A stretch of 64,000 bases of DNA from Isosphaeraceae bacterium EP7 (lineage in GTDB: Bacteria; Planctomycetota; Planctomycetia; Isosphaerales; Isosphaeraceae). The notes under the pieces are model-generated. The model saw only the letters and a list, made by a program, of their open reading frames with translations, made no database searches and was not told the origin of the DNA. Where the stretch lies: positions 806,001 through 870,000 of the forward strand of contig CP151667.1 in the NCBI GenBank assembly GCA_038400315.1, given 5' to 3'. Of this stretch, positions 1 to 64,000 are shown piece after piece. Numbering within the stretch: position 1 is the stretch's first letter; each line of letters opens with the position of its first letter. Position numbers and translations under genes: made by a program.

Positions 1-809
1 GTGATGTGCGTGGCGTCGGCCGACATCCCGTAGCCGAGCAGCTCGGCATAGATGCGGGCGCCGCGGGCCCGTGCGACCTCTTCGGCCTCGATGAGGAGGA
101 TGCCGGCCCCTTCGGACAGGACGAAGCCGTCCCGATCCTTGTCGAACGGGCGGCTGGCCCGCTGAGGGTCGTCGTTGCGGGTGGAGAGTGCCCGCAACGC
201 GGCGAATCCGCCGAGACCCATGTGGGTGATGGCCGCCTCGCTGCCGCCGGTGATCATCCGGTCGGCCAGGCCGGCCTGGATCAGCTTGAAGCTGTCGCCG
301 ATGGCGTTGGCGGCGCTGGCGCAGGCGGTGGCGACGGCCGAGTTCGGGCCGCAGAGGCCGAACTTGATCGAGACCTGGCCGCTGGCGGCGTTGACCATCA
401 GCTTGGGGATGGTGAAGGGGCTGATCTTGCCCGGCCCCTTGGCCATCATCGCCGAATGCTGGGTCTCGAACTCGCTGAGCCCGCCGATCCCGGAGCCTAT
501 GAGCACGCCCGAGGATTCGGGGAGGTAGGCCGCGAAGTCGACGCCCGAGTCCGCGACGGCCGAGATGCTGGCCGCCATGGCGAACTGCGCGAAACGGTCG
601 AGCCGGCGGGCCTCTTTCACCCCGAAGAGGGCGTCGCCGTCGAAGCCGTGGCACTGGCCACCGAAATGCACCTTGAACTCGGTCGTGTCGAAGAGCGTGA
701 GGGGTGCGACCCCGCTCCTTCCCTCGACCAGGCCCGACCAGAATCGGTCGAGCGTGGTGCCAAGGGCGGTGACGACCCCCATGCCCGTGATGACGACGCG
801 ACGGCCCAT
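1..809 (-). CDS. fabF: 3-oxoacyl-ACP synthase II (FabF), partial, C-terminal end beyond the left edge
   Basis: Condensing enzyme that elongates acyl-ACP with malonyl-ACP in cytosolic fatty-acid synthesis. About 269 residues are visible. The N-terminus reads [17 protein letters not shown], typical of KAS II. The nucleophile Cys lies in ATACASAANAIG (about C163), and GSGIGGLSEFE and GGSEAAITHMGLGGF are also family-like. The two catalytic His residues would lie beyond the edge. The ATG shares one base with the acpP stop (TAATG on the minus strand), so the two are probably translationally coupled. It is the last gene of the plsX-fabD-fabG-acpP-fabF series. FabB is the alternative, but the acpP-fabF order favours FabF. 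Confidence 0.93.
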   Translation of the reverse strand, partial: MGRRVVITGMGVVTALGTTLDRFWSGLVEGRSGVAPLTLFDTTEFKVHFGGQCHGFDGDALFGVKEARRLDRFAQFAMAASISAVADSGVDFAAYLPESSGVLIGSGIGGLSEFETQHSAMMAKGPGKISPFTIPKLMVNAASGQVSIKFGLCGPNSAVATACASAANAIGDSFKLIQAGLADRMITGGSEAAITHMGLGGFAALRALSTRNDDPQRASRPFDKDRDGFVLSEGAGILLIEAEEVARARGARIYAELLGYGMSADATHI

Positions 810-1042
810 TACTTCGTGTGACCCTCGATGTACTGGATGGCCTGGCCAACGGTCTGGATCTTCTCGGCTTCTTCGTCGGGGATCGTGATGTCGAATTCCT
901 CTTCGAATTCCATCACAAGTTCGACGGTGTCGAGCGAGTCGGCACCCAGGTCGTTGACGAAGGAGGTCTCCTTGGACACCTGATCCTTGGCCACGCCCAT
1001 CTGTTCGCTGACGATTTCGATGACGCGTTCTTCCACGGACAC
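809..1042 (-). CDS. acpP: acyl carrier protein
   Basis: Small acidic carrier of growing acyl chains in fatty-acid synthesis. It is 77 residues long, the usual ACP length. The phosphopantetheine attachment Ser is S36 in [10 protein letters not shown], and the acidic helix II ([10 protein letters not shown]) that docks partner enzymes follows. Its stop overlaps the fabF start. A spacer of about 270 bases separates it from fabG upstream, so it may have its own promoter, as expected for a very abundant protein, although I could not pick out convincing promoter boxes. Confidence 0.97.
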
Positions 1043-1310
1043 GGGCGAATCTCCTGAAAAAATCCCGGGCCGTGGCCCGCGCCGGCCTCTTTGGGATTCG
1101 TCGCGGGGCGTGACGTCGGGGTCCGGGACCTTATCAACTCGTTCGTTCGAAGGGGCGGACGACTCGCGGGGCGGGTCGTCGTGCCCGGGAGGGGCTGGCT
1201 GGGCCGAGAGTTTCGGGCGGATGGGCCTTTCGGCTCCATGCCCATATTCCCGGTTCAGCCGGAGGAGGGATCAAAGTAGCAAGGAGATCTCGCCTTGTCT
1301 ACCGCGAAGG

Positions 1311-2084
1311 TCAGGCCGTCATCCCGCCGTCGACGGCGATCACCTGGCCGGTGAGGAACCCCGCTCCGGGGCCCGACAGATAACAGACCAGGTCGGCGAT
1401 GTCGTCGGGCATCCCCAGACGCCGGACCGGGATCCGCTCCTTGACCTCGGCCTTGATCTTATCGGGAAGCGAATCGGTCATGTCGGTGGTGATGAATCCG
1501 GGGGCCACCGCGTTGACGGTGATGTTGCGGGAGCCCAATTCGCGGGCCACCGTCTGGGTGAATCCGATCACGCCGGCCTTGCTTGCCGAGTAGTTCGACT
1601 GGCCGGGGTTGCCCATCAGGCCCGAAGTGCTGGACAGGTTGATGATCCGTCCATATCGCTGGCGGATCATCAGCAGGCCGACGGCCCGGCAGAAGAGGAA
1701 GACGCTCTTGAGGTTGGTGTCGATCACCTGGTCCCACGCGTCGTCCTCCATCCTCAGCAGCAGCCCGTCCTTCGTGATCCCGGCGTTGTTGACCAGGATA
1801 TGAACCTTGGAGAACTTGGCCTCGACGTCGTCGACCACGCGTTTCACGTCGTCGGCATTGGAGACGTCGGCGGCATATCCTTCGGCGGTCCCGCCGGCGT
1901 CGCGGATCGTCTTGAGCGTCCCTTCCAGGGCCTCCTGGGTGCGGGCGACGCCGATGACGGTGGCGCCGCAGGCGGCCAGGCGTACGGCGACGGCGCGGCC
2001 GATGCCGCGCGAGGCACCCGTCACCAGGGCGACCTGCCCGCCGAGGTCTACGGTGCATCCCTTGATCGGTTCGGCGCTGGCCAT
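1311..2084 (-). CDS. fabG: 3-oxoacyl-ACP reductase (FabG)
   Basis: NADPH-dependent short-chain dehydrogenase that reduces 3-oxoacyl-ACP. It has 257 residues from the chosen ATG. The Rossmann motif TGASRGIG is at about 22-29, NNAG follows at about 99-102, and the catalytic Ser/Tyr/Lys are about S152, Y165 and K169 (NYSASKAG). The C-terminal GAGFLTGQVIAVDGGMTA is typical of FabG. An in-frame ATG at 2093 and an upstream frame to 2195 exist, but that extension is low-complexity and not FabG-like. No clear Shine-Dalgarno decides between 2084 and 2093. SDRs are a broad family; the position between fabD and acpP supports FabG. Confidence 0.92.
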   Translation of the reverse strand: MASAEPIKGCTVDLGGQVALVTGASRGIGRAVAVRLAACGATVIGVARTQEALEGTLKTIRDAGGTAEGYAADVSNADDVKRVVDDVEAKFSKVHILVNNAGITKDGLLLRMEDDAWDQVIDTNLKSVFLFCRAVGLLMIRQRYGRIINLSSTSGLMGNPGQSNYSASKAGVIGFTQTVARELGSRNITVNAVAPGFITTDMTDSLPDKIKAEVKERIPVRRLGMPDDIADLVCYLSGPGAGFLTGQVIAVDGGMTA

Positions 2085-2206
2085 GGAGGGCATCCTGTCG
2101 GTCGGGGCGAGAGACTTGGGCTCGGGCCCCCGGTGCGGGCGGCCCGTCGTACGGTCGTGGTTATAGGGACTCGCGGCCCCGGCGGGCAATGCCAAATCGT
2201 CGAAGC

Positions 2207-3118
2207 CTAACGTGCCGGGACGCTCGTGCAGGGGGTCTTCCGGTCGATCCGCTTGAGCAGGCCGGTCAGCACACGGCCGGGTCCTAACTCATAAAAGGTG
2301 TCGAAGCCGTCGGCCAACATCCGCCGCATCGACTCCTCCCAGCGGACCTCGCCGATGACCTGGGCGACCAGGGTCCTGCGGAGATCGTCCGGATCGGAGT
2401 GGGCCTGAGCGTCGACGTTGGAGTAGACCGGAATCCGCGGCGTGGTCAGCGGGGTGTCGGCCAGGACCTCGGCGAGCTGACGGTCGGCCGGCTGCATCAG
2501 GGGGGTGTGGAACGACCCGGCGACGGCCAGGGCGATGACCCGCGAGGCGCCAAGCTCGTTGGCCACGGCCTCCACCCGCGCGAGCGCCGGCTTATCGCCC
2601 GAGACGACGATGTTGCCCGGCCCGAGGAGGTTGGACTTCCAGAGCCGGCCGTGGTCGGCGACCGCCAGACAAAGCTGGTCGATCTTCTCCTCGTCCAGCC
2701 CTAGCACGCTAATCATGCCGCCGGGGGTGGCCTCGGCCGCAGCTTGCATCGCCTGGCCCCGGCGTCGGACGAGCTTCAGGCCCGACTCGAAATCGAGGGA
2801 CCCGGCGAAGGTCAGCGCGGTGTACTCGCCCAGGCTCAACCCGGCGGCGCCGGCGCAGGCCTCGACGACCTCGGGCTGCGTCACCCGCAGGTCTTCCAGG
2901 GCCGCCAGGCTGGCGACATAGATGGCCGGCTGGCTGACGTCGGTCGCCTCCAGCGCCTGCGCGGGGCCTTCGAAACAGATCGACTTGAGGTCGAAGCCGA
3001 GCACCTCGTTGGCACGGTCGAAGAGCGCCCGCGCGGCGGGCCTCTCCTCGTAGAGCGCCTTGCCCATGCCGACGACCTGGGCCCCCTGCCCCGGGAATAA
3101 GAACGCCACCTTCGCCAC
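2207..3118 (-). CDS. fabD: malonyl-CoA:ACP transacylase (FabD)
   Basis: Transfers malonyl from CoA to ACP, supplying FabF. It has 303 residues, the usual FabD size. The N-terminus AFLFPGQGAQVVGMG is diagnostic. The nucleophile Ser is S95 in GLSLGEYTA and the catalytic His is about H204 in AGSFHTPLM. The residue before the nucleophile is Leu rather than the commoner His of GHSLGE. The C-terminal FYELGPGRVLTGL is family-like. It lies between plsX and fabG on the same strand with gaps of about 61 and 122 bases, consistent with one transcription unit. Confidence 0.95.
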   Translation of the reverse strand: MAKVAFLFPGQGAQVVGMGKALYEERPAARALFDRANEVLGFDLKSICFEGPAQALEATDVSQPAIYVASLAALEDLRVTQPEVVEACAGAAGLSLGEYTALTFAGSLDFESGLKLVRRRGQAMQAAAEATPGGMISVLGLDEEKIDQLCLAVADHGRLWKSNLLGPGNIVVSGDKPALARVEAVANELGASRVIALAVAGSFHTPLMQPADRQLAEVLADTPLTTPRIPVYSNVDAQAHSDPDDLRRTLVAQVIGEVRWEESMRRMLADGFDTFYELGPGRVLTGLLKRIDRKTPCTSVPAR

Positions 3119-3179
3119 GGTCCCGCCTTTCCTGGCCGATCACTTCCACTTTGAAAACGGGGTCGGCTGCCGACGCCGA

Positions 3180-4232
3180 TCAGGCCAGGGTTCCGGCCGC
3201 GTTGAGGCCGGCGGTCGTGCCGGGGGCCTGGGCCAGCTCCTTGACGATCCGGTCGCCCAGGCGATCGTCGGCCATCGCCCCGCCGACTCGCAAGGCGTTC
3301 TTGATCGCGCGGGCCTTGCTCGACCCGTGGCAGATGATGCACGAGCCGCGGATGCCCAGCAGCGGGGCGCCTCCGAATTCCTCGTACTCGAACCTCGACT
3401 TGAGCGCCTTGAGGCCACCGCCGACCATGCCACCAAGCTCGGCACCGAGCTTGGGCAGGAGGCCGCCCATTTGTTCCTTGAGCATCGAGAAGAGGAACTC
3501 GACGGCCCCTTCGCCGGCCTTCAGGACGACGTTGCCGACGAAGCCCTCGCAGACCACGACTCGGGCGTTGCCCTCGTACAGGTCACGCCCTTCGATGAAC
3601 CCGGCGAAGCGACTCGAAAGCGGGCTGTCGATATACAAGGCGCGGACGGCGCGCGTCAGGTCGTTCCCCTTGTCGTCCTCGGAGCCGACGTTGAGGATGC
3701 CGATCTTGGGGTCGGCGATGCCGAGGATCGTCTCGGCGTAGACCGAGCCCATGACGCCGTACTGGTAAAGGTCTTCCGGCTTGGCGCCCATGTTGGCGCC
3801 AACGTCGAGCAGGACGATCGGCCCTTTGTGCGACGGGAAGATGGCGGCGATGCCGGGCCGCCGGACGCCGGGCAGGAAGAGCTTGCCGTTGACCAGGGCC
3901 GAGGCCACCATCGCGCCTGTGCTGCCGGCCGAGACGACCGAGGAGACCTCGCCCGAAGCCATCAGGGCCCACGACCGCGAGATCGAGTTGTCGCGCTTGC
4001 GCCGGAGGGCCTCGACGGGCTTCTCGCCCATCTCGATGACCTGGCTGGCGTGGACGATCGGTAGTCGGTCGAGGGGGGCGTCGGGGTGCTCGGCGAGCGC
4101 GGCCTCGATGCGAGCCTGATCGCCGACCAGCACGACGGTCAGGTCGAGCTGCTCCCGGACGGCCTCGACGGCGCCGGTGACGATTGGGGCGGGGGCGTGG
4201 TCGCCACCCATGGCATCCAGGGCGATCCGCAT
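3180..4232 (-). CDS. plsX: phosphate acyltransferase PlsX
   Basis: Makes acyl-phosphate from acyl-ACP, the first committed step of the PlsX/PlsY phosphatidic-acid route at the membrane. It has 350 residues. The N-terminus MRIALDAMGGDHAP is the PlsX signature, and SAGSTGAMVASA and DVGANMGAKPEDLYQ also match the family. The start at 4232 is chosen because MRIALDAMGGD is the conserved beginning and GAGAGGAG-like purine-rich sequence (AGGAG, 9 bases upstream) precedes it. The open frame continues to 4463 without family similarity. It heads the fatty-acid cluster. No rpmF or fabH is found next to it, unlike many bacteria. Confidence 0.95.
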   Translation of the reverse strand: MRIALDAMGGDHAPAPIVTGAVEAVREQLDLTVVLVGDQARIEAALAEHPDAPLDRLPIVHASQVIEMGEKPVEALRRKRDNSISRSWALMASGEVSSVVSAGSTGAMVASALVNGKLFLPGVRRPGIAAIFPSHKGPIVLLDVGANMGAKPEDLYQYGVMGSVYAETILGIADPKIGILNVGSEDDKGNDLTRAVRALYIDSPLSSRFAGFIEGRDLYEGNARVVVCEGFVGNVVLKAGEGAVEFLFSMLKEQMGGLLPKLGAELGGMVGGGLKALKSRFEYEEFGGAPLLGIRGSCIICHGSSKARAIKNALRVGGAMADDRLGDRIVKELAQAPGTTAGLNAAGTLA

Positions 4233-4555
4233 CGGCAGGAACTCCTCTCCGCGATCGGCAAGATAGGGCGTCGCGGCGTCGGTCGAACCCTGCCACGACC
4301 CGACGAGATCGATCGGGGCGACCGCTCGGGTTCGTTTCGTCTTCATGAGGGGCGGGCGAGAGGCCTCGAGGCGTCCCGCCACGGGCGAGGCCTTATGGTA
4401 GGGAATGCCACGGACGACTGTCAAGTTTCGACGACAGATGTCGGAGAGAGATCTCGAACCCACGAAGTGAGCGAGCGTGCCGGCAGGAACTTCGGATTAA
4501 GGGGGGCACACCCCCGGCGTGCAAGGTCGCCGGGGGTCGCGGCTGCAAGGATGTG
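4233..4555. other. intergenic region upstream of plsX
   Basis: About 320 bases between the TPR-like frame and plsX. It probably carries the plsX promoter and holds the hairpin at 4511-4536. I looked for a ribosomal L32 gene (rpmF), which often precedes plsX, on this strand and found none. No tRNA-like arm was convincing. Confidence 0.5.
4511..4536 (-). terminator. GC-rich hairpin downstream of the TPR-like gene
   Basis: A perfect 9-bp inverted repeat (CCCCCGGCG / CGCCGGGGG) with an 8-base loop lies about 20 bases past the stop at 4556 on the minus strand. There is no strong U-run after it, so an intrinsic terminator is plausible but not certain. Confidence 0.45.
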
Positions 4556-5605
4556 TTACTTCGGGGCGGGCGTGGCGGGCGTGGCAGAGGCCTTAGCCTT
4601 GGCCTTGGCGGCTTCGACCGACGGCGGGCCCTTGCGCTTCACCTTCATTGGAGGCGCGATGAACGGCAGGACTTCCTTGCGGCGGCCCCCTTCAAGATGA
4701 ACGACCACGGCCTCGGACGAGTTGCCTTTCAGGGCGATCGTCTTGGTATGCCGGGACTCCTTGTCGGTCCCTTCGTGGGTGATGTATTCGAGGGTGGCCT
4801 CGGTCGGGGGAGGGAGATCGGGGTCGGAGAAGATGGTCTCGACCTTGATCGTGTAGTCGCCGTCGAAGCCGCGGGGGCAGACGTAGATCTCTTCGCGGTC
4901 GCCGACCTCGCCATTCTTCAGGATCGAGCCGCCGAAGACCGTGCGAGGGGTGGCATAACGTGCAGTCGCGCCAAGGGATTCAGTCACGACAAGGTCGAGA
5001 TCGGCGTCGCCAGCCCAGGTCAGGCGGATGTAGAGGTCTCGAGCCTCCGACTCGGTCATCGAGGCCAGCAGGGCGTCGGCCTCGGCCGTCTTGTCGTCCT
5101 CGCGCAGCTCCTTGGCCCGCCCTTCAACCTGCGTTCGGGCCTCACGACGAATGACATCGTCGAGCGTACGGCCTTTGGTGTCGGCTCCCATCCAACCTAG
5201 CGAGAGAAGACGCTCGACGGATTTTGTCATCCGCTTGTCGTCCTTGGTCTTGCGCGCCAGGTTGACGGACATCATCAAGGGTTCGCCCCGATGCGGGACC
5301 TGGTCGGCGGCCTGGTCGAGCAAAGGTCCAACCTGGTCGAAGTACCCGCGCGTGAGCAACAGGTCGGCCACGTTCACGAGTTGGTTCGGGTCCCTGCCCC
5401 GCCTTGCCAGGGTCGCGGCGTAGCCGAGGTAGGTCTTGACGTCGGCCGGCTTCCCCTTGTTGAGCTCGATGGACAGGGCCAGCCCTTCGTACATCCAGCT
5501 GGCGGCGTCCTTGGGGTGAAGCCTCAGGTAGGCCATGAGCGCGGCTTCGATCTCGGGGAATTTCTTGGCGTCGCGCAGGTTGGCGATGATCCCCATGAGC
5601 TGCAA
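4556..5605 (-). CDS. TPR-like repeat protein with C-terminal YfaP-like beta domain; probably the 3' part of a frameshifted gene
   Basis: From the only in-frame start codon (TTG at 5605) this gives 349 residues. The first 150 residues are helical repeats (LHPKDAASWMYEGLAL, LLLTRGYFDQVGPLLDQA) resembling TPRs. The middle has LYIRLTWAGDADLDLVVTE, like the beta-rich DUF2135/YfaP type, and the tail is Lys/Ala/Pro-rich. The frame stays open upstream of the TTG for about 200 more bases into the 3' end of the preceding gene and reads sensible protein there (AYWTQYFRTHNDSPLQLMG), with no ATG or GTG. I infer that it is translated as a -1 frame continuation of the 5800-7428 gene. Molecular function is unknown; probably envelope-associated if fused. 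Confidence 0.7.
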   Translation of the reverse strand: MQLMGIIANLRDAKKFPEIEAALMAYLRLHPKDAASWMYEGLALSIELNKGKPADVKTYLGYAATLARRGRDPNQLVNVADLLLTRGYFDQVGPLLDQAADQVPHRGEPLMMSVNLARKTKDDKRMTKSVERLLSLGWMGADTKGRTLDDVIRREARTQVEGRAKELREDDKTAEADALLASMTESEARDLYIRLTWAGDADLDLVVTESLGATARYATPRTVFGGSILKNGEVGDREEIYVCPRGFDGDYTIKVETIFSDPDLPPPTEATLEYITHEGTDKESRHTKTIALKGNSSEAVVVHLEGGRRKEVLPFIAPPMKVKRKGPPSVEAAKAKAKASATPATPAPK

Positions 5606-5799
5606 GGGCGAGTCATTGTGCGTGCGGAAGTACTGGGTCCAGTAGGCGTTCGGGTCGCTCTTGGGCTGCGCTTTGGCCTTGGGCGTGAGAATCTGGACGT
5701 CATCACCCGGAACGAGAGCGGGACCGGGCGCGGGTTTCGCGCCTCGGTCCCGGGGATTTGTCGCGTTTGGAGCCTTTGGGGGCTTCTGGTTAAGGGCGT

Positions 5800-7428
5800 T
5801 CAGTTGCTTTTTTTTTCCGAGAATCCACCCACCTGGGCGGGATCCTGCGGGGGCATCGACATCATGCCCATGCCGCCACCCATACCGCCGCCCATACCAC
5901 CACCCATACCGCCACCGCCCATGCCACCGCCCATGCCACCCATACCACCGCCCATACCACCGCCCATACCGCCACCCATACCACCGCCGCCGCCGCCACC
6001 GCCGCTCATCAGCGAGATGGGGAAGATGGCGAGGTCGGCGACCGGGTAGACGCGGATCTCGGTGTCGAGGTTTTCCGAATCGGCCGCGTCAATCTTGAGG
6101 ATCCCCTCGCTGACCGTGTAGGTCAGGCCGAGCTGGTCGAGGATCAGCTTGAGGCCGGTCTTCAGGGGGATACCGTCGAGGTCGATCGAGACCGGCGAGG
6201 TCGTGGTGCGTTCGGCCTCGGCGAGGCCGGCGGGATCGACGTAGTACTGGATCCCGGGGTAGTTGGCGTCGGACGTGGCCGACTTGATGTACTTGAGCAC
6301 GTCCTCGAGGGGCGTCTCGTTGGGGAATTGCATCGTGATGGGTTCGTTCAGCTTGCGCAGGATCGTCTTGGTCCCCTCGTCCTGATCCTGGAGACTGACG
6401 GCGCGGCCGAAGCGCTCGGCCCGTCGTTCCCACTTGCGGAGCAGCTCGGCGTTAACCGGGGGATACTCGATCGTGATGGTGTCGGGGAACGGGACGGCGG
6501 CGCGTTCCACGTCCTGGAGCGACAGCATGTAGCGGAATTCCTTCAGCTCCTCGGCCATCAGCGACTGCGCGAGGAAGCCGATCGAGGTGGTCACGGTCAG
6601 GCCGGCGCGGGGGGCGAGGGCCTCGGGGAGCAGTCCTCGGGCCGACCGCGAGATCTCGCGGGCGTCGATGAACGGCTGAGTGGTCACGGCCAGGCTGCCG
6701 GTCCCGCCGTTGGAGAGGACGCGGAAGATGCCCTCGGCCATCAGGTTGTCGAACTGATACATGATCGACCGGACGTTGTCCTGCCTCTGGAGCAGGGCGT
6801 CGAGGGCGCGAGCCTGCTGGGCATCGCGGGCGAGCCGGCGCTGGGTCTCGGCCGCTTCCAGCTCGAGCGTCTCCTCGCGGCGGACGGTCGTCAGGTACTG
6901 GACGTTGATCTGGCGTTCGAGGGCCTGGCGGGCCCCTTCATCCAGGGTGGCGGCCGACTGGACGACGGTCCTGGCCAGCCTGAGGCTGTCCTTGGCCAGG
7001 TCGGCGCGGCCGGCGTTGAGCTGCTCGCGGGCCGCCCTGAGGCGTTCTTCGATGTCCGAGCGGAGCTGCTGGTTCTGGACGCGTTCCAGCTCGGCGGCGT
7101 TCTCCAGGGTTGCCTGGGGGACCCGATCGGCGGGCTCTGCCGCCGGCGCGGGGGCCGGGGAGGCCGGCTCCTGGAGGGCGACTCGGACGATGCCGACCTT
7201 CTCGAGCCCCGTGCGGGCGACGGCGTTCTCAGGCTCGAGCTTCAGGGCGCTCCGGTAGAAGTCGGCCGCATGCTCGGGCCGTCCCTGATCGCTGGCCTGC
7301 TGGCCGAGCTTGATCAGTTGTTTGGCGAGCGGCGGCACCTCACCGGCCGTAACCGGCACGCCCGCAAGCATGGTGGCGCCCAGCGCCCAGGGGCGGGCCC
7401 CTTTCCACAACCGCGCGGTTCGGGACAT
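5800..7428 (-). CDS. secreted TPR/coiled-coil protein with secretin-like short domain and Gly/Met-rich tail
   Basis: It has 542 residues from the ATG at 7428, which gives a signal-peptide-like start (basic MSRTARLWKG, then hydrophobic ALGATMLAGVPVTAG). A TPR-like unit (GRPEHAADFYRSALKLEPENA) is followed by a long charged helical region at about 90-230. At about 365-470 there is a secretin N-terminal/STN-like domain (ITMQFPNETPLEDVLKYI; ISIDLDGIPLKTGLKLIL-like strand-helix pattern; TYTVSEGILKI). The tail is a GMGGG repeat. The last codons sit on an A9 run and the frame closes five codons later, while the -1 frame stays open into the next gene. Role unknown; a cell-envelope protein is the reasonable inference. 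Confidence 0.75.
   Translation of the reverse strand: MSRTARLWKGARPWALGATMLAGVPVTAGEVPPLAKQLIKLGQQASDQGRPEHAADFYRSALKLEPENAVARTGLEKVGIVRVALQEPASPAPAPAAEPADRVPQATLENAAELERVQNQQLRSDIEERLRAAREQLNAGRADLAKDSLRLARTVVQSAATLDEGARQALERQINVQYLTTVRREETLELEAAETQRRLARDAQQARALDALLQRQDNVRSIMYQFDNLMAEGIFRVLSNGGTGSLAVTTQPFIDAREISRSARGLLPEALAPRAGLTVTTSIGFLAQSLMAEELKEFRYMLSLQDVERAAVPFPDTITIEYPPVNAELLRKWERRAERFGRAVSLQDQDEGTKTILRKLNEPITMQFPNETPLEDVLKYIKSATSDANYPGIQYYVDPAGLAEAERTTTSPVSIDLDGIPLKTGLKLILDQLGLTYTVSEGILKIDAADSENLDTEIRVYPVADLAIFPISLMSGGGGGGGGMGGGMGGGMGGGMGGMGGGMGGGGMGGGMGGGMGGGMGMMSMPPQDPAQVGGFSEKKSN
5808..5817 (-). other. A9 slippery run at the junction of two frames
   Basis: The minus strand reads GAA AAA AAA AGC AAC TGA at the 3' end of the secretin-like gene. 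Slipping back one base on A-AAA-AAA, or adding one A during transcription, joins the upstream frame directly to the open downstream frame (reading KKKQLNALNQKPPK). The joined product would be about 957 residues. A homopolymer sequencing or assembly error would look the same. Confidence 0.6.
5864..6005 (-). repeat. Gly/Met-coding tandem repeat
   Basis: Short degenerate tandem units that read GGCATGGGCGGTGGTAT-like on the minus strand encode runs of GMGGG near the C-terminus of the secretin-like protein, after a run of eight Gly codons. Such low-complexity DNA is prone to length change. Confidence 0.85.
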
Positions 7429-7832
7429 GACTGGAGATCTCCGGTGATGAGGGACGCCCCCGGGTGGGGTCGTCCGGCTCGGGCTATCGACGTGATCGAT
7501 GGTATGCGAAGCAGGGCGTAAGTGCAATCAGATGAAATCGATCCGTCGATTCGCGCGGTGGCGGGGCCGGCCCGTTGGCCGTCCTCGCCGCTCGATCGCT
7601 CCGGACGTGGCTCCGCCCCGTGCTCGTGTTCATTATGCCACACGGAACCGGCGGCACCAAAGCCTAGGCCGACTGCGACGAGGACGACTCCCCATGAGTG
7701 GGCTCGCCCGCACATTTTGACAGGATCCGCTCCATCAACTAAGGAACTCTCTGAGTCTCGACCGAGCCAGACCGGGCAGCTCTTGGCGGCCGGGACACCG
7801 CGAGACGCCCCAACCCGGATGGATCAATCCCC
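7429..7832. other. divergent intergenic region
   Basis: About 400 bases separate two divergently transcribed genes and should carry promoters for both. A weak minus-strand box pair (TTGCAC, 17 bases, TACCAT near 7502-7532) could serve the secretin-like gene, but the match is poor. No RNA gene or coding frame stood out. Confidence 0.4.
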
Positions 7833-8288
7833 ATGGCCGACCCAGAACAGACGACCGAGCCAAGCCCGAAATTCGACTTTGACGCCTATCCCCCGGATAG
7901 CGTCTTTCACGAGCGGCGCGACGGCTCGGCAAAATTACTCGACGGGCTGCCCATCTCCGAACTACGGCCCAAGCCCCCGCGCCACGAACGCAAGGAACGG
8001 CGACGGCGGATCGACCCGACCACGTTCGAGAAGCAGTACACCAACGACGAGCTCGAATTCATGACCGCCATGCAGCGGTTCAAGGTTCAGAGCGGCAAGG
8101 CCTTCCCCACCTACGGCGAGGTTCTCCGGGTGGTGTACGCCCTCGGCTATCGCCGGATTGACTCGCACGGCGATCCGAACGACTCCCTCTCCGCAGTCGG
8201 CGACCCCGGCCCGGACGACGAGATCGGCAAGGTCAGCGTCACCAACCCCCTCTCCTGCCCCCTGCCCTTCGTCCGCCTGGCGGAGTGA
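7833..8288 (+). CDS. conserved hypothetical protein
   Basis: It has 151 residues, is soluble and charged, and has no signal peptide. The first 80 residues are Pro/Arg-rich and probably disordered. The second half contains a compact helical segment (DELEFMTAMQRFKVQSGK, then TYGEVLRVVYALGYRR) that looks like a small folded domain. I do not recognise the family. The gene stands alone and faces the 8417-8959 gene, with a shared terminator hairpin between them. Confidence 0.75.
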   Translation: MADPEQTTEPSPKFDFDAYPPDSVFHERRDGSAKLLDGLPISELRPKPPRHERKERRRRIDPTTFEKQYTNDELEFMTAMQRFKVQSGKAFPTYGEVLRVVYALGYRRIDSHGDPNDSLSAVGDPGPDDEIGKVSVTNPLSCPLPFVRLAE

Positions 8289-8329
8289 CACACGCCGGCG
8301 GATCCCGCCTGTCCTGTTCGAAACAAACA

Positions 8330-8365
8330 CACGGGGCCGGCCTCGATGTTGAGGCCGGCCCCGTG
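8330..8365. terminator. bidirectional terminator between convergent genes
   Basis: A perfect 15-bp stem (CACGGGGCCGGCCTC / GAGGCCGGCCCCGTG) with a 6-base loop (GATGTT). On the minus strand it is followed by a T-rich GTGTTTGTTTCG, a good fit for termination of the 8417-8959 gene. On the plus strand the tail is less T-rich. Confidence 0.85.
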
Positions 8366-8416
8366 CTGTCTTGCTCGCCTGACTGACGGGCCTGCGATCG
8401 CCCGTGCTGGCCGGAT

Positions 8417-8959
8417 TCAGCGGCTCATCGAGGCCATCTGCGGGGCCGGCTCGAAGACCCGCGTCCAGGCCCCCATCGCCTCGCGAGTCAGCCGGATGGC
8501 CAGGTCAATCCGCGATCCGCGTGTCGCCTCCGGAGTATCGGGCTTGGCGTCGGCGATGACCTCGACGGCGGCTGGTGCCGGCGTGGGCTCCGGAGTGATC
8601 GGGGCAACCAGTTCCGGCAGCCCCGTCGCGGCGGCCAGGAGATCGGTCGCCTCGGCCGGCAGGACGACGTCGGCGACCGGGGCCGGCGGGTTGGCGAAGG
8701 TCGAAGCCATCTGGTCGACGATCGCATCGAAGGCCCAGTCCGGATTCTCGGTCGGGGCCTGGACTAGCTCGGGGGTCGCCGCCTCGGGGGCGGCCGGCTC
8801 GAAGGCCAGCTCGCCGGCGGGCATCATGGAGTCGACCCGTGCGATCGCCTCCTGGATCCAGGCGTGGCCCCTGGCCGCCATCTCGTCCCAGTCGCGGGCC
8901 GACGGCAGGTTGAGCCCCATGGCACTGACCACACCGACCAGGATCAGTCGCAGCAACAT
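8417..8959 (-). CDS. hypothetical protein with N-terminal hydrophobic segment
   Basis: It has 180 residues. The start at 8959 is supported by GGAGGA about 9 bases upstream; an upstream ATG at 9076 lacks this. The N-terminus (MLLRLILVGVVSAMGLNLPSA) is a signal peptide or single anchor. The remainder is Ala/Pro/Glu-rich, with a possible helix (WDEMAARGHAWIQEAIARVD) and a final helix (IDLAIRLTREAMGAWTRVF). I do not recognise a family; an envelope location is inferred from the hydrophobic start. Confidence 0.65.
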   Translation of the reverse strand: MLLRLILVGVVSAMGLNLPSARDWDEMAARGHAWIQEAIARVDSMMPAGELAFEPAAPEAATPELVQAPTENPDWAFDAIVDQMASTFANPPAPVADVVLPAEATDLLAAATGLPELVAPITPEPTPAPAAVEVIADAKPDTPEATRGSRIDLAIRLTREAMGAWTRVFEPAPQMASMSR

Positions 8960-9274
8960 CGGCCTTCCTCCGGCAGTCTCCGAGGGACCGGCGCCGTCGC
9001 GGATCGCGACACCACCCTCGCTCAGACCGCTCGACCTTCGACTGGAACTCAACTCGCCGCCCCACATGTTAAACAAGATCGACCAGGTGGTCTCCGCTCT
9101 TTAGGGGCTTAGGGAGAAATAGGGAAAAGAATGCTGGTAGGTTGACCCTGTGCTTCGCGGAGGGGTGTCTGACGTTTCGCGTTGATCGGCCTGGGTAAAA
9201 CCGTAGGATGGCGGCGACATGGATGGCCAGCCGGCGGGGGCCTGCCCCGCCCGAAGTCAGAGGGGATGAAGGCG

Positions 9275-10258
9275 ATGGGCAAGCGGGTCCTGGTCACCGG
9301 CGCGGGCGGATTCATCGGCAGCCACCTCGTCGAGCGGCTGGTCGCCGATGGCCACGAGGTCAGGGCCCTGGTCCGCTACAACGGCCGCGACGACCTGGGC
9401 CAGGTCGACCGCCTTCCGGCCGAGATTCGCGAGGCCGTCGAGGTCCATCGGGGCGACCTGAAGGACCCTGAGGCGGTGCGCAAGGCGATCAAGGGGCGAG
9501 AGCGGGTCTACCACCTGGGCGCCCTGATCGCGATCCCGTACTCGTATCAGAACCCGCTCGACGTGGTGCAGACCAACGCGGTGGGAACCTGCCACGTCCT
9601 GGACTCCGCCCGCGACAGCGACTCGATCGAGCGGGTGGTGCTGACGTCGACGTCGGAAGTCTACGGGACAGCCCAGTTCGTTCCGATCACCGAGCAGCAT
9701 CCGTTGCGTGGCCAGTCCCCCTATGCCGCGTCGAAGATTGCGTCGGACGCGCTCGGGGAGAGCTACCATCGATCGTTCGGGCTGCCGGTGACGACGCTGA
9801 GGCCGTTCAACACCTTCGGGCCTCGCCAGTCGGCACGCGCGATCATCCCGACGATCATCAGCCAGGCGCTGGCCCTGGATCGGGTGAAGCTGGGGAGCCT
9901 GGACCCGAGGCGCGACCTGACTTATGTCAAGGACACCGCCGCCGGGTTCGCCGCGATCGCCGAATGCGATGCCGCGATCGGCCGGGTCGTGAATATCGGC
10001 CGAGGTGACGACCTGACCATCGGCGAGCTTGTCGAGCGCATTGCCAGGCTGATTGGCAAGCCGATTCACGTCGAGGCCGACCCCGCCCGCATCCGCCCCG
10101 CCGCCAGCGAAGTCGGCAGGCTCCTCGCGGGTACCGCGCTGGCGACCGAGCTGTTCGGCTGGTCGCCGAAGTACACGCTCGACGAAGGCCTGGCCGAGAC
10201 GATCGGATGGGTCCGCGCCAACCTGAATCTCTTCCGGACGGGCGAGTACACGACCTGA
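9275..10258 (+). CDS. NAD-dependent sugar-nucleotide epimerase/dehydratase (extended SDR)
   Basis: Cytosolic extended short-chain dehydrogenase acting on a nucleotide sugar. It has 327 residues. The NAD-binding GAGGFIGSHLVERL is near the N-terminus, the catalytic Thr/Ser region is VVLTSTSEVYGTA and YxxxK is YAASK. HLGALIAIPYSYQNP and RDLTYVKDTAAGF resemble the LegB/UDP-sugar 4,6-dehydratase branch. The start at 9275 is preceded by AGAGGGG at a spacing of 9; an ATG at 9266 would abut that motif. No partner aminotransferase or glycosyltransferase is adjacent, so the substrate cannot be named. Confidence 0.88.
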   Translation: MGKRVLVTGAGGFIGSHLVERLVADGHEVRALVRYNGRDDLGQVDRLPAEIREAVEVHRGDLKDPEAVRKAIKGRERVYHLGALIAIPYSYQNPLDVVQTNAVGTCHVLDSARDSDSIERVVLTSTSEVYGTAQFVPITEQHPLRGQSPYAASKIASDALGESYHRSFGLPVTTLRPFNTFGPRQSARAIIPTIISQALALDRVKLGSLDPRRDLTYVKDTAAGFAAIAECDAAIGRVVNIGRGDDLTIGELVERIARLIGKPIHVEADPARIRPAASEVGRLLAGTALATELFGWSPKYTLDEGLAETIGWVRANLNLFRTGEYTT

Positions 10259-10396
10259 ATCCGACCGATGGTTAGGTTGAGGGCTGGGCGGAGCCGGATC
10301 CCTGGATTGCGTGGGTGCGTCGCGGGCGGCTAGGATTGGCACGTCCGGACTCCCGGCCCTGCCTTGCCCCGTTGCGCCCTGGATTTGCCCATCCCC

Positions 10397-11395
10397 ATGA
10401 GCATCGACTGGACCCCTCTGGCCCGCCTGATTGATAAATATGACCGATTCGTGGTGACGACCCATGTCCGCCCGGACGGCGATGCGCTGGGGTCGGCCTC
10501 GGGGATGGCCGGCCTGCTGAGGCAGAAGGGGAAGGACGTCCGCGTCGTCAATTCGAGCAAGACGCCGCCTCGCTACGACTACCTCGACCCCGACGGCACG
10601 CTGTTCGAGCACTGGGGGACGCAGGTGCATGCGGCCGACCTGGCCGACCGCGAAGTCCTGGTGATCCTCGACCTGTCGGCCTGGAGCCAGCTCGGCGAAT
10701 TCGCCCCCTGGGTGAGGGAGTTCGGCGGCACCCGCGTGGTGATCGATCACCACGTGAGCCAGGATGACCTGGGGGCCATCTTCCTGAAGGACACGACGGC
10801 CGAGGCGACCGGCACCCTGGTCGCCCGCGCGATCCGGGCGCTGCACGGGACGTTCACGCCGGAGATCTCGACGGCCCTGCTGACGGCGATCGCCATGGAC
10901 ACGGGGTGGTTCCACCACCCGTCGACCACGCCCGAGACCTTCCGGACGGCGGCCGACCTGCAAGAGTCGAAGGCCGACGTCAACAAGATCTACCGCGACC
11001 TGTTCGAGCGTAATACGCTGGGTCGCCTGCGTTTGACCGGTGTCGCCCTGTCTCGCCTCAAGCTGACGGGCGATGGCAAGGTGGCCTCAACGTATGTGAC
11101 CCGGAAAGACTTCGAGGAGACCGGCGCGATTCCGGCGGACACCGAGGACATCATCGATTACACGGTGAGCCTGGCGGGCATCGAGGCGGGTCTCCTCCTG
11201 ATTGAGCAGCCCCGGGGTGGGATCAAGGCGAGCTTCCGGTCGCGCGGAAAGCTCGACTGTTCGAAGCTTGCGGCCCAGTTCGGCGGAGGTGGCCATCGCG
11301 CCGCGGCGGGAGCCGGCCTGCCCGACCCTCTGGAGGAAACGATGCCCCTCGTGCTGGCCGCGGTGGAGAAGGCGACGGCCGAGGCCCGCGGCTGA
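10397..11395 (+). CDS. nrnA: DHH-family phosphoesterase, NrnA-like oligoribonuclease/pAp phosphatase
   Basis: Degrades very short RNA and may dephosphorylate 3'-phosphoadenosine-5'-phosphate in the cytosol. It has 332 residues. The DHH domain shows VTTHVRPDGDALGSASG, LVILDLSAWSQLG and VIDHHVSQDD, which supply the Mn ligands. The DHHA1 domain ends in AAQFGGGGHRAAAGAGL. The ATG at 10397 begins MSIDWTPLARLI; an in-frame TTG upstream adds nothing family-like. It precedes the Rieske gene by about 210 bases with a hairpin between, so it is probably a separate unit. Confidence 0.9.
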   Translation: MSIDWTPLARLIDKYDRFVVTTHVRPDGDALGSASGMAGLLRQKGKDVRVVNSSKTPPRYDYLDPDGTLFEHWGTQVHAADLADREVLVILDLSAWSQLGEFAPWVREFGGTRVVIDHHVSQDDLGAIFLKDTTAEATGTLVARAIRALHGTFTPEISTALLTAIAMDTGWFHHPSTTPETFRTAADLQESKADVNKIYRDLFERNTLGRLRLTGVALSRLKLTGDGKVASTYVTRKDFEETGAIPADTEDIIDYTVSLAGIEAGLLLIEQPRGGIKASFRSRGKLDCSKLAAQFGGGGHRAAAGAGLPDPLEETMPLVLAAVEKATAEARG

Positions 11396-11448
11396 CCCTT
11401 GCTGCGCGAGGCCTCCTGGTCTAATGATAGAGTGATACAGAAACACGG

Positions 11449-11476
11449 CCCGCCCGCGCATCACGTCGCGGGCGGG
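11449..11476 (+). terminator. hairpin between nrnA and the Rieske gene
   Basis: A perfect 10-bp inverted repeat (CCCGCCCGCG / CGCGGGCGGG) with an 8-base loop, about 55 bases after the nrnA stop. No U-run follows, so it may be a terminator or a leader structure ahead of the Rieske-cytochrome b operon. Confidence 0.4.
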
Positions 11477-11605
11477 AACGATCGGACCCGCCCCGAGCCC
11501 CCCGAGAGGGGCCCCTGCCGCATCTTCGCACCCCCGAGCTAGCCTTGCCGGCCCGCTCGCCGCATGCCGGGCCCGGCCCTCTCCCCCTTTGCCGAGGGAT
11601 CCTCG

Positions 11606-12133
11606 ATGTTGACTCGCCGAGACTTCTATCGCGCCGGCTCGGTTGCGCTGGGGAGCCTGATGGGGCTCGTCCTGGCCGTCCCGGGCGCCGCGTATCTTCT
11701 CGACCCCCTGCGCAGGAAGGCGGGAGGGGTGACTTCTTACCCGCTCGCCAGGCTCTCCGACTTGCCCGTGGGTGTCCCGCGTGCGTTTGCGATCGTCGAC
11801 GAACGCAAGGACGCCTGGGTCACGTATCCGAAGCGGCCGATCGGCACGGTCTGGCTGGTGCGCCGACCCGAGGGGTCGGAGACTCCCGTCGTGGCCTACC
11901 AGGCGGAATGCCCGCACCTGGGCTGCGTGATCGGCGCCGACCATGGCGGAACGTCGTTCCGCTGCCCCTGCCACGGGGCGACCTTCGCGATCGACGGGTC
12001 TTCGACGAACGGGGTGTCGCCCCGGTCTATGGATTACCTCGAGGTCGAGGTTCTCAGCGATGCGAACTCAACGGTCAGCGTCAGGTACCAGAGGTTCCGA
12101 CCCCAGGCCACGAAGAGGCTCCCTCTTGCGTAA
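11606..12133 (+). CDS. Rieske [2Fe-2S] protein of a cytochrome bc complex
   Basis: High-potential electron acceptor from quinol in a bc-type complex. It has 175 residues. The N-terminus MLTRRDFYRAGSVALG has a twin-arginine-like motif followed by a hydrophobic anchor (LMGLVLAVPGAAYLL), as in Tat-exported Rieske proteins. Cluster-binding boxes are CPHLGC and CPCHG, giving two Cys and two His. Its 3' end overlaps the cytochrome b gene by 8 bases, implying coupled translation and one complex. Confidence 0.93.
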   Translation: MLTRRDFYRAGSVALGSLMGLVLAVPGAAYLLDPLRRKAGGVTSYPLARLSDLPVGVPRAFAIVDERKDAWVTYPKRPIGTVWLVRRPEGSETPVVAYQAECPHLGCVIGADHGGTSFRCPCHGATFAIDGSSTNGVSPRSMDYLEVEVLSDANSTVSVRYQRFRPQATKRLPLA

Positions 12134-13961
12134 GCAACTTGCCGCCTGGATGGAAGATCGGACCGGCGTCCCGTCGCTGCTCCGCCGTCTGGTCCACACC
12201 CCGATCCCGGTGGGCTCGACCCGCCGCCACGCCCTGAAGGCCGCGCTCCTGGCCCTGTTCGGGGTCCAGGCCGTCACCGGCCTGCTCTTGATGTGCGACT
12301 ACAGCCCGTCGAGCACGACGGCCTGGGGGAGCGTCTTCTACCTGAACAACCAGGTGCAACTCGGCTGGTTCGTGCGCGGACTGCACCGATTCGGCACCAC
12401 CGGGATGATCGCCCTGGTCCTGCTGGCCCTGCTCCAGACGGTCGCCAGCGGCCTGTACCGGGCCCCTCGCGAGGTGGGCTGGTGGCTGCTCCTGGCGTTG
12501 CTCCCCCTGACGATGGGGTTGGGCCTGACCGGGAACATGCTCCCCTGGGACCAGCGAGGGTTCTGGGCCGCCACGGTCGAGACCTCGATTGCCGGCGGCG
12601 TGCCCCTGATCGGGCCTCAGCTCCGTTCGTTGATCCTCGGCGGCCACGAGCCGGGCAACCTGTCACTGACGAGGGTCTATGCCCTCCACGTCCTGGTCTT
12701 GCCGCTGCTGTTCGTCGCCGTGATGGTGGCCCGCACGGCCCTGGCCGCCCGTCGGGGTCACGCATCGACCGACCCGACCGAGCCTTACTGGCCGAAGCAG
12801 GCTTTCTATGACGCGAGCTGCGGTGCCGTTGCATTGGGGCTGTTGACGCTGGGCGTGATCATCGCCGGCGGGGCTCCGCTGGACGCGCCGGGAGACCCGA
12901 CGAGCACCAACTACCCGGCGCGACCGGAGTGGTACGTCTTCTGGCTGAACCGCCTGCTGCACAAACTGCCCACGGGCTATGAAGTGCTCGGCACGGTGGT
13001 GATCCCCGGGGCGCTGGGAGCCTTCCTGATGGCCCTGCCGTTCCTGGACCGGCTGATGCCGCGAAGGTTTGCGCACGCAGGGTCCTGCATCCTGATCTTC
13101 GCCCTCACGGGCCAGGCGGCCTACCTCACGTTCGAGGCGATGCGCGACGACGCGCGAAACCCCGAATACTCGAAAGCCCACCAGGCCGCGAGAGAAGCCG
13201 CAACGCGAGCCACCCAGCTCGCAGAGCTCGCGGGCATCCCCCCGGGAGGCGCCGGCGACCTGCTTCGAACCGATCCCCTGTCCGCGGGGCTCTCCCTGGT
13301 TCGATCCCGCTGCCTCGGATGTCACGCCTTTCAAGGCGAGACGCAGGTTGTGGATGCCAGCCCCTTCAAGGCGTTCGACCTGGCCCACTTCGGCTCTCAT
13401 GACTGGATCGGTGAGTTGCTCGACGACCCGAAGGGCCCGAAGTTCGCGCTTCGAGCTCCCAAGTCGCTCGGCTCGAAGGAGTTCTCCAACGCCTCGCTCG
13501 ACGGCATGAAGCAGTGGAAGGAAGAAATCGACTTCGCCGACCGGGGCGAACGTGACGCCGTGGTTGCCTTCGTCGCGACGTTCCCGACCATTCCGCCCGG
13601 CACAACGGCCGAGGAATGGGCGAGTCGGCCTGAGGTCAAGGAGGATCCGGGCTACGCCCCGTTCGTCGAGAATTGCCTATCCTGCCACTCCATCGGCACG
13701 CTCGACCTGGGCCTCCCCGGCTCGACCCGTCCCGCTCCCGATCTCTTCGCCTACGGCTCCGCCCGCTGGCTAACGACGATCATCAAGAATCCCGGGACGA
13801 AGGGGTTCTACAGCTACCTGAAACCCCACGAGCAGATGCCCGGCTTTGGCGAACAGCTCAGCCCGAACGAGCTCGACCTGATCGTCCGGCTCTTGCGAGA
13901 CGAATACGTCGGGGCCAAACCCCGCGCAGCCAGAACTCCGCGGGAGCAAGCCGCGGAGTAG
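12126..13961 (+). CDS. cytochrome b fused to a diheme cytochrome c, lacking ligands for one b heme
   Basis: Quinol-oxidising membrane subunit of a bc complex, 611 residues from TTG at 12126 (AGAGG 7 bases upstream; ATG at 12150 is the alternative). The b/b6-like part has helix B RGLHRFG (H87), LPWDQRGFW, helix D YALHVLVLPLL (H188) and the Qo-site PEWY at about 267-270. By ungapped comparison with cytochrome b6, the second ligand of helix B is A101 and that of helix D is R203, so the n-side/bH heme has neither His. The C-terminal domain carries two c-type heme sites, CLGCH (about 396-400) and CLSCH (about 517-521). The b-c fusion replaces a separate cytochrome c1. Confidence 0.9.
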   Translation: MRKQLAAWMEDRTGVPSLLRRLVHTPIPVGSTRRHALKAALLALFGVQAVTGLLLMCDYSPSSTTAWGSVFYLNNQVQLGWFVRGLHRFGTTGMIALVLLALLQTVASGLYRAPREVGWWLLLALLPLTMGLGLTGNMLPWDQRGFWAATVETSIAGGVPLIGPQLRSLILGGHEPGNLSLTRVYALHVLVLPLLFVAVMVARTALAARRGHASTDPTEPYWPKQAFYDASCGAVALGLLTLGVIIAGGAPLDAPGDPTSTNYPARPEWYVFWLNRLLHKLPTGYEVLGTVVIPGALGAFLMALPFLDRLMPRRFAHAGSCILIFALTGQAAYLTFEAMRDDARNPEYSKAHQAAREAATRATQLAELAGIPPGGAGDLLRTDPLSAGLSLVRSRCLGCHAFQGETQVVDASPFKAFDLAHFGSHDWIGELLDDPKGPKFALRAPKSLGSKEFSNASLDGMKQWKEEIDFADRGERDAVVAFVATFPTIPPGTTAEEWASRPEVKEDPGYAPFVENCLSCHSIGTLDLGLPGSTRPAPDLFAYGSARWLTTIIKNPGTKGFYSYLKPHEQMPGFGEQLSPNELDLIVRLLRDEYVGAKPRAARTPREQAAE

Positions 13962-13966
13962 GTTCC

Positions 13967-14974
13967 TCAGCTCGCTCGCTTGACAACGTACTGGGCGAGC
14001 GAGCGGAGGATCGCCTTGGAAGGCGAGTCAGGGAGGACTTCGAGCCGCTGAACGGCCTGAGACGAACATTGCTTGGCTCGTTCCCAGGCATAGGCCAGCG
14101 CGCCGCTCGACTCCAGCAGGGGGCGTAGCTCGTCCCTCCCCTCGGGCTTGGCATCGACCAGGATCTGACGCACCCGGGCCGCGACGGCGGGTGGGGCGGT
14201 GGAGAGCAGGCGGATGATCGGCAGGGTGAGCTTCTGCTTCTCCAGGTCGGTGCCAAGGCTCTTGCCGGTTGCCTGCTCGTCGCCCCAGATATCGAGGACG
14301 TCGTCGGCGATCTGGAAGGCGACACCCAGGTCTCGACCGTAGGCGTCGAGGGCGTCGACCGTCGCGGCGGGTGCGCCCGCGTAATGTGCCCCCAGCCGGC
14401 AGCAGACGGCCGTCAGCTCGGCGGTCTTGCCGCGGATGATCTCGAAGTAATCGGCCTCGGAGAGGTCGAAATTCCCCCTGCTGTGCACCTGCTGAAGCTC
14501 GCCTTCGCAGACCATGTTGGTCGCGCGGCCGATCCAGCGGCAGGCCAGGGTCGACTCCAGCGACGCGGCCAGGTGGAACGCGTGCGTGAAGAGGTAGTCT
14601 CCCATCAGGACGGCGGCCTCGGCGCCCCAGGCGGCGTTGATCGTCGCGGCATGGCGGCGCACCATCGATTCATCGAGGATGTCGTCGTGCACGAGGGTCG
14701 CCGTGTGGATCATCTCGACCACCGCGGCCAGCACCGGGTGCGACGCATTCGAGCCGCCGCAGGCCTTGCCGGTCAGCAAGACCAGGGCGGGGCGCAGCCG
14801 CTTCCCCTGGAAGTCGGCGCATTGGTCGACCAACTCGCGGACGAAGGCGAACTGGCTTCCCAGTTCGGCCTCGTAAATTCGCCCGGCCTCGGCCAGCTCG
14901 CCCGAGATCGGGGCGTAGACCGAGGCGAGTCTTCGCCGGCTTTCTTCGGGCCTGGGCAGCGTCAGAGCGGACAT
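13967..14974 (-). CDS. polyprenyl diphosphate synthase (trans-isoprenyl)
   Basis: Condenses isopentenyl diphosphate units to make the polyprenyl tail of quinones or a related long-chain prenyl diphosphate. It has 335 residues. The first Asp-rich motif is VHDDILDES and the second is FQIADDVLDIWGDEQ; GKRLRPALVLL and LMGDYLFTHAF are also typical. The ATG at 14974 starts MSALTLPRPEESRRRL; a frame to 15016 adds only an unlikely leader. It ends 5 bases from the convergent cytochrome b gene. An IspB-like role in menaquinone synthesis fits this neighbourhood but is inferred. Confidence 0.88.
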   Translation of the reverse strand: MSALTLPRPEESRRRLASVYAPISGELAEAGRIYEAELGSQFAFVRELVDQCADFQGKRLRPALVLLTGKACGGSNASHPVLAAVVEMIHTATLVHDDILDESMVRRHAATINAAWGAEAAVLMGDYLFTHAFHLAASLESTLACRWIGRATNMVCEGELQQVHSRGNFDLSEADYFEIIRGKTAELTAVCCRLGAHYAGAPAATVDALDAYGRDLGVAFQIADDVLDIWGDEQATGKSLGTDLEKQKLTLPIIRLLSTAPPAVAARVRQILVDAKPEGRDELRPLLESSGALAYAWERAKQCSSQAVQRLEVLPDSPSKAILRSLAQYVVKRAS

Positions 14975-15028
14975 CCCACGCCTCCGGTTGCAATCCGACG
15001 GCCGAGCATCGACCATCTACGCCAGCGA

Positions 15029-15514
15029 TCAGGCGAGATCTTCGGGGCGACGATAATCGCCGCTCCGCCCGCCCGACTTCTCTTCCAGCCGCACGCAGTC
15101 GATCGACATTGATCGATCGACTGCCTTGCACATATCGTAGACCGTCAGCGCCGCAAGGCTAACGGCGGTCAGGGCTTCCATCTCGACGCCCGTCCGTCCG
15201 GTTGTCCGGGCGGTGGCCTCGATCCGGAGCGTCCGATCGTCTTGCACCGAAAATCCGACCTCGACGGCGTCGAGGCCGAGTGGGTGGCAGAGCGGGATCA
15301 GGTCGCCGGTCCGCTTGGCCGCCATGATGCCGGCCAGACGGGCGACGCCGAGCACGTCACCCTTCGACAGGCCGCGGTCGAGGATCAGGGCCAGCGTCGA
15401 CGGCTCCATCCGCACCAGGCCGCTGGCGCGTGCCCGTCGGGTGGTCGTCGGCTTGGCCGAAACATCCACCATCCGGCTCGCGCCCTGCTCATCGAAATGC
15501 GTCAGCTCGGCCAT
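15029..15514 (-). CDS. moaC: cyclic pyranopterin monophosphate synthase (MoaC)
   Basis: Makes cyclic pyranopterin monophosphate in molybdenum-cofactor synthesis. It has 161 residues. [43 protein letters not shown] and the C-terminal [13 protein letters not shown] are all characteristic. The ATG at 15514 fits the family N-terminus; a GTG at 15532 is a weaker option. No other moa gene is in the window. The coding sequence contains a 12-bp palindrome at 15095-15124. Confidence 0.95.
15095..15124. repeat. 12-bp inverted repeat inside moaC
   Basis: GCAGTCGATCGA and TCGATCGACTGC form a perfect inverted repeat with a 6-base spacer (CATTGA). It contains several CGATCG/GATC steps and lies within the coding sequence for the [10 protein letters not shown] segment. 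Confidence 0.7.
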
Positions 15515-15547
15515 CGACCGACTTGCACTCACCTGGAAGAGATCGAT

Positions 15548-15574
15548 CGTTCAATTCGTTCTGAACGTATTCTA
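15548..15574 (-). promoter_or_regulatory. possible moaC promoter/operator
   Basis: The 91-base gap between moaC and the GT39 gene is unusually AT-rich for the window. On the minus strand it has TAGAAT (15569-15574), a fair -10 box, and a palindrome CGTTCA-N8-TGAACG (15548-15567) just downstream of it, in an operator-like place. No good -35 box is visible. Confidence 0.35.
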
Positions 15575-15605
15575 CAATTCACCCGCCGCATGGCCAGGGG
15601 AGGGT

Positions 15606-17177
15606 CTAAGGTTTTCGGATCCTGAGCACTCTCGACAGGACGACCCCCTGCTTCGAACGCTCGGCGACGAGGCCTACCGGGGGGGGGCCGTTGAGCAAGG
15701 CCCGCCACTCCGGATTGAGGTAGGCATCGCGTCGATACAGAATCAGCCAATCGGCTTGCGCCGCCCGCGACTGGTCGACGATGGTCACCTGGTTTCGGAC
15801 CAGAGCAGGGGTCAGGGAGGCGACTCCCTGGATGTGATGGAGTGTGGGGGCCAGCGCCGCCAGGTCGCCCGGTTTCGCCTCGGCCGCCAGTCGATCCAGC
15901 AAGACGCGGTCGACCGCGTCCCCCCAATAGGTCAATTCCAGGCCCAGTCGCTGGGCGCCGGGCAACCCGCCGACGAGTGCATTGTAATAGCTGAGCCCGA
16001 ACGGGTGCAGCGCCACGACCCCGTACCCTTGAGCCAGGAACGCTGCCGCCATCAGGCCGTGGGCCCAACGGCGACTCGTTCGACCCCAGGCCCAGGCCCC
16101 GCCGATCCCGATCAGGATCGCCCAGAGCGGGAAAACGAGGAGGAACAGACGCTCGCCGTCGTAGACCGGGATGCGTGTGCTAAAAAGCCCCAGAAACAGG
16201 CCAATTCCTGCCAGCGCGAGCCAGGGTAAGCCCTCCGACTTTCGTCTGCCTCGGACGACCTCGATGGCTCCCAGGACGCCCAGCAGGTGAAGGCCCACCG
16301 GAACCGTGATGGCGAAATAGACCCAGGGGTAGTGCCAGGGAACGTCGCGATCCGCGTAGAACTGGCCGAAGTACTGAACCTGTAACGATAATCGCTCGGT
16401 TCCGGTTCCCAGATAACGGCCGAGACGGGTCAGGGTGTCGTGCCAGAGCCAGGGCCAGCCCAGCAGGAACGTGCCGAGACCGACGACGAGCCATCCTCCG
16501 AACGCGCCGACGGCATGACGCCAGGGGAAGCGAACGAGGAGCAAGCCCAGCACGATTGGTGGGAGGAACCAGGCGTGAATCTTGGTCAGAAGGGCCAGGC
16601 CCAAGACCAGCCCCGCAAACGCCATAGCCCGAGTCGGCTTCGATGACCTTGATCCCCGCTCGGCCGCGAGCAAGGCCGCAACCCAGAACAACGCGATAAA
16701 CGTATCCAGAGCACCGAGATGCGCGTGGGCGAACGCACGCGGCATGAAGAGCAATGCCCCCCCCGCCGCAATGCCGCCGACCTGCCCCCGGAGTCGACCC
16801 GTGGCAAGCGTGACCAGAGTAATAAGCAAGCCGAAGCAGGCGGCCGGTGCAACTCTGGCGGGGATCACCGCATAGGGATCGGTCCAGCCGATCGCCGCGG
16901 CAAACGGTTCGAAGGTTGTCGATGCAACTCCAAGAAGCCAACGGCCTAACGGTGGATGTTCGGCGTTGTCGGCGAAGACCCGATCGATGGTCTCGCGCTG
17001 GAAGAAGCCGGCCTTCTGCTTCAGGAGTGTCGAGACGTAAGTTCGTCCGGGTCGGACATCCAGGGGCTCGTCGATCGTGATGCCGGGGTCGGCCAGCGTG
17101 AAGACGACCGCGAGGAACGCGAAGAGGCCGAGGGCCAACGCCGTACGGCCGAGTCTCGGAGTGTGGTCGGTGGACAT
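15606..17177 (-). CDS. GT39/ArnT-like membrane glycosyltransferase
   Basis: Integral membrane transferase of the dolichyl-phosphate-mannose protein mannosyltransferase superfamily. It would use a polyprenyl-phosphate sugar to glycosylate lipid or protein on the outer face. It has 523 residues and about 10-12 hydrophobic segments. The early TIDEPLDV loop supplies the acidic pair usual for the catalytic base, and AEHPPLGRWLLG and FAHAHLGALDTFIALFWV are superfamily-like. It follows recN by 3 bases, so they are probably co-transcribed although functionally unrelated. The acceptor is unknown. Confidence 0.82.
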   Translation of the reverse strand: MSTDHTPRLGRTALALGLFAFLAVVFTLADPGITIDEPLDVRPGRTYVSTLLKQKAGFFQRETIDRVFADNAEHPPLGRWLLGVASTTFEPFAAAIGWTDPYAVIPARVAPAACFGLLITLVTLATGRLRGQVGGIAAGGALLFMPRAFAHAHLGALDTFIALFWVAALLAAERGSRSSKPTRAMAFAGLVLGLALLTKIHAWFLPPIVLGLLLVRFPWRHAVGAFGGWLVVGLGTFLLGWPWLWHDTLTRLGRYLGTGTERLSLQVQYFGQFYADRDVPWHYPWVYFAITVPVGLHLLGVLGAIEVVRGRRKSEGLPWLALAGIGLFLGLFSTRIPVYDGERLFLLVFPLWAILIGIGGAWAWGRTSRRWAHGLMAAAFLAQGYGVVALHPFGLSYYNALVGGLPGAQRLGLELTYWGDAVDRVLLDRLAAEAKPGDLAALAPTLHHIQGVASLTPALVRNQVTIVDQSRAAQADWLILYRRDAYLNPEWRALLNGPPPVGLVAERSKQGVVLSRVLRIRKP

Positions 17178-17180
17178 CGG

Positions 17181-18878
17181 TCAGGCCCCCGCCCGCGCCT
17201 CGACGAGCATCGCGCGGGCCTCCTGACGGGTTCCTTCAGCGGCGGACTCACCGCGGAGCATCTGGGCAAGTTCCTCGACACGCTCGGTTTCGTCGAGCGG
17301 TTCAATCGTCGTCCGTGTCCGCCCCTTCTCGACCACCTTGCGGATGGCCCATTGATGGCCGGCGAAGCTGGCCATCTGCGGGAGATGGGTCACGCAGATG
17401 ATCTGATGGTGATGAGAGAGGTCGGCAAGTGTCCTGCCCAGGGCCGAGCCGAGCCGGCCGCCGACGCCGGTGTCGATCTCGTCGAAGACGAGGGTCGGGA
17501 CGCGATCCACGCCGGCCAGCGTGGCCTTGATGGCCAGGGTGACGCGCGACAATTCGCCGCCAGAGGCAATCTTGCGCAGCGGCTTCGGCTCCTCGCCGAG
17601 GTTGGGGGCGAAGAGGAATTCGACCCGGTCGGGGCCCCACTCGGGCGGCGGAGTCTCGGTAGGGTCGTCGGGCATGGGGTCGGTGGTGACTTCGACGCTG
17701 ACGCGGGCTTCGGGCATGTGAAGCGTTTTCAGCCTCGATTGCACGGCCTTGGCGAACGCACCGGCGGCCTTGCGTCGCGCGGTGCTCAGCTCGGCGGCGG
17801 CCTGTCGAAGCTCGGCCCAGGCCGCCGAGAGTGGAGCATCGAGGGCTTCGAGGTTGGCCTCTTCCCGGTCGATCGCGTCGAGCCGGGCTTGCGCCGAGGC
17901 GTGCCGGGCGGCGAGTTCGTCGGGCTTGCAGCCGAATCGGGCGGCGAGCCTGCGATAGGTGGCAAGCCGCGTCTCAATCTCTTCGAGTCGGGTCGGGTCC
18001 TCATCGAAGTCGCGCCCGAGACGGCGCAAGGCGTAAGCGATCTCGCGGGTCGACTCGGCCAGGCGTTCAAGTTCGCCGGCCGCATCGGCCAGCTCGGGCG
18101 CGGCGTCTCCGAGGGGTTCCAGCAGGCGGGCGACCTCTTCGAGCAGCCCCTGGGCCGACGGCTCGGCCTCGTAGAGCAGGCGATAGCCACGCTGGGCGGC
18201 GTCGCGCAACCGGCCGACGGAGCCCAGGCGATGGGCCAGGCGGGTCTGCTCGTCGAACTCGTCGGGCTCGGGGCAGAAGGCGTGCAACTCGTCGCGTTCG
18301 AAGGCGACGAGGGCCCGCTCGCGCCTGCGGTCGTCGGCCGCCCTGAGCAGGTCGAGGCGCTGACGCCGGAGGTCGGCATGGGCCTGACGGAGCTTGCGGA
18401 AGCGATCGGCGCGGGGGCCGAGCCCTGCGTGGGCGTCGAGCCAGGCCCGCTGGCGATCGGGGTCGAGGAGCGCACGCCCTTCGTTCTGGCCGTGGATGTC
18501 GACGAGGATCTCGCCCAGGGACCGCAGGGTGGAGACGGGGACCGGGAGGCCGTTGGCATGGGCTGACCCCCTGCCCTGCGCCGAGACTCGCCGCGTGACG
18601 ATGAGCGTCTCGTCCTCGAGCGGCCCGCCGAGGATCGCCTCGACGCGGGCGCGGGTTTCGGGCTCGGGGATCTCGAAGACGGCGGCGGCTCGGGCCTCAT
18701 CGCAGCCGGATCGGACCAGGTCGGCCGACGCCTTGCCGCCGAGCACCAGCGAGAGCGCCGTCAGGAGCAGGCTCTTGCCGGCGCCGGTCTCACCGGTCCA
18801 GGCGCAATAGCCCGCCCGGAGGTCGATGCGCACGTCCTCGATCAGCGCCAGGTTCTGCACCGAGAGCTCGCGGAGCAC
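17181..18878 (-). CDS. recN: DNA repair protein RecN
   Basis: SMC-like ATPase of double-strand-break repair. It has 565 residues, the usual RecN size. The start is GTG, reading LRELSVQNLALIEDV, followed by Walker A TGETGAGKS. The coiled-coil arm spans about 150-350. The C-terminal ATPase half has SGGELSRVTLAIKA (signature) and TLVFDEIDTGVGGRLG (Walker B). The GT39 gene follows after 3 bases. Confidence 0.95.
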   Translation of the reverse strand: MLRELSVQNLALIEDVRIDLRAGYCAWTGETGAGKSLLLTALSLVLGGKASADLVRSGCDEARAAAVFEIPEPETRARVEAILGGPLEDETLIVTRRVSAQGRGSAHANGLPVPVSTLRSLGEILVDIHGQNEGRALLDPDRQRAWLDAHAGLGPRADRFRKLRQAHADLRRQRLDLLRAADDRRRERALVAFERDELHAFCPEPDEFDEQTRLAHRLGSVGRLRDAAQRGYRLLYEAEPSAQGLLEEVARLLEPLGDAAPELADAAGELERLAESTREIAYALRRLGRDFDEDPTRLEEIETRLATYRRLAARFGCKPDELAARHASAQARLDAIDREEANLEALDAPLSAAWAELRQAAAELSTARRKAAGAFAKAVQSRLKTLHMPEARVSVEVTTDPMPDDPTETPPPEWGPDRVEFLFAPNLGEEPKPLRKIASGGELSRVTLAIKATLAGVDRVPTLVFDEIDTGVGGRLGSALGRTLADLSHHHQIICVTHLPQMASFAGHQWAIRKVVEKGRTRTTIEPLDETERVEELAQMLRGESAAEGTRQEARAMLVEARAGA

Positions 18879-19013
18879 GAGGCCGGGTCCTCCATTGATG
18901 AGTCATGCTCGCGGGGATCGGCCCCGTCGAGGCGAGTTCCGGGTGGGTCTGGCCGCGCCGCCAGGTCGTGCGTTCGCGGCGCGGTCGAGGGGGCCAGATC
19001 GGGCCGAGGCGCG

Positions 19014-19772
19014 TCAATCCTTCTTCAAGCCTAGTTCGCGGGCGTGGAACTTGATCGCTTCCTGGACATGCTCATCCCAGTAGGCCCAGTTGTGGGTCCC
19101 GGGGAATTCTTCGTACTCGTGCGCGATCTTCATCTCGTCGAGCTTCTTGTGCAGGGCCCGGTTCTGCTCGATGAGGAAGTCTTCCTTACCGCAGTCGATC
19201 CGCAACGCGGGGAGGCGGCCGTGGTCGACCTTCTCGACGAGGGCGAAGATGTCCTCGTCGCCGCCGGCCGAGTCGGTACCGAAGATCCGTGCGAACTCGC
19301 CTTTCAGCTTGGAGCCCGCCCCCTGCTTGCCGCTGGTGAACCCCAGGGCCCCGGAATGGGAGTTGGCGCTGGCGAACAGCTCGTGGTGCTTGATCCCGAC
19401 CTTGAGCGCGCCATAACCACCCATCGAGAGGCCGCCGATGCAGCGCCCGGATCGCTCGGCCTTCACCGGGAAGGTGCGGTCGACCAGGCCGACGATGTCC
19501 TTGACGAGGTCGTCCTCGTAGGCGTACCCCTCCTTGGCATTGGAGTACCACCCACGGCCGCCGTCGGGCATCACGACCATCAGCGGAAGATTGCCGATGT
19601 ACCGCTCGACGCTGGTTCGACGCGACCAGATCGTATGGTCGTCAGAAAGCCCGTGGAGCAGGTAGAACACCGACCAGGGGGCCTTGATGGCCGGGTCGTC
19701 GGGGAAGATCACGCTGAAGGAAGAGGCTTTCTGGAGCGACTTGCTGTGGTAGTTGATCGTGGCGAAGGCCAT
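19014..19772 (-). CDS. esterase of the EstD/S-formylglutathione hydrolase type
   Basis: Alpha/beta-hydrolase of the putative-esterase (PF00756-like) group. It has 252 residues from ATG 19772. WSVFYLLHGLSDDHTIW forms the oxyanion strand, GGLSMGGYGALK holds the nucleophile Ser and GTHNWAYWDEHV holds the catalytic His. No signal peptide is seen from this start, so it is probably cytosolic. The substrate is not determined by sequence. It lies between recN and the methyltransferase on the same strand. Confidence 0.85.
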   Translation of the reverse strand: MAFATINYHSKSLQKASSFSVIFPDDPAIKAPWSVFYLLHGLSDDHTIWSRRTSVERYIGNLPLMVVMPDGGRGWYSNAKEGYAYEDDLVKDIVGLVDRTFPVKAERSGRCIGGLSMGGYGALKVGIKHHELFASANSHSGALGFTSGKQGAGSKLKGEFARIFGTDSAGGDEDIFALVEKVDHGRLPALRIDCGKEDFLIEQNRALHKKLDEMKIAHEYEEFPGTHNWAYWDEHVQEAIKFHARELGLKKD

Positions 19773-19810
19773 CGTCGCACCTCGGGTGGTGTGGTCGGCT
19801 CGGGCGTTGA

Positions 19811-21367
19811 TCAGATCAAGGGGGAGGCCGGCATCGGTGTCCCGTCGAGCAGCAGGTCGCCCCAAGAATCAGGGTGGCCGATGTCCGGGTCAACACCCAA
19901 CCGCCTCAGCTCGCCGTCCATGGCGATGCCCAGGAGAAGGGGGTCGGTCGCCCTAAGCAGGGCGATCGGGTCGATCTGGCGAAGGACCGCCTTGGTGATC
20001 GGCCGCTTCGCGTCCCAGAAGACGAGGGCGTCGAGCAGGTCGCGGGCGATCGGGCCGTTGAGGAGCGACGCTAGTAACGCCGCCTGGACGGCCGACCGGC
20101 ACGGGAGCAGGTAGCAGGTGTCGTCGAAGACCGCGGGACGGCCGTCGACCGGCCCGATCGCCCGGAATCTCGGGCTCTTGTGCAGGCCGCTGATGGCGAC
20201 CTTGAAGGGGTCGAAGCAGTACGGCCCGACGCCGAAGAGCGAGAAGCGGGGCCGGCCTCGATAGATCGACGACTTGCGCCGATCGAAGGCCCAGGCGTGG
20301 TCGTCGAGGTAGGCCCAGAGCCTGGGTGAGCTCTGCTTGTGGGCCTCGGTCTCTTCGCCCAGCCGGCTTTGGCTGAGGACGAGGGCCCGTCGCGGGCGGC
20401 CGTCGACCCCGTGAAACAGGTCGGTCGATTTCCAGAGCGGGAGCATGTGGTCAGGCTCGATGTCGACGGGCTCACCCAGGCCGTTGATCCAGCCTTCGCC
20501 GGAGCCGACAAGCTCCATCACCTTGGCGGCGTCGTGCTTGATCCCCTGCCGCCAGGTGAGCGGGCTGCCACCGGCGGCGAACTTCGATCGGCCCCAGGCC
20601 TCGGCGTCGGCGATCAATTGATCCCCGTCGCGTTCGAAATGCCGCACCGAGGCTTCGGCATCAAGGCCGCCGTGGATCGCGACCCGGACGGGACCATCGG
20701 GGACGCCGACGTCGATCCTGAGCAGGCAGGCGTCAACCTGCACGCCGAACCAGCGGCGGGCGTCGATCCGGTGAATCGACGCCTCCTTGATCTGGACGCC
20801 ATGCGGGAGGGCGCCCTGGGCCAGGATCTTGCGGGCGACGGAGCGTTTGCAGAGCAAGGCGATGGTCGGGTTCTGGGGAGCGAGCTCGGTGAGGAGCTTG
20901 ATCCAGACGGCCTCGGCCAGGTCGAAATTCGACGAGCCGGTCAGCGCGTCGAGCCCTCGCCGCCGGTCGCCTCGAAGGCGTGGGGCCTGATTCTGGCTCT
21001 CTAGCACGCCCAGCTCGGCGGCGGTCACCCAGGGAGGGTTGCCCACCACGAGCAGCGGTCCCTCGTCGGTCCAGGGGAGGTCTCGCGCCAGGTCGACGGT
21101 GAACAGGTCGGCCTCGGTCAGCACGACCCGGGGGGCATCGGGGCGGTCGCAGGCACGATGCGCCTCGGCCAGATGCACGGCCTGGCGCTCGATGCCGATC
21201 AGTTCGCGCGGCGGATCGGGCCTGTCGAGCAACGCGGCAAGGAAGTGGCCTTTGCCGCAGGTCGGCTCCAGGACCCTGGTCCAGCGTGAGCCGATCGGCC
21301 CGAGGAGGTCGAGCACGCGGGCGGCCAGGTTGGGGGGAGTTTGGAAGTCGCCCAGATCCCGGCGCAC
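19811..21367 (-). CDS. solitary adenine-type DNA methyltransferase
   Basis: SAM-dependent N6-adenine-type DNA methyltransferase. It has 518 residues from a GTG at 21367 with GGAAGGGG upstream. Motif X is DFQTPP at about 7-12, motif I is EPTCGKGHF at about 34-42 and motif IV is NPPW at 110-113. The C-terminal half (from about 250) is the likely target-recognition region, with FDDTCYLLPC and LASLLNGPIARDLL as in TaqI/Eco57I-like enzymes. No nuclease domain is recognisable and no restriction gene is adjacent, so an orphan methylase or a nuclease-less relative of a type II/IIG enzyme is inferred. Confidence 0.82.
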   Translation of the reverse strand: MRRDLGDFQTPPNLAARVLDLLGPIGSRWTRVLEPTCGKGHFLAALLDRPDPPRELIGIERQAVHLAEAHRACDRPDAPRVVLTEADLFTVDLARDLPWTDEGPLLVVGNPPWVTAAELGVLESQNQAPRLRGDRRRGLDALTGSSNFDLAEAVWIKLLTELAPQNPTIALLCKRSVARKILAQGALPHGVQIKEASIHRIDARRWFGVQVDACLLRIDVGVPDGPVRVAIHGGLDAEASVRHFERDGDQLIADAEAWGRSKFAAGGSPLTWRQGIKHDAAKVMELVGSGEGWINGLGEPVDIEPDHMLPLWKSTDLFHGVDGRPRRALVLSQSRLGEETEAHKQSSPRLWAYLDDHAWAFDRRKSSIYRGRPRFSLFGVGPYCFDPFKVAISGLHKSPRFRAIGPVDGRPAVFDDTCYLLPCRSAVQAALLASLLNGPIARDLLDALVFWDAKRPITKAVLRQIDPIALLRATDPLLLGIAMDGELRRLGVDPDIGHPDSWGDLLLDGTPMPASPLI

Positions 21368-21407
21368 GGCAAGCCCCTTCCCCGTCCCTGGTCGGCTCGT
21401 CGTTCGT

Positions 21408-21740
21408 TTACTTGATCCGGGCGCCGACGACGCAGTCGGGGTCGTCGACCGTGAGCAGGATGACGTTCTCGCCCGAAGTCGCCGCCAGCAGCATGCCATT
21501 GGAGGCCTCGCCCCGGAGCATGACGGGCGCCAGGTTGTTGACGATGATGATCTTCTTGCCCACGAGCTGCTCGGGGGTGTAGTGCTGCTTGATTCCGGCG
21601 ACGATCTGCTTGGGCTCGTCGTTGACCAGGACGCTCAGCAGCAGCAGCTTGTCGGCGTTGGGGTGGGGCCTGGCCTCGAGGACCTTGGCCACGCGCAGTT
21701 CGATCTTGGCGAAGTCTTCGTAGGTAATTGGCTCGGCCAT
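21408..21740 (-). CDS. tRNA-binding OB-fold protein (MetG C-terminal/Trbp111-like)
   Basis: It has 110 residues and is an OB-fold RNA-binding module. AKIELRVAKVLEARPHPNADKLLLLSV and GIKQHYTPEQLVGKKIIIVNNLAPVMLRG are diagnostic. The same domain forms the C-terminus of many methionyl-tRNA synthetases and exists as the free proteins Trbp111, CsaA and MetRS beta subunit. A free subunit supporting a MetRS encoded elsewhere is the likeliest role. ATG 21740 gives MAEPITYEDF; a frame to 21797 lacks support. Confidence 0.9.
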   Translation of the reverse strand: MAEPITYEDFAKIELRVAKVLEARPHPNADKLLLLSVLVNDEPKQIVAGIKQHYTPEQLVGKKIIIVNNLAPVMLRGEASNGMLLAATSGENVILLTVDDPDCVVGARIK

Positions 21741-21850
21741 CGCGGGTCGTCCGTTCCTGTCAGGGCGTTCAGGCATCGCCGGGGGCATCGTAGCCACCGC
21801 GTGCGAAACCTGTCAATCTGTGCCTGTGAACTTTTGTCCACAGAAAACCA

Positions 21851-22183
21851 TCAGGGCTTGCGGCCGGCACCGAGCAAGCGGGCGGCCCCCTGGCCGAGGC
21901 CGCGGATGACCGCCCAGGCGATGACAAACGGGGTGCTCGGGTGCTTCAGGATCGTCGGCGTGTTCTTCTCGAACGCGAAGTGGCCGAAGAACATGAAAGC
22001 GTAGGCCCCCAGGACGAGAGCCAGCGACCAGAGGGGATAGAACGGCAGGATGAGCACCGCCACGGCGACCATCGGCCAGCCGACGCCGACGTGCAGGACG
22101 TGGTTCACCGGGTGGGTATGGTCGTGGCGATACTTGGCCACGAGCCGCTCGAACTTCGACGAGGCGGCGGAGGCATCGGGCAT
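21851..22183 (-). CDS. DUF962/Mpo1-like membrane protein
   Basis: It has 110 residues and two or three hydrophobic helices. The conserved pattern is HPVNHVLHVGVGWPMV near the start and FGHFAFEKNTPTILKHP in the second half, typical of the DUF962 family. The yeast member Mpo1 is an Fe-dependent 2-hydroxy-fatty-acid dioxygenase; the shared His residues make a similar chemistry possible, but this is inference. The ATG at 22183 has AGGAA upstream. Confidence 0.82.
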   Translation of the reverse strand: MPDASAASSKFERLVAKYRHDHTHPVNHVLHVGVGWPMVAVAVLILPFYPLWSLALVLGAYAFMFFGHFAFEKNTPTILKHPSTPFVIAWAVIRGLGQGAARLLGAGRKP

Positions 22184-22288
22184 CGTCGAGGGTTCCTGAC
22201 CTGCTGGAAGGAGGCCCACGCCATCGCTCGGACGGAGCTGGGTCAGCAGCTTAGCGGCCTGAGGGGCGACGGGGAAGGGACGACGCGT

Positions 22289-23869
22289 TCAGTTTGCGGT
22301 CCCGGCGGCGACCCTGGAGGGGGCAGGCTGCGGCTGATGGACCTTGGGGTCGGTGTAGGTGTCCTTCCCCTTGTGCATGATCTTGCCATAATAGGCGCCG
22401 AAGTTGAACTTGGGCGAGTTATCTTCGTCGTGGCACTGGATGCAGAGCCGGCTGCTGTCGGCGAATTCGGCGGTCAGGGCGATCGACTTGCGGATCTCCG
22501 GGTCGTCGGGAGCTGCCAGGTGCTTGGAAGCGGGCCCGTGGCAGTTCTCGCACTGATTGCCCTTGAGATAGGGCGTCTTCTCGGCCGAGACCCAGCCGGT
22601 GTTGTACTCGAAGCCCGTGGTGTGGCAGGAGATGCACTCGGCGTCGAACTCGCGGATACGCTTGGGGTCCTTGACGAGTGCGTTGAAGGCCTTGGCGTGA
22701 TTGGAGGCGGCCCACGTGGCGTAGGTGTTTGGGTGGCACGACTTGCAGGTTTCGGCGCCGACGTATTCGGATCCGGGAGCACCTTTGACATTGCCCCGGC
22801 GAACGAAATCTTCGACCACACGGAGGTCTTTCAACTCGCGTGGGAACTCTTCGTCGATGAGGACGCGAATCGGCTCGGCCATCTTGTAGCCGGATCCGAG
22901 GGTCACGCGATCGTACCGCATGGGTTCGGCCTGGCCGGGATAGAGGCCGACGACGCTGACGTGCTTCCCCTTCTTGCCGACGAGGACGAGCATCGTCTTG
23001 CCGTTATTGAGCATCTCGGGATGGTCGGGCGGATCGGGGAATTTGGAGGTGGAGACGACGATGTCGAAACCGGGGAACGACTCGGCCAGGGACCGCGCCA
23101 GCTCGATCGGCCCTTGCACCATGAGGACCTGAGTGTCGGTCTTCGATTCCAACTCGGCCAGCACGCCGGGGAGGACTTCCTGGGGCGACTTGATCGGCAG
23201 AAGGGCTTCCTTGGCGGGGTCGGCCAGGGCCTTCCAGGCGTCGGGGTCGAGGACCGACGTGATGCCGATCTTGACGGCGCCGGCCTTGGTCTCGAGGTAG
23301 GGGTGGATGACCGTCTTGAACGCCTCGTCGGGGGCGATGTTGGCGCAGACGATGGCGGGCTTATCGCCCAGGTTGAGGAACTGGCCGAGGACTTCGTCGA
23401 CGCTCAGCTTCAGGTCCTCGGCGCTGAGGGCCAGGGCGTCGTACTTCATCATCGCCAGGGCCCGTAGCGCGATGCCAAACTTGACCTTCGCCTGGACCTG
23501 TCCGCCCCGCGCACCCGCCGGATTCGCGATCAGGCTGCCGAGGTCGATGAGGGTCAGCGGCCAACCCTGGGAGCGGAGTCGCTCGACCAGGTCATAGCGT
23601 CGGCCGAGTCCGCCGTGCTGCCCGTCTGAGCATCCGCAAGGTTCGAGGTAGCCGTCCATCTCACCGGAAAGGATCAAGGCGCCGGCCGGGACCGGCCAGT
23701 TGGCGATCAGCTTCTTGCCGTCGCCCGAAACCTTGGGGGCCTCGGTGATCGGCTTGGGAGCCTCGATGACACGCGGCGTCTTGTCGGACTTGGAGTTGCA
23801 GCCGACATAGACGATCAGGGCGAGGGCCAGCCCGACGACGACGGCGGGGCGGGTCGAGGTCCTGGGCAT
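22289..23869 (-). CDS. tetraheme cytochrome c with N-terminal metallophosphatase-like domain
   Basis: Exported redox protein of 526 residues. The N-terminus (TRPAVVVGLALALIVYVGC) is signal-like with a lipobox-like Cys at 24. At about 45-340 lies a domain resembling UshA/5'-nucleotidase-type phosphoesterases (GYLEPCGCSDGQHGGLGRR, LIDLGSLI), apparently without the full set of metal ligands. The C-terminal part has four c-type heme motifs: CKSCH (about 375), CISCH (about 412), CENCH (about 440) and CIQCH (about 476), resembling the cytochrome c-554 group. The electron partners are unknown. A DUF1573 gene follows upstream on the same strand. Confidence 0.85.
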   Translation of the reverse strand: MPRTSTRPAVVVGLALALIVYVGCNSKSDKTPRVIEAPKPITEAPKVSGDGKKLIANWPVPAGALILSGEMDGYLEPCGCSDGQHGGLGRRYDLVERLRSQGWPLTLIDLGSLIANPAGARGGQVQAKVKFGIALRALAMMKYDALALSAEDLKLSVDEVLGQFLNLGDKPAIVCANIAPDEAFKTVIHPYLETKAGAVKIGITSVLDPDAWKALADPAKEALLPIKSPQEVLPGVLAELESKTDTQVLMVQGPIELARSLAESFPGFDIVVSTSKFPDPPDHPEMLNNGKTMLVLVGKKGKHVSVVGLYPGQAEPMRYDRVTLGSGYKMAEPIRVLIDEEFPRELKDLRVVEDFVRRGNVKGAPGSEYVGAETCKSCHPNTYATWAASNHAKAFNALVKDPKRIREFDAECISCHTTGFEYNTGWVSAEKTPYLKGNQCENCHGPASKHLAAPDDPEIRKSIALTAEFADSSRLCIQCHDEDNSPKFNFGAYYGKIMHKGKDTYTDPKVHQPQPAPSRVAAGTAN

Positions 23870-24013
23870 GTCGATCCTTTCCCGAGGGGAGGCCTTGGCT
23901 CCGTCCATTGCGGGGCGATCCTTCGCCCCGACACGCGATTGCGCCGATGGTTGGACGGAGAGGCGAAAAAACGAGGTGACGAAGGGAGTGAAGAGTTTAC
24001 GTCCGATCTCGTC

Positions 24014-25138
24014 TCAGCCTGCACTGGTGACGAAAACATTGACGGGAACCTTCAGCTCGCCCGCCATCGGATGATCCGTCTTGAGGATGATTGTCCCCTC
24101 GATCTGGCCGGGGGGCGTGCCCGGGAGCACTTTCACCGACAGCCGATACTTGGACGCGCCTTTGACGGAATTATCGATTGGATCGATCGCAACCTTGAGA
24201 TTCTCCGGGACGGCGCCAATTTTGAAATTGGTCGCCTCGTCCCGCCCGCGGACCCAGAGCACCATTTCACCCTGCCCGCCCTGCTTGCCGGAGATGTTCA
24301 GCAGGCGGATTCGCTCGGGCACCATCGAGATGGGACCGACCGATCGGCCGACCGCGTTGAGCTTGATCTCGGTCTGGTTGGGGTGGTCGGTCGTCAGGAC
24401 GATCTCTTCGCGGAACGGCCCGATCGGCATGCCCGGCTTCAACTTCACTTCGAAGAAGACGCCGGTCGTGCTCGTCGCCTTTATCGATTTCAACTCGTCC
24501 TCGGTGAGAGGCCGGGTCTCGGTCACCATGAAATCGGGCCGGGACGCCACGATCTTGGTGATTTTGAAATCGGGGCGATCCGGCGAGGTCAGGGCGATCC
24601 GGTTGGTGGCACCGAGCTCGCTGGCCACGTCGATGAAATTGATGGTGGTGTCTGGGGGGTACATCACGATCGCGGGCTTGATGATGCCGCCGATCTTGAA
24701 GTCGAGCTTGGGCCGCTCGGGATCATTGGTGATGATCGAGACGACGCGCTCGAACTTGTCGCTGAACTCGCGAGTTTCCCACTCGACGGCCACCTCGGTC
24801 TCTTCGCCCGGCTTGATGTTGGCGGTCGCGCCTTCTTTGAGATTGGCGATGGTGCACGAGCAGGTGGAGGGCCCCTTCTTGAGCTGGAGGTCTCCCTTGC
24901 CGGTGTTCTTCACCTTCCAGACGTGCTTGCCCTTGTTGCGCTGGGCCATCACGCCGAAGTCGTGAGTCAGGACGGGGGAGTCGACCTCGACGACGGGGGC
25001 GGGGCCGGCGGTCTTCTCGGGCGCGGGGAAGGCGAGATCCTGGGGGGTCTCGGCCAGCGTAGGCATGAACTGCAGGGCGACGGTGGCGCCGGCAGTCAGG
25101 CCGACCACGACCAAAGCGAGCAAGATCCAGCGCAACAT
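24014..25138 (-). CDS. DUF1573 secreted protein
   Basis: It has 374 residues. The N-terminal anchor is MLRWILLALVVVGLTAGATV. DUF1573 Ig-like repeats follow: the first (VLTHDFGVMAQRNKGKHVWKV...STCSCTIA) contains the Cys-x-Cys typical of the family, and later repeats are recognisable at SIITNDPERPKL and IVLTTDHPNQTEI. These proteins are very common in planctomycetes and sit on the outer side of the membrane; their role is unproven. The start at 25138 is chosen because it begins the hydrophobic segment. Confidence 0.88.
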   Translation of the reverse strand: MLRWILLALVVVGLTAGATVALQFMPTLAETPQDLAFPAPEKTAGPAPVVEVDSPVLTHDFGVMAQRNKGKHVWKVKNTGKGDLQLKKGPSTCSCTIANLKEGATANIKPGEETEVAVEWETREFSDKFERVVSIITNDPERPKLDFKIGGIIKPAIVMYPPDTTINFIDVASELGATNRIALTSPDRPDFKITKIVASRPDFMVTETRPLTEDELKSIKATSTTGVFFEVKLKPGMPIGPFREEIVLTTDHPNQTEIKLNAVGRSVGPISMVPERIRLLNISGKQGGQGEMVLWVRGRDEATNFKIGAVPENLKVAIDPIDNSVKGASKYRLSVKVLPGTPPGQIEGTIILKTDHPMAGELKVPVNVFVTSAG

Positions 25139-25316
25139 GGCGGGCGACTCCGAGGCGGCGCCGCGGCGGGCCGGCGGTGGCGGTTGTACGATCGGGATGA
25201 TGAATCTACGGGCGCGACTGCCCCGCGGTTCGAGCCATCTTACCGCCAATTTGCCGTCGGGGTCAAGCAAACGCGGCGTCGCGGACGGCCCGCCGCGACG
25301 CCGGTAACTTCTCGAC

Positions 25317-26735
25317 TCAGAACTGTTTACGCTGACGGCTCGACGAGATTCTCAGGGCCTTGCGATACTTCGTCACGGTCCTGCGGGCCACCGGCAGCCC
25401 CGACTGGCCGAGCGCCTCGACGATCTCTTCGTCGGACAGCGGGTTCTGCTTGTCTTCCTTGGAGATGACCTCCAGGAGCTTCTGCTTGATCTGATCCCAG
25501 GCCACCTCTTCGCCGTCGGCGGTGGTGGTGCCGCCGCCGAAGAACCGCTTCAGGGCGAAGATGCCGCGCGGGGTCTGCACCCACTTGTCATCGACGGCCC
25601 GGCTGACGGTGGTGACATGCACGCCGACGCGATCGGCGATCTGCTGCATCTTCAGGGGCTCGATCCACTCGGGGCCCTTGTCGAGGAAGTCTTTCTGATG
25701 CTCGATGATCGCCCTGGCGACCTTCAGCAGCGTGTTTCGACGCTGCTCGATCGACTCGATCAGCCAGCGGGCCGACTGGATCTTCTTTTGGATGAACTCG
25801 CGGGTGGCCGGGTCGGTCGCCTTATTCTTGAGCTGCTTCTGGTAGTAGCGCGAGATCGAGAGTTGCGGCGTGCGCTCGTCCTCGAGCCTGACCTGGTACT
25901 CGCCGTTCTCGTCGGCCTCGACGATCAGGTCGGGGATGACGTACTGGGCGTTGTCAGCGGCGAATCGGGCCCCGGGGCGAGGGTCGAGCCGGCGGAGCTG
26001 GTCGATGGCCTGCTTGATCACGTCGATCGAGAGGCCCGACTTCTTCTCGATGGAGGGCAGCCTATTCTGCTGCAAGTCTTCCAGGTGGCTGGAGATGAGG
26101 ATCCGCAGCTCGTCGCGATACGGGGTATCGGGGGTGAGCTGGAGCAGCAGGCACTCGCGGAGGCTGCGGGCACCGACGCCGGGCGGGTCGAGCATCTGGA
26201 CGAGCTTCAGGGCGTGCTCGGCCTCGGGCATCGTGACGAGGTCGCCGCAATCGCGGACGATCTCGTGCAGGTCGGCATGCAGGAAGCCGCTGTCATCGAG
26301 GTTGTTGATGATGTATTCGGCCAGGCCGCGGACCTGGGAATCGCTGTCGAGGAAGCCGAGCTGGTCGGTCAGGTAGTCGTGCAGCGTCTGCGGCCGCGAC
26401 TGCATGTTTTGCATCGCGTCGTGCTTGCGATCCGCGTCTTCGCTGAGCGCGCCGCGGCTGCGGGAGGGGCCGTCGCCGAAGTCGTCCCAGTCATCGGGAC
26501 CGGAGACTTCGGCCGGGGCTTCCTCACCAGGAGTCGGTTCCTCGCCCTCGGGCTCGCTCTCCGTCGGGGTCGTGTCCCTGAGGTCGACGAGCAGCGGGTT
26601 CTCCTCCAGTTCCTGGTCGATTCGCTCTTGGAGCGCCATCAACGGGAGCTGGAGAATTTCCATCGACTGGATCATGCGAGGCGCCATGCGAAGGCGCATC
26701 TCATGTCGCATCTGCTGGGAAGTGTCCAGGCGCAT
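25317..26735 (-). CDS. rpoN: RNA polymerase sigma-54 factor (RpoN)
   Basis: Sigma factor for -24/-12 promoters, needing enhancer-binding ATPases. It has 472 residues. Region I starts MRLDTSQQMRHEMRLRMAPRM and continues IQSMEILQLP, the standard RpoN N-terminus, which fixes the ATG at 26735. A long acidic region II (about 60-120) follows, then the core-binding and HTH regions (VHVTTVSRAVDDKW). The RpoN box is ARRTVTKYRKALRI near the C-terminus. It lies downstream of recR on the same strand with a 161-base gap. Confidence 0.96.
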   Translation of the reverse strand: MRLDTSQQMRHEMRLRMAPRMIQSMEILQLPLMALQERIDQELEENPLLVDLRDTTPTESEPEGEEPTPGEEAPAEVSGPDDWDDFGDGPSRSRGALSEDADRKHDAMQNMQSRPQTLHDYLTDQLGFLDSDSQVRGLAEYIINNLDDSGFLHADLHEIVRDCGDLVTMPEAEHALKLVQMLDPPGVGARSLRECLLLQLTPDTPYRDELRILISSHLEDLQQNRLPSIEKKSGLSIDVIKQAIDQLRRLDPRPGARFAADNAQYVIPDLIVEADENGEYQVRLEDERTPQLSISRYYQKQLKNKATDPATREFIQKKIQSARWLIESIEQRRNTLLKVARAIIEHQKDFLDKGPEWIEPLKMQQIADRVGVHVTTVSRAVDDKWVQTPRGIFALKRFFGGGTTTADGEEVAWDQIKQKLLEVISKEDKQNPLSDEEIVEALGQSGLPVARRTVTKYRKALRISSSRQRKQF

Positions 26736-26896
26736 GTCCGGATTTCCGTCGTGGATCGAGAGGGAGACGTGGGCAGCTTCGACCAATGTCCGCAGGACGC
26801 GTCAGTGGGCCCCGAACAGCGCTCGAGGGCCTAAGCTGCAAACCTTGTACCAGAATACCATAGCTCGCCCGATTTCTCGTCGAAAAAAGGCCCCGT

Positions 26897-27514
26897 TCAG
26901 AACTTTTGCCGGCCGCTGAGGGCATCGGCGAGCATCTCTTTGTTGGCGAATTCGAGCGCTCCGCCGGTGGGCAGCCCGCGGGCCAGGCGGGTGATCGGCA
27001 CATCCGTTCCCGCGAGCCGATTGGCGACGAGCAATGCCGTGCCGTCCCCTTCGAGGGTGGGGTTCGTGGCCATGATGACCTCGCGGACCTCGCCCGACTG
27101 CACACGTCTGACCAGGGCGTCGACGGTCAGTTGCTCGGGGCCAATTCCCTGGAGGGGCGCCAGCTTCCCGAGCAAGACGTGGAAGACGCCCTGATAGGTG
27201 CTCGAACGTTCGAGGGCCATGAGGTCGCGCGGCTGCTCGACCACGCAGACAACTCCGTGATCTCGTCGGGGGTCCCGGCAGATGATGCAGAGGGGATTCT
27301 CGGCCTCGGTGAGGTGGAAGCAGACCTCGCAGTGGCGGATCCGGTCCTTCACCTCCCGGATGGCCTCGGCCAGCGCGAGGGCCTCTTCCGGGGGGCATTT
27401 CAGGAGGTGGTGGGCCAGGCGCTCGGCCGACTTGGCGCCGATGCCGGGAAGCCTTCCCAGGGCTTGGATGAGGTTCTCGATCGCGTCGGCGGAACCGGAG
27501 CTTGGCCCGGGCAT
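26897..27514 (-). CDS. recR: recombination protein RecR
   Basis: Acts with RecF/RecO to load RecA at gaps. It has 205 residues. The N-terminal HhH is LGRLPGIGAKSAERLAHHLL, the zinc finger is CEVCFHLTEAENPLCIIC, and the Toprim domain has VCVVEQPRDLMALE and TNPTLEGDGTALL. It follows ybaB by 3 bases in the conserved dnaX-ybaB-recR order. A T6 run lies just after its stop, but the stem before it is weak. Confidence 0.96.
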   Translation of the reverse strand: MPGPSSGSADAIENLIQALGRLPGIGAKSAERLAHHLLKCPPEEALALAEAIREVKDRIRHCEVCFHLTEAENPLCIICRDPRRDHGVVCVVEQPRDLMALERSSTYQGVFHVLLGKLAPLQGIGPEQLTVDALVRRVQSGEVREVIMATNPTLEGDGTALLVANRLAGTDVPITRLARGLPTGGALEFANKEMLADALSGRQKF

Positions 27515-27517
27515 GGG

Positions 27518-27859
27518 TCAGGCCCCCCCGCTACCGAGGCCAGGAAAGCCCGGGATCGAAATTCCGCCGGTCAGCGCCTTGGCCGCTTCATTTTTCGACA
27601 GCACCAGCGCCTGGTTGGTCGCCTCGGCGATCAGGGCTCCGAGGGTGCGAGCGTCGACCGCGGCGAGCAGTCCGGGGGCGATCGTGACGGAAATGATTTC
27701 GAGGCGGCCGTTGGCCCGGACGGTGACGGATCCTGAAGGGGCGTCGGCGGTCGCCTCGACCTCGACGCGGCCGAGGGTCTCGTTGGCCTGGCCCAGCGAT
27801 TCCTTGATCTTGCCGGCGTTCTTCATCAATTCCGCGAGATTGCCCAGCGAGTTGAACAT
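27518..27859 (-). CDS. ybaB: YbaB/EbfC nucleoid-associated protein
   Basis: Small DNA-binding protein of 113 residues, usually between dnaX and recR. The N-terminal helix (FNSLGNLAELMKNAGKIKES) and the strand region GRLEIISVTIAPGLL match the family. The frame is open upstream to 28063, but that part lies inside dnaX and is not YbaB-like; ATG 27859 is the natural start. The tail is Gly/Pro-rich. Confidence 0.93.
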   Translation of the reverse strand: MFNSLGNLAELMKNAGKIKESLGQANETLGRVEVEATADAPSGSVTVRANGRLEIISVTIAPGLLAAVDARTLGALIAEATNQALVLSKNEAAKALTGGISIPGFPGLGSGGA

Positions 27860-27929
27860 GACTTCCGCCTTTCGACCGAGTTGGAAGGGATGTGACTGTC
27901 TGGGACGGGAGCTGCGGCTGACGTCGGGC

Positions 27930-29753
27930 TCAGAGCGAGTCGTCGGAATCGACCTCGACGCGGACGGCCTTGGCCTCGAAGAGATCCTGGACCTGGCGCA
28001 CGAGCGGGTCGTCGCGCCAGGCGTCCTTCGGGCGATCGGGCTCGCCGTCGGCACGGCCGTCAACCCGTGGCGCGGGGGGTGCCTCGGGGAGTTGGTCGAA
28101 TTGTAGACGTAGCGGGCGACCTATCAACGAGGCGAGCGCCTCCTCGACCTGATTCCGCGCGGCGACAGCCTCGATCGCCTCGGCGGCCTGCCGCTGGGGG
28201 GGCCGGAACCCGATGACGGCAACTCCCGATTCGACGGAAGTCGGCTTCAAATGAACCAGGTAGACTCCGAGTCGGAGGCCGACTTTTTCGAGGAGCTTGG
28301 GCCAGGCGGCGAGCACCTCGTCGAGCGTGACCGGCTCGTTCGACGGTTCCGGGGGCGCGACGGGCTCGGGTGCGGCCGAGGCGACGGGCCGAGGGGGCGG
28401 CTCGGGAGTCGTCAGGCCCGGGGGGGGCGTCGGAGCGGCGAGGGCTACGGCGTCAGGGAGCTTTTTTTTTTCGGGGGGCGCCAGGGTCATTCGGGCGGCC
28501 GGCGGAGGGCCCCCCTGCTCCATCGCGGCGAGCCTGGTGACGAGGTCGCCCAGCTCGGAGAGGTCTTCCAGACGGGCGACCCGCGCCAGGGCCAATTCGA
28601 CGAGGAGTCGGCCGTGCGGGCTGCCTCGCAGGCGGGTTCGCGCCTCGGCGAGGATCTGCATCGCCGCAAGCGAGGAGTCGAGGCCCCAGCGGTCGGCGAT
28701 CTCGCGGAGCTGGCCATGCTGGCGAGGCGTGGCGGCCAGCAAGGCGACGCCGGCCCCGGCACCGATCACCATGACGTCGCGGAGGAACTCGAGCGCCCCG
28801 TTGAGCAGGTCGGCCGGCTGGACCCCGGAGTTGACGGCCGACTCGAGCTGCATCAGGGCCTGAGCCGGGTCGCGTCGCGAGAGGGCGTCGAGCAGGTCGA
28901 GCGTGCGCTCGTCGCTTGCGGTCCCAAGGAGCTGGTGGACGACCTCGACGGTGAGTTCCTGCTGGCCTGCGGAGAGGAGCTGCTCCAGCAGCGACTGGGC
29001 GTCGCGCATCGACCCTGAGGCGCGACGGGCGAGCACGGAGAGGGCCTCGGGCTCGGCCTTGATCCCCTCGCGGCCGGCGATCTCGGCGAGGGTGGCCATG
29101 ATCTGGTCGGGGGCGATGCCGGCCAGGTCGTACCGCTGACAGCGCGAGAGCACGGTCACCGGGATCTTGTTCGCCTCGGTGGTGGCGAAGAAGAATTTGA
29201 CGTGCGAGGGCGGCTCTTCCAGGGTCTTGAGCAGGGCGTTGAAGGCCCCCGTGGAAAGCATGTGGACTTCGTCGATGTAGTAGATCTTGAAACGGGCGCG
29301 GCTTGGCCTCAGGCCGGCATTCTGCCTCAGCTCGCGGACGGCCTCGACGCCATTGTTGCTGGCACCGTCGATCTCGATGACGTCGACATCCTGGCCCGAG
29401 GCGATCGAGCGGCAGATGTCGCAGGTCAGGCAGGGCTCCGAGGTGGGCCCGTTCACGCAGTTGAGGCACTTGGCGAAGATGCGCGCCAGCGAGGTCTTGC
29501 CGACGCCCCGGGTGCCGCTGAAGAGATAGGCGTGCGTGACCCGGTTCATCCGGATGGCGTTGCGCAAGGCCTGGACGACGTGATCCTGGCCGACGACGTC
29601 CTCGAACCTCGCGGGCCGATAGCGTCTGGCGACGACGGTGTAGGAGCCCGGGACTCCTGGCTCGCCCGGCGGTCCCGTCGGGTTCGTCGGTTCCAGTCGT
29701 GCCACCGGGTTCACTCCGATCCGTCGGGCGAATGTCCGCGGCCGGTGCGGCAT
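27930..29753 (-). CDS. dnaX: DNA polymerase III subunits tau/gamma (DnaX)
   Basis: Clamp-loader ATPase. It has 607 residues from ATG 29753; a later GTG near VARLEP is possible, and the frame beyond 29788 overlaps the SRP RNA. RRYRPARFEDVVGQ begins the AAA+ domain, with Walker A GTRGVGKTS, the Cys zinc module (CLNC...CLTCDIC), Walker B-like YYIDEVHML and sensor LSRCQRYDL. Domain III ends at about 425. A Lys-coding A10 run at residues 428-431 is followed by the Pro-rich linker and the tau-specific C-terminus. A -1 shift there stops after two codons, giving a gamma-like 433-residue form. Confidence 0.95.
   Translation of the reverse strand: MPHRPRTFARRIGVNPVARLEPTNPTGPPGEPGVPGSYTVVARRYRPARFEDVVGQDHVVQALRNAIRMNRVTHAYLFSGTRGVGKTSLARIFAKCLNCVNGPTSEPCLTCDICRSIASGQDVDVIEIDGASNNGVEAVRELRQNAGLRPSRARFKIYYIDEVHMLSTGAFNALLKTLEEPPSHVKFFFATTEANKIPVTVLSRCQRYDLAGIAPDQIMATLAEIAGREGIKAEPEALSVLARRASGSMRDAQSLLEQLLSAGQQELTVEVVHQLLGTASDERTLDLLDALSRRDPAQALMQLESAVNSGVQPADLLNGALEFLRDVMVIGAGAGVALLAATPRQHGQLREIADRWGLDSSLAAMQILAEARTRLRGSPHGRLLVELALARVARLEDLSELGDLVTRLAAMEQGGPPPAARMTLAPPEKKKLPDAVALAAPTPPPGLTTPEPPPRPVASAAPEPVAPPEPSNEPVTLDEVLAAWPKLLEKVGLRLGVYLVHLKPTSVESGVAVIGFRPPQRQAAEAIEAVAARNQVEEALASLIGRPLRLQFDQLPEAPPAPRVDGRADGEPDRPKDAWRDDPLVRQVQDLFEAKAVRVEVDSDDSL
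28453..28472 (-). other. dnaX slippery site (A10-G) with adjacent -1 stop
   Basis: The minus strand reads GAA AAA AAA AAG CTC CCT GAC. The zero-frame heptamer A-AAA-AAG is the E. coli dnaX slippery sequence. After -1 slippage the frame reads GCT CCC TGA and stops. The A10 run would also allow transcriptional slippage, as described for Thermus dnaX. No upstream Shine-Dalgarno-like stimulator was seen. Confidence 0.75.
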
Positions 29754-29787
29754 CGTCGCCCGACCGGAACGAGGAGATGGGAGGCGA

Positions 29788-29914
29788 GGGGCGTGGAGAG
29801 CCGGGGAGGTGCTCCCGAGCACATGAAGGGCTTGCTTATGGCTGCTGCGTTCCCGCCCTGACCAGGTTCACAATCCACCATTGCCCGGGTCCCCCCCGGC
29901 TTTCCTCGCCCCCC
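29788..29914 (-). ncRNA. ffs: small bacterial SRP RNA (4.5S-like)
   Basis: The minus strand contains GAACCTGGTCAGGGCGGGAA followed by CGCAGCAGCCATAAGC, the conserved helix-8 region of SRP RNA. It has the GGAA tetraloop on a GCG/CGC stem and the asymmetric loop GGUCAGG / AGCAGCC. The flanks pair to make the long hairpin: AGCCGGGG with CUCCCCGGCU, and GGGGCG with CGCCCC at the ends. The length is about 127 bases; the ends are estimated from pairing. It lies directly upstream of dnaX, matching the ffs-dnaX-ybaB-recR order known in Bacillus. Confidence 0.93.
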
Positions 29915-30340
29915 GCACCGAAATCCCAAAGAATCGTCGCCCTCATCTTCCCCATTCCTCGCCCCGCCGGCAAGTCCAAGTCTCGCGTGCCATGCAGACG
30001 GAGGGGGCCGAACCGCACGGCTCAAGGTCGGGGACAAAACTGGGGAACCTCGCGTCGTAAGCCTCGTCCGACATGGGGTGAGGGCGACGCTGGTGGGCAG
30101 CGGGCGGTTTTGGGTCATGCGCGGGATTTGGAGGGAGAATTCGAAGCATTCGTATGTCTCCTTTCGAGGACGAGGTCGGGCCATCGAAGTTGTGAGCACG
30201 GGGCGGACGGTCTATGATGGGTCGTCAGATGGGGCGGCTCGACAGAGGGCCCCGGATGACCTCGACGACGCGGCCCTCGACGGGTGGCCGATGAGGTCGG
30301 ACGGGGCGCCTGCGGTCTTCGACGCGACGAGGGTGCATCG
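29915..30340. other. divergent intergenic region between SRP RNA and the M16 protease
   Basis: About 425 bases that should contain promoters for the SRP RNA (minus) and the M16 gene (plus). I could not assign boxes with confidence. Open frames here are short and arginine-rich and look like GC-driven artefacts. Confidence 0.4.
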
Positions 30341-33016
30341 ATGGCCCGACGATCCGACGCCCTCCCGTCGCCCGCATGGGCCGGCGACCTGCCGGTCCAC
30401 GAGCGCCTTCTGTCCAACGGGATGAAGGCGCTGGTGCTCCCGCGCAGGCATGCCCCCGCAGTGATGTGCGACCTCTACTATCCGGCCGGCTCGGTGAACG
30501 AGCCGGCGGGCCTGAGCGGGCTGGCGCATTTCGTCGAGCACATGCTCTTCAAGGGGACTGAGCGGTTCCCCAAGGGGCAGATCGACCGGCTCGCGTTCGT
30601 GGCGTCGGGGCAATCCAACGCCGAGACGGCCGAGGATTTCACGCACTACTGGTTCGCCTTCCCGTCGGATCGCTGGGAACTGGCCCTCGCCGTCGAGGCC
30701 GACCGGATGCGCGGCGCGGCGTTCGACCCCGCGGAGGTCGAGAGTGAGCGCGGCGTGATCGTCGAGGAGCGGGCGCGTGACCAGGACTCGCCCATGGGGC
30801 GACTGGATGAGCTACACCTGGCGCTCAGCTACCTGCGTCACCCCTACCGCAACCCGATCCTGGGCTGGCCCGACGACCTGGCCCGCGCCACCGTGGCCGA
30901 CCTCAGGGCGTTCTACGCAGCCCATTACCGGCCCGATGGCGCCACCCTAGTGGTGGTCGGCGACGTCGATCCAGCGCGGGCACTCGACCGCATTGAGCTC
31001 CATTTCGGCCACCTTGCCGCAGGTGTCACGAACCGCAACCCGCCGCCGATGAGCGAGCCGCGCCAGGCGGGGCGACGCGACTTCACGCTGACGGAAGGGG
31101 AGTCGGTCGCCCGTGGCCTGCTGGGATGGCACAGCGTGCCGCTCGGCCACCCCGACGGCCCGGCGCTCGACGTGCTGTCGGACCTCATGACCTGCGGCCG
31201 GCGGTCGAGGCTCTGGGACGGCCTGGTCGAGACGGGCAAGCTGGCCACCTGGGTTGATGCCGGGCACGAGCCCTCGCGCTGGGCAGGCCAGTTCCTCATG
31301 CAGGTCGAGGCCGCGCCGGGTGTCGAGCCCAGGCGTGTCGAGGCCGCGATCGCCGGCGTCGTCGCGTCATTGACCGAGCAAGGCCCGACGGTCGAGGAGA
31401 TGGCGCGGTCACGGGTTCGTCTGGAAGCGGCCTGGCGCTGGGAGCAGGAAGACCTGGCCGGCCTGGCATCGGGCCTGGGCCAGCGCAGCCTCTGGACCGA
31501 CTGGCGGGGCTGGCAGGCCGAACATCGAGCGGCCATCGCCGTGACGGCGGACGACGTCGTGAGGGTGGCTTCCACTTACCTGAACGAGGCCAGCCTGACC
31601 GTCGGCTGGGCCCTTCCGCGCCCCGAGGGGAGCGTGACCGTCCTGCTTCCGAGCGAACTGGCCATCCCCAGACCGTCCCGGCCCGTCGTCTTGCAGACGC
31701 CCGAGAAGCCGCTCGACCTGACGATTCCCGATGGGACGGCCCGGCTCGTCGACTACAAGCCCGACCGTCGCGTGCTGGCCAACGGCCTGACCATCCTGAC
31801 GGAGCGCAGGCCCGGGACGGGGGTCGTCTGCCTGGACCTCTATATCGACTCCGGCCTGTTGCGCGAGTCCAAGCCCGGGCTGGCCCACCTGACCGGCCGG
31901 CTGCTCGAAGAGGGGACCACGCTGCGAGACGAGGCCGAGCTGGCCGCGGCGATCGAGGATATTGGCGGGACACTGGACGTCGGGGCGACGGGAGCCTCGC
32001 TGAGGGTCCGGTCCGAGGACCTTGAGCTGGCCATGACGCTGCTGGCCGAGGTGATCCGCACCCCCGCCTTCCCCGCAGAGGCCCTGGCCTGGGCCAAGGA
32101 ACGGACCGTCGGCGAGCTGCAAGGTGACCGCGACGACCCCTCCTTCCGCGCCGACCTGCTCTTCAGGGGCCTGATCTACGGCGACCACCCCTACGCACGC
32201 GACCCCCGCGGCAACACACGCGAGATCGGCCGCCTGACGCTCGACGACGTCCGGGGCCACCACGCAGCCCTGTTCGGGGCCGACCGGGCGACGCTCATCG
32301 CCGCCGGAGACTTCGACCGCCGCCGGCTGCAATCGCTCCTGAAGACCCACTTCGGGAGCTGGAATCCCATCGGAGGTCACCTCCCAGTGCCCGCGAGGCC
32401 GCCCGGCATGGGCCGGGGTAAGGTCCGGCGCGTGGATCATCCGGGCGAGCAGGTCCATATCCTGATGGGCCATCTGGGCGTGCCGCGGAACCACCCCGAT
32501 TACGATGCCCTGGAGATCCTCGACCATATCCTGGGCAGCGGGCCGGGATTCACCGACCGCCTGAGCCGGATCGTGCGCGACGAGCTTGGCCTGGCCTATT
32601 CGGTGGGCGGCGGCATGACCGACTCGGCCGACGTCGAGCCCGGCCTCTTCCGCATCTACGCTGGGACCAGCCCCGACGACGTTGACCGGGCCGTCGCCGT
32701 GATCACCGAGCAGATCCGCGCCCTGCACGCTGGCGAGTTCAGCGACGACGAGGTCGATCGCGCCCGCCGCTACCTGGCCGGCTCATGGGTCTTCGACTTC
32801 CAGACCGTCGAGCATCGCGCCGAGCGTCTGCTGGAACTCGAACGCTGGGGCCTGCCGCTTGAGGACCCCATCCATCGACCGGGCCGGCTGGCGTCGATCA
32901 CTCCCAAGCAGGTGAGGCACGCGGCCAAGGTACATCTGCACCCCAATTCGCTGGTGCGTGTCGAGTACGGCCCGATCCGACGCAAGGGCCAGCGTGCCCG
33001 AGCCGAATGCGCCTGA
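30341..33016 (+). CDS. M16 family zinc protease, two-domain
   Basis: It has 891 residues in two M16 halves. The first has the inverted zinc motif HFVEH (H63, E66, H67) and the downstream Glu in ESERGVIVEERARDQ, so it should be active. The second half (from about residue 470) lacks HxxEH and is probably structural, as in PqqL/processing-peptidase-like proteins, with the Arg/Tyr-type YSVGGG region near 760. No clear signal peptide is seen from ATG 30341. An upstream TTG/ATG frame to 30284 is possible. The substrates are unknown. Confidence 0.9.
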   Translation: MARRSDALPSPAWAGDLPVHERLLSNGMKALVLPRRHAPAVMCDLYYPAGSVNEPAGLSGLAHFVEHMLFKGTERFPKGQIDRLAFVASGQSNAETAEDFTHYWFAFPSDRWELALAVEADRMRGAAFDPAEVESERGVIVEERARDQDSPMGRLDELHLALSYLRHPYRNPILGWPDDLARATVADLRAFYAAHYRPDGATLVVVGDVDPARALDRIELHFGHLAAGVTNRNPPPMSEPRQAGRRDFTLTEGESVARGLLGWHSVPLGHPDGPALDVLSDLMTCGRRSRLWDGLVETGKLATWVDAGHEPSRWAGQFLMQVEAAPGVEPRRVEAAIAGVVASLTEQGPTVEEMARSRVRLEAAWRWEQEDLAGLASGLGQRSLWTDWRGWQAEHRAAIAVTADDVVRVASTYLNEASLTVGWALPRPEGSVTVLLPSELAIPRPSRPVVLQTPEKPLDLTIPDGTARLVDYKPDRRVLANGLTILTERRPGTGVVCLDLYIDSGLLRESKPGLAHLTGRLLEEGTTLRDEAELAAAIEDIGGTLDVGATGASLRVRSEDLELAMTLLAEVIRTPAFPAEALAWAKERTVGELQGDRDDPSFRADLLFRGLIYGDHPYARDPRGNTREIGRLTLDDVRGHHAALFGADRATLIAAGDFDRRRLQSLLKTHFGSWNPIGGHLPVPARPPGMGRGKVRRVDHPGEQVHILMGHLGVPRNHPDYDALEILDHILGSGPGFTDRLSRIVRDELGLAYSVGGGMTDSADVEPGLFRIYAGTSPDDVDRAVAVITEQIRALHAGEFSDDEVDRARRYLAGSWVFDFQTVEHRAERLLELERWGLPLEDPIHRPGRLASITPKQVRHAAKVHLHPNSLVRVEYGPIRRKGQRARAECA

Positions 33017-33115
33017 GCCGGCTCGTCGGCATTTCTCGCCGAGAACCCTGTCCGGTCCCCACCGCCGCCGGGCACAACCTTCCGGGAGAGACGCGCGACC
33101 CGGGGGTCTGGGACC

Positions 33116-36019
33116 ATGAACGACGATCACACGACGTCCGCCGCCCTGCGGATTCTGTTCGAGGCGGGGTCGGTGGCCGGCCTGGGCGACGGCGAGTTGC
33201 TTGACCGATACGAGCGTCGAAGCCAGGCCCTCGACGCCGAGTCCAATGCCGCCTTCGCCGCCTTGGTCGCCCGCCACGGTCCGCTCGTCCGCCGACTCTG
33301 TCGACGCCTGCTGGACGACCCCAACGACGCAGAAGACGCCTTCCAGGCCACCTTCCTCGTCCTTGCCCGCCGCCCCCAGGCCATCCGCGATCCTTCTCGC
33401 CTGCCGAGCTGGCTCTACGGCACCGCCTGCCGCGTCGCCAGCAAGCAACGACTGCAAGCCGCCCGCCGCCGCAAGCACGAGACCGCCGCGGCGCGTGACG
33501 AGGCGTTCGACGGCCCGCTCCCCGACCCGATATGCGAAAGTGCCCGCGTCCTGGTCGAGGAAGTTGGCCGGCTTCCGGGAAGAATTCGCGCGGCGCTGCT
33601 CCTTTGCGAGCTGGATGGTCTGAACCAGGACGAGGCGGCCCGTCGCCTGGGCTGCTCCGACCGGACCCTCCGGCGTCGACTGGTGCGGGCCAAGGCGATC
33701 CTGAAAAGCCGCTTGATCCGACGCGGGATGATGCCCTCGGTTCTCACGCTGGGAAAAGCCTTGAACCTCGAGGCCACCGCACACGCCGGACCGACATCAT
33801 GGGCCGGGCTTAGCGCCGGTTCTGTCTCGGCGACGACGACGGCTTTGGCGGAGACGATCCTCCGCGGCATGCTCTGGTCCAGGCTCGCGGCCCTCATACT
33901 CGTCGGTGGATTGACGACGACCCTGGGGATCGGTGCCATCGCCGCGAGTGGAGCATTCGGGCAACGGCAAGTGAACGGCTCCGTCGGTCAGAACGCGGAT
34001 GAAAAGGCTCCAGACGCCGGGAATTCATCGCTTTCCGCGACGGAGCAATTTCAAGCGTTGATGAAGCGGTTTGACGACGCGACTGCATCCCGGCAAAAAG
34101 CCGTCGACGCGACTCCCGAGAAGGCCGACGAGATCTACCGTAATGTTGGTCCGTTTCTCGGTGAATATGGACCTGCTCTCGTGGATCTGGCGAAGCGTCA
34201 TCCGGGCGATACCGCGGCAATCGACTCGTTGATCTGGGTGGTTGAGAAGAGCCTGTGGGGAGGCGAACGCGACGCGGAGCCCTTCGACTCTTCGGTCACC
34301 CAGGCGATGCAGATCTTGGTCCGAGATTATCCCTCCGAGCCACGCCTCGGGCCGCTCGCGTTGGGGATGGTCAACATCGTTTCACCCAGGCGAGATTCGT
34401 TCCTCAGCGACCTTTCCGGGCGCAGCCCGAATCGGACGGTCAAAGGACAGGCGACTCTGGCGCGGGCTCAATATCTGCAAATGCAGGCTTATTTTGCCCA
34501 GGGGCTTCAGCGGGGCGACGAGACCATCCCCTTCTTCAACTTGCATGAGAAATTCCAGATCGACGGCGATACCCTACGCCCTCTCACCATCCCCACCGGC
34601 GCGACGAGGAGTTCCGGTGAAATGGTTGATTTGAGGAAAGTGAACTCTCCAGAGTCGGTCAAGTCCGTGAGGCTCTTGAACCCTGGAAAACTCGGAGGCG
34701 AAGCCGCTGTCCTCTTCGACCGGGTGTTGTCGGATTTCGCCGATGTTCCTTACCTTCGCTTTGATGCGAAGTACACGAGGGAGACGCTCGGCGACGTCGT
34801 TCGAATCCTGAACATGCCGGGCCTCGATCCCGTTGCGTCCTTGCGAATCACGGAGGATTCGGAAACCTACAACGTCGGGTTCCAGAAAGCCCTGGAATTG
34901 TTGAATGCAGATGGCGTAGGTGAAGAAGAACGTTGGAAGACTTATCTCGCTGCAACTCCTCGATGGGCCGATTATGGGCCAAGGATGTGGCGAATTGCCG
35001 AGGACGCGCCCCGCACTTCAGCCGCATTTAATGCCTTGATCTGGATTCTCGGTCACCAATTCTTGGATGCCAATCCGGGGCGAGCCGTGTTGCTGGGTAA
35101 GGTGGTCGACCGTTTGATTCGAGACCATCTCGAGGATATTGGCAACCATCTGGAATCTCGAGACGTGGCCAGGGCCTTCAATAGCAGCATGCCGACGCCG
35201 GCTCCTCACGTCGACCGTCTTTACAGAGCCTTGGCCGAGCGTGGAAAAACGCGCGAGATTCGCGGGCGGATGAGCCTTCTGCTGGGCAGCTTCTACAAAG
35301 CCGAGGCCGATCTCGTCGAACTCGAGGCGGAATCGAAGTTCATTGAATGGTTTCAGGAGCCGGCACGATATGACCCGGCGTATCTCGCTGGGCTGGTAAA
35401 AACAGGGAGGCAGGCCCTGGCCAGGCGAGCCGAAGACGTATTGCTGAGAGTGAAAGCAGACTATGGCGATTTGCTCACCATCGGGAGGTTTGTTCGGAGC
35501 CAGACATTCGCCGAAGCAGTCAGCCGGGACATCGACGAATTACGCGCACCGGCGATTGGCCAGCAGGCCCACGAGATTCGGGGAGAAGATTTTTCCGGCA
35601 AGGAGATGACCCTTTCGGAGTACCGAGGCAATGTCGTCCTCCTTGACCTGGAAGATTTTTCGCTGGAGGGGAAGCCGCCTCAATTTGCTCGCGATCGAGA
35701 AACTCTTCGGTCGATCGTCGAGCGATTTCGTGACCGACCGTTCGTCGTCTTAGGTGCATACTCGGTCTCGAACGAAGAGATCAAGGTGGCTGAGGACAAA
35801 GGCTGGATGACCTGGCGAGCTTGGATGGACGGCGAAAGCGTCGAACCGGGACCAATCACCAGGCAGTGGCATATCTACGGATACCCGAACTTCGTCATGA
35901 TCGACCATGAGGGAGTCGTCCGTCACAAGGCACTTAACAACCCGTTTGACGCCGAGTTCGATCCCGAACTTGAACGGATGGTCAAGGCGGCGGAAGAGGC
36001 GGCGAAGGCGAAGAAATAA
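33116..36019 (+). CDS. ECF sigma factor fused to membrane segment and Cys-less redoxin-like domain
   Basis: It has 967 residues. Sigma-70 region 2 is at about 45-95 (ALVARHGPLVRRLCRRLL...DAEDAFQATFLVLAR split here) and region 4 at about 150-200 (LNQDEAARRLGCSDRTLRRRL). One transmembrane helix is at about 256-279 (LAALILVGGLTTTLGIGA). About 500 residues of unassigned helical sequence follow, then a TlpA/AhpC-like fold at about 805-960 (GKEMTLSEYRGNVVLLDLED; HIYGYPNFVMIDHEG). The CxxC position reads EDFSLEGKP with no Cys. The sigma part is GC-rich, whereas the region from about 33950 on is visibly AT-richer. Envelope-to-transcription signalling is inferred. Confidence 0.88.
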   Translation: MNDDHTTSAALRILFEAGSVAGLGDGELLDRYERRSQALDAESNAAFAALVARHGPLVRRLCRRLLDDPNDAEDAFQATFLVLARRPQAIRDPSRLPSWLYGTACRVASKQRLQAARRRKHETAAARDEAFDGPLPDPICESARVLVEEVGRLPGRIRAALLLCELDGLNQDEAARRLGCSDRTLRRRLVRAKAILKSRLIRRGMMPSVLTLGKALNLEATAHAGPTSWAGLSAGSVSATTTALAETILRGMLWSRLAALILVGGLTTTLGIGAIAASGAFGQRQVNGSVGQNADEKAPDAGNSSLSATEQFQALMKRFDDATASRQKAVDATPEKADEIYRNVGPFLGEYGPALVDLAKRHPGDTAAIDSLIWVVEKSLWGGERDAEPFDSSVTQAMQILVRDYPSEPRLGPLALGMVNIVSPRRDSFLSDLSGRSPNRTVKGQATLARAQYLQMQAYFAQGLQRGDETIPFFNLHEKFQIDGDTLRPLTIPTGATRSSGEMVDLRKVNSPESVKSVRLLNPGKLGGEAAVLFDRVLSDFADVPYLRFDAKYTRETLGDVVRILNMPGLDPVASLRITEDSETYNVGFQKALELLNADGVGEEERWKTYLAATPRWADYGPRMWRIAEDAPRTSAAFNALIWILGHQFLDANPGRAVLLGKVVDRLIRDHLEDIGNHLESRDVARAFNSSMPTPAPHVDRLYRALAERGKTREIRGRMSLLLGSFYKAEADLVELEAESKFIEWFQEPARYDPAYLAGLVKTGRQALARRAEDVLLRVKADYGDLLTIGRFVRSQTFAEAVSRDIDELRAPAIGQQAHEIRGEDFSGKEMTLSEYRGNVVLLDLEDFSLEGKPPQFARDRETLRSIVERFRDRPFVVLGAYSVSNEEIKVAEDKGWMTWRAWMDGESVEPGPITRQWHIYGYPNFVMIDHEGVVRHKALNNPFDAEFDPELERMVKAAEEAAKAKK

Positions 36020-36029
36020 GGCCCCTTGC

Positions 36030-37436
36030 TCAGCGGACCTTGAAGACTCGGGCTTCGAAGGGGCCGAGGTCGAGCGGGGTGTTGTCGCCGGCGGATTTGG
36101 TTGATCGATGGGCCTGGAGGATGTCGTCGAAGGCGATCTCCTTCCAGGGGGTCTTACCGAGGTCGGTTTTCAGGGGAGCCGGCTTGTCGGAGGTGTTGAG
36201 GACGACGAGGATCTTGCCGGCGGTGAGGGTGCGGAGGAAGGCGTAGATGGGTTTTTCGGAGAGGACCTGCGACCAGTCTCCACGGCGGAGGATCGGCTCG
36301 GCCTTGCGCATGGCGATAAGGCGTTTCAGGTGCTTGTAGGCTGGGCGGTCGCGGCGGTCGGCGGGGAAGGCGTCTCCGGCGGATTTGGGGACGAGGCCCA
36401 CCTCATTGCCGGCGTAGAGGAATGGGACCCGGTCCATCGTCATCAGCAGGGTCAGGGCGACGTCGAGGCGGGCCTGCTTGGGTTCCTTGGCGACGGAGAG
36501 GAATTCGGTGACCTCGTAGTTGTCGACTTGCGCCATCATTCGTCGAGGATGAGGGTAGTGCTTCTCACCCGCGGCGAGGACCTTGGCGAGCAGGCCGAAT
36601 TTTTCGGACTTTCCGATCACCTTCTGTGTGGCGTCGAAGCTGAAGTCGTAGGCGCCGTCGAAGCCGCACTCGCGGACGATGCGGCCGATCTTCGGCGGGT
36701 CGATGGCCAGCTCGGCGAGGATGACGAAGTCGGTGGGCCGGCCGTCGGGGCCGGCCTTCAGGTCGCGGACGAAGCGGGTCCAGAATTCGGTCGAGAGTAG
36801 CGGGGCGCTGTCCATCCGGAAGCCGTCGCAGCCCGACTCGTCGCGCCAAAATTTTGCCACCTCGACGAGGTAGTCGGCCACCTCGGGGTTGTCGGCGTCC
36901 CAGTGGCGAATCCCGTACTCGGTGGGCTTGCCGAACCAGGCGGCATGCGCCGGATCGTTCATGTAGGGATGTTCGAATCCGGGGAGGGCCAGCGGCATGT
37001 CGAGGATGACCTTGATGCCGCGGCTGTGGGCGTCGGCCACCAGCCGCTTCAGGTCGTGCATGTCGCCGAAGTTCTCGTCGACGCGGAAGTAATCGGTGGG
37101 CCTATAGCCCGTGGTCAGGAACTTGCCCATCGGCCGGCGGTCGTTCTGCATGACCGGGTAGATGAGCAGCGAGGTGACGCCCAGGTCGACGAAGTCGTCG
37201 AGCTTGCTGCGGATCCCCTCGATGTCGCCCCCCCAGAGGCCCCCCTCGTACCTGGATCGCTCCTTGCCATAGGTGCCCGCCATCACGTCGTTGGCGGGGT
37301 TGGCGTTGAAGAACTTCTCCAGGATGACCACGTAGACGACCTCGTCCTCCCACGGGCGCGAGCGGTCGAGGTCGACCGCGACCACAGGGGCGGCCGCGAT
37401 GGGGAGCAACATTGTGAGGGCTTGGGCGCAGGTCAT
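36030..37436 (-). CDS. GH13 alpha-amylase-family protein, divergent active site
   Basis: Secreted (signal-like MTCAQALTMLLPIAAAPVVA), 468 residues. The (beta/alpha)8 barrel starts at VVYVVILEKFFNANPANDV. The nucleophile Asp is D209 in GFRMDS and the acid/base Glu is E242 in VILAELA. Region I reads ILDMPLALPG, without the usual Asn-His, and region IV reads VDNYEV where most members have DNHD, so two transition-state residues differ. The C-terminal beta domain (ILVVLNTSDKPAPL) is normal. An alpha-glucan hydrolase or transferase is likely by fold, but the specificity is open. The start at 37436 is chosen for the signal peptide. Confidence 0.87.
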   Translation of the reverse strand: MTCAQALTMLLPIAAAPVVAVDLDRSRPWEDEVVYVVILEKFFNANPANDVMAGTYGKERSRYEGGLWGGDIEGIRSKLDDFVDLGVTSLLIYPVMQNDRRPMGKFLTTGYRPTDYFRVDENFGDMHDLKRLVADAHSRGIKVILDMPLALPGFEHPYMNDPAHAAWFGKPTEYGIRHWDADNPEVADYLVEVAKFWRDESGCDGFRMDSAPLLSTEFWTRFVRDLKAGPDGRPTDFVILAELAIDPPKIGRIVRECGFDGAYDFSFDATQKVIGKSEKFGLLAKVLAAGEKHYPHPRRMMAQVDNYEVTEFLSVAKEPKQARLDVALTLLMTMDRVPFLYAGNEVGLVPKSAGDAFPADRRDRPAYKHLKRLIAMRKAEPILRRGDWSQVLSEKPIYAFLRTLTAGKILVVLNTSDKPAPLKTDLGKTPWKEIAFDDILQAHRSTKSAGDNTPLDLGPFEARVFKVR

Positions 37437-37631
37437 TCGGCGAACTCCGGCGAAACTCGGGGCGGCGACACGGCGGCGGGGGAAATGAGGGAGGGTTCCT
37501 TTCGCGGGGGCACCGCGATATCCTGGATCGTCCAAATCGAAGGGCCCGACGGTCCCATTCTACCGCGGAGATCGAGGGCGAAGCCCGCGACTCCCCGCCG
37601 GGCCGGCAGCGAAACCTGGTCTCGGGGTCAG

Positions 37632-38342
37632 ATGGACATCATCGATTATTTCGATCACACCTATATCGTCAGCCTCCTCAGCCGCACCGATCGTCGTCGC
37701 GACGTGACGCTGGAGCTGAAGAAGCACGGGATGCCGCTGCAGCCGGGGAAGGTCGAGTTCTTCGACGCATGCCGGCCCGACTCTCCCGCCGGGTTCGAGA
37801 ATATCGGATATCGCGGCTGCTTCATGAGCCACCTTGAGATCTTGAGGAAGGCCCGGGACGGCGGGTTCTCCCGGGTCCTGATCCTCGAAGACGACGTCAA
37901 GCTGACCCCTCAGTTCGATGAATACCGCGACGAGGTCGTCCGCCAGCTGACCTCGACCGACTGGGACATCGTCTACCTTGGCCACCCGGCGTCGCTGCCG
38001 GCCGGTCCCGGCCTACAATTCGTCCGGCACGACAAGCCGCTGCTCCTGACGCATTGCTACGCGGTGAACGGCAAGGCCCTCGATCGGCTGGTCGTGTTCC
38101 TCGAGGCCTTGCTGACCCGGCCGCCCGGCGACCCCGAGGGGGGGCCGATGTCGTATGACGGGGCGCTCTCGACGTTCCGGAGGCGGAACCCCGATGTGGT
38201 CACCCTGCTGGCCAACCCCAACCTGGCAACCCAGCGCCCCTCGAGGACCGACATCCACGACAATCGCTGGTTCGACCGGGTGCCGGGCGTCCAGCAGATG
38301 GCAACCCTCGCCCGCCGGCTGCTCGACGCCCGCAAGTCGTAA
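37632..38342 (+). CDS. glycosyltransferase family 25 protein
   Basis: It has 236 residues and is probably cytosolic. The N-terminus (DHTYIVSLLSRTDRRRDV) and the EDDV motif (RVLILEDDVKLT), together with GCFMSHLEIL, match the LPS beta-1,4-galactosyltransferase-like GT25 family. Such enzymes decorate lipopolysaccharide or glycoproteins. It is isolated from other polysaccharide genes here, so the acceptor is unknown. The ATG at 37632 precedes the conserved start. Confidence 0.87.
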   Translation: MDIIDYFDHTYIVSLLSRTDRRRDVTLELKKHGMPLQPGKVEFFDACRPDSPAGFENIGYRGCFMSHLEILRKARDGGFSRVLILEDDVKLTPQFDEYRDEVVRQLTSTDWDIVYLGHPASLPAGPGLQFVRHDKPLLLTHCYAVNGKALDRLVVFLEALLTRPPGDPEGGPMSYDGALSTFRRRNPDVVTLLANPNLATQRPSRTDIHDNRWFDRVPGVQQMATLARRLLDARKS

Positions 38343-38354
38343 TTCAGGGCGGAT

Positions 38355-39635
38355 TCAAGGGAGTGGGACGTCCTTGAACTCGAAGTCGAGCGGGATCTCG
38401 ATCACCTTGCTCGGGGTCTCGTACGCCAACTGATAGTCGCCGGGCTTGTCGGGGACGTCGACGAAGAGGTACTCGAAGCTCAACTTGCCGCCGTCGGCGG
38501 AGAGGTTCGAGTAACCTCCGTTGTGCTCGAACCGCGAGCCGTCGGCCTTCTGCAGCCAGAGGCGGTTGTTGAAAAGCCCCTGGCGGAAGCTCTCGAAGGC
38601 GGGCCCGCCGTCGGGATACTTGATGTCGACGTGGAACTTCCAGACCTGCTCGTCGACCTCGAACGAGTCGAGCGTCACGGCGATGTCCCCCTGAGTCTGG
38701 ACTACGCCGGGGGCCTCGATCTTGGAGAACCGGAAGGTGCGCAGGCCGGCCGGCACGGTGACGCTGGCGCTCACCTTCAGCTTGGCCAGCATCTTGGCGG
38801 CGCGGTCCGGAGCGGCCAGGTTCAGGTTCAGCTCGGCGGCCGGGTTGTCCGGCCGCAGGGCGACGTCGGTGGACATGTTCTGCACGTCGGCCGCGACGGA
38901 TTTGCCGAGGTCGTCGACCACCTCGATTCCTTCCGACTTGAGGGCCAGCAGCATCGGCCTCAGGCGCGGCTCCCAGCCCACCTCAAGCTGCAAATTCGAC
39001 GTAGCCGCGCCCGACTGGAAGTCGCGGAGGGTTCCCACCTGCTTGAGCATCACGCGGAACGGCCCGGTGTTGATCATGTAAGAGGACGCCCTCGCCTTGT
39101 CTGGCGCCGCGGGCATCGCCCCGGCAGTCAGGCCAAGTGTGCCGTCGCCGGTGAAGAAGTTCAGGGCCAGCCCTGCCTTGGCGGCGACGTCGTCGATGGC
39201 TTCGAAGAAGGGCCTGTCCTTCAGGTCGAGATCGAGCCCAGGATTGGTCGCCTCGGCGCCCATCTGCTCGCGCAGGTCGGTAATCGGGTTGCCCGTCTGC
39301 GCCTGGATGCGCTGCAAGGCTTCCGAGAGGCGGATCCCCTTCCCTTGCAGGGTCACCGTCGAGGCGCCCAGGTTCAGCTTATCCAGCGACTCGCGGATGG
39401 CCGATCGGACGCGCTCCAGCCTTGTGTCGCGGTCGTTTGCCCCGGCGCCCACCTTGGCGGCCTCGGGAAGCAGGGGCAGCGCCCTGGCCCCCAGCGTGAT
39501 CAGGGCCTTCTCGGCGGAATCTCGGGCCTCGACCTTGGCGGCGGCGAGCTTCTCGACGAGCTGCGCAACGCGGTCTCTCAACGCATCGTCGGAGCCCTGG
39601 GTCAGAAGGGCGATGCACAGCAGTGCCGGGATCAT
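38355..39635 (-). CDS. secreted hypothetical protein
   Basis: It has 426 residues with a short signal peptide (MIPALLCIALLTQGS). Residues 18-90 are helical with a HEAT-like pattern (LVEKLAAAKVEARDSAEKAL). A region at about 105-165 (ISLSEALQRIQAQTGNPITDL-like) resembles the short domains found in planctomycete secretin-like proteins. The rest is beta-rich with no family I recognise. Its 3' end is 12 bases from the convergent GT25 gene. It lies just downstream of the M29 peptidase gene on the same strand, with a 34-base gap, so co-transcription is likely. Confidence 0.75.
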   Translation of the reverse strand: MIPALLCIALLTQGSDDALRDRVAQLVEKLAAAKVEARDSAEKALITLGARALPLLPEAAKVGAGANDRDTRLERVRSAIRESLDKLNLGASTVTLQGKGIRLSEALQRIQAQTGNPITDLREQMGAEATNPGLDLDLKDRPFFEAIDDVAAKAGLALNFFTGDGTLGLTAGAMPAAPDKARASSYMINTGPFRVMLKQVGTLRDFQSGAATSNLQLEVGWEPRLRPMLLALKSEGIEVVDDLGKSVAADVQNMSTDVALRPDNPAAELNLNLAAPDRAAKMLAKLKVSASVTVPAGLRTFRFSKIEAPGVVQTQGDIAVTLDSFEVDEQVWKFHVDIKYPDGGPAFESFRQGLFNNRLWLQKADGSRFEHNGGYSNLSADGGKLSFEYLFVDVPDKPGDYQLAYETPSKVIEIPLDFEFKDVPLP

Positions 39636-39669
39636 GGCCGAGTTCCTCCGGTGTTCGCCGATCTATCCG

Positions 39670-40764
39670 TCAACCGACCGACCAGACGCCGTCCTGCATC
39701 ACCACCACGCCATCGGCCGTGACCCGGCCTTCATCCCTAAGGTCGACGATCAGGTCCCAGTGAAGGGCGCTCTCATTGGTCCCGCCGGTCTCTGGGTAGC
39801 TCGATCCCAGCGCCAGGTGCACTGTTCCGCCGATCTTCTCGTCGTACAGGATCGTGCCCGTGAAGCGATCGATCCCCGGGTTCAGTCCGATGCCCAACTC
39901 GCCCAGGAAGCGGGCGCCGGGGTCGAGGTCGAGCATGCTCAGGAGGTATTCCTCCCCCTGCTCGGCCTTGGCCTCGACGACGCGGCCGTCCTTGAATTTC
40001 AGCTCGATGCCGATCAGCTCACGCCCATTGCGGCAGACCGGGAATCCGCACCTCAGGGTGCCATTTGCGGAGGTCTCGACCGGCCCGGTGAAGATCTCGC
40101 CCGAGGGCATGTTCCGCCGGCCGTCGGAGTTAATCCAGGTCCGCCCGGCCACCGAGAGCGTCAGGTCGGTCCCGTCGGCCTCGATGCGTACCTGCTTGAC
40201 CCCGGTCATGTACGCGGCCAGGCCCGCCTGCCGCTCGCGCAATTGACGCCAGGCGGCGCCGGGGTCGTCGCGGTCGAGGAACATCGCAGAGGCGACGAAC
40301 GCGATGTAATCGTCGGGGCTCATCTTCGCGTCGGCGGCATAAGCGTCGGTGGGATACTGCGTGATCACCCACCGCTTCTTCGACGCCGCCTGCCGGATCG
40401 GGTACCGGGCCCGGTCGACGATCGCTTGGCGGGCAGGGTCGACCCGGGCCATCCCTCGGGTGTCGGTCTCGGCCGAGATCCGGATCCGGCCGTCGACGGT
40501 CTGCGCCTCGTACAGGGCCACAGGGGGCAGATAGGCCAGCTGATCGACGCTCGCGTTCTTCAGGAAAAACTCGGCCATCCCGGGCAGTTCCAGCCGCACC
40601 AGGGGGTGGGCCCCGCGGAGGATGATCGCCCGTGCGCAGGCCTCCACCAGGGGGCGGGCCTCGATCTCCGAAGCGACCAGGATCGTTTCCCCGGGCGCCA
40701 CGGCCAGGCAGTAATCAACAAGCAGGTCGGCCCAGCGGGCGGCCAGGTCGTCGGTGATCGCCAT
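39670..40764 (-). CDS. M29 family aminopeptidase
   Basis: Metal-dependent aminopeptidase (thermophilic aminopeptidase T-like), 364 residues, cytosolic. RNMPSGEIFTGPVE, LGELGIGLNPGI and the C-terminal YDEKIGGTVHLALG and TNESALHWDLI carry the Glu/His/Asp metal ligands of the M29 fold. The N-terminal domain (VAPGETILVASEIEARPL) is typical. Likely function is peptide turnover. Confidence 0.92.
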   Translation of the reverse strand: MAITDDLAARWADLLVDYCLAVAPGETILVASEIEARPLVEACARAIILRGAHPLVRLELPGMAEFFLKNASVDQLAYLPPVALYEAQTVDGRIRISAETDTRGMARVDPARQAIVDRARYPIRQAASKKRWVITQYPTDAYAADAKMSPDDYIAFVASAMFLDRDDPGAAWRQLRERQAGLAAYMTGVKQVRIEADGTDLTLSVAGRTWINSDGRRNMPSGEIFTGPVETSANGTLRCGFPVCRNGRELIGIELKFKDGRVVEAKAEQGEEYLLSMLDLDPGARFLGELGIGLNPGIDRFTGTILYDEKIGGTVHLALGSSYPETGGTNESALHWDLIVDLRDEGRVTADGVVVMQDGVWSVG

Positions 40765-41020
40765 GGTCGCTCAATCCTCATGCCTCGTTGTGACCCTCCA
40801 AGCTACCTCCCCCTGACTCGGTTCGCAACCTGACAGATGTCAGAATCAGCACGGCCGTGGGATCGAGGCGGGCGGTCGACGGCTCGCCGGTGCTTGACGA
40901 GGGGGGCGCTGCGGCTGACAATCGTTGGGTCCCGAGGACTCCCGATGCCGGCGGTCCCGGCGGGCGGGGTTCTCGCCCGAGATTTGCCCCTTGTTGGACG
41001 TCCCGCGAAGGATCTGTCGC

Positions 41021-42928
41021 ATGGTTTGCAGCAAGCGGATCGGCCGTCGCCCGCTGGCGAAGGCCCTGAGCATGGCCCTGATGGGCTCGCTGGCGATGGC
41101 AACGGCCGCACGAGCCGAGGCCCCGCCGACGCCCACCCCGGCCGAGACGCGGATGCGCACCGACGTGGGGTTCCTGGCCGCCGACGCGCGTGAAGGGCGA
41201 TCGCCCGGAAGCGGCGGGATCGAGGCCGCGGCCGACTACATCGCGGCGACCTTCATGAACGCCGGGCTCAAGCCCGCCGCCGGCGCCGACGGATATTTCC
41301 AGACATTCACGCTGGGGGGCACGCCCAAGCTCGGGAATGACGCCTCGCTCGTCATCAACGTCTCGGCCGACTCCAGCTTGAAGGCCGAGAAGGGCGAGTT
41401 CACGCCGCTGGCCGCGGGCGTCGGCGGCACGCTCGCCAAGCTCCCGCTCGTCTTCGTCGGCTACGGGATCACGGCCAAGGACGACGCGACCAAGCTCGAC
41501 TACGACGACTACGCCGGCCTGGATGTGAAGGGGAAGGCGATCCTCATCATCCGCAAGACGCCGCTCCAAGGCGAGAAGGATGGCCTCTTCGGCGGTGCCA
41601 ACCTGATGAGGTTCGGCAGCTTCCGCCACAAGGCGACCAACGCCTTCCAGCATGGCGCGGCGGCCGTGATCCTCGTCAACGATGCGGTCTCGGTGAAGGA
41701 CGGGGGCGACGAGCTGTTGAAGTTCCCCGCGGCCGGCACCGACGTACTCTCCAATGTCCCCTTCGGCATGGTCACCCGCGCCTTCGCCGACAAGATCCTC
41801 GCCGCGACCAAGGCGCCCAAGCTCGAAGAGCTGGAGAAGACGCTCGACGAGGGGGGCAAGCCCGCCAGCCGCGTGCTTGAAGGGGCCACCGTCGACGGCT
41901 CGTTCCCGATCGAGCGCAAGTCGGTCGGCACCAAGAACGTCATCGGTGTGCTCGAGGGCTCGGGCCCGCTGGCCGACGAGACGATCGTCGTCGGCGGTCA
42001 CTACGACCACCTCGGGCACGGCGGCCTGCTCTCGGGCAGCCTCGCGTTCCTGTCGAGCGACATCCACAACGGCGCCGATGATAATGCGTCGGGCACGGCG
42101 ATGGTCATGGAGCTGGCCCGCCGCCTCGGGCGCCGCACCGACCCCCTCCCCCGTCGGGTCGTCTTCATGGCCTTCTCCGGCGAGGAGCGAGGGCTGCTCG
42201 GCTCGCAGCACTACGTCGAGAACCCGCTCTACCCGCTCGACAAGACGGTCATGATGATTAACTTCGACATGGTCGGCCGGATGGCCAAGGACGAGGTCAC
42301 CTTCTTCGGGGTGGGCAGCACCCCGGGCCTGGATGGCCTGGTCGACGCCATCGGCTCGTCGGCCGGGATCACCGTCAAGAAGGTCGCCGGCATGAGCGAC
42401 GGGTTCGGCGGAAGCGACCACCAGTCGTTCTACCAGAAGGATATCCCGGTGCTGTTCGCCTTCACCGGCACGCACAAGGACTACCACCGCCCCACCGACG
42501 ACACCGAGCACATCAACTTCGAAGGCATGGGCCGGATCGCCAACCTGGGCGAACTGCTGCTTCTCGACTTCACCCGCCGCCCCAAGCGTCCCGAGTTCGT
42601 CAAGAGTGCCGCGGCCGACCACGGAGCGGGCGGAGCCGACCCGGCGCGACTGTCCGTCACGGTCTATCTCGGGACGATGCCCGACTATGCCGACGGCACC
42701 AAGGGCGTCAAGCTCGCCGGTGTTCGCGAGGGGAGCCCCGCCGAGAAGGGGGGCCTGCAAGGGGGCGACATCATCATCGAGTTCGGCGGCAAGCCGATCG
42801 GCACCATCAACGACTACATGGAGAGCATGGGCCGGTACAAACCCGATGACGAGGTCGTCATCAAGGTGAAGCGCGGCGAGAAGGACGTCGACCTCAAGGT
42901 CAAACTCGGCAAGCGGCCCTCGCAGTGA
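41021..42928 (+). CDS. secreted M28 zinc aminopeptidase with PA and PDZ domains
   Basis: It has 635 residues. The start at 41021 gives a long basic n-region and a hydrophobic segment (ALSMALMGSLAMATAARA). A PA domain (about 110-280) is inserted before the M28 catalytic core. Metal ligands and base are visible in GGHYDHLGH, HNGADDNASGTA, SGEERGLLGS, NFDMVGRM and HRPTDDTEH. A C-terminal PDZ domain (about 550-630; REGSPAEKGGLQGGDIIIEFGG) probably binds substrate C-termini. The stop overlaps the start of the ABC binding-protein gene, so peptide hydrolysis and import may be linked, but that is inference. Confidence 0.92.
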   Translation: MVCSKRIGRRPLAKALSMALMGSLAMATAARAEAPPTPTPAETRMRTDVGFLAADAREGRSPGSGGIEAAADYIAATFMNAGLKPAAGADGYFQTFTLGGTPKLGNDASLVINVSADSSLKAEKGEFTPLAAGVGGTLAKLPLVFVGYGITAKDDATKLDYDDYAGLDVKGKAILIIRKTPLQGEKDGLFGGANLMRFGSFRHKATNAFQHGAAAVILVNDAVSVKDGGDELLKFPAAGTDVLSNVPFGMVTRAFADKILAATKAPKLEELEKTLDEGGKPASRVLEGATVDGSFPIERKSVGTKNVIGVLEGSGPLADETIVVGGHYDHLGHGGLLSGSLAFLSSDIHNGADDNASGTAMVMELARRLGRRTDPLPRRVVFMAFSGEERGLLGSQHYVENPLYPLDKTVMMINFDMVGRMAKDEVTFFGVGSTPGLDGLVDAIGSSAGITVKKVAGMSDGFGGSDHQSFYQKDIPVLFAFTGTHKDYHRPTDDTEHINFEGMGRIANLGELLLLDFTRRPKRPEFVKSAAADHGAGGADPARLSVTVYLGTMPDYADGTKGVKLAGVREGSPAEKGGLQGGDIIIEFGGKPIGTINDYMESMGRYKPDDEVVIKVKRGEKDVDLKVKLGKRPSQ

Positions 42929-44070
42929 TCTCTGGCGGCAAGACCACAACGCGAGCGATCGTCGCCGGCCTGCTCCCCTGGGGGCTCGCCGGCGGCTGCT
43001 CCGCGCCCTGGTCCGACGGCGGGGTCCTGGTCGTCGCCACCTCGTGGCCGTCCGCCGAACGCTTGGCGCTCGAGGAGGCCTTCCGGCCCTCGGGCCGCAT
43101 CGCCTGGATCGAGTTCCTGCCAGGAGCCGACCCCACGCGCATCGCGGGTCGACGTTCCGGCGTGGACGCGTTGCTGGGCGGCCCGATCTCGCGCTATCGA
43201 GAGCTTGAACGTCGGGGCGAGATCGTCCCGGGTTGGAAGCCTTCACAACGCCAGCCCGTCGGACTTTTGGGGCCGGAAGGAAAGCCGACGGAAAGCGTAC
43301 CGGAGCCCCCGGATGCCCTGGCGATGGGCGACCCGCGCCTCGACCCCGCCTCGCTTGCCTGGCTGATGGGCATCTCCGCCGGGTCCGATTGGGCCGCCGG
43401 CTACGCCCGACTCGTTAAGCTCGCCGGGTTGATCGGCCCCGACCCCCGGCGTGAGGGCTCGGCGCTAGCCGAGGTCGAGCGCGGCGAGGCCGTCGCGGCG
43501 GTCGCGGGGGGAGTATTGGGCGGGACTTCAACGCGAGGAGTCCGGGAGGAGGGGGCCGGAGTGCTCCGCGATGCCCCCCATGCCCAGCTCGCCGCCGCAT
43601 TCCTGGCCCTCGTCGATTCCGGGGCGACCCCAACCGAGATCAATCCGCTGATGGCCGACTTGCTGGGATCGACGCTGGTCGAGGCGCGGCCGGAATTGCT
43701 GCAAGCCTGGGAGACACTCGAACGGACCGACCACCCGCCCAGGGCCGAGCGCTGGCTGAGCGAGCCGCCCCCCTGGCCGCCGACCTCCGTGGCGCTCCTG
43801 CGGTCGAAGCCGAACGGGGCCGAGTTGGTCGACCTCCTGGCCGAGCAATTGACTGAGGATTTGCCGACCCGCGAGTGGCTGATCCTGAACTGGGACCGGC
43901 CGCCGCGCAAGGTCGACCCCGCCTTGCTGGACGAGCTGGTTAACGCGGTCGAGGGTCGCCTCGCGAGCGAGCCGAGGTTCCGCGCCTGGCTCCGGGTCGA
44001 GTGGACGTCCTGGGCCCGCCAGCGGTACCGGCGCGTGGCCCGTCAGGCCTCGGGGGCCTGGGTCCCATGA
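42925..44070 (+). CDS. ABC transporter extracellular substrate-binding lipoprotein (divergent)
   Basis: It has 381 residues. It starts at GTG overlapping the M28 stop (GTGA). The signal peptide ends in a lipobox-like LAGGC. Two-lobed binding-protein features are faint (GVLVVATSWPSAERLALEEAF; VDALLGGPISRYRELERRGEIVPG), resembling Fe(III)/polyamine-type binding proteins. Its stop overlaps the ATPase start (ATGA), so the three transporter genes are one unit. The ligand cannot be read from the sequence. Confidence 0.75.
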   Translation: MISGGKTTTRAIVAGLLPWGLAGGCSAPWSDGGVLVVATSWPSAERLALEEAFRPSGRIAWIEFLPGADPTRIAGRRSGVDALLGGPISRYRELERRGEIVPGWKPSQRQPVGLLGPEGKPTESVPEPPDALAMGDPRLDPASLAWLMGISAGSDWAAGYARLVKLAGLIGPDPRREGSALAEVERGEAVAAVAGGVLGGTSTRGVREEGAGVLRDAPHAQLAAAFLALVDSGATPTEINPLMADLLGSTLVEARPELLQAWETLERTDHPPRAERWLSEPPPWPPTSVALLRSKPNGAELVDLLAEQLTEDLPTREWLILNWDRPPRKVDPALLDELVNAVEGRLASEPRFRAWLRVEWTSWARQRYRRVARQASGAWVP

Positions 44071-45194
44071 TTGAAGTCGGATTGGTGAAACTCGTCCGGC
44101 GCATCGACCGCGTCGCGATCCTGGACATGGCCGCCTCGCTCGAGCTGCGCCCCGGAGAGCTCTTCTACATCCTCGGCCCCTCGGGGTCGGGCAAGACAAC
44201 GCTCGCCCGCCTGATCGCCGGGCTGGACCGGCCCGACGACGGCGAGATCTTCTTCGACGGCAAGCTCGTCAACGACGCCCCGCCGGAAAGCCGAGGCGTG
44301 GGGCTGCTGTTCCAGGGAGACCCGCTCTGGCCGCACCTGAACGTGGCCGACAATGTGGGGCTGGCGCTGAAGCATCAGGGTCTGAACAGGATCGATCGGC
44401 GGGGTCGCGTGGCCGAGTCACTGACGATGGCCCGAATCGACAGCCTGGCCGCCCGCAAGCCCGACGAGTTGACCCCGCTGCAACGCAGGCGTGCCGGCCT
44501 GGCGCGGGCCCTGGCTGTTCGGCCCCGCATCCTCGTCTTCGACGAGCCCACCGCCGGCCTCGACCCCCGCGACGCCGACGAGTTCCGCGACGACATGCGG
44601 CGGCTTCATGCCGAGCTGGAACTCACCACGCTGGTGCTCACCCGCGACGCCCGCGAGGCCCTCTCCATGGCCGAACGCCTGGCGGTGCTCGACCTGGGCC
44701 GGATCGTCCAGACGGGCCAGCCCGCCGAGGTCTATAACCGCCCCGTCGACGCCCTCGTCGGCCGCCTGCTCGGCCCGATCAATCTCTTCCAAGGGCAAGT
44801 GGAAGGCCCGGAGAGCCGCGGCGGAGTCGTCGTACGCACCCCGCTGGGCCGACTGATTGGTCAGGCCCCGGCCGGCACCCCGGCGGCCGGATCGCCCGTC
44901 ACCGTGGCCATCCGCCCCGAAGCCCTCTGGCACGGCGGGCTCGTCCCCCAGGGGGCCAACCGGTTCGCCGCGACCCTGGAACGCCAGGTCTTCCTGGGCG
45001 AGCTGCGTGCCCTGCACCTCCGGGGACCGGGCGACTGGCCCCTGATGGCCCTCGCCATCCAGGCCCAATCCGCCGGCCTTCGCGAGGGTCAGGGGCTCAC
45101 CCTGGCGGTGATGCCGGAATCGGTCATCATCTTCAGAGGCCGGAACACGCCGACCCTCGACGACGCCGGAATTGGGCGTATCGAGACGACCTGA
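44067..45194 (+). CDS. ABC importer ATP-binding protein with degenerate motifs
   Basis: Potential FbpC/PotA-type ATPase of 375 residues. Walker A is GPSGSGKTT (37-45), the Q-loop is LLFQGDPLWPHL, Walker B is ILVFDEPTAGLDP and the C-terminal TOBE-like domain begins at about 240 (VAIRPEALWHGG). The signature LSGGQ is replaced by LTPLQRR (135-141), and the switch His of the H-loop is Arg (R193 in VLTRDAREAL). These changes predict weak or altered ATPase activity. It is translationally coupled to the binding protein and followed by the permease. Confidence 0.9.
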   Translation: MIEVGLVKLVRRIDRVAILDMAASLELRPGELFYILGPSGSGKTTLARLIAGLDRPDDGEIFFDGKLVNDAPPESRGVGLLFQGDPLWPHLNVADNVGLALKHQGLNRIDRRGRVAESLTMARIDSLAARKPDELTPLQRRRAGLARALAVRPRILVFDEPTAGLDPRDADEFRDDMRRLHAELELTTLVLTRDAREALSMAERLAVLDLGRIVQTGQPAEVYNRPVDALVGRLLGPINLFQGQVEGPESRGGVVVRTPLGRLIGQAPAGTPAAGSPVTVAIRPEALWHGGLVPQGANRFAATLERQVFLGELRALHLRGPGDWPLMALAIQAQSAGLREGQGLTLAVMPESVIIFRGRNTPTLDDAGIGRIETT

Positions 45195-45287
45195 GCTGCG
45201 ACTCGCGTAAGTCTGCCCACCTATTCGTTCAATGGTCGATCGTTACGCAGCAATGTACGTGCGTGCCCGAGGATGGAGGACATGGCC

Positions 45288-46925
45288 ATGATCCGCTTGA
45301 TCCTCCCCCCGGCCCGCCTGGTCGCGTTTGTGCTTATCGTCGCACCCATCCTGGGGCTGCTGGCCGCCCCGGGGATGGATCGCGGCGACAATGGGGCCGT
45401 CCGGCCGACCGTCTTCCCCGCAGCCCTGGTCGCCTGGGACCACCTGACCCGCGACTGCCTGCGCAACAGCCTGGCCCTGGCGGGCGCGGCCACGGCGGCC
45501 TCGCTGCTTTTGGGACTGTCGCTGGCGGCGATCGCGAACCGAGGCGTGGGCCGATTTTCCGGGGTCAAGGCTCCGCTCGCGGCGGTGCCCCTGGCGGTCC
45601 CGCCGTTCGTCGCGGCCTGGGGCTGGCATTTGGCGGTGCTCTGGGCGGCCGGCCGCTGGCCTGAGTGGATGGGGACCGACGCCGGCGTCTTTGCCGCCTG
45701 GCTGCCTATGGTCGCGGCCTATTCGGTCTGGGGCGCCTCGCTCGTGGCTTCCAGGGCCGGCGCCGACCTCCGCCGGATCGCACCCGACTGGCAATCGGCC
45801 GGCCAGGTCGCCGGCGCCGGCCGCGCGGGCCTGGCCTTGTCCCTGACATGGTCCCTCCTTCGCCCCGGAATCACCCGCTCGCTGGCCTCGGTCTTCACCC
45901 TCACCCTCATCGAGCCCGCGGCCCCCTGGATGCTCGGCCTGCGCCGGACCCTGGGCTACCAGGTGCTCGCCGAGGCCTTTCACGACGACCGTTCCCCGCG
46001 CCTGGCCGTGCTCGCGGCGCTGGCCACGCTGCTCATCTGGGGCGTTCGGATCTTGCTCCGCCGCTGGGGAGGCGACGACGTTCTGCTCTCCATGCCTGAG
46101 CATCCCCGGCCCGGGTTGGCCGGCCGCTTCGCCCGCCTCGTTTCCTGGACCACCGCCGTAGGCTGGGCTCTCCTGGGCGTGCTCCCCCTCTGGTTCCTGG
46201 CCCGTCAGGCCACCACGGAGGTTGCCCTCCCTGGTTTCGCGGCCGTCAGCCTCATCCGGCCGCTGGCGGTCTCGATCCTCCTCGGGGCCATCGTGGCATC
46301 GTGCGGCCTGCTCCTTGCGGGACGCCCCGGCGGCCCACCCCGGCGAGGCTGGGCCGCCCGCCTGCTCTCCGCCTGCCCGACGATCGCCCTCGCGGTCGGC
46401 GCCCTGGCGATCCCGGCCCTGTTGGAACTCATCACCCGCCGACTCCGAGGCGGCTCCGCGCCCCTGGAGGCCTTGATCGGCCCAATCGCCCGTGCCATCG
46501 ATCCCCTGGCCACCCCGGGCCTGGCGCTGTCACTCGTCGCCGTCGCCGCCACCTTCCCCGCCATCGCCGCGATCGTCGGAGCCAGCCGGAGGCCGTCCCC
46601 CGACGATCCGGTCCGTCTCGACGCGGCCCGGCTCCTGGGCATCCCCGCGCGAGATGCCCGCAGGATTATCGAGGGACCGGGCCGCCGACGGATCTGGCTC
46701 GCCGGAGTCCTCCTCTCGACCGCCTCCCCTGCTGCCGGCCTTCTCCTGGCGCCCACCACCGAGGCCCGCCCCCTGGCCACGACCTTTGTCCTCCTCGTTG
46801 ACCAACCCGGCCAGGCCGCCCGGATCGCCGAAGCTGGCCTGACCCTGACCGCCCTGACCGGCCTCGGCCTGATGCTGGCCGGTCGAAATGGCCGCCGCCA
46901 GATGGCCGAGTCGCCCCCCGCCTGA
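45288..46925 (+). CDS. ABC importer permease, double-length FbpB-like
   Basis: It has 545 residues and about 12 membrane helices, two permease modules in one chain as in iron(III) FbpB-type proteins. The EAA-like loops are around GADLRRIAPDWQSAGQVAGAG and LDAARLLGIPARDARRIIEG. The ATG at 45288 is chosen because GGAGGA lies about 8 bases upstream; ATGs at 45273 and 45282 are too close to it. It completes the transporter with the binding lipoprotein and the ATPase. Confidence 0.88.
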   Translation: MIRLILPPARLVAFVLIVAPILGLLAAPGMDRGDNGAVRPTVFPAALVAWDHLTRDCLRNSLALAGAATAASLLLGLSLAAIANRGVGRFSGVKAPLAAVPLAVPPFVAAWGWHLAVLWAAGRWPEWMGTDAGVFAAWLPMVAAYSVWGASLVASRAGADLRRIAPDWQSAGQVAGAGRAGLALSLTWSLLRPGITRSLASVFTLTLIEPAAPWMLGLRRTLGYQVLAEAFHDDRSPRLAVLAALATLLIWGVRILLRRWGGDDVLLSMPEHPRPGLAGRFARLVSWTTAVGWALLGVLPLWFLARQATTEVALPGFAAVSLIRPLAVSILLGAIVASCGLLLAGRPGGPPRRGWAARLLSACPTIALAVGALAIPALLELITRRLRGGSAPLEALIGPIARAIDPLATPGLALSLVAVAATFPAIAAIVGASRRPSPDDPVRLDAARLLGIPARDARRIIEGPGRRRIWLAGVLLSTASPAAGLLLAPTTEARPLATTFVLLVDQPGQAARIAEAGLTLTALTGLGLMLAGRNGRRQMAESPPA

Positions 46926-47005
46926 CGACTGGGAAGGCCTCGGATGGGGACGTATGATGGAACCAAGGGTGGGTCGAGGTCTTGCCGGCGAGGAAGGGAT
47001 TGATC

Positions 47006-47773
47006 GTGCCATCACCGTTCCCGGGGATGAACCCATTCTTCGAGCAGCCGGGCTACTGGCAGGATTTCCACCTGGAATTCCTCTCGGCGCTGCGTCGGCA
47101 ACTCGTCCCACAACTCGGGTCGGCCTTCTTCGTGCAGCTCGAAGAACACCTCTACGTCCACGACCTGCCCCCCGAGCCCCGGCGTGCGATCGGTCGGGCT
47201 GACGTCTCGATCTCCGGCTCGGCGGTTCGCTCGGCTGGCCTGGCGGCGGTCGGCATGCTGGAAGCGCCGGCCGTACTTGAGTTGCCCCGGAACGAGGTCG
47301 AGCGCGTGCCGTACCTGGAAGTCCGCGACCGCCAGGGACGCGAGTTGCTGACTGTGATCGAGTTGCTCAGCCCCTCAAACAAGAAGCGGGGCGAAAACCA
47401 CGAGCAATACCCGGCCAAGCGGCGAGAGTTGCTCCGCAGCCCCACCCATCTCGTCGAGATCGACCTGCTGCGTAGAGGCCGGACGATGCCCCCGGATGAT
47501 CGACCCAGGTGCGACTACTCGGTGCTCGTCAGCCGGGCCGAGCGGCGCCCGGCCGTCGACTTCTGGCCGATCCAACTGCGAGAACGGCTGCCGGTCGTGC
47601 CGATCTCGCTGAGACCCGACGTCGTCGAGGCCCGCGTCGAACTTCAAGAAGTCTTGCACCGGAATTTCGACGGGCCTGGCTATGAGAGCTTTATCGATTC
47701 TGGGGCACCCCAGCCGCCTCTCTCAGGCGAGCAAGCCGACTGGGCCCGCCAGTTCGTTCCGGGAAACGCCTGA
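47006..47773 (+). CDS. DUF4058 family protein
   Basis: It has 255 residues. PSPFPGMNPFFEQPGYW is the hallmark N-terminus, here starting from GTG. LEVRDRQGRELLTVIELLSPSNK and HLVEIDLLRRG also match. The family is widespread in cyanobacteria and planctomycetes, with a predicted nuclease-like fold around the ExD/ELLSPSNK core, but no proven function. It is a single gene, convergent with mdh. Confidence 0.88.
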   Translation: MPSPFPGMNPFFEQPGYWQDFHLEFLSALRRQLVPQLGSAFFVQLEEHLYVHDLPPEPRRAIGRADVSISGSAVRSAGLAAVGMLEAPAVLELPRNEVERVPYLEVRDRQGRELLTVIELLSPSNKKRGENHEQYPAKRRELLRSPTHLVEIDLLRRGRTMPPDDRPRCDYSVLVSRAERRPAVDFWPIQLRERLPVVPISLRPDVVEARVELQEVLHRNFDGPGYESFIDSGAPQPPLSGEQADWARQFVPGNA

Positions 47774-47774
47774 G

Positions 47775-47808
47775 GCCGCCGCGCCACCGTGAAGGGCGGC
47801 GCGGCGGC
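47775..47808. terminator. hairpin between convergent DUF4058 and mdh genes
   Basis: A perfect 11-bp stem (GCCGCCGCGCC / GGCGCGGCGGC) with a 12-base loop starts right after the DUF4058 stop. Without a U-run on either side the terminator call rests on stem strength and convergent position. Confidence 0.55.
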
Positions 47809-47821
47809 ATGGGTCGCGATC

Positions 47822-48817
47822 TCAGAGGGCCGGTCCGAGGAGGTCCTTGACGGCGTCGCGCTCGGCTGCGAGTTCCTGGGCCGAGGCGTCGATGCGGGCC
47901 TGGCTGGCCTCGTCGATCGCCAGGCCTTTGACGACGGACCAGGACTTACCGTCCTTGCTGGTCAGCGGGAAGCTGTAGACGAGGCCTTCGGGCACGCCGT
48001 AGCTGCCGTCGGAGACCACGCCGGCGCTGAACCAGTCGTCGCCCTTGGTGGCGAACGAGGCGGAGCGGACGCTGTCGAGCGCGGCGTTGGCGGCGGAGGC
48101 GGCCGAGGAACCTCCCCTGGCCTTGATCACGGCCGAGCCTCGCTTGGCGACGGTCGGGATGAAGGTCTCGGTGAACCAGGTCGGGTCATTGATGACCTCG
48201 GTGGCCGGCTTGCCGCCGATCCGAGCGTGCAGGTAGTCGGGGAACTGGGTGTCGCTGTGGTTGCCCCAGATTGCCACGCGGTCGACCTCGCCGACGCCCA
48301 CGCCGGCCTTGATGGCGAGTTGCGAGGCGGCCCGGTTCTGGTCGAGCCGGGTCATGGCGTACCAGCGCTCGGGGGCCACCTTGGGGGCGTGCGACCGGGC
48401 GATGAGCGTGTTGGTGTTGCAGGGGTTGGCGACGGTCAGCACGCGCACGTCGGGGCCGGCGGCGTCGTTGATCGCCTTCCCCTGGCCGGTGAAGATCGGG
48501 CCGTTGGCGCGGATCAGGTCGGCGCGGGTCATGCCATCCTTGCGCGGCAGGCCGCCGACGAGGATGACCCAGTCGGCCCCTTCGAAGGCCTCGGTGGCCA
48601 CGTCGCTGGTCTTCACGCCGGCGAGCAGCGGGAAGGCGCAGTCCTCGAATTCCATGACTGTGCCCTTCAGGGAGGGCAGAGCCGGTGTGATTTCGAGCAG
48701 GCTCAGCTCGACCGGCTGGTCGGGCCCGAACAGGCCGCCGGAGGCGATCCGGAAGATCAAGGCGTAGCCGATCTGGCCCCCGGCCCCGGTCACGGCGATT
48801 CGAATCGGCTTCGGCAT
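47822..48817 (-). CDS. mdh: malate dehydrogenase
   Basis: NAD-dependent oxidation of malate to oxaloacetate in the TCA cycle. It has 331 residues. The NAD-binding motif is VTGAGGQIGYALIFRIASG, the substrate Arg loop is GLPRKDGMTRADLI, then VANPCNTNT, and the catalytic His is in WGNHSDTQFPD. This is the homodimeric, cytosolic-type MDH sequence class. ATG 48817 gives the standard start; a frame to 48874 is unlikely. Confidence 0.96.
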   Translation of the reverse strand: MPKPIRIAVTGAGGQIGYALIFRIASGGLFGPDQPVELSLLEITPALPSLKGTVMEFEDCAFPLLAGVKTSDVATEAFEGADWVILVGGLPRKDGMTRADLIRANGPIFTGQGKAINDAAGPDVRVLTVANPCNTNTLIARSHAPKVAPERWYAMTRLDQNRAASQLAIKAGVGVGEVDRVAIWGNHSDTQFPDYLHARIGGKPATEVINDPTWFTETFIPTVAKRGSAVIKARGGSSAASAANAALDSVRSASFATKGDDWFSAGVVSDGSYGVPEGLVYSFPLTSKDGKSWSVVKGLAIDEASQARIDASAQELAAERDAVKDLLGPAL

Positions 48818-48917
48818 GGTCGGTCCATTCCTCGTCGAGCTGCGGGCAAGTCGCGGGTCGGCCCGGGCGAACAAACGCGGGCTCTAGGTCGATGACCCGG
48901 ACGGATCGCCCGCCATT

Positions 48918-50465
48918 CTAACCGGCGGCCGGCCCTTGCAAGCCGGGCTCAGCGGGAGAGACGGGCGGTGGGCCGCCAGTCGCCGCCGATTGATCTGGCG
49001 TTAAGCCTTGAAGTAAAACGGGTTGGGTTCGATCGCGTGTGATCGGTCGCGGGGCGGTTTTGCGTCGATAGACGATCGGTTTCGCCCGAAGCTTGGCGAG
49101 CATCAGGGCCATCTCGCGCGGCAGGTGGCGGACTCCCGCCAGCAGGAAGGCCCCGCCGAAGAGCGCGGCCGGGATGAGGACGAGCAGCCCTGCGATCTGG
49201 TTCTCGGGGAACGACCTGGCGTCGGCCGCCTTGGGAACCGCCCCCAGCGCCGCGAAGGCCCGGCCGAAGACGGTCGACATGGCGTCGGGCTGGGCGAACG
49301 TCCCGGCGACCCAGCCCATCATTCCGGGGGCCCAGAGCCCGCCAATCAGCGAAGCCCCCAGCGCCGCGACCCCGAATGCGGCCCCTCGCATGTTGGGCAT
49401 CGTCACGCCGGCGATGATCGCCAGGCAGGGCCCCAGGTGCATCATCAGGAGCGTCTGGGCCGCGAAGAAGGCGCCCAGCGCCAGGGCCGGCTGCCTGGCG
49501 TAGATGGCCAGCGCCAGCATGGGCAGCGAGCCCAGCATCGACAGCCCGGCGACCTCGAACATCGCGCCGGGCCGTGACTTCGAAAGCCTGTCGCCGAATA
49601 GGCCGCCGAGGATCAGTCCGAGCGCCGCGCCGCCGTTGGCGGCCAGCCTGGCCATGGCACGCGACCCCTCGACGTCAATTCCCCGTGTCACTCGCAAGAA
49701 AGGGATGAGCCCATGACCCAGGCCCACCATTGCAAACGCGGCGAACGCCATGCCCAGCACCGCGTAGGTGTAGGACGAATTGACCATCAGGTCGATGTAA
49801 TCTTCCTGCGGGGCGCCCGCCTTTTCGTGCGCCAGCAGCCTGTTGGCCGGAACTCCCTCGGTCGCGCCTCGGAGGGGCTCGGGCACCGCGAGGAACACGA
49901 GCGCGGCGAGCATCACCAGGGCGCCTGCCGCGTGGCAGGTCAGTGGCCAGGGGATGAACCGGTCGGCGGTCGTGGTGATCGGCCCGACCAGCCATGGAGC
50001 GAGCGCCGCGGCCAGGGCCAGGCACGCAAGCATTCGGGCTCGATCGCCGCGGGCCACGCGGTCGAGCATCAAGGTCATCGCAACGACCAGAAATCCGCCC
50101 AGCCCCGCGCCCAGGCCGAAGCGTGACAGCCGAAGGACGAAGTAGGATTGCGCCAGGCCAACCCCGATCGTCGAAAGGCCCAAAATGGCCATGCAGACGG
50201 CCAGCCAGCGACCTCGCCTCGAACGGTCGGCCAGGTACCCGACGAGCGGCGCCGCGAGCGCGAACCCGAGGATCTGGGCGGTGGCAACCGATGCGGCCTG
50301 CCCTTCGCCCATCCCCAGCACCGCCTCCAGCCTCGGCGACGCCCACTCGGCGATCCCGCGTGCCGTCGATCCCATCAAGATCGAGGCGAACATCAGGACG
50401 AGTACGCCCCAAGGTCCCGCCGGCGTTGCGCCCGTCTCCTCCCGCTCGTCCAAGGTCGGCCCCAT
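48918..50465 (-). CDS. major facilitator superfamily transporter
   Basis: It has 515 residues and 12 predicted membrane helices. The loop 2-3 motif is VGYLADRSRRGRWL, and the matching second-half loop is LGGLFGDRLSKSRPG. The tail after about 465 is a hydrophilic Pro-rich extension. It lacks features that point to a substrate and resembles the broad sugar-acid/aromatic-acid carrier type. It has no obvious operon partner. Confidence 0.87.
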   Translation of the reverse strand: MGPTLDEREETGATPAGPWGVLVLMFASILMGSTARGIAEWASPRLEAVLGMGEGQAASVATAQILGFALAAPLVGYLADRSRRGRWLAVCMAILGLSTIGVGLAQSYFVLRLSRFGLGAGLGGFLVVAMTLMLDRVARGDRARMLACLALAAALAPWLVGPITTTADRFIPWPLTCHAAGALVMLAALVFLAVPEPLRGATEGVPANRLLAHEKAGAPQEDYIDLMVNSSYTYAVLGMAFAAFAMVGLGHGLIPFLRVTRGIDVEGSRAMARLAANGGAALGLILGGLFGDRLSKSRPGAMFEVAGLSMLGSLPMLALAIYARQPALALGAFFAAQTLLMMHLGPCLAIIAGVTMPNMRGAAFGVAALGASLIGGLWAPGMMGWVAGTFAQPDAMSTVFGRAFAALGAVPKAADARSFPENQIAGLLVLIPAALFGGAFLLAGVRHLPREMALMLAKLRAKPIVYRRKTAPRPITRDRTQPVLLQGLTPDQSAATGGPPPVSPAEPGLQGPAAG

Positions 50466-50549
50466 TTTTCTGCCAGGCTCCGCCGTCTCTGTCTCGCCTT
50501 CACGTCCCCGAGGCGATGCTAAGTCACCCGAGCCGGGGCGTCCAGGGTC

Positions 50550-51368
50550 CTAGGCCCTTCGGCCTAGCTTCAGGCTCAGGGGCATCTCCAGGCCATGGGC
50601 CTCGAGCAACGTCTCGTCGCCCAGGATCAGATCGATCGGGCCATCCGCGACGACCCGGCCGCCGTCCAGCAAGATGGCCCGGCCGCATAACGCCAGGGCC
50701 ATCTCGAGGTCGTGCGTGGCAATCAACTTGGTCGCTTCCAGGCTGGCCATCAGGGAGATGAACCGCCGCCGGCCGCGCGGGTCGAGGTTGGCCGACGGCT
50801 CGTCCAGCACCAGGACCGTCGGCTCGCAGGCCAGGACGCCCGCCAGGCAGACCCGCTTGCGCTCGCCGAAGGAGAGGTGATGCGGGGGCCTGTCGCCGGC
50901 GTCCGCCAGGTCGACTCGGCCCAGGCATTCGAGCGCCAGCCGCTTGGCCTCGGCCTTCCCCTTGCCCAGGTTCAAGGGCCCGAACGCGACGTCTTCCAGG
51001 ACCGTGGGCGAGAAGAGCTGGTCGTCGGGATCCTGGAATACCATCCCCACCCGCCGCCTGATCTCCGGGGCGTTGCGCGCGTCCATCGCCAGTCCGTCGA
51101 TCACCACCGACGATCCGGGGCCGCTCGCCCCGACTTGCGCCTTCGCTCCGTGCGCGTGCAGGGTGGCCGATCGCTCACGCCCCGGCAGCAGTCCGTTCAG
51201 GTGCAGCAGCAGCGTACTCTTGCCCGCGCCGTTGGGCCCGATGAGCGCCACCGACTCGCCCGTCGAGATCGACAGCGTCACGTCGCGCAGCGCCTCGCGG
51301 CCGTCGGGGTATCGATAGGCCAGGTGAGTCACTTCGATGGCGGGAATGGAAGGCGTCGTGGGGATCAC
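50550..51368 (-). CDS. cbiO: cobalt/nickel ECF transporter ATPase (CbiO)
   Basis: It has 272 residues. Walker A is GPNGAGKST, the Q-loop region is VFQDPDDQLFSPTV (typical of CbiO/EcfA), the signature is LSFGERKR, Walker B is TVLVLDEPSANLDP and the H-loop is IATHDLEMAL. The GTG start overlaps the cbiQ stop (GTGA). It energises uptake through CbiQ and CbiM. Confidence 0.94.
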   Translation of the reverse strand: MIPTTPSIPAIEVTHLAYRYPDGREALRDVTLSISTGESVALIGPNGAGKSTLLLHLNGLLPGRERSATLHAHGAKAQVGASGPGSSVVIDGLAMDARNAPEIRRRVGMVFQDPDDQLFSPTVLEDVAFGPLNLGKGKAEAKRLALECLGRVDLADAGDRPPHHLSFGERKRVCLAGVLACEPTVLVLDEPSANLDPRGRRRFISLMASLEATKLIATHDLEMALALCGRAILLDGGRVVADGPIDLILGDETLLEAHGLEMPLSLKLGRRA

Positions 51369-52033
51369 GCTTCGGGCCCGTCGAGCGTCCGCCAGGTGCC
51401 GTCCCAGCCCCTGGACATCATCGCGTTATGCACCCGGTCGCCCCGCTCTACTGCACGCAGGAACAGCACCGAGATCAGGCTGGCCAGCGCCGCCGGGCCG
51501 AGATTTCCCCGCCTGCGGAATGACCGCGCCCGCCTCGCCTGGAGCATTCTTGAAAGCTCGTCCGCGAACACCGCCAGATAACGGACCATCAGCTGCAACG
51601 TGGTGACCATCACCGCAGGCACACCCAGCCGCCGCATCCCGCCGAAGAGTGCCCTCGTGGTGGTGACGTGCACCAGCAGCAGGGTCGTCAACGTGGCCAG
51701 CGCATTACGGCCGAGGATCGAGGCCGCCACCGTCGCCCGACCCAAAGTCTCGCGTTCCGGGTGCGTCCCGGCGACCAGCACCGCGAAGAAGGCGACCAGC
51801 CCCAGCATCCCCAGCCATCGCCTCAGCAACGTCCAGGGGGGCACGCCCGAGAGGCCCGCGAGGAAGGCGAGCACCAGGCCTTGCGCCGTCATCAGGGCCC
51901 AGGCACCCATCGGCGTGGCCACGGCAAGGACGATCAGGACCAGGGCCGCGACGAGCTTGAACCGGGCATCCAGGCGTTGCAGCGGGGCGTCGATCGAGGC
52001 GGAGCGGTCGAGCGAGTCGAACTCAAGACGCAT
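51365..52033 (-). CDS. cbiQ: cobalt/nickel ECF transporter transmembrane protein (CbiQ)
   Basis: It has 222 residues and about five membrane helices. The N-terminal DAPLQRLDARFKLVAALVLIV and the two Arg-rich coupling loops (MLQARRARSFRRRGN and AVERGDRVHNAMMSRGWDG) are the T-component features that contact CbiO. It overlaps cbiO by 4 bases and cbiM by 11 bases. Confidence 0.92.
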   Translation of the reverse strand: MRLEFDSLDRSASIDAPLQRLDARFKLVAALVLIVLAVATPMGAWALMTAQGLVLAFLAGLSGVPPWTLLRRWLGMLGLVAFFAVLVAGTHPERETLGRATVAASILGRNALATLTTLLLVHVTTTRALFGGMRRLGVPAVMVTTLQLMVRYLAVFADELSRMLQARRARSFRRRGNLGPAALASLISVLFLRAVERGDRVHNAMMSRGWDGTWRTLDGPEA

Positions 52034-52997
52034 CGGCCAGAGCCCCCGCCCCGGCGGATTGCTCGGGCCGTGTGAAGGCCCGTCCCATCACAGCGCCCAC
52101 GCCGAAGACGAGAATCGTGCCCAGCAGGCCCGCCAGCGCCGTGGCCACCCCTTCTCGCTCGATCCCGCCGAACTTGTAGTCCGGCAGCAACGGGCGGACC
52201 AGCGGGTCGGCCTCGACCAGGAACCCCAGCCAGCCGCCGACCTTCTCCAGGCCGTCGGGGCTGCCGCTGGCAAACGGAGCCAGGAACGCCGCGACGCTCA
52301 TCGCCACCATCAACCCGGCCAGCCCCGCCTGCCAGAGCTTAGGCCCGGCGCCAAGTTCGGGCAGGTCTGGCTGATAGATCAGGTCGGGCCGGACTTGCAG
52401 GACGTACCGCAGCACCAGGCCCGTGATGACCGCCTCGCCCAGCCCGATCGCCGAGTGGACCAGAACCATCCAGCCGAGCACCTGCACGAAGTTCCCCCGA
52501 CCCCCCGCCGTCAGCTCGAGCGCGAACGCCCCGGCGGCCATCAGCACGGAAAACCAGGCCGCCACCATCGCTCCCAGCAGCACGCCGCGCCGGCCGCCGA
52601 TCAGGCGTCGGAGCGGGGCATAGATCGCATAGCCCCCCACCGCGCCGATGAGCCCCATGTTGACGAAGTTCGCCCCCAGGGCCGTCAGGCCGCCGTCGCC
52701 GAACAGCAGGCATTGCACCACCAGCACGGCCGCGATCACCCCGGCCCCGGCCCAAGGTCCCAGCATTACCGAGGCGAGCACACCGCCCAGCAGGTGCCCC
52801 GAGATGGGGAGCGTTCCCAGCGGGAAATTCACCATCTGCGCCGCGAAGACGAAGGCCGACATCGTGCCCATCAGCACCGTCGTCCGGTCGCGCAGCTGCC
52901 GCTCCACGGTACGAGTCGCGTACAGCAGGCCGACGCCGGCGATCACGCCGGTCGCCGCCGCGACCCTCGGGTCGAGCACGGCCTCGGGGATGTGCAT
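52023..52997 (-). CDS. cbiM: cobalt/nickel ECF substrate-binding component CbiM fused to a PDGLE (CbiN-like) domain
   Basis: It has 324 residues. It starts MHIPEAVLDP, where His2 is the conserved metal ligand that must follow the initiator Met, which fixes the start at 52997. PISGHLLGGVLASVMLGPW is the CbiM core. From about 235 the chain continues into a PDGLEKV-containing CbiN-like region with two more helices (AGLLGTILVFGVGAV). Co versus Ni is not decided by the sequence. No cobalamin riboswitch was recognised in the 177 bases upstream. Confidence 0.9.
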   Translation of the reverse strand: MHIPEAVLDPRVAAATGVIAGVGLLYATRTVERQLRDRTTVLMGTMSAFVFAAQMVNFPLGTLPISGHLLGGVLASVMLGPWAGAGVIAAVLVVQCLLFGDGGLTALGANFVNMGLIGAVGGYAIYAPLRRLIGGRRGVLLGAMVAAWFSVLMAAGAFALELTAGGRGNFVQVLGWMVLVHSAIGLGEAVITGLVLRYVLQVRPDLIYQPDLPELGAGPKLWQAGLAGLMVAMSVAAFLAPFASGSPDGLEKVGGWLGFLVEADPLVRPLLPDYKFGGIEREGVATALAGLLGTILVFGVGAVMGRAFTRPEQSAGAGALADAS

Positions 52998-53174
52998 GGT
53001 CGGCGCTCGCTCCGTGGGCCGTGTGACGAATTGCCGGGCGGTGTGCATCGTATCCCAATGGCCCCCCGCGGTCAAAACCCATGCGCCCCGTCGGCCATTG
53101 CGATCGGGCGGTCGGTCGACTACCCTCGCGGTCGGAAATCGAAGCCGATCCGGCCCGAAGTGGAGGTCCTCCGA

Positions 53175-54155
53175 GTGCGAGTGTTGATGACGGGCGGCTA
53201 CGGCTGCATCGGGTCGTGGGTCGCCAGGAACCTGATCGACCAGGGCCAAGAGGTCTGGATCTACGACCTCAAGGAAGACAAGCACCGTCTGGAACTCCTG
53301 CTGGAGCCCGACGAGCTGTCGAAGGTCCACTTCCTCCAGGGAGACGTCTCCGACCCCGGCGCCCTCCGCGCCGCGGCCGAGCAAATGCAGGCCACGCACC
53401 TGCTGCACCTGGCCGGCCTCCAGGTCCCCACCTGCAAGGCTAACCCGATTCTGGGAGCCACGGTCAACGTGATCGGCACCCTGGCCGTCTTCGAGGTCGC
53501 CGCCGCCCTCAAAGGCCAGATCAAGCGAGTCGTCTACGCCAGCTCCGCGGCCGTCCACGGCCCCCAGGAGTCCGACTCTGCCGGCCCCATTGCCGATGCC
53601 GTCCGCCTGGCCCCGGTCACCCATTACGGCGCCTTCAAGGTCTGCAATGAGCTGAACGCGCAGGTCTACTGGCTCGACCAGGGGATCTCCAGCATCGGCC
53701 TCCGCCCCTGGACGGTCTACGGGGTCGGCCGAGACTTCGGCGTCACCAGCGAGCCCACCAAGGCGATCAAGGCCGCCGCCGCCGGCCGCAAATATGCGAT
53801 CACCTACGGCGGGCTCCAGGACTTGCAGTACACCGGCGACGTTGCCGCCACCTTCGTCCAGGCCCTCAACGCGCCGACGGAAGGGGCCGAGGTCTTCAAC
53901 GTCCGGGGAGCCGTCGTCACCATCGAGGAGTTCGTCGCCACCCTCAAATCGGTGGCCCCCGACTCCGCCGACCTCATCACCCACGGCACCCGCCAGCTTC
54001 CCATCGCCCCCGACCTCGACGACTCCCGCCTCGCCGTCGCCCTCGCCCCCCTGCCCCGCACCGCTCTGGTCGACGGCATCCGCGCGACCTATGACCGCTT
54101 CGCCAAGCTCAAGGCCGAAGGCCGCCTGGACCTCTCGGATCTCACACCTGCCTGA
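53175..54155 (+). CDS. NAD-dependent epimerase (extended SDR)
   Basis: It has 326 residues. The NAD motif is TGGYGCIGSWVARNL, the Ser-containing strand is VVYASSAAVHGPQ, and Tyr-x3-Lys is YGAFK. The substrate is a nucleotide sugar or related compound, not identifiable. GTG 53175 is preceded by GGAGG at a spacing of 8; the in-frame ATG at 53187 would remove part of the first strand. The open frame upstream is antisense to the cbi genes and is not part of this gene. Confidence 0.87.
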   Translation: MRVLMTGGYGCIGSWVARNLIDQGQEVWIYDLKEDKHRLELLLEPDELSKVHFLQGDVSDPGALRAAAEQMQATHLLHLAGLQVPTCKANPILGATVNVIGTLAVFEVAAALKGQIKRVVYASSAAVHGPQESDSAGPIADAVRLAPVTHYGAFKVCNELNAQVYWLDQGISSIGLRPWTVYGVGRDFGVTSEPTKAIKAAAAGRKYAITYGGLQDLQYTGDVAATFVQALNAPTEGAEVFNVRGAVVTIEEFVATLKSVAPDSADLITHGTRQLPIAPDLDDSRLAVALAPLPRTALVDGIRATYDRFAKLKAEGRLDLSDLTPA

Positions 54156-54300
54156 AGACCCACTCCGAAAGCCGATTCGTCCGGTCGGGAGGCAAGAATT
54201 CCGGGCGACGGCCTTTCCTCGGACGAGCGTAAGAGGATAATGGCCATCCGACTAGGTCTGCCCCGTCAAGGAGACTGGGGGACCCTCGGAGGCCATCCTC

Positions 54301-55506
54301 GTGAGACGATCGCAACTCCTGATGATCCTGGTCGTCGCGACGGCCCCGATGGTCTGGGTGACATTCGACCGCTTCCGGCGTTCGGAGATCGTCCTGGCCG
54401 GCGGGGCCGTCTTCTCGCCGGACGGGCTCTCGCTCGCCACGGTGTGCTACCCGCAGACTCCGGCGCCGCACGTGGAGCTGAGGGTTTGGGACATCGCGAC
54501 CGGAACGGAGCGGCGGCACGAGCGGCGGACGTTCGCCGATCCGATCTTGGTCCTCTCCGATGACGGAAGGAAGCTAGTCGCGCGGGCCGCGGACGGAAAG
54601 GCCTGGACTCGGGCCGACATGACCCGATGGCCCGGGAGGACCCTGCTTGAGAACGGGGGCGGCGGTGTCGGCTCCATCCTGTCGATGAGCCCCGACGGTC
54701 GAACCCTGGCAACCGCACGCCTCCGAGCCGATATGGACGAGTCCACCCACGTCCGGCTCTGGGACGTAGCCACCGGCAGCCTCGTCAGGACTTTCGACGA
54801 CGGAGAGTTCGTGTATAAGCTGTCCTTCTCACCCGACGGCGGCACCCTCGCCGCCGTCCGAGGAACGCTGGTGGGCTGGGACCTCGTGTCCGGGGAGTTA
54901 TCCGGCCTGACGAAGGCCGTCGGCCCATTCGTGACCTCGATGGCGTTCGCGCCCGACGGATCGTCGCTGGCTGTCCAGCAGGGCTCGGGGAAGATCGCGC
55001 TCATAGACACCACCGACGGCCACGTCCGGGCCGCATTCAACTATCTCCAGCCCGCGGCACTGGCCTTCTCCCCCGACGGCCGACGCCTGGCCGTGGCGGC
55101 CGAGGAACGGGTCACGGTCTGGGACATCGGCACACGAAGGCCTCTCGTCCAGTTCAAAGGGCATGCCCGACCGCGAGACGCGGAACGCGTCAGGATCTTG
55201 CTCAAGCAGAGCGGCATCATCACCGCAAAGTCCTCGGCGAACAGGGTCTGGTCCGTGACGTTCTCCCCCGATGGTCGGCATGTCGCCTCCTGCGACATTG
55301 ACGGCACGGCGCGGGTCTGGGACGCTGCCACTGGCCGCGAGTCTTTGAGGCTCGACCACCGAGAGTTCCCGCCGAAATGGCCACTCGTGGCGGCCTGCTC
55401 CTGGGGGGTGGCCACGGGGCTACTCGCCCTGAGTCGGTTGCGAGCGAGGACCACAGTTTTGTCCTGCGAAACAAGATCACGTCCGAATCCGATTACTTTC
55501 CTTTAA
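54301..55506 (+). CDS. membrane-anchored WD40-repeat protein
   Basis: It has 401 residues. The GTG start has GGAGG 8 bases upstream. An N-terminal hydrophobic segment (LLMILVVATAPMVWV) is followed by about six WD40 blades (SFSPDGGTLAA, AFAPDGSSLAV, TFSPDGRHVAS) and a second hydrophobic stretch near the C-terminus (LVAACSWGVATGLLAL). It is a scaffold rather than an enzyme. Its 3' end overlaps the convergent ceramidase gene by 14 bases. Confidence 0.82.
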   Translation: MRRSQLLMILVVATAPMVWVTFDRFRRSEIVLAGGAVFSPDGLSLATVCYPQTPAPHVELRVWDIATGTERRHERRTFADPILVLSDDGRKLVARAADGKAWTRADMTRWPGRTLLENGGGGVGSILSMSPDGRTLATARLRADMDESTHVRLWDVATGSLVRTFDDGEFVYKLSFSPDGGTLAAVRGTLVGWDLVSGELSGLTKAVGPFVTSMAFAPDGSSLAVQQGSGKIALIDTTDGHVRAAFNYLQPAALAFSPDGRRLAVAAEERVTVWDIGTRRPLVQFKGHARPRDAERVRILLKQSGIITAKSSANRVWSVTFSPDGRHVASCDIDGTARVWDAATGRESLRLDHREFPPKWPLVAACSWGVATGLLALSRLRARTTVLSCETRSRPNPITFL

Positions 55507-56851
55507 TCAACTCCACCGCCGCCTCCGCCAGCAGCCGACCTGCCTCGGGCGCCATCATGCTCGGCGGGCCGAAGGAGCATTCATAGCCGCCACGCGCGAA
55601 TGCGGCCTCGTGGGGCAAGTAACCCAGCATCCCGTTGGCGTAGCAGACGACGAAGGTGCGCACCGGCCAGGCCTGTTCCTTGATCATCAGGCCGTGCTCG
55701 ACGAAGGACTCGGAGGGTTGCGAGGCGAAGGCCATGTCTCCCAGGCGGAACACTTGCACCTCGCCCGGCTCGGTCTTCTTCTCCGCGATCATGGCGAGGA
55801 TGCCCGGGATTTTACGCTCGTAGTAGCCGGCCTCGCCGAAGCGCTGGGTCCCCTTGGCGGTCCCTTCGATGTCGGCCTTGGTCGCCTTGCGATAGGGGAT
55901 GTCGACGGTCTTCGACGCGGCGGAGAGGGTGGATGGCTTGATCCATTTGGGCTTGGCCAGCGCCTTGATGACGTCGTCGGCCAGGATCGCGCCCATCTGC
56001 TCCTTGGTCTTGTCGGGTCGCCTGTGGGGGTCGTCATAGGCGATGTTCCCGGCGGCGCCTTGCAGGAACAGCGTGACGGGGATTCCCTTCGCCTTCAGCT
56101 CCTTGGCGATCACGCCGGGATAGCCGGCGCTGAAGGCCTGGTCGCCGCCGTGGTGCGTGGGGTGGCATGCGAAGTTGACCAGGGCCCCGACGATCTTGCC
56201 GTCGGCCCCGCGCAGGGCGAGCACCGCGACCTCAGGGTCGATGGGGCCTTCGTAGGCCAGTGCGTTGGGGTCGGTGAACGACCCGTGGGTGCGGGCCGAT
56301 CCGTCACGCATGATCACGCGGCGATTGTAGGCGACGTTCAACTCGAAGGCGACGCCCACGGCCATCTCGGACTCCTGGCGAGCGGCCAGGGCCTTGCCCA
56401 CGGCCTTGGAGGCGCCGGCGACCATCGTGGCGATGTAGGCCTCGCTGCGAGGGAGGGCCTCGTTGATGACGGCGGGGCCCGCGTGATTGTGCGTGGCCGT
56501 CACCATCACCCGGTTGCCCGGAATCTTGTGATCGGCCTCCACCTTAGCTCGAATCGTCGCGGTATCGCCCGTGTTCACGAGCGCCACGTCGAGTTGAATG
56601 ATCGCCAGGGGCAGACCCGGGTCGCTCCCGCCGCGGTCGAACACCGCCGCGCGTGCGAAGATCGGGTCGAGCACCCCCTCGCCCACCAACTTGGTGTTCC
56701 ACCCCTGGCGGGGCGTGCCGTTTGGCGGCGTGATGTCGACCTCGCCGAAGCCCGCGCGAAACGTCGTCGCTGGCGTCTCCGCGGCGAGGGTCAGGGTCGT
56801 GGAAAAACCGACGAAAGCGGCGGCGAGGGCCGCGAGGTGGAATCGTCGCAT
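55493..56851 (-). CDS. neutral/alkaline ceramidase-family protein
   Basis: Secreted (MRRFHLAALAAAFVGFSTTLT signal split here as basic plus hydrophobic), 452 residues. FRAGFGEVDITPPNGTPRQG is the family start, TATHNHAGPA and NFACHPTHHGGDQ carry zinc-binding His, and LFLQGAAGNIAYD contains the conserved Gly-Asn motif. It is shorter than true ceramidases (about 650-700 residues) and lacks the C-terminal Ig-like domain, so the substrate may not be ceramide. This family is abundant in planctomycetes. Confidence 0.87.
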   Translation of the reverse strand: MRRFHLAALAAAFVGFSTTLTLAAETPATTFRAGFGEVDITPPNGTPRQGWNTKLVGEGVLDPIFARAAVFDRGGSDPGLPLAIIQLDVALVNTGDTATIRAKVEADHKIPGNRVMVTATHNHAGPAVINEALPRSEAYIATMVAGASKAVGKALAARQESEMAVGVAFELNVAYNRRVIMRDGSARTHGSFTDPNALAYEGPIDPEVAVLALRGADGKIVGALVNFACHPTHHGGDQAFSAGYPGVIAKELKAKGIPVTLFLQGAAGNIAYDDPHRRPDKTKEQMGAILADDVIKALAKPKWIKPSTLSAASKTVDIPYRKATKADIEGTAKGTQRFGEAGYYERKIPGILAMIAEKKTEPGEVQVFRLGDMAFASQPSESFVEHGLMIKEQAWPVRTFVVCYANGMLGYLPHEAAFARGGYECSFGPPSMMAPEAGRLLAEAAVELIKGK

Positions 56852-57040
56852 GCGGGGATGTCCGGCGGGGAAGTCGGGGCGGAGTCGTGGATCAGGCTAA
56901 CGCACCCGTTCACGCCGATCAATCGTCCACACGACCCGTTCTTCCCCCCTGCCGTGACGATGAGACCAGAAATCAGCCCGTTTCAAGATCGTCAACGATC
57001 AACGTCGGGACAAGAACGTCGGAATTCATGACTCAATGTG

Positions 57041-57589
57041 TTATTGCTCGTCGTCATTGGGCTGGTCCGAGGTCGGAAGGGGGAGATTTCGCTCATCCAG
57101 ACGACTCCTTGCCTGATCAAACACTTCCTTCTTGGCGTTGTCATCGCCCTTGGCCTTCTCGATCTCGGCTTCCCGCTCTTTGATCCTATTCTTCTGCGTG
57201 TATTTCCGAAGCACTTCGAGCTTGGTCATCGATTGCTCGAGGGTGAACTTGGCTTTCTCCAGGGCCAGTTGGTCGGCGAGCTTCGTGGACTTGGAGAACC
57301 GCTCGGACCATCTCAGGCGTTCGCGGGCGCGAGCCACTTCGCTTTTCGCCAACGCGATCTCACCTCGGAATCTCTCGACGTCTTCCTTGAATCTCGTCTC
57401 GGTGTCGACGAGCACGTCGACCTCGGCGACCACGCGTGTCATCCTGGCCCGAAGGTATTCGGCTTCCGCCAGCTTCGCGGCAACGACCCGGTCGACTTGA
57501 ATTTTCTGAGCAGGGCTCGTTGTGCCGTGCCCCAGAGTCACAAGGGCGAAAAGGGACGCCGTGACTCGCCAACGTCTGAAGGTCAACAT
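57041..57589 (-). CDS. secreted coiled-coil hypothetical protein
   Basis: It has 182 residues. The signal-like N-terminus (VTASLFALVTLGHGTTSPAQ) follows MLTFRRWR. Residues 35-160 are almost entirely charged helix (KLAEAEYLRARMTRVVAEVD, SEVARARERLRWSERFSKS) predicted as coiled coil. The sequence is less GC-rich than its neighbours. No family is recognised; a periplasmic structural or adaptor role is possible. Confidence 0.68.
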   Translation of the reverse strand: MLTFRRWRVTASLFALVTLGHGTTSPAQKIQVDRVVAAKLAEAEYLRARMTRVVAEVDVLVDTETRFKEDVERFRGEIALAKSEVARARERLRWSERFSKSTKLADQLALEKAKFTLEQSMTKLEVLRKYTQKNRIKEREAEIEKAKGDDNAKKEVFDQARSRLDERNLPLPTSDQPNDDEQ

Positions 57590-57786
57590 CCGGCAAATCC
57601 CTTCATGTTGAAGTCCGATCGCCACCGCCGGTTGCCTTCACGTGACTTGGCGGTTCCGACTCCCTCAAGAGAATGAGGCGACGGATTCATGAGCCATGGA
57701 CCGCCTCGTCGACAGGAATTCCACGAGGCGTCCACGTCGACGGTCGCAAGGCTCAGGCCTTCAGGGGATGCCCAACAACGTCGGGC

Positions 57787-58836
57787 TCACGGCAAGGCGG
57801 GCCGCGGCTTCAGCTTCAGGCCGCGGATGAAGAGGCGTTGCTCCTCGTCGGACGCCGTCCAGACCATCAGCACGGCCAGGGCCCCGTAATATGGCAGGTG
57901 GCCGGCCAGCTCGACCCAGTTGAAGACCGTGAGCGTCAGGTTGAACGGCAGCCAGGCGATCAGGATGATCAGCCGGGTGAAGATTCCGAACAGGAGGCAG
58001 AGCCCCACCAGCAGTTCCACCGACCCCGCGCAAAGGACGAACACCTCGTCGGACATCGGGATGCCCAGATATCCGGTGAAATTCAGGTCATACGTCTTCA
58101 GGAACGAGAGGGCCAATGGCCGATTCGCCAGCTTCTCGGTGAACGCGACCGCGATCAGGCTGAGCGCGACGCCCGTGCGTAGCGCCGGCATCGCGAGCCG
58201 CATCGAGGCATCCGACGGGGCGAACTTCGGCATCAGCAGCCGGTCGATCGAGAAAGGCCCTCGCCCGGCCAGCCAGAAGAAGGCCGCGAAGCCCAGGTAG
58301 TGGATGTTCTCCAGCATCGGCTCCAGGCCGACCGCCACGCACCCAACCAGCCAGGTGAGCGCGAGGAACGCCGCCGCCGGACGCGTCAGGCCTCCGTAGA
58401 AGAATGAGAGCGCCGCCCCCACCTGCATCAGCCCGAGCCAATACTTCCAGACTCCAGTCAGCGAGTTATTGGGAGAAAAGAGATCGCCGTGGAGGGCATT
58501 GACCAGAAGCGGGGTCGCGACGTGCAGCCCCAGGATCGCCGGCACCAACCCGTAGAGCAGCGACCGACCTTCCTCGTCGGCCCCGAAGTCGGCCGGCCCG
58601 GGCAGGACCTCCCTCTCTCGTACCGCTCGCCAGATCAGGCCCAGCACGCCGACGGTCACGACCGTCGCCGCGATGAAGCCGAGGGTCATCGGCTGGGTCA
58701 CCTGATCGAGCCGCGAAGGGTACTTCGCCGGATCGTCGTGGAACCACTTCTCATGGGCATTGGCGGTCGAGCCCCAGGCCATCGCCGCTGCGATGACAAA
58801 GAGCAGCACCGGGGCGCGGGGGGAAATCCATCGCAT
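57787..58836 (-). CDS. DoxX-like membrane protein
   Basis: It has 349 residues and about 8-9 hydrophobic helices after a signal-like start (LLFVIAAAMAWGSTANAH). The C-terminal half (TGVALSLIAVAFTEKLAN; AGSVELLVGLCLLFGIFTRL) matches the DoxX/TQO small-subunit-like fold, doubled in length by an N-terminal membrane domain. Its function is unproven; DoxX proteins are linked to redox or sulfur metabolism. It is a single gene. Confidence 0.8.
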   Translation of the reverse strand: MRWISPRAPVLLFVIAAAMAWGSTANAHEKWFHDDPAKYPSRLDQVTQPMTLGFIAATVVTVGVLGLIWRAVREREVLPGPADFGADEEGRSLLYGLVPAILGLHVATPLLVNALHGDLFSPNNSLTGVWKYWLGLMQVGAALSFFYGGLTRPAAAFLALTWLVGCVAVGLEPMLENIHYLGFAAFFWLAGRGPFSIDRLLMPKFAPSDASMRLAMPALRTGVALSLIAVAFTEKLANRPLALSFLKTYDLNFTGYLGIPMSDEVFVLCAGSVELLVGLCLLFGIFTRLIILIAWLPFNLTLTVFNWVELAGHLPYYGALAVLMVWTASDEEQRLFIRGLKLKPRPALP

Positions 58837-59070
58837 GACTAAATCCTAATCCTCGTTCGCTCAATCATTGGGCGTTCGGAGCATTCTACAGTCCCGGCCT
58901 GGAATGCTCTATGAGGACGGATCGTCGCCCCGAAAACGGTGGGTTTGGCGAGTAGCACGCGATCATGTGGCGGGGCCCGTCCAGAAGGATGGCACAACTC
59001 GCCAATCCTTCTGACCTGGAGCGTGCTCGTGGAACGGAAAGGGGCCTGTGTGCCCGATTGCTGAGAAATA

Positions 59071-59340
59071 TCAAGGCTTGACCGGGGCAACCTCACGTTC
59101 AACCTTGTCGAGTCGCTTGCGAACAGCGTCTACGCTTTTGTTCATTTCCATGTTCATCTGCATAATTATGTTTGTAATCTGGGCATTTTGTGTGGAAAAA
59201 TTGCGAGCCCGAGCTTCCAAAGCCGCGACCTTTCTTCCTTGCTCCCTCAGGGCAAGGCTCTGGATGGTCACTGCGAGCATCAAAGCGACTATGACCGTTA
59301 TCACCATCGCCGAGCGGATTCCGATTGATAACTTCGCCAT
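59071..59340 (-). CDS. small membrane protein with coiled coil
   Basis: It has 89 residues: one N-terminal transmembrane helix (AMVITVIVALMLAVTIQSL) followed by a coiled coil (QGRKVAALEARARNFS, MEMNKSVDAVRKRLDKVE). Its base composition is more AT-rich than the surroundings. The bitopic layout resembles FtsL/FtsB-like or prophage-type small proteins, but there is no specific match. Confidence 0.6.
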   Translation of the reverse strand: MAKLSIGIRSAMVITVIVALMLAVTIQSLALREQGRKVAALEARARNFSTQNAQITNIIMQMNMEMNKSVDAVRKRLDKVEREVAPVKP

Positions 59341-59937
59341 TTCGGGTCCTGCTTGGCGTTACTCTACAAGCCGCCGGTCAACATTCCGGACGAGAAATCG
59401 ACGAGCTTCTGACCCAGTCGCCTTAACTCATGTTACCCCCCAGGAACGGTCATCGCCACTCACCTGACGATGTCCCGAGGTGCAAACCGGGGGAGTCCCG
59501 AAATCGGCCCGAAACGGGACGGCAAGACCGGGGTTGGTGACCGGCACTTCTGGGGCAGGGATGCCGTCCCGTTCCCATTCCGAAATCAAGATCCCGAAGT
59601 TCGATGCGAGGGATGGGGTCCGGAACGATGGGAGACTGGAGGGGGCCGTATCGGCGTTATGCGCGTCTCGACCTCGCCCGACGAGGATGGGGACAACCCG
59701 ACTCCGCCTTCCTTGAGTGGCCTGGCCCCGCGGCTCAAGCCCCTTCGAAAGGCCCGGGTTTTCGCTTCGCGGCGTCCAATCGCGGCCCTTCGCCTTCAAT
59801 CGGTCGTTGATCGATTTCTTATGGGAGAGAAGTCGGGGGCGAATCGATGGATCATCGATGTGCACGCGTCCCGGGCAATTCGCGCCGATCTCCGTCCTCG
59901 ACCCCGGCTCCTCGCCCCGCCGTTTGTTCCTCCCCGA
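59341..59937. other. gene-poor region
   Basis: About 600 bases between two minus-strand genes. Open frames on both strands look non-coding (no family pattern, mixed low-complexity). It contains the 12-bp inverted repeat at 59513-59573. It may hold a regulatory or repetitive intergenic element. Confidence 0.5.
59513..59573. repeat. 12-bp inverted repeat with 37-base spacer
   Basis: AACGGGACGGCA (59513-59524) and TGCCGTCCCGTT (59562-59573) are perfect reverse complements. The spacer is GC-rich and could fold further. Only one copy occurs in this window. Confidence 0.6.
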
Positions 59938-61368
59938 TCACCGCCCCGCTTGCCGCTTCACCCAGTTTCGGATGGTCTCGAGCACCGCGGGCGAGATGGT
60001 CTGCTCGATCGAGCCGTACTCGGACGGCGACCCCGTCTCGGCGGGCTGGAAGAGGTGATTCAGGCCGGGGAACAGCCGGGTCGTCACCTGCATGTTGCCC
60101 CCGGCCTTCAGGGCGGTGGCGATCGCTTCGAGGTTTTCCGGCGGCACTTGCAGGTCCTTCTCGCCGCTGATCGCCAGCACCGGGCAGGTGACTTTGCTCA
60201 GGGTCGGCAGCGGGTCGTAGGCGATGAAATAGCGCATCCAGGGGCTCAGCACCGCGTCGGACTGGGCCTTGATGAAGGCGTCGACTTCGCCGACCGCCTT
60301 TCGCTCGGCCTCCGACAGCTTGCCGTGCTCCTTGGTCAGCAGGTCGGCCAACGACATGCGGATCTGCTCGTCCTCGGACTGCTTGGCCAGGATCTGGAAC
60401 ATCGCTTCCTGGACCGTTGTATTCCGGGCGATTTCCTCGGCCGACCGGCCCCCCGCCTCCCCGATCAGCTTGCCTTGCCGGATCAGGATCTCCCGCCCTG
60501 TCATCCCCGTGCCGGCCAGCAGCACGATGAAATCAACGTCCTCGGTGCGGGCGGCCACCGCGGGCGCGATGATCCCCCCCTCGCTGTGGCCGATCAGGCC
60601 GATGTGAGCGGCGTCGATCTCGGGCCGGCCCTTGAGGAATGCGACCCCGGCCGCGACATCGTCGATGTAGTCTTTGGTCGTCGCCGCCTTCGGGTCGCCC
60701 GTCGAGCCCCCGACCCCACGGTCGTCCACCCGCAGCACAGCCACGCCCGCTCGGCTCAGGTCGTCGGCCAGGACCCAGAACGGCTTGTGGCCGAAAATGG
60801 TCTCGTCGCGATCCTGCGCTCCCGACCCGGTGATCATGAGCACCGCGGGGAACGGCCCCTTTCCTTCGGGCACGGTCAGGGTTCCGGCAATCGTTACCTT
60901 CTCACCGCCGGGGTAGCTCACCTCGATCGCCTTGTACGGGAAGGGTGCCTTGGGCGTCTGGGGCCGCTTGATCTCGGTCGGCTTCTCCACCTTGGCCAGG
61001 GTGAGCGGGAGCTTGTTGGGCCCCTGGGTCCAGGTCCCTTCGGCCTTGGTCCCGGCGTCGTCAAGAGTGCCGCTGAACTCGCCCTTGATGACCGCCACGT
61101 CGAGCTTGAACGTCTTTCCTTCAAGCGTCGTGGACGCGACGGGAATTCCCTTGGCCCCCTGGTCGGGGCTGTCCAGCGTCGAACTCAAGGCGCCGTCCTT
61201 ACCCTGGGTCACGTTCACGACCAGGCGCAGCGAGGCCGGCCCGATCGTCAGCTTCCCCTCCCAGGTCCCCGCCAGCTTCGACTTCGGAACGTCGTCGCCC
61301 CGCGAGACTTCGCACGCGAAGGCCGTCAGCATCGACAACGCCAGGAAGGCACCTCGGATCGTGGGCAT
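59938..61368 (-). CDS. secreted alpha/beta hydrolase with N-terminal beta domain
   Basis: It has 476 residues. The N-terminus (LALSMLTAFACEVSRG) is a signal peptide with a lipobox-like AFAC. Residues 28-135 form a beta-rich domain (LAGTWEGKLTIGPASLRLVV) common in planctomycete hydrolases. The catalytic domain has the nucleophile Ser in GLIGHSEGGIIAP, an oxyanion region MITGSGAQDRDE and a likely catalytic His in FPGLNHLFQPAE. It belongs to the dienelactone-hydrolase/prolyl-oligopeptidase-like group; substrate unknown. Confidence 0.87.
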   Translation of the reverse strand: MPTIRGAFLALSMLTAFACEVSRGDDVPKSKLAGTWEGKLTIGPASLRLVVNVTQGKDGALSSTLDSPDQGAKGIPVASTTLEGKTFKLDVAVIKGEFSGTLDDAGTKAEGTWTQGPNKLPLTLAKVEKPTEIKRPQTPKAPFPYKAIEVSYPGGEKVTIAGTLTVPEGKGPFPAVLMITGSGAQDRDETIFGHKPFWVLADDLSRAGVAVLRVDDRGVGGSTGDPKAATTKDYIDDVAAGVAFLKGRPEIDAAHIGLIGHSEGGIIAPAVAARTEDVDFIVLLAGTGMTGREILIRQGKLIGEAGGRSAEEIARNTTVQEAMFQILAKQSEDEQIRMSLADLLTKEHGKLSEAERKAVGEVDAFIKAQSDAVLSPWMRYFIAYDPLPTLSKVTCPVLAISGEKDLQVPPENLEAIATALKAGGNMQVTTRLFPGLNHLFQPAETGSPSEYGSIEQTISPAVLETIRNWVKRQAGR

Positions 61369-61600
61369 CGGTCACCTCGGTTCGACTGGAAGCCATCCAC
61401 GGCCTTCGCATCCGGCGATGCGCCGACCACGCCGGAAACCCTACCAGATCCGAACTTGACCGGGACGGATCAATTCGCTTGCCCGGCGAATCGCCTGCAC
61501 GCCGTGCCCAACGGCCGGTTAGAATGGACCGCTTCCCTTCCATCGAAGGGCGACCGATCTCCGGGCGTCGCCCACCACTTGCGCGGAGCCGACCACGGCC

Positions 61601-62098
61601 ATGGCCGACAATCACGCCTTCGACGTCGTCAGCGAAGTCAACCACGTCGAGATCCACAACGCCGTCACCCAGGCCCAGCACGAGATCAACGTGCGATACG
61701 ACTTCAAGGGGACGCGGGCCAGCATCGAGTTCAACAAGAAGGACAACACCCTCAAGCTCGAGGCCGACCACAAGGGTCAGCTCGACACCGTGCTTCAGGT
61801 CCTCAAGGAGAAGCTGGCCAAGCGCGGGGTCGCCGTGAATGTCCTGAAGCGCGGGACCGTCGAGGAGGCGACCCACGACAGCGTCCGCGAGGTCATCACC
61901 ATGCACGTCGGCATCGAGGCCGACGACGCGCGCAAGCTCGTCAAGCAGATCAAGGGGCTCGGCCTGAAGGTGCAGGCCCAGATCATGGACGAGAAGCTGC
62001 GCATCACCGGCAAGAAGCTCGACGAACTCCAGGCCGTCATGAAGTACCTCAAGGAGAATGGTCCGGAATACCCTCTCCAGTTTACCAATTTCACCTGA
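61601..62098 (+). CDS. yajQ: YajQ family nucleotide-binding protein
   Basis: It has 165 residues, the family length. FDVVSEVNHVEIHNAVTQA, INVRYDFKGTRASIEF and the C-terminal LKENGPEYPLQFTNF are diagnostic. YajQ proteins bind nucleotides, and some bind cyclic di-GMP with a transcription factor partner. The gene stands alone. Confidence 0.95.
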   Translation: MADNHAFDVVSEVNHVEIHNAVTQAQHEINVRYDFKGTRASIEFNKKDNTLKLEADHKGQLDTVLQVLKEKLAKRGVAVNVLKRGTVEEATHDSVREVITMHVGIEADDARKLVKQIKGLGLKVQAQIMDEKLRITGKKLDELQAVMKYLKENGPEYPLQFTNFT

Positions 62099-62312
62099 TC
62101 TGCCCCTCTTCGCCCAAGCGGACCACCGCCACGAGCGGCCGAGTCCGGGGCCTGCTCGCGCAGGAAGCGTTCCAGACGCCGCCTCGGACCGTCCGATGTT
62201 AGCCATGCCCCGGGAGGTCGGTCGGTGCGGAGCACCCCCGCATCCCGGGACGCTGGCGGGGAATTCTTTCCCCACTCGGAATTGGGTCGTAAAGGCGGAG
62301 GGCCGGACAGCC

Positions 62313-63455
62313 ATGGGCTTCTTGAGCGGACGCATCACCTACGCGCGATTTGCAGTCTCGGGCGACAGCCCCCTCCCCTTCGATGAAGACCTGCTGGAGA
62401 AAGCCAACCTCCACGCCATCGGTAAGCACGGCAGCGCCGAATCGACTGACGGCGTCAAGATCGGCTGGGGGGGCGGCGACCACGTCCTCGACAACCGGTT
62501 CGAGCTGGAGAAGAACCTGATTAACGACGCGCTCCACCTCTCGATGCGCGTCGACACCAACAAGGTTCCCAGCTCGATCCTCAAGGCCTACACCACCATC
62601 GAGACCCAGGCCCGGGCCCACCTCAACCCCAGCGGCCGGGCCACAAAGGCCCAGCGCACCGAGGCCAAGGAAGCCGCGATCATCCGCGCCGAGGCCGAAT
62701 CGGCCGACGGCCGCTACCTGCGGATGGCCCACTACCCCATCCTCTGGGACGGCCAGACCAACACCGTCTTCGTGGGCGCCACCAGCCTGAACGTGCTCGA
62801 TCGCCTGCGGACTCTCTTCCGCGAGACCTTCGACCGCACGCTGGAGCCCCTCACCGCCGGCACGCTCGCCGTGCGGCTGGCCGAGCAGCGCGGCGAAGCC
62901 GCCAGCATGGAAACCTTCGGCCCCTTCCACGACTCCCCCGTCGTCACCTGGGCCAACGAGGAAGGCTCCAGCCACGACGTCCTGGGCAATGAGTTCCTGC
63001 TCTGGCTCTGGCACACCCTCCAGAACGACAGCGACACCCTCAACCTGCCCGACGGCAGCGAGGCGACCATCATGGTCGCCAAGACCCTGACCCTCGACTG
63101 CCCCCGAGGCGAGAACGGCCGCGACCAGCTGACCACCGAAGGCCCGACACGCCTGCCCGAGGCCTTCCGCGCCCTGCAAGGCGGCAAGCTCCCCCGCAAG
63201 GCCGGCCTCATCATCGTCCGCCACGGCATGCAGTACGAGTTCACCCTGCAAGCCGAGACCTTCTCCGTCAGCGGCGCCAACCTGCCCAAGCCCGAGGACG
63301 CACAGGGCGACGAGGCGAAGATCGCCCGGATCGACGGCCTCCGCCACCTGGTCGAGACCCTCGACCTCATCTACGACACCTTCACCCGCCGCCGCACCGG
63401 CACCAACTGGACCGGCGACATGGGCCGCATCCGCAACTGGCTCACCGCCGCCTGA
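62313..63455 (+). CDS. RdgC-like recombination-associated protein
   Basis: It has 380 residues from ATG 62313 (MGFLSGRITYARFAV). The frame extends upstream to 62058 without family features. A charged helix (TIETQARAHLNPSGRATKAQ), TNTVFVGATSLNVLDRL and LRTLFRETF parallel the E. coli RdgC central region and its LLRKSLG segment. RdgC forms a ring on double-stranded DNA and limits RecA access. The match is by pattern and distant, so a different DNA-associated function is possible. A strong terminator follows. Confidence 0.65.
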   Translation: MGFLSGRITYARFAVSGDSPLPFDEDLLEKANLHAIGKHGSAESTDGVKIGWGGGDHVLDNRFELEKNLINDALHLSMRVDTNKVPSSILKAYTTIETQARAHLNPSGRATKAQRTEAKEAAIIRAEAESADGRYLRMAHYPILWDGQTNTVFVGATSLNVLDRLRTLFRETFDRTLEPLTAGTLAVRLAEQRGEAASMETFGPFHDSPVVTWANEEGSSHDVLGNEFLLWLWHTLQNDSDTLNLPDGSEATIMVAKTLTLDCPRGENGRDQLTTEGPTRLPEAFRALQGGKLPRKAGLIIVRHGMQYEFTLQAETFSVSGANLPKPEDAQGDEAKIARIDGLRHLVETLDLIYDTFTRRRTGTNWTGDMGRIRNWLTAA

Positions 63456-63480
63456 GCCGGCCGGATCATCGAAACTCAAA

Positions 63481-63522
63481 GGCCGCCCCCCGCGAGCTTG
63501 TTCGCGGGGGGCGGCCTTTTTT
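63481..63522. terminator. intrinsic terminator between convergent genes
   Basis: A perfect 15-bp stem (GGCCGCCCCCCGCGA / TCGCGGGGGGCGGCC) with a 6-base loop (GCTTGT), followed by T6 on the plus strand. On the minus strand the tail is TTTGAGTTTCG. It ends the RdgC-like gene and probably the partial gene at the right edge as well. Confidence 0.93.
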
Positions 63523-63525
63523 CGT

Positions 63526-64000
63526 TCACTCAGGGCGGCTGAACGAGTCGGCGTCGGCCTTGTCGAGCACCTTGAAGTCGGTGGTCTCCGCCTCGACGAA
63601 CTTCGACCCGGCGCGGGTGCTCGCGACCTTCGTGGGGATCTTGAGCCCGCTATAGTCCTTGTAGTCGGAGAAGGTCTCGACCTCGTCGACCGTCGAGCCG
63701 TCGAAGTTGACCACCTTCGCCGTCCGCTTCACGGGAAGGCCGGTCTCCTTGTCGAAGGAGAGCGTGAAGTCCTTGCCGTCGGGGCCGGTCGCCGTCAGCA
63801 CGGAGGCGGGCTTGCCGTCGACCTTCTCCTCGCCCTTCGACTCCACCTTGAAGCCCTTCCCCTTCAGCGCCAGGGGATTGTAGGTGACAACCTGAAGGTA
63901 GAGATTCTGGCGCTCGGTGCTCAGCTCCTGTTCGGACAGACCTTGCGTCTGGCCGTCGAACTTCCTCCAGCCCTTGTCGCCGTCCAGGACCGCCAGCACC
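63526..64000 (-). CDS. outer-membrane lipoprotein-sorting-like protein, partial (N-terminus beyond the right edge)
   Basis: The last 157 or so residues are visible. The beta-rich pattern (NPLALKGKGFKVESKGEEKV; GPDGKDFTLSFDKETGLPV; ETFSDYKDYSGLKIPTKV) resembles LolA/LolB-type or DUF4292-like half-barrel proteins that measure a lipid or covalent modification. The N-terminal signal sequence is not in the window, so the location is inferred. It ends at 63526, beside the shared terminator. Confidence 0.7.
   Translation of the reverse strand, partial: VLAVLDGDKGWRKFDGQTQGLSEQELSTERQNLYLQVVTYNPLALKGKGFKVESKGEEKVDGKPASVLTATGPDGKDFTLSFDKETGLPVKRTAKVVNFDGSTVDEVETFSDYKDYSGLKIPTKVASTRAGSKFVEAETTDFKVLDKADADSFSRPE

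Follow-up and report, generated by a model that had tools for sequence, protein, structure and literature searches.

Fusions of cytochrome b with cytochrome c are already known from Planctomycetes and Bradyrhizobiaceae (PMC4013037); the passages concerned make no mention of missing heme ligands, whereas the fusion described here has no ligands for heme bH. Also within the Planctomycetota, the Rieske/cytochrome b complexes of the anammox bacterium Kuenenia have been proposed to work without a normal Q-cycle, and the relevant passages describe them with both bP and bN and with high-potential Rieskes that keep a Ser (PMC12954380), whereas at our locus bH is apparently lost and the Ser is replaced by Ala. 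An engineered bH knockout in R. capsulatus, H212N, likewise keeps bL and loses bH, as described in the relevant part of PMC4330944; the loss reported here, in contrast, is natural, has removed both ligands and is accompanied by changes in the Qo site and the Rieske protein. Searching titles and abstract openings of open-licence literature, we found no report of a natural heme-bH-less cytochrome b among the matches listed.

The DNA analysed is a 64,000-nt stretch of Isosphaeraceae bacterium EP7 (GCA_038400315.1, CP151667.1, positions 806,001–870,000, forward strand), hereafter the window, with position 1 being its first letter; all features below lie on its + strand. An open reading frame that starts with TTG at 12126 and runs uninterrupted to a stop at 13961 encodes a 611-residue fusion of a cytochrome b6/subunit IV-like protein with a diheme cytochrome c (Pfam PF00033, PF13631, PF13442 and PF00034). 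Both heme c motifs, CxxCH at residues 396–400 (13311–13325) and 517–521 (13674–13688), are present and invariant in an alignment of 51 proteins (A2). The TTG start overlaps the stop codon of a 175-residue Rieske iron-sulfur protein (11606–12133; PF00355, E 1.3e-8; motifs CPHLGC and CPCH), in which we take C102, H104, C120 and H123 to be the cluster ligands, two Cys and two His, and C107/C122 to be the disulfide.

Pfam matches, phmmer and structural modelling identify the cytochrome b core as homologous to b6 and bc1. An AlphaFold2 model of the fusion (pLDDT 84.6, pTM 0.82), a check suggested with the original prediction, indicates that the cytochrome b fold is retained, with Z scores of 25.6–28.6 across the 50 entries listed. 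The resemblance to bc1/bcc complexes of R. capsulatus (1zrt_C; Z 27.2, 339 residues, 3.6 Å) and Actinobacteria (9gy6_N; Z 28.6) covers the common fold, the Qo motifs and a Rieske partner; unlike them, the window protein has no bH heme site and is changed at the positions of Y147, M154 and Y302. Two relatives, L003 and L011, match the model of the actinobacterial diheme QcrC, far below its cut-off. The closest sequence matches (phmmer) are cytochrome b6 chains, and the protein shares with cytochrome b6f a helix D ligand spacing of 15, PWDQ, PEWY and a Rieske partner. Differences from b6f are the missing bH ligands, the joining of b6, subunit IV and diheme cytochrome c portions in one chain, and the lack of a Cys at the heme cn column at the start of helix A, the site of covalent heme cn attachment in b6f. 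This Cys is absent from the window protein and its aligned fused relatives, a few of which (for example, L017) have a Cys one residue after the column; EP7 has another Rieske/cytochrome b complex, with all four His, that carries the heme cn Cys (CMGG).

The original prediction held that this cytochrome b keeps the ligands of one b heme and has lost both ligands of the other. Alignments to solved b6 chains (phmmer) and to the b6 segment of 6rqf (MAFFT) bear this out. H87 in helix B (12384–12386) and H188 in helix D (12687–12689) align with the ligands of heme bp/bL and are His in 166 of 166 rows, while A101 in helix B (12426–12428) and R203 in helix D (12732–12734) occupy the positions of the heme bn/bH ligands; of the two His pairs of a Q-cycle complex, the bL pair is thus present and the bH pair absent. 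The surroundings of the site on the bH side have changed too. The helix A glycine position is K38 (12237–12239), where Gly is nearly invariant in A2 and is found in the other five bH-less rows of the family. The helix C glycine position is L122 (12489–12491), with Gly in all 140 four-His rows of one alignment, although among later four-His rows g27 has Ser there and L334 has Phe; it is altered in four of the six bH-less family rows and in 38 of 40 rows of a second family, f7. The absence of heme bH is strongly supported by these sequence comparisons.

Comparison with cytochrome b/b6 families and planctomycete relatives, as the original prediction had advised, confirmed the double loss and revealed it elsewhere. 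Among 41 readable Isosphaeraceae orthologues, 35 have all four His and six, including the window protein, have lost both bH His, the other five with residues different from those of EP7. In a wider set, which includes duplicates of Isosphaeraceae genomes, 102 of the 105 complete rows have all four His. A scan of a genome collection with one protein as query gave no match, and one with an alignment as query, limited to its best 80 loci, gave matches. No intact bH site occurs in the 40 f7 genomes read: none of the 40 proteins has all four His, every one has lost at least one bH His, 14 have lost both, and 24 keep H203 with Tyr (once Thr) at 101. A sequencing or assembly artefact, for which we found no favouring points, has a negligible chance of explaining the pattern, given that the double loss recurs, with differing residues, in five further Isosphaeraceae genomes and in 14 from f7.

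The six bH-less Isosphaeraceae proteins do not form one clade (AU p 0.00014). A grouping of L011/L015/L016 with the window protein is compatible with the AU test (p 0.278), and the tree of the cytochrome b part places it there with SH-aLRT support of 91 (93 in a larger tree), whereas it joins L003/G018 in the trees of the cytochrome c part (support 91) and the Rieske protein (86). A tree built from the adjacent epimerase and DHH proteins gives the window genome no settled position, though G031 joins the four-His G019 (100/99) and G027/G035 join the four-His G013 (100/100). Since the trees conflict, convergent loss is not distinguishable from a transfer of the b part, and by these sequence trees the bH His have been lost in two or three Isosphaeraceae lineages, the third being L013 and L025.

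We looked for signs that the bH site holds a different cofactor, one of the options raised originally. If heme or another cofactor were bound there through unusual ligands, electrons could still cross the membrane and a Q-cycle of modified form could persist. The replacement pairs at 101/203 vary by lineage, being A/R, F/Y, Y/F, V/T and Y/Q in Isosphaeraceae and Y/W, Y/R, W/R, Q/R, F/R and S/W in f7, and pairs such as A/R, V/T and S/W have nothing in common. A scan of positions 1–335 for His, Cys, Met, Lys or Tyr common to at least two of the six bH-less proteins found no ligand specific to all six; five of the six have a His at position 35, close to where helix A begins on the N side, but so do three four-His rows. 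With Lys and Leu at the bH-side glycine positions as well, the window protein lends the idea no support, and we regard a substitute cofactor as unlikely. Points in its favour are His 35 and the combination of Tyr101 and His203 in 23 of 40 f7 proteins. Other proteins bind heme through a Tyr/His pair, and some of the 24 f7 proteins with Tyr (once Thr) at 101 and H203 kept might bind a modified heme.

The original prediction described everything outside the bH ligands as preserved and took this as an argument against random error. Recurrence in five family genomes and 14 f7 proteins upholds the conclusion, but its premise was wrong. Both Qo motifs named there are indeed intact, LPWDQ at residues 139–143 and PEWY at 267–270 (12924–12935), matching the PW(D/G)Q and PEWY of the superfamily. 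Around them, positions 137, 144, 275 and 279 differ from most relatives, as do position 88, adjoining the bL ligand H87, and the Rieske Ser position. At the position of R. capsulatus Y147, the window protein has N137 (12534–12536), whereas 137 of 140 four-His rows have Tyr and the bH-less six have N, N, N, N, H and H. R144, at the position of M154 and directly after PWDQ (12543–12557 together), stands where 139 of 140 four-His rows have Lys and the six have R, R, R, R, E and E. At the position of Y302, every one of the 140 four-His rows has Phe or Tyr; the window protein has N275 (12948–12950), and the six read N, N, N, N, F and F. We dropped the change at Y137 as a mark specific to bH loss, many four-His rows likewise having no Tyr there (23 of 65 in another alignment and all 12 from g27). 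When bH loss was set against change at Y137 or G122 in a phylogenetic pair test, three independent pairs were available and the result was not significant.

The Rieske partner is altered too. A125 (11978–11980) takes the place of the potential-raising Ser of CPCHxS, a Ser that all 20 four-His rows have and that is Ala in four of the six bH-less rows; in yeast, loss of this Ser lowers the Rieske potential by 130 mV, according to the passage concerned in PMC12954380. At 22 f7 loci examined, 19 Rieskes were found next to the cytochrome b, and 18 of these have Ala here as well; so do four of 24 four-His loci. Four of the 19 f7 Rieskes pair with proteins that have lost both bH His, three with Ala and one irregular. 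L013 and L025 retain both the Rieske Ser and the helix C Gly.

Retention of bL, the Qo motifs and the Rieske ligands would also suit an enzyme that still bifurcates but passes the low-potential electron from bL to a different partner on the P side, as the original prediction had allowed. The corresponding passages of PMC12954380 propose that anammox Rieske/cytochrome b complexes send their low-potential electron elsewhere, although by a route through bN to the opposite side of the membrane. If the symmetry described there holds, lowering the Rieske potential would leave less driving force to make bL very reducing. Among the neighbours tested (7833–19865), which encode a sugar epimerase, a DHH phosphoesterase, the Rieske protein, a polyprenyl synthetase, MoaC, a PMT_2-family protein, a RecN/SMC-type protein, an esterase and two ORFs with no Pfam match, no gene is a candidate redox partner. 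Bifurcation to another acceptor consequently seems to us a minor possibility.

A second, four-His complex elsewhere in the EP7 genome raises the further question of whether that complex does the work and the one in the window is a duplicate being lost. The branch of the window protein is long, at 1.37, whereas that of L003, its nearest relative, is 0.36. NG86 dN/dS within bH-less clades is 0.22 (L011/L016), 0.25 (L013/L025) and 0.34 (L011/L015), compared with 0.23 for L030/L034, a four-His pair of similar divergence; as other four-His pairs are lower (0.07–0.20) and the window branch is long, relaxed constraint is possible. Even the highest of the bH-less values is well below 1, the reading frames are open, the cofactor sites and the pairing of Rieske with cytochrome b–c genes are retained, and the Rieske partner has changed in parallel. 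The altered site, moreover, extends throughout the sampled f7 family, and no match to a second, four-His complex was found in the bH-less drafts G007, G024, G027 and G035 (74–89% complete). Decay of a duplicate is thus an improbable account of the locus.

We consider it fairly probable that the window encodes a Rieske/cytochrome b–c complex without heme bH that runs no Q-cycle and sends both electrons out on the P side through the Rieske protein and the c hemes. The loss of the bH site, together with its recurrence alongside other electron-transfer changes, suggests quinol oxidation probably without the textbook Q-cycle, and the original suggestion that the complex does not run a normal one is supported to that extent. 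The linear mechanism itself is what we infer. Without heme bH, electrons would have no route through the membrane and quinone would not be reduced at the Qi side, while menaquinol would still be oxidised at the Qo site. One electron would pass to the Rieske cluster, the other would wait on heme bL or follow in a second stroke, and both would exit by way of the c hemes on the P side. Two protons per quinol would be released on the P side with no charge moved through the protein, giving a proton yield of about half that of a Q-cycle. The second half-reaction would not be restrained by the membrane potential, and a high-potential Rieske cluster would not be needed, which fits the Ser-to-Ala changes. 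The R. capsulatus bH knockout is a non-working enzyme, so a productive linear route would need changes at Qo.

It is about an even call whether, more generally, loss of bH has repeatedly built ‘de-bifurcated’ complexes with one heme b, their Qo site and Rieske protein retuned, that act as linear quinol:cytochrome c reductases on the complex III fold and arose separately in at least two bacterial families. Complex III and the Q-cycle are regarded as having the two b hemes at their unchanging core. A repeated natural loss of one of them, with differences at Qo and often in the Rieske protein, would amount to evolution’s own knockout experiment on electron bifurcation. What parts the electrons of a quinol has been debated for decades, and this natural set may let one ask which residues split them and which send both one way.

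The cytochrome b–c open reading frame (12126–13961, + strand) has a TTG start, encodes 611 residues and overlaps the stop of the Rieske gene upstream (11606–12133, + strand). Its cytochrome b6/subunit IV-like membrane part (about residues 1–345) is fused to a diheme cytochrome c part (CxxCH at 396 and 517); the superfamily and fold are already known, and the excerpt available of PMC4013037 reports cytochrome b and c fusions in Planctomycetes. Cytochrome b6 chains were the top solved relatives, and residues 1–346 of an AlphaFold2 model built on an alignment of 51 proteins (mean pLDDT 84.6, pTM 0.82) matched the cytochrome b subunit of bc1 complexes (for example, R. capsulatus 1zrt_C: Z 27.2, 3.6 Å, 339 residues). 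As originally noted, alignment with b6 places H87 and H188 at the heme bL/bp ligand positions, and A101 and R203 at those of heme bH/bn; the accompanying claim that everything else is preserved was wrong, as Qo-site positions, helix glycines and a Rieske serine differ too. The bH site has no histidine and no shared substitute, the bL, Rieske and c sites are intact, and the sequence makes it very probable that the protein is without heme bH.

A search of 45 genomes of the window's family, Isosphaeraceae, gave 42 fused protein rows, 41 readable at all four ligand positions. Histidine occupied all four in 35; both bH histidines were lost in six (hereafter bH-less), with 101/203 pairs of A/R in the window protein, F/Y in proteins L011 and L016, Y/F in L015, V/T in L013 and Y/Q in L025. 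In a tree of the fused proteins computed without the two ligand columns, these six fell in three places: the window protein adjoined the four-histidine protein L003; L011, L015 and L016 grouped, with an open fork to four-histidine L007 and L029; and L013 and L025 adjoined four-histidine L014. A single clade of all six was rejected (AU p 0.00014); one of the window protein with L011, L015 and L016 was not (AU p 0.278). The cytochrome b part alone joined the window protein to those three (SH-aLRT 91), the cytochrome c part and the Rieske tree placed it with L003/G018, and an epimerase plus DHH phosphoesterase tree, which did not fix the window genome's placement, joined bH-less genome G031 to four-histidine G019 of the same genus (100/99). 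On the strength of these AU tests and trees, we place the predicted loss of bH in the family at two or three events.

Recurrence extended to another family, f7, in which 61 genomes were searched, 53 had a match and 40 (20 + 20) were read. None of the 40 had all four histidines: both bH histidines were lost in 14 (Y/W in eight, Y/R in two, and W/R, Q/R, F/R and S/W) and one in 26 (Tyr at 101 in 23, Thr at 101 in one, a change at 203 in two). All 40 proteins, which form one clade (SH-aLRT 100), retain both bL histidines and have Asp at 137, and 38 lack the helix C Gly. Some f7 proteins (among L041 and L244–L248) have open frames of 875–976 aa with four CxxCH motifs instead of two. In genus g27 (L213–L228), 12 of the 16 fused cytochromes b keep His at bH position 101 and the other four have Gln; Asn at 137 and Ser in place of the helix C Gly are common to all 16. 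'Both lost' versus 'not' took at least seven changes on a quick tree of 166 proteins. A further 110 loci, 30 from family f2 and the best 80 from named records (Planctomycetota, Verrucomicrobia, Myxococcales and others, some Isosphaeraceae genomes again included), comprised 102 with four histidines, 5 incomplete and 3 duplicates of L011, L016 and L013. Several f2 genomes have two fused paralogues (for example, L288 and L293 in G120, L291 and L304 in G121), and one f2 paralogue clade has Asn at 137 with all four histidines, PWDQ being mostly absent. MAGs titled Candidatus Kuenenia stuttgartiensis (L148, L149, L166) carry an Isosphaeraceae-like fused gene with 38–39% identity to the window's; the names on these records may be wrong.

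Residues were compared with 140 distinct four-histidine proteins, the bH-less order being window, L011, L016, L015, L013, L025. Position 122 (Gly in 140/140) reads L,A,A,A,G,G; 137 (Tyr in 137/140) N,N,N,N,H,H; 144 (Lys in 139/140) R,R,R,R,E,E; 275 (Phe/Tyr in 140/140) N,N,N,N,F,F; 279 (Lys in 120/140) H,H,H,H,R,R; and 88 (His in 132/140) R,R,R,R,Y,Y. Offsets from the 1zrt_C match equate positions 137, 144, 268 and 275 with R. capsulatus Y147, M154, E295 and Y302, all part of the Qo-site model in the accessible text of PMC10583091. PDWY replaces PEWY in L013 and L025, and the helix A Gly, retained in the other five, is Lys in the window protein. With the N-side and P-side halves of four helices bounded by our own choice, conserved positions were altered in 70/138 N-side and 74/216 P-side cells of the six, and on average in 11% and 9%, respectively, in four-histidine rows. 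A strict link between these changes and bH loss is weakened because Tyr 137 is also absent from four-histidine rows (23/65 among those read together with the second 20 f7 proteins, and 12/12 in g27) and g27 has Ser 122. The long-branched four-histidine family member L029 (genome G003) has an altered Qo site, with LVWDQ and PAWF where LPWDQ and PEWY are expected.

The Rieske serine after CPCHx hydrogen-bonds the cluster, and in yeast the potential falls by 130 mV when this residue is lost, according to the available part of PMC12954380. The residue is Ala in the window and in bH-less genomes G024, G007 and G031, Ser in bH-less G027 and G035, and Ser in 20/20 four-histidine rows. A motif search beside the cytochromes b of 22 f7 loci found 19 Rieskes, 18 with Ala and one irregular (L254), and none at L244, L247 or L259; only four of the 19 (three Ala and the irregular one) lie beside doubly lost proteins. 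Among 24 four-histidine loci in the same search, 20 had Ser and 4 Ala (L282, L283, L284, L290). A DHH phosphoesterase gene, often preceded by a sugar epimerase gene, precedes the Rieske and cytochrome b–c genes in most of 34 loci compared. This order is present in the bH-less window, G031, G027 and G035, and absent from bH-less G024 (locus L084, neither gene seen on its 10-kb contig) and G007 (L087, DHH gene separate), and from G020 and L043.

Given NG86 dN/dS of 0.22, 0.25 and 0.34 inside bH-less clades (0.07 to 0.23 for four-histidine pairs, highest at similar divergence), open frames, retention of the other cofactor sites and a long window branch (1.37), the bH-less proteins remain under constraint, perhaps somewhat relaxed. 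The window's own genome (7.2 Mb) also encodes another Rieske/cytochrome b complex (L070:8677–14870, contig C1, near 4,514,676), in which all four histidines and a heme cn Cys are present and KAPWYF stands at the place of PEWY in the subunit IV-like part; next to follow is a protein of 1189 aa that contains cytochrome c domains. Strong matches to this complex (≥84% identity) occur in 27 of 45 family genomes, and none was found in bH-less drafts G007, G024, G027 and G035 or the 98%-complete four-histidine relative G013. NrfD-type and COX1-type genes were present in 12/12 genomes tested; quinol therefore has other outlets.

As far as these searches go, neither the loss of the bH site, nor its repetition across lineages, nor the altered Rieske and Qo residues had been described; among the literature matches listed, which cover the literature in part, none reported a natural cytochrome b without heme bH. 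In bc1 chemistry, no path leads from bL to a Qi site when bH is absent. In an R. capsulatus bH knockout, bL was reduced and the marked antimycin-sensitive phase was missing, in the portion available of PMC4330944. A changed Qo site would allow both electrons of the quinol to leave, one after the other, through the Rieske cluster and the c hemes, and we moderately favour this whole linear route on the P side. A lower-potential Rieske would suffice because quinol oxidation would no longer need to drive one of its electrons through the membrane, and a lowered Rieske potential fits a complex that gave up transmembrane electron crossing.
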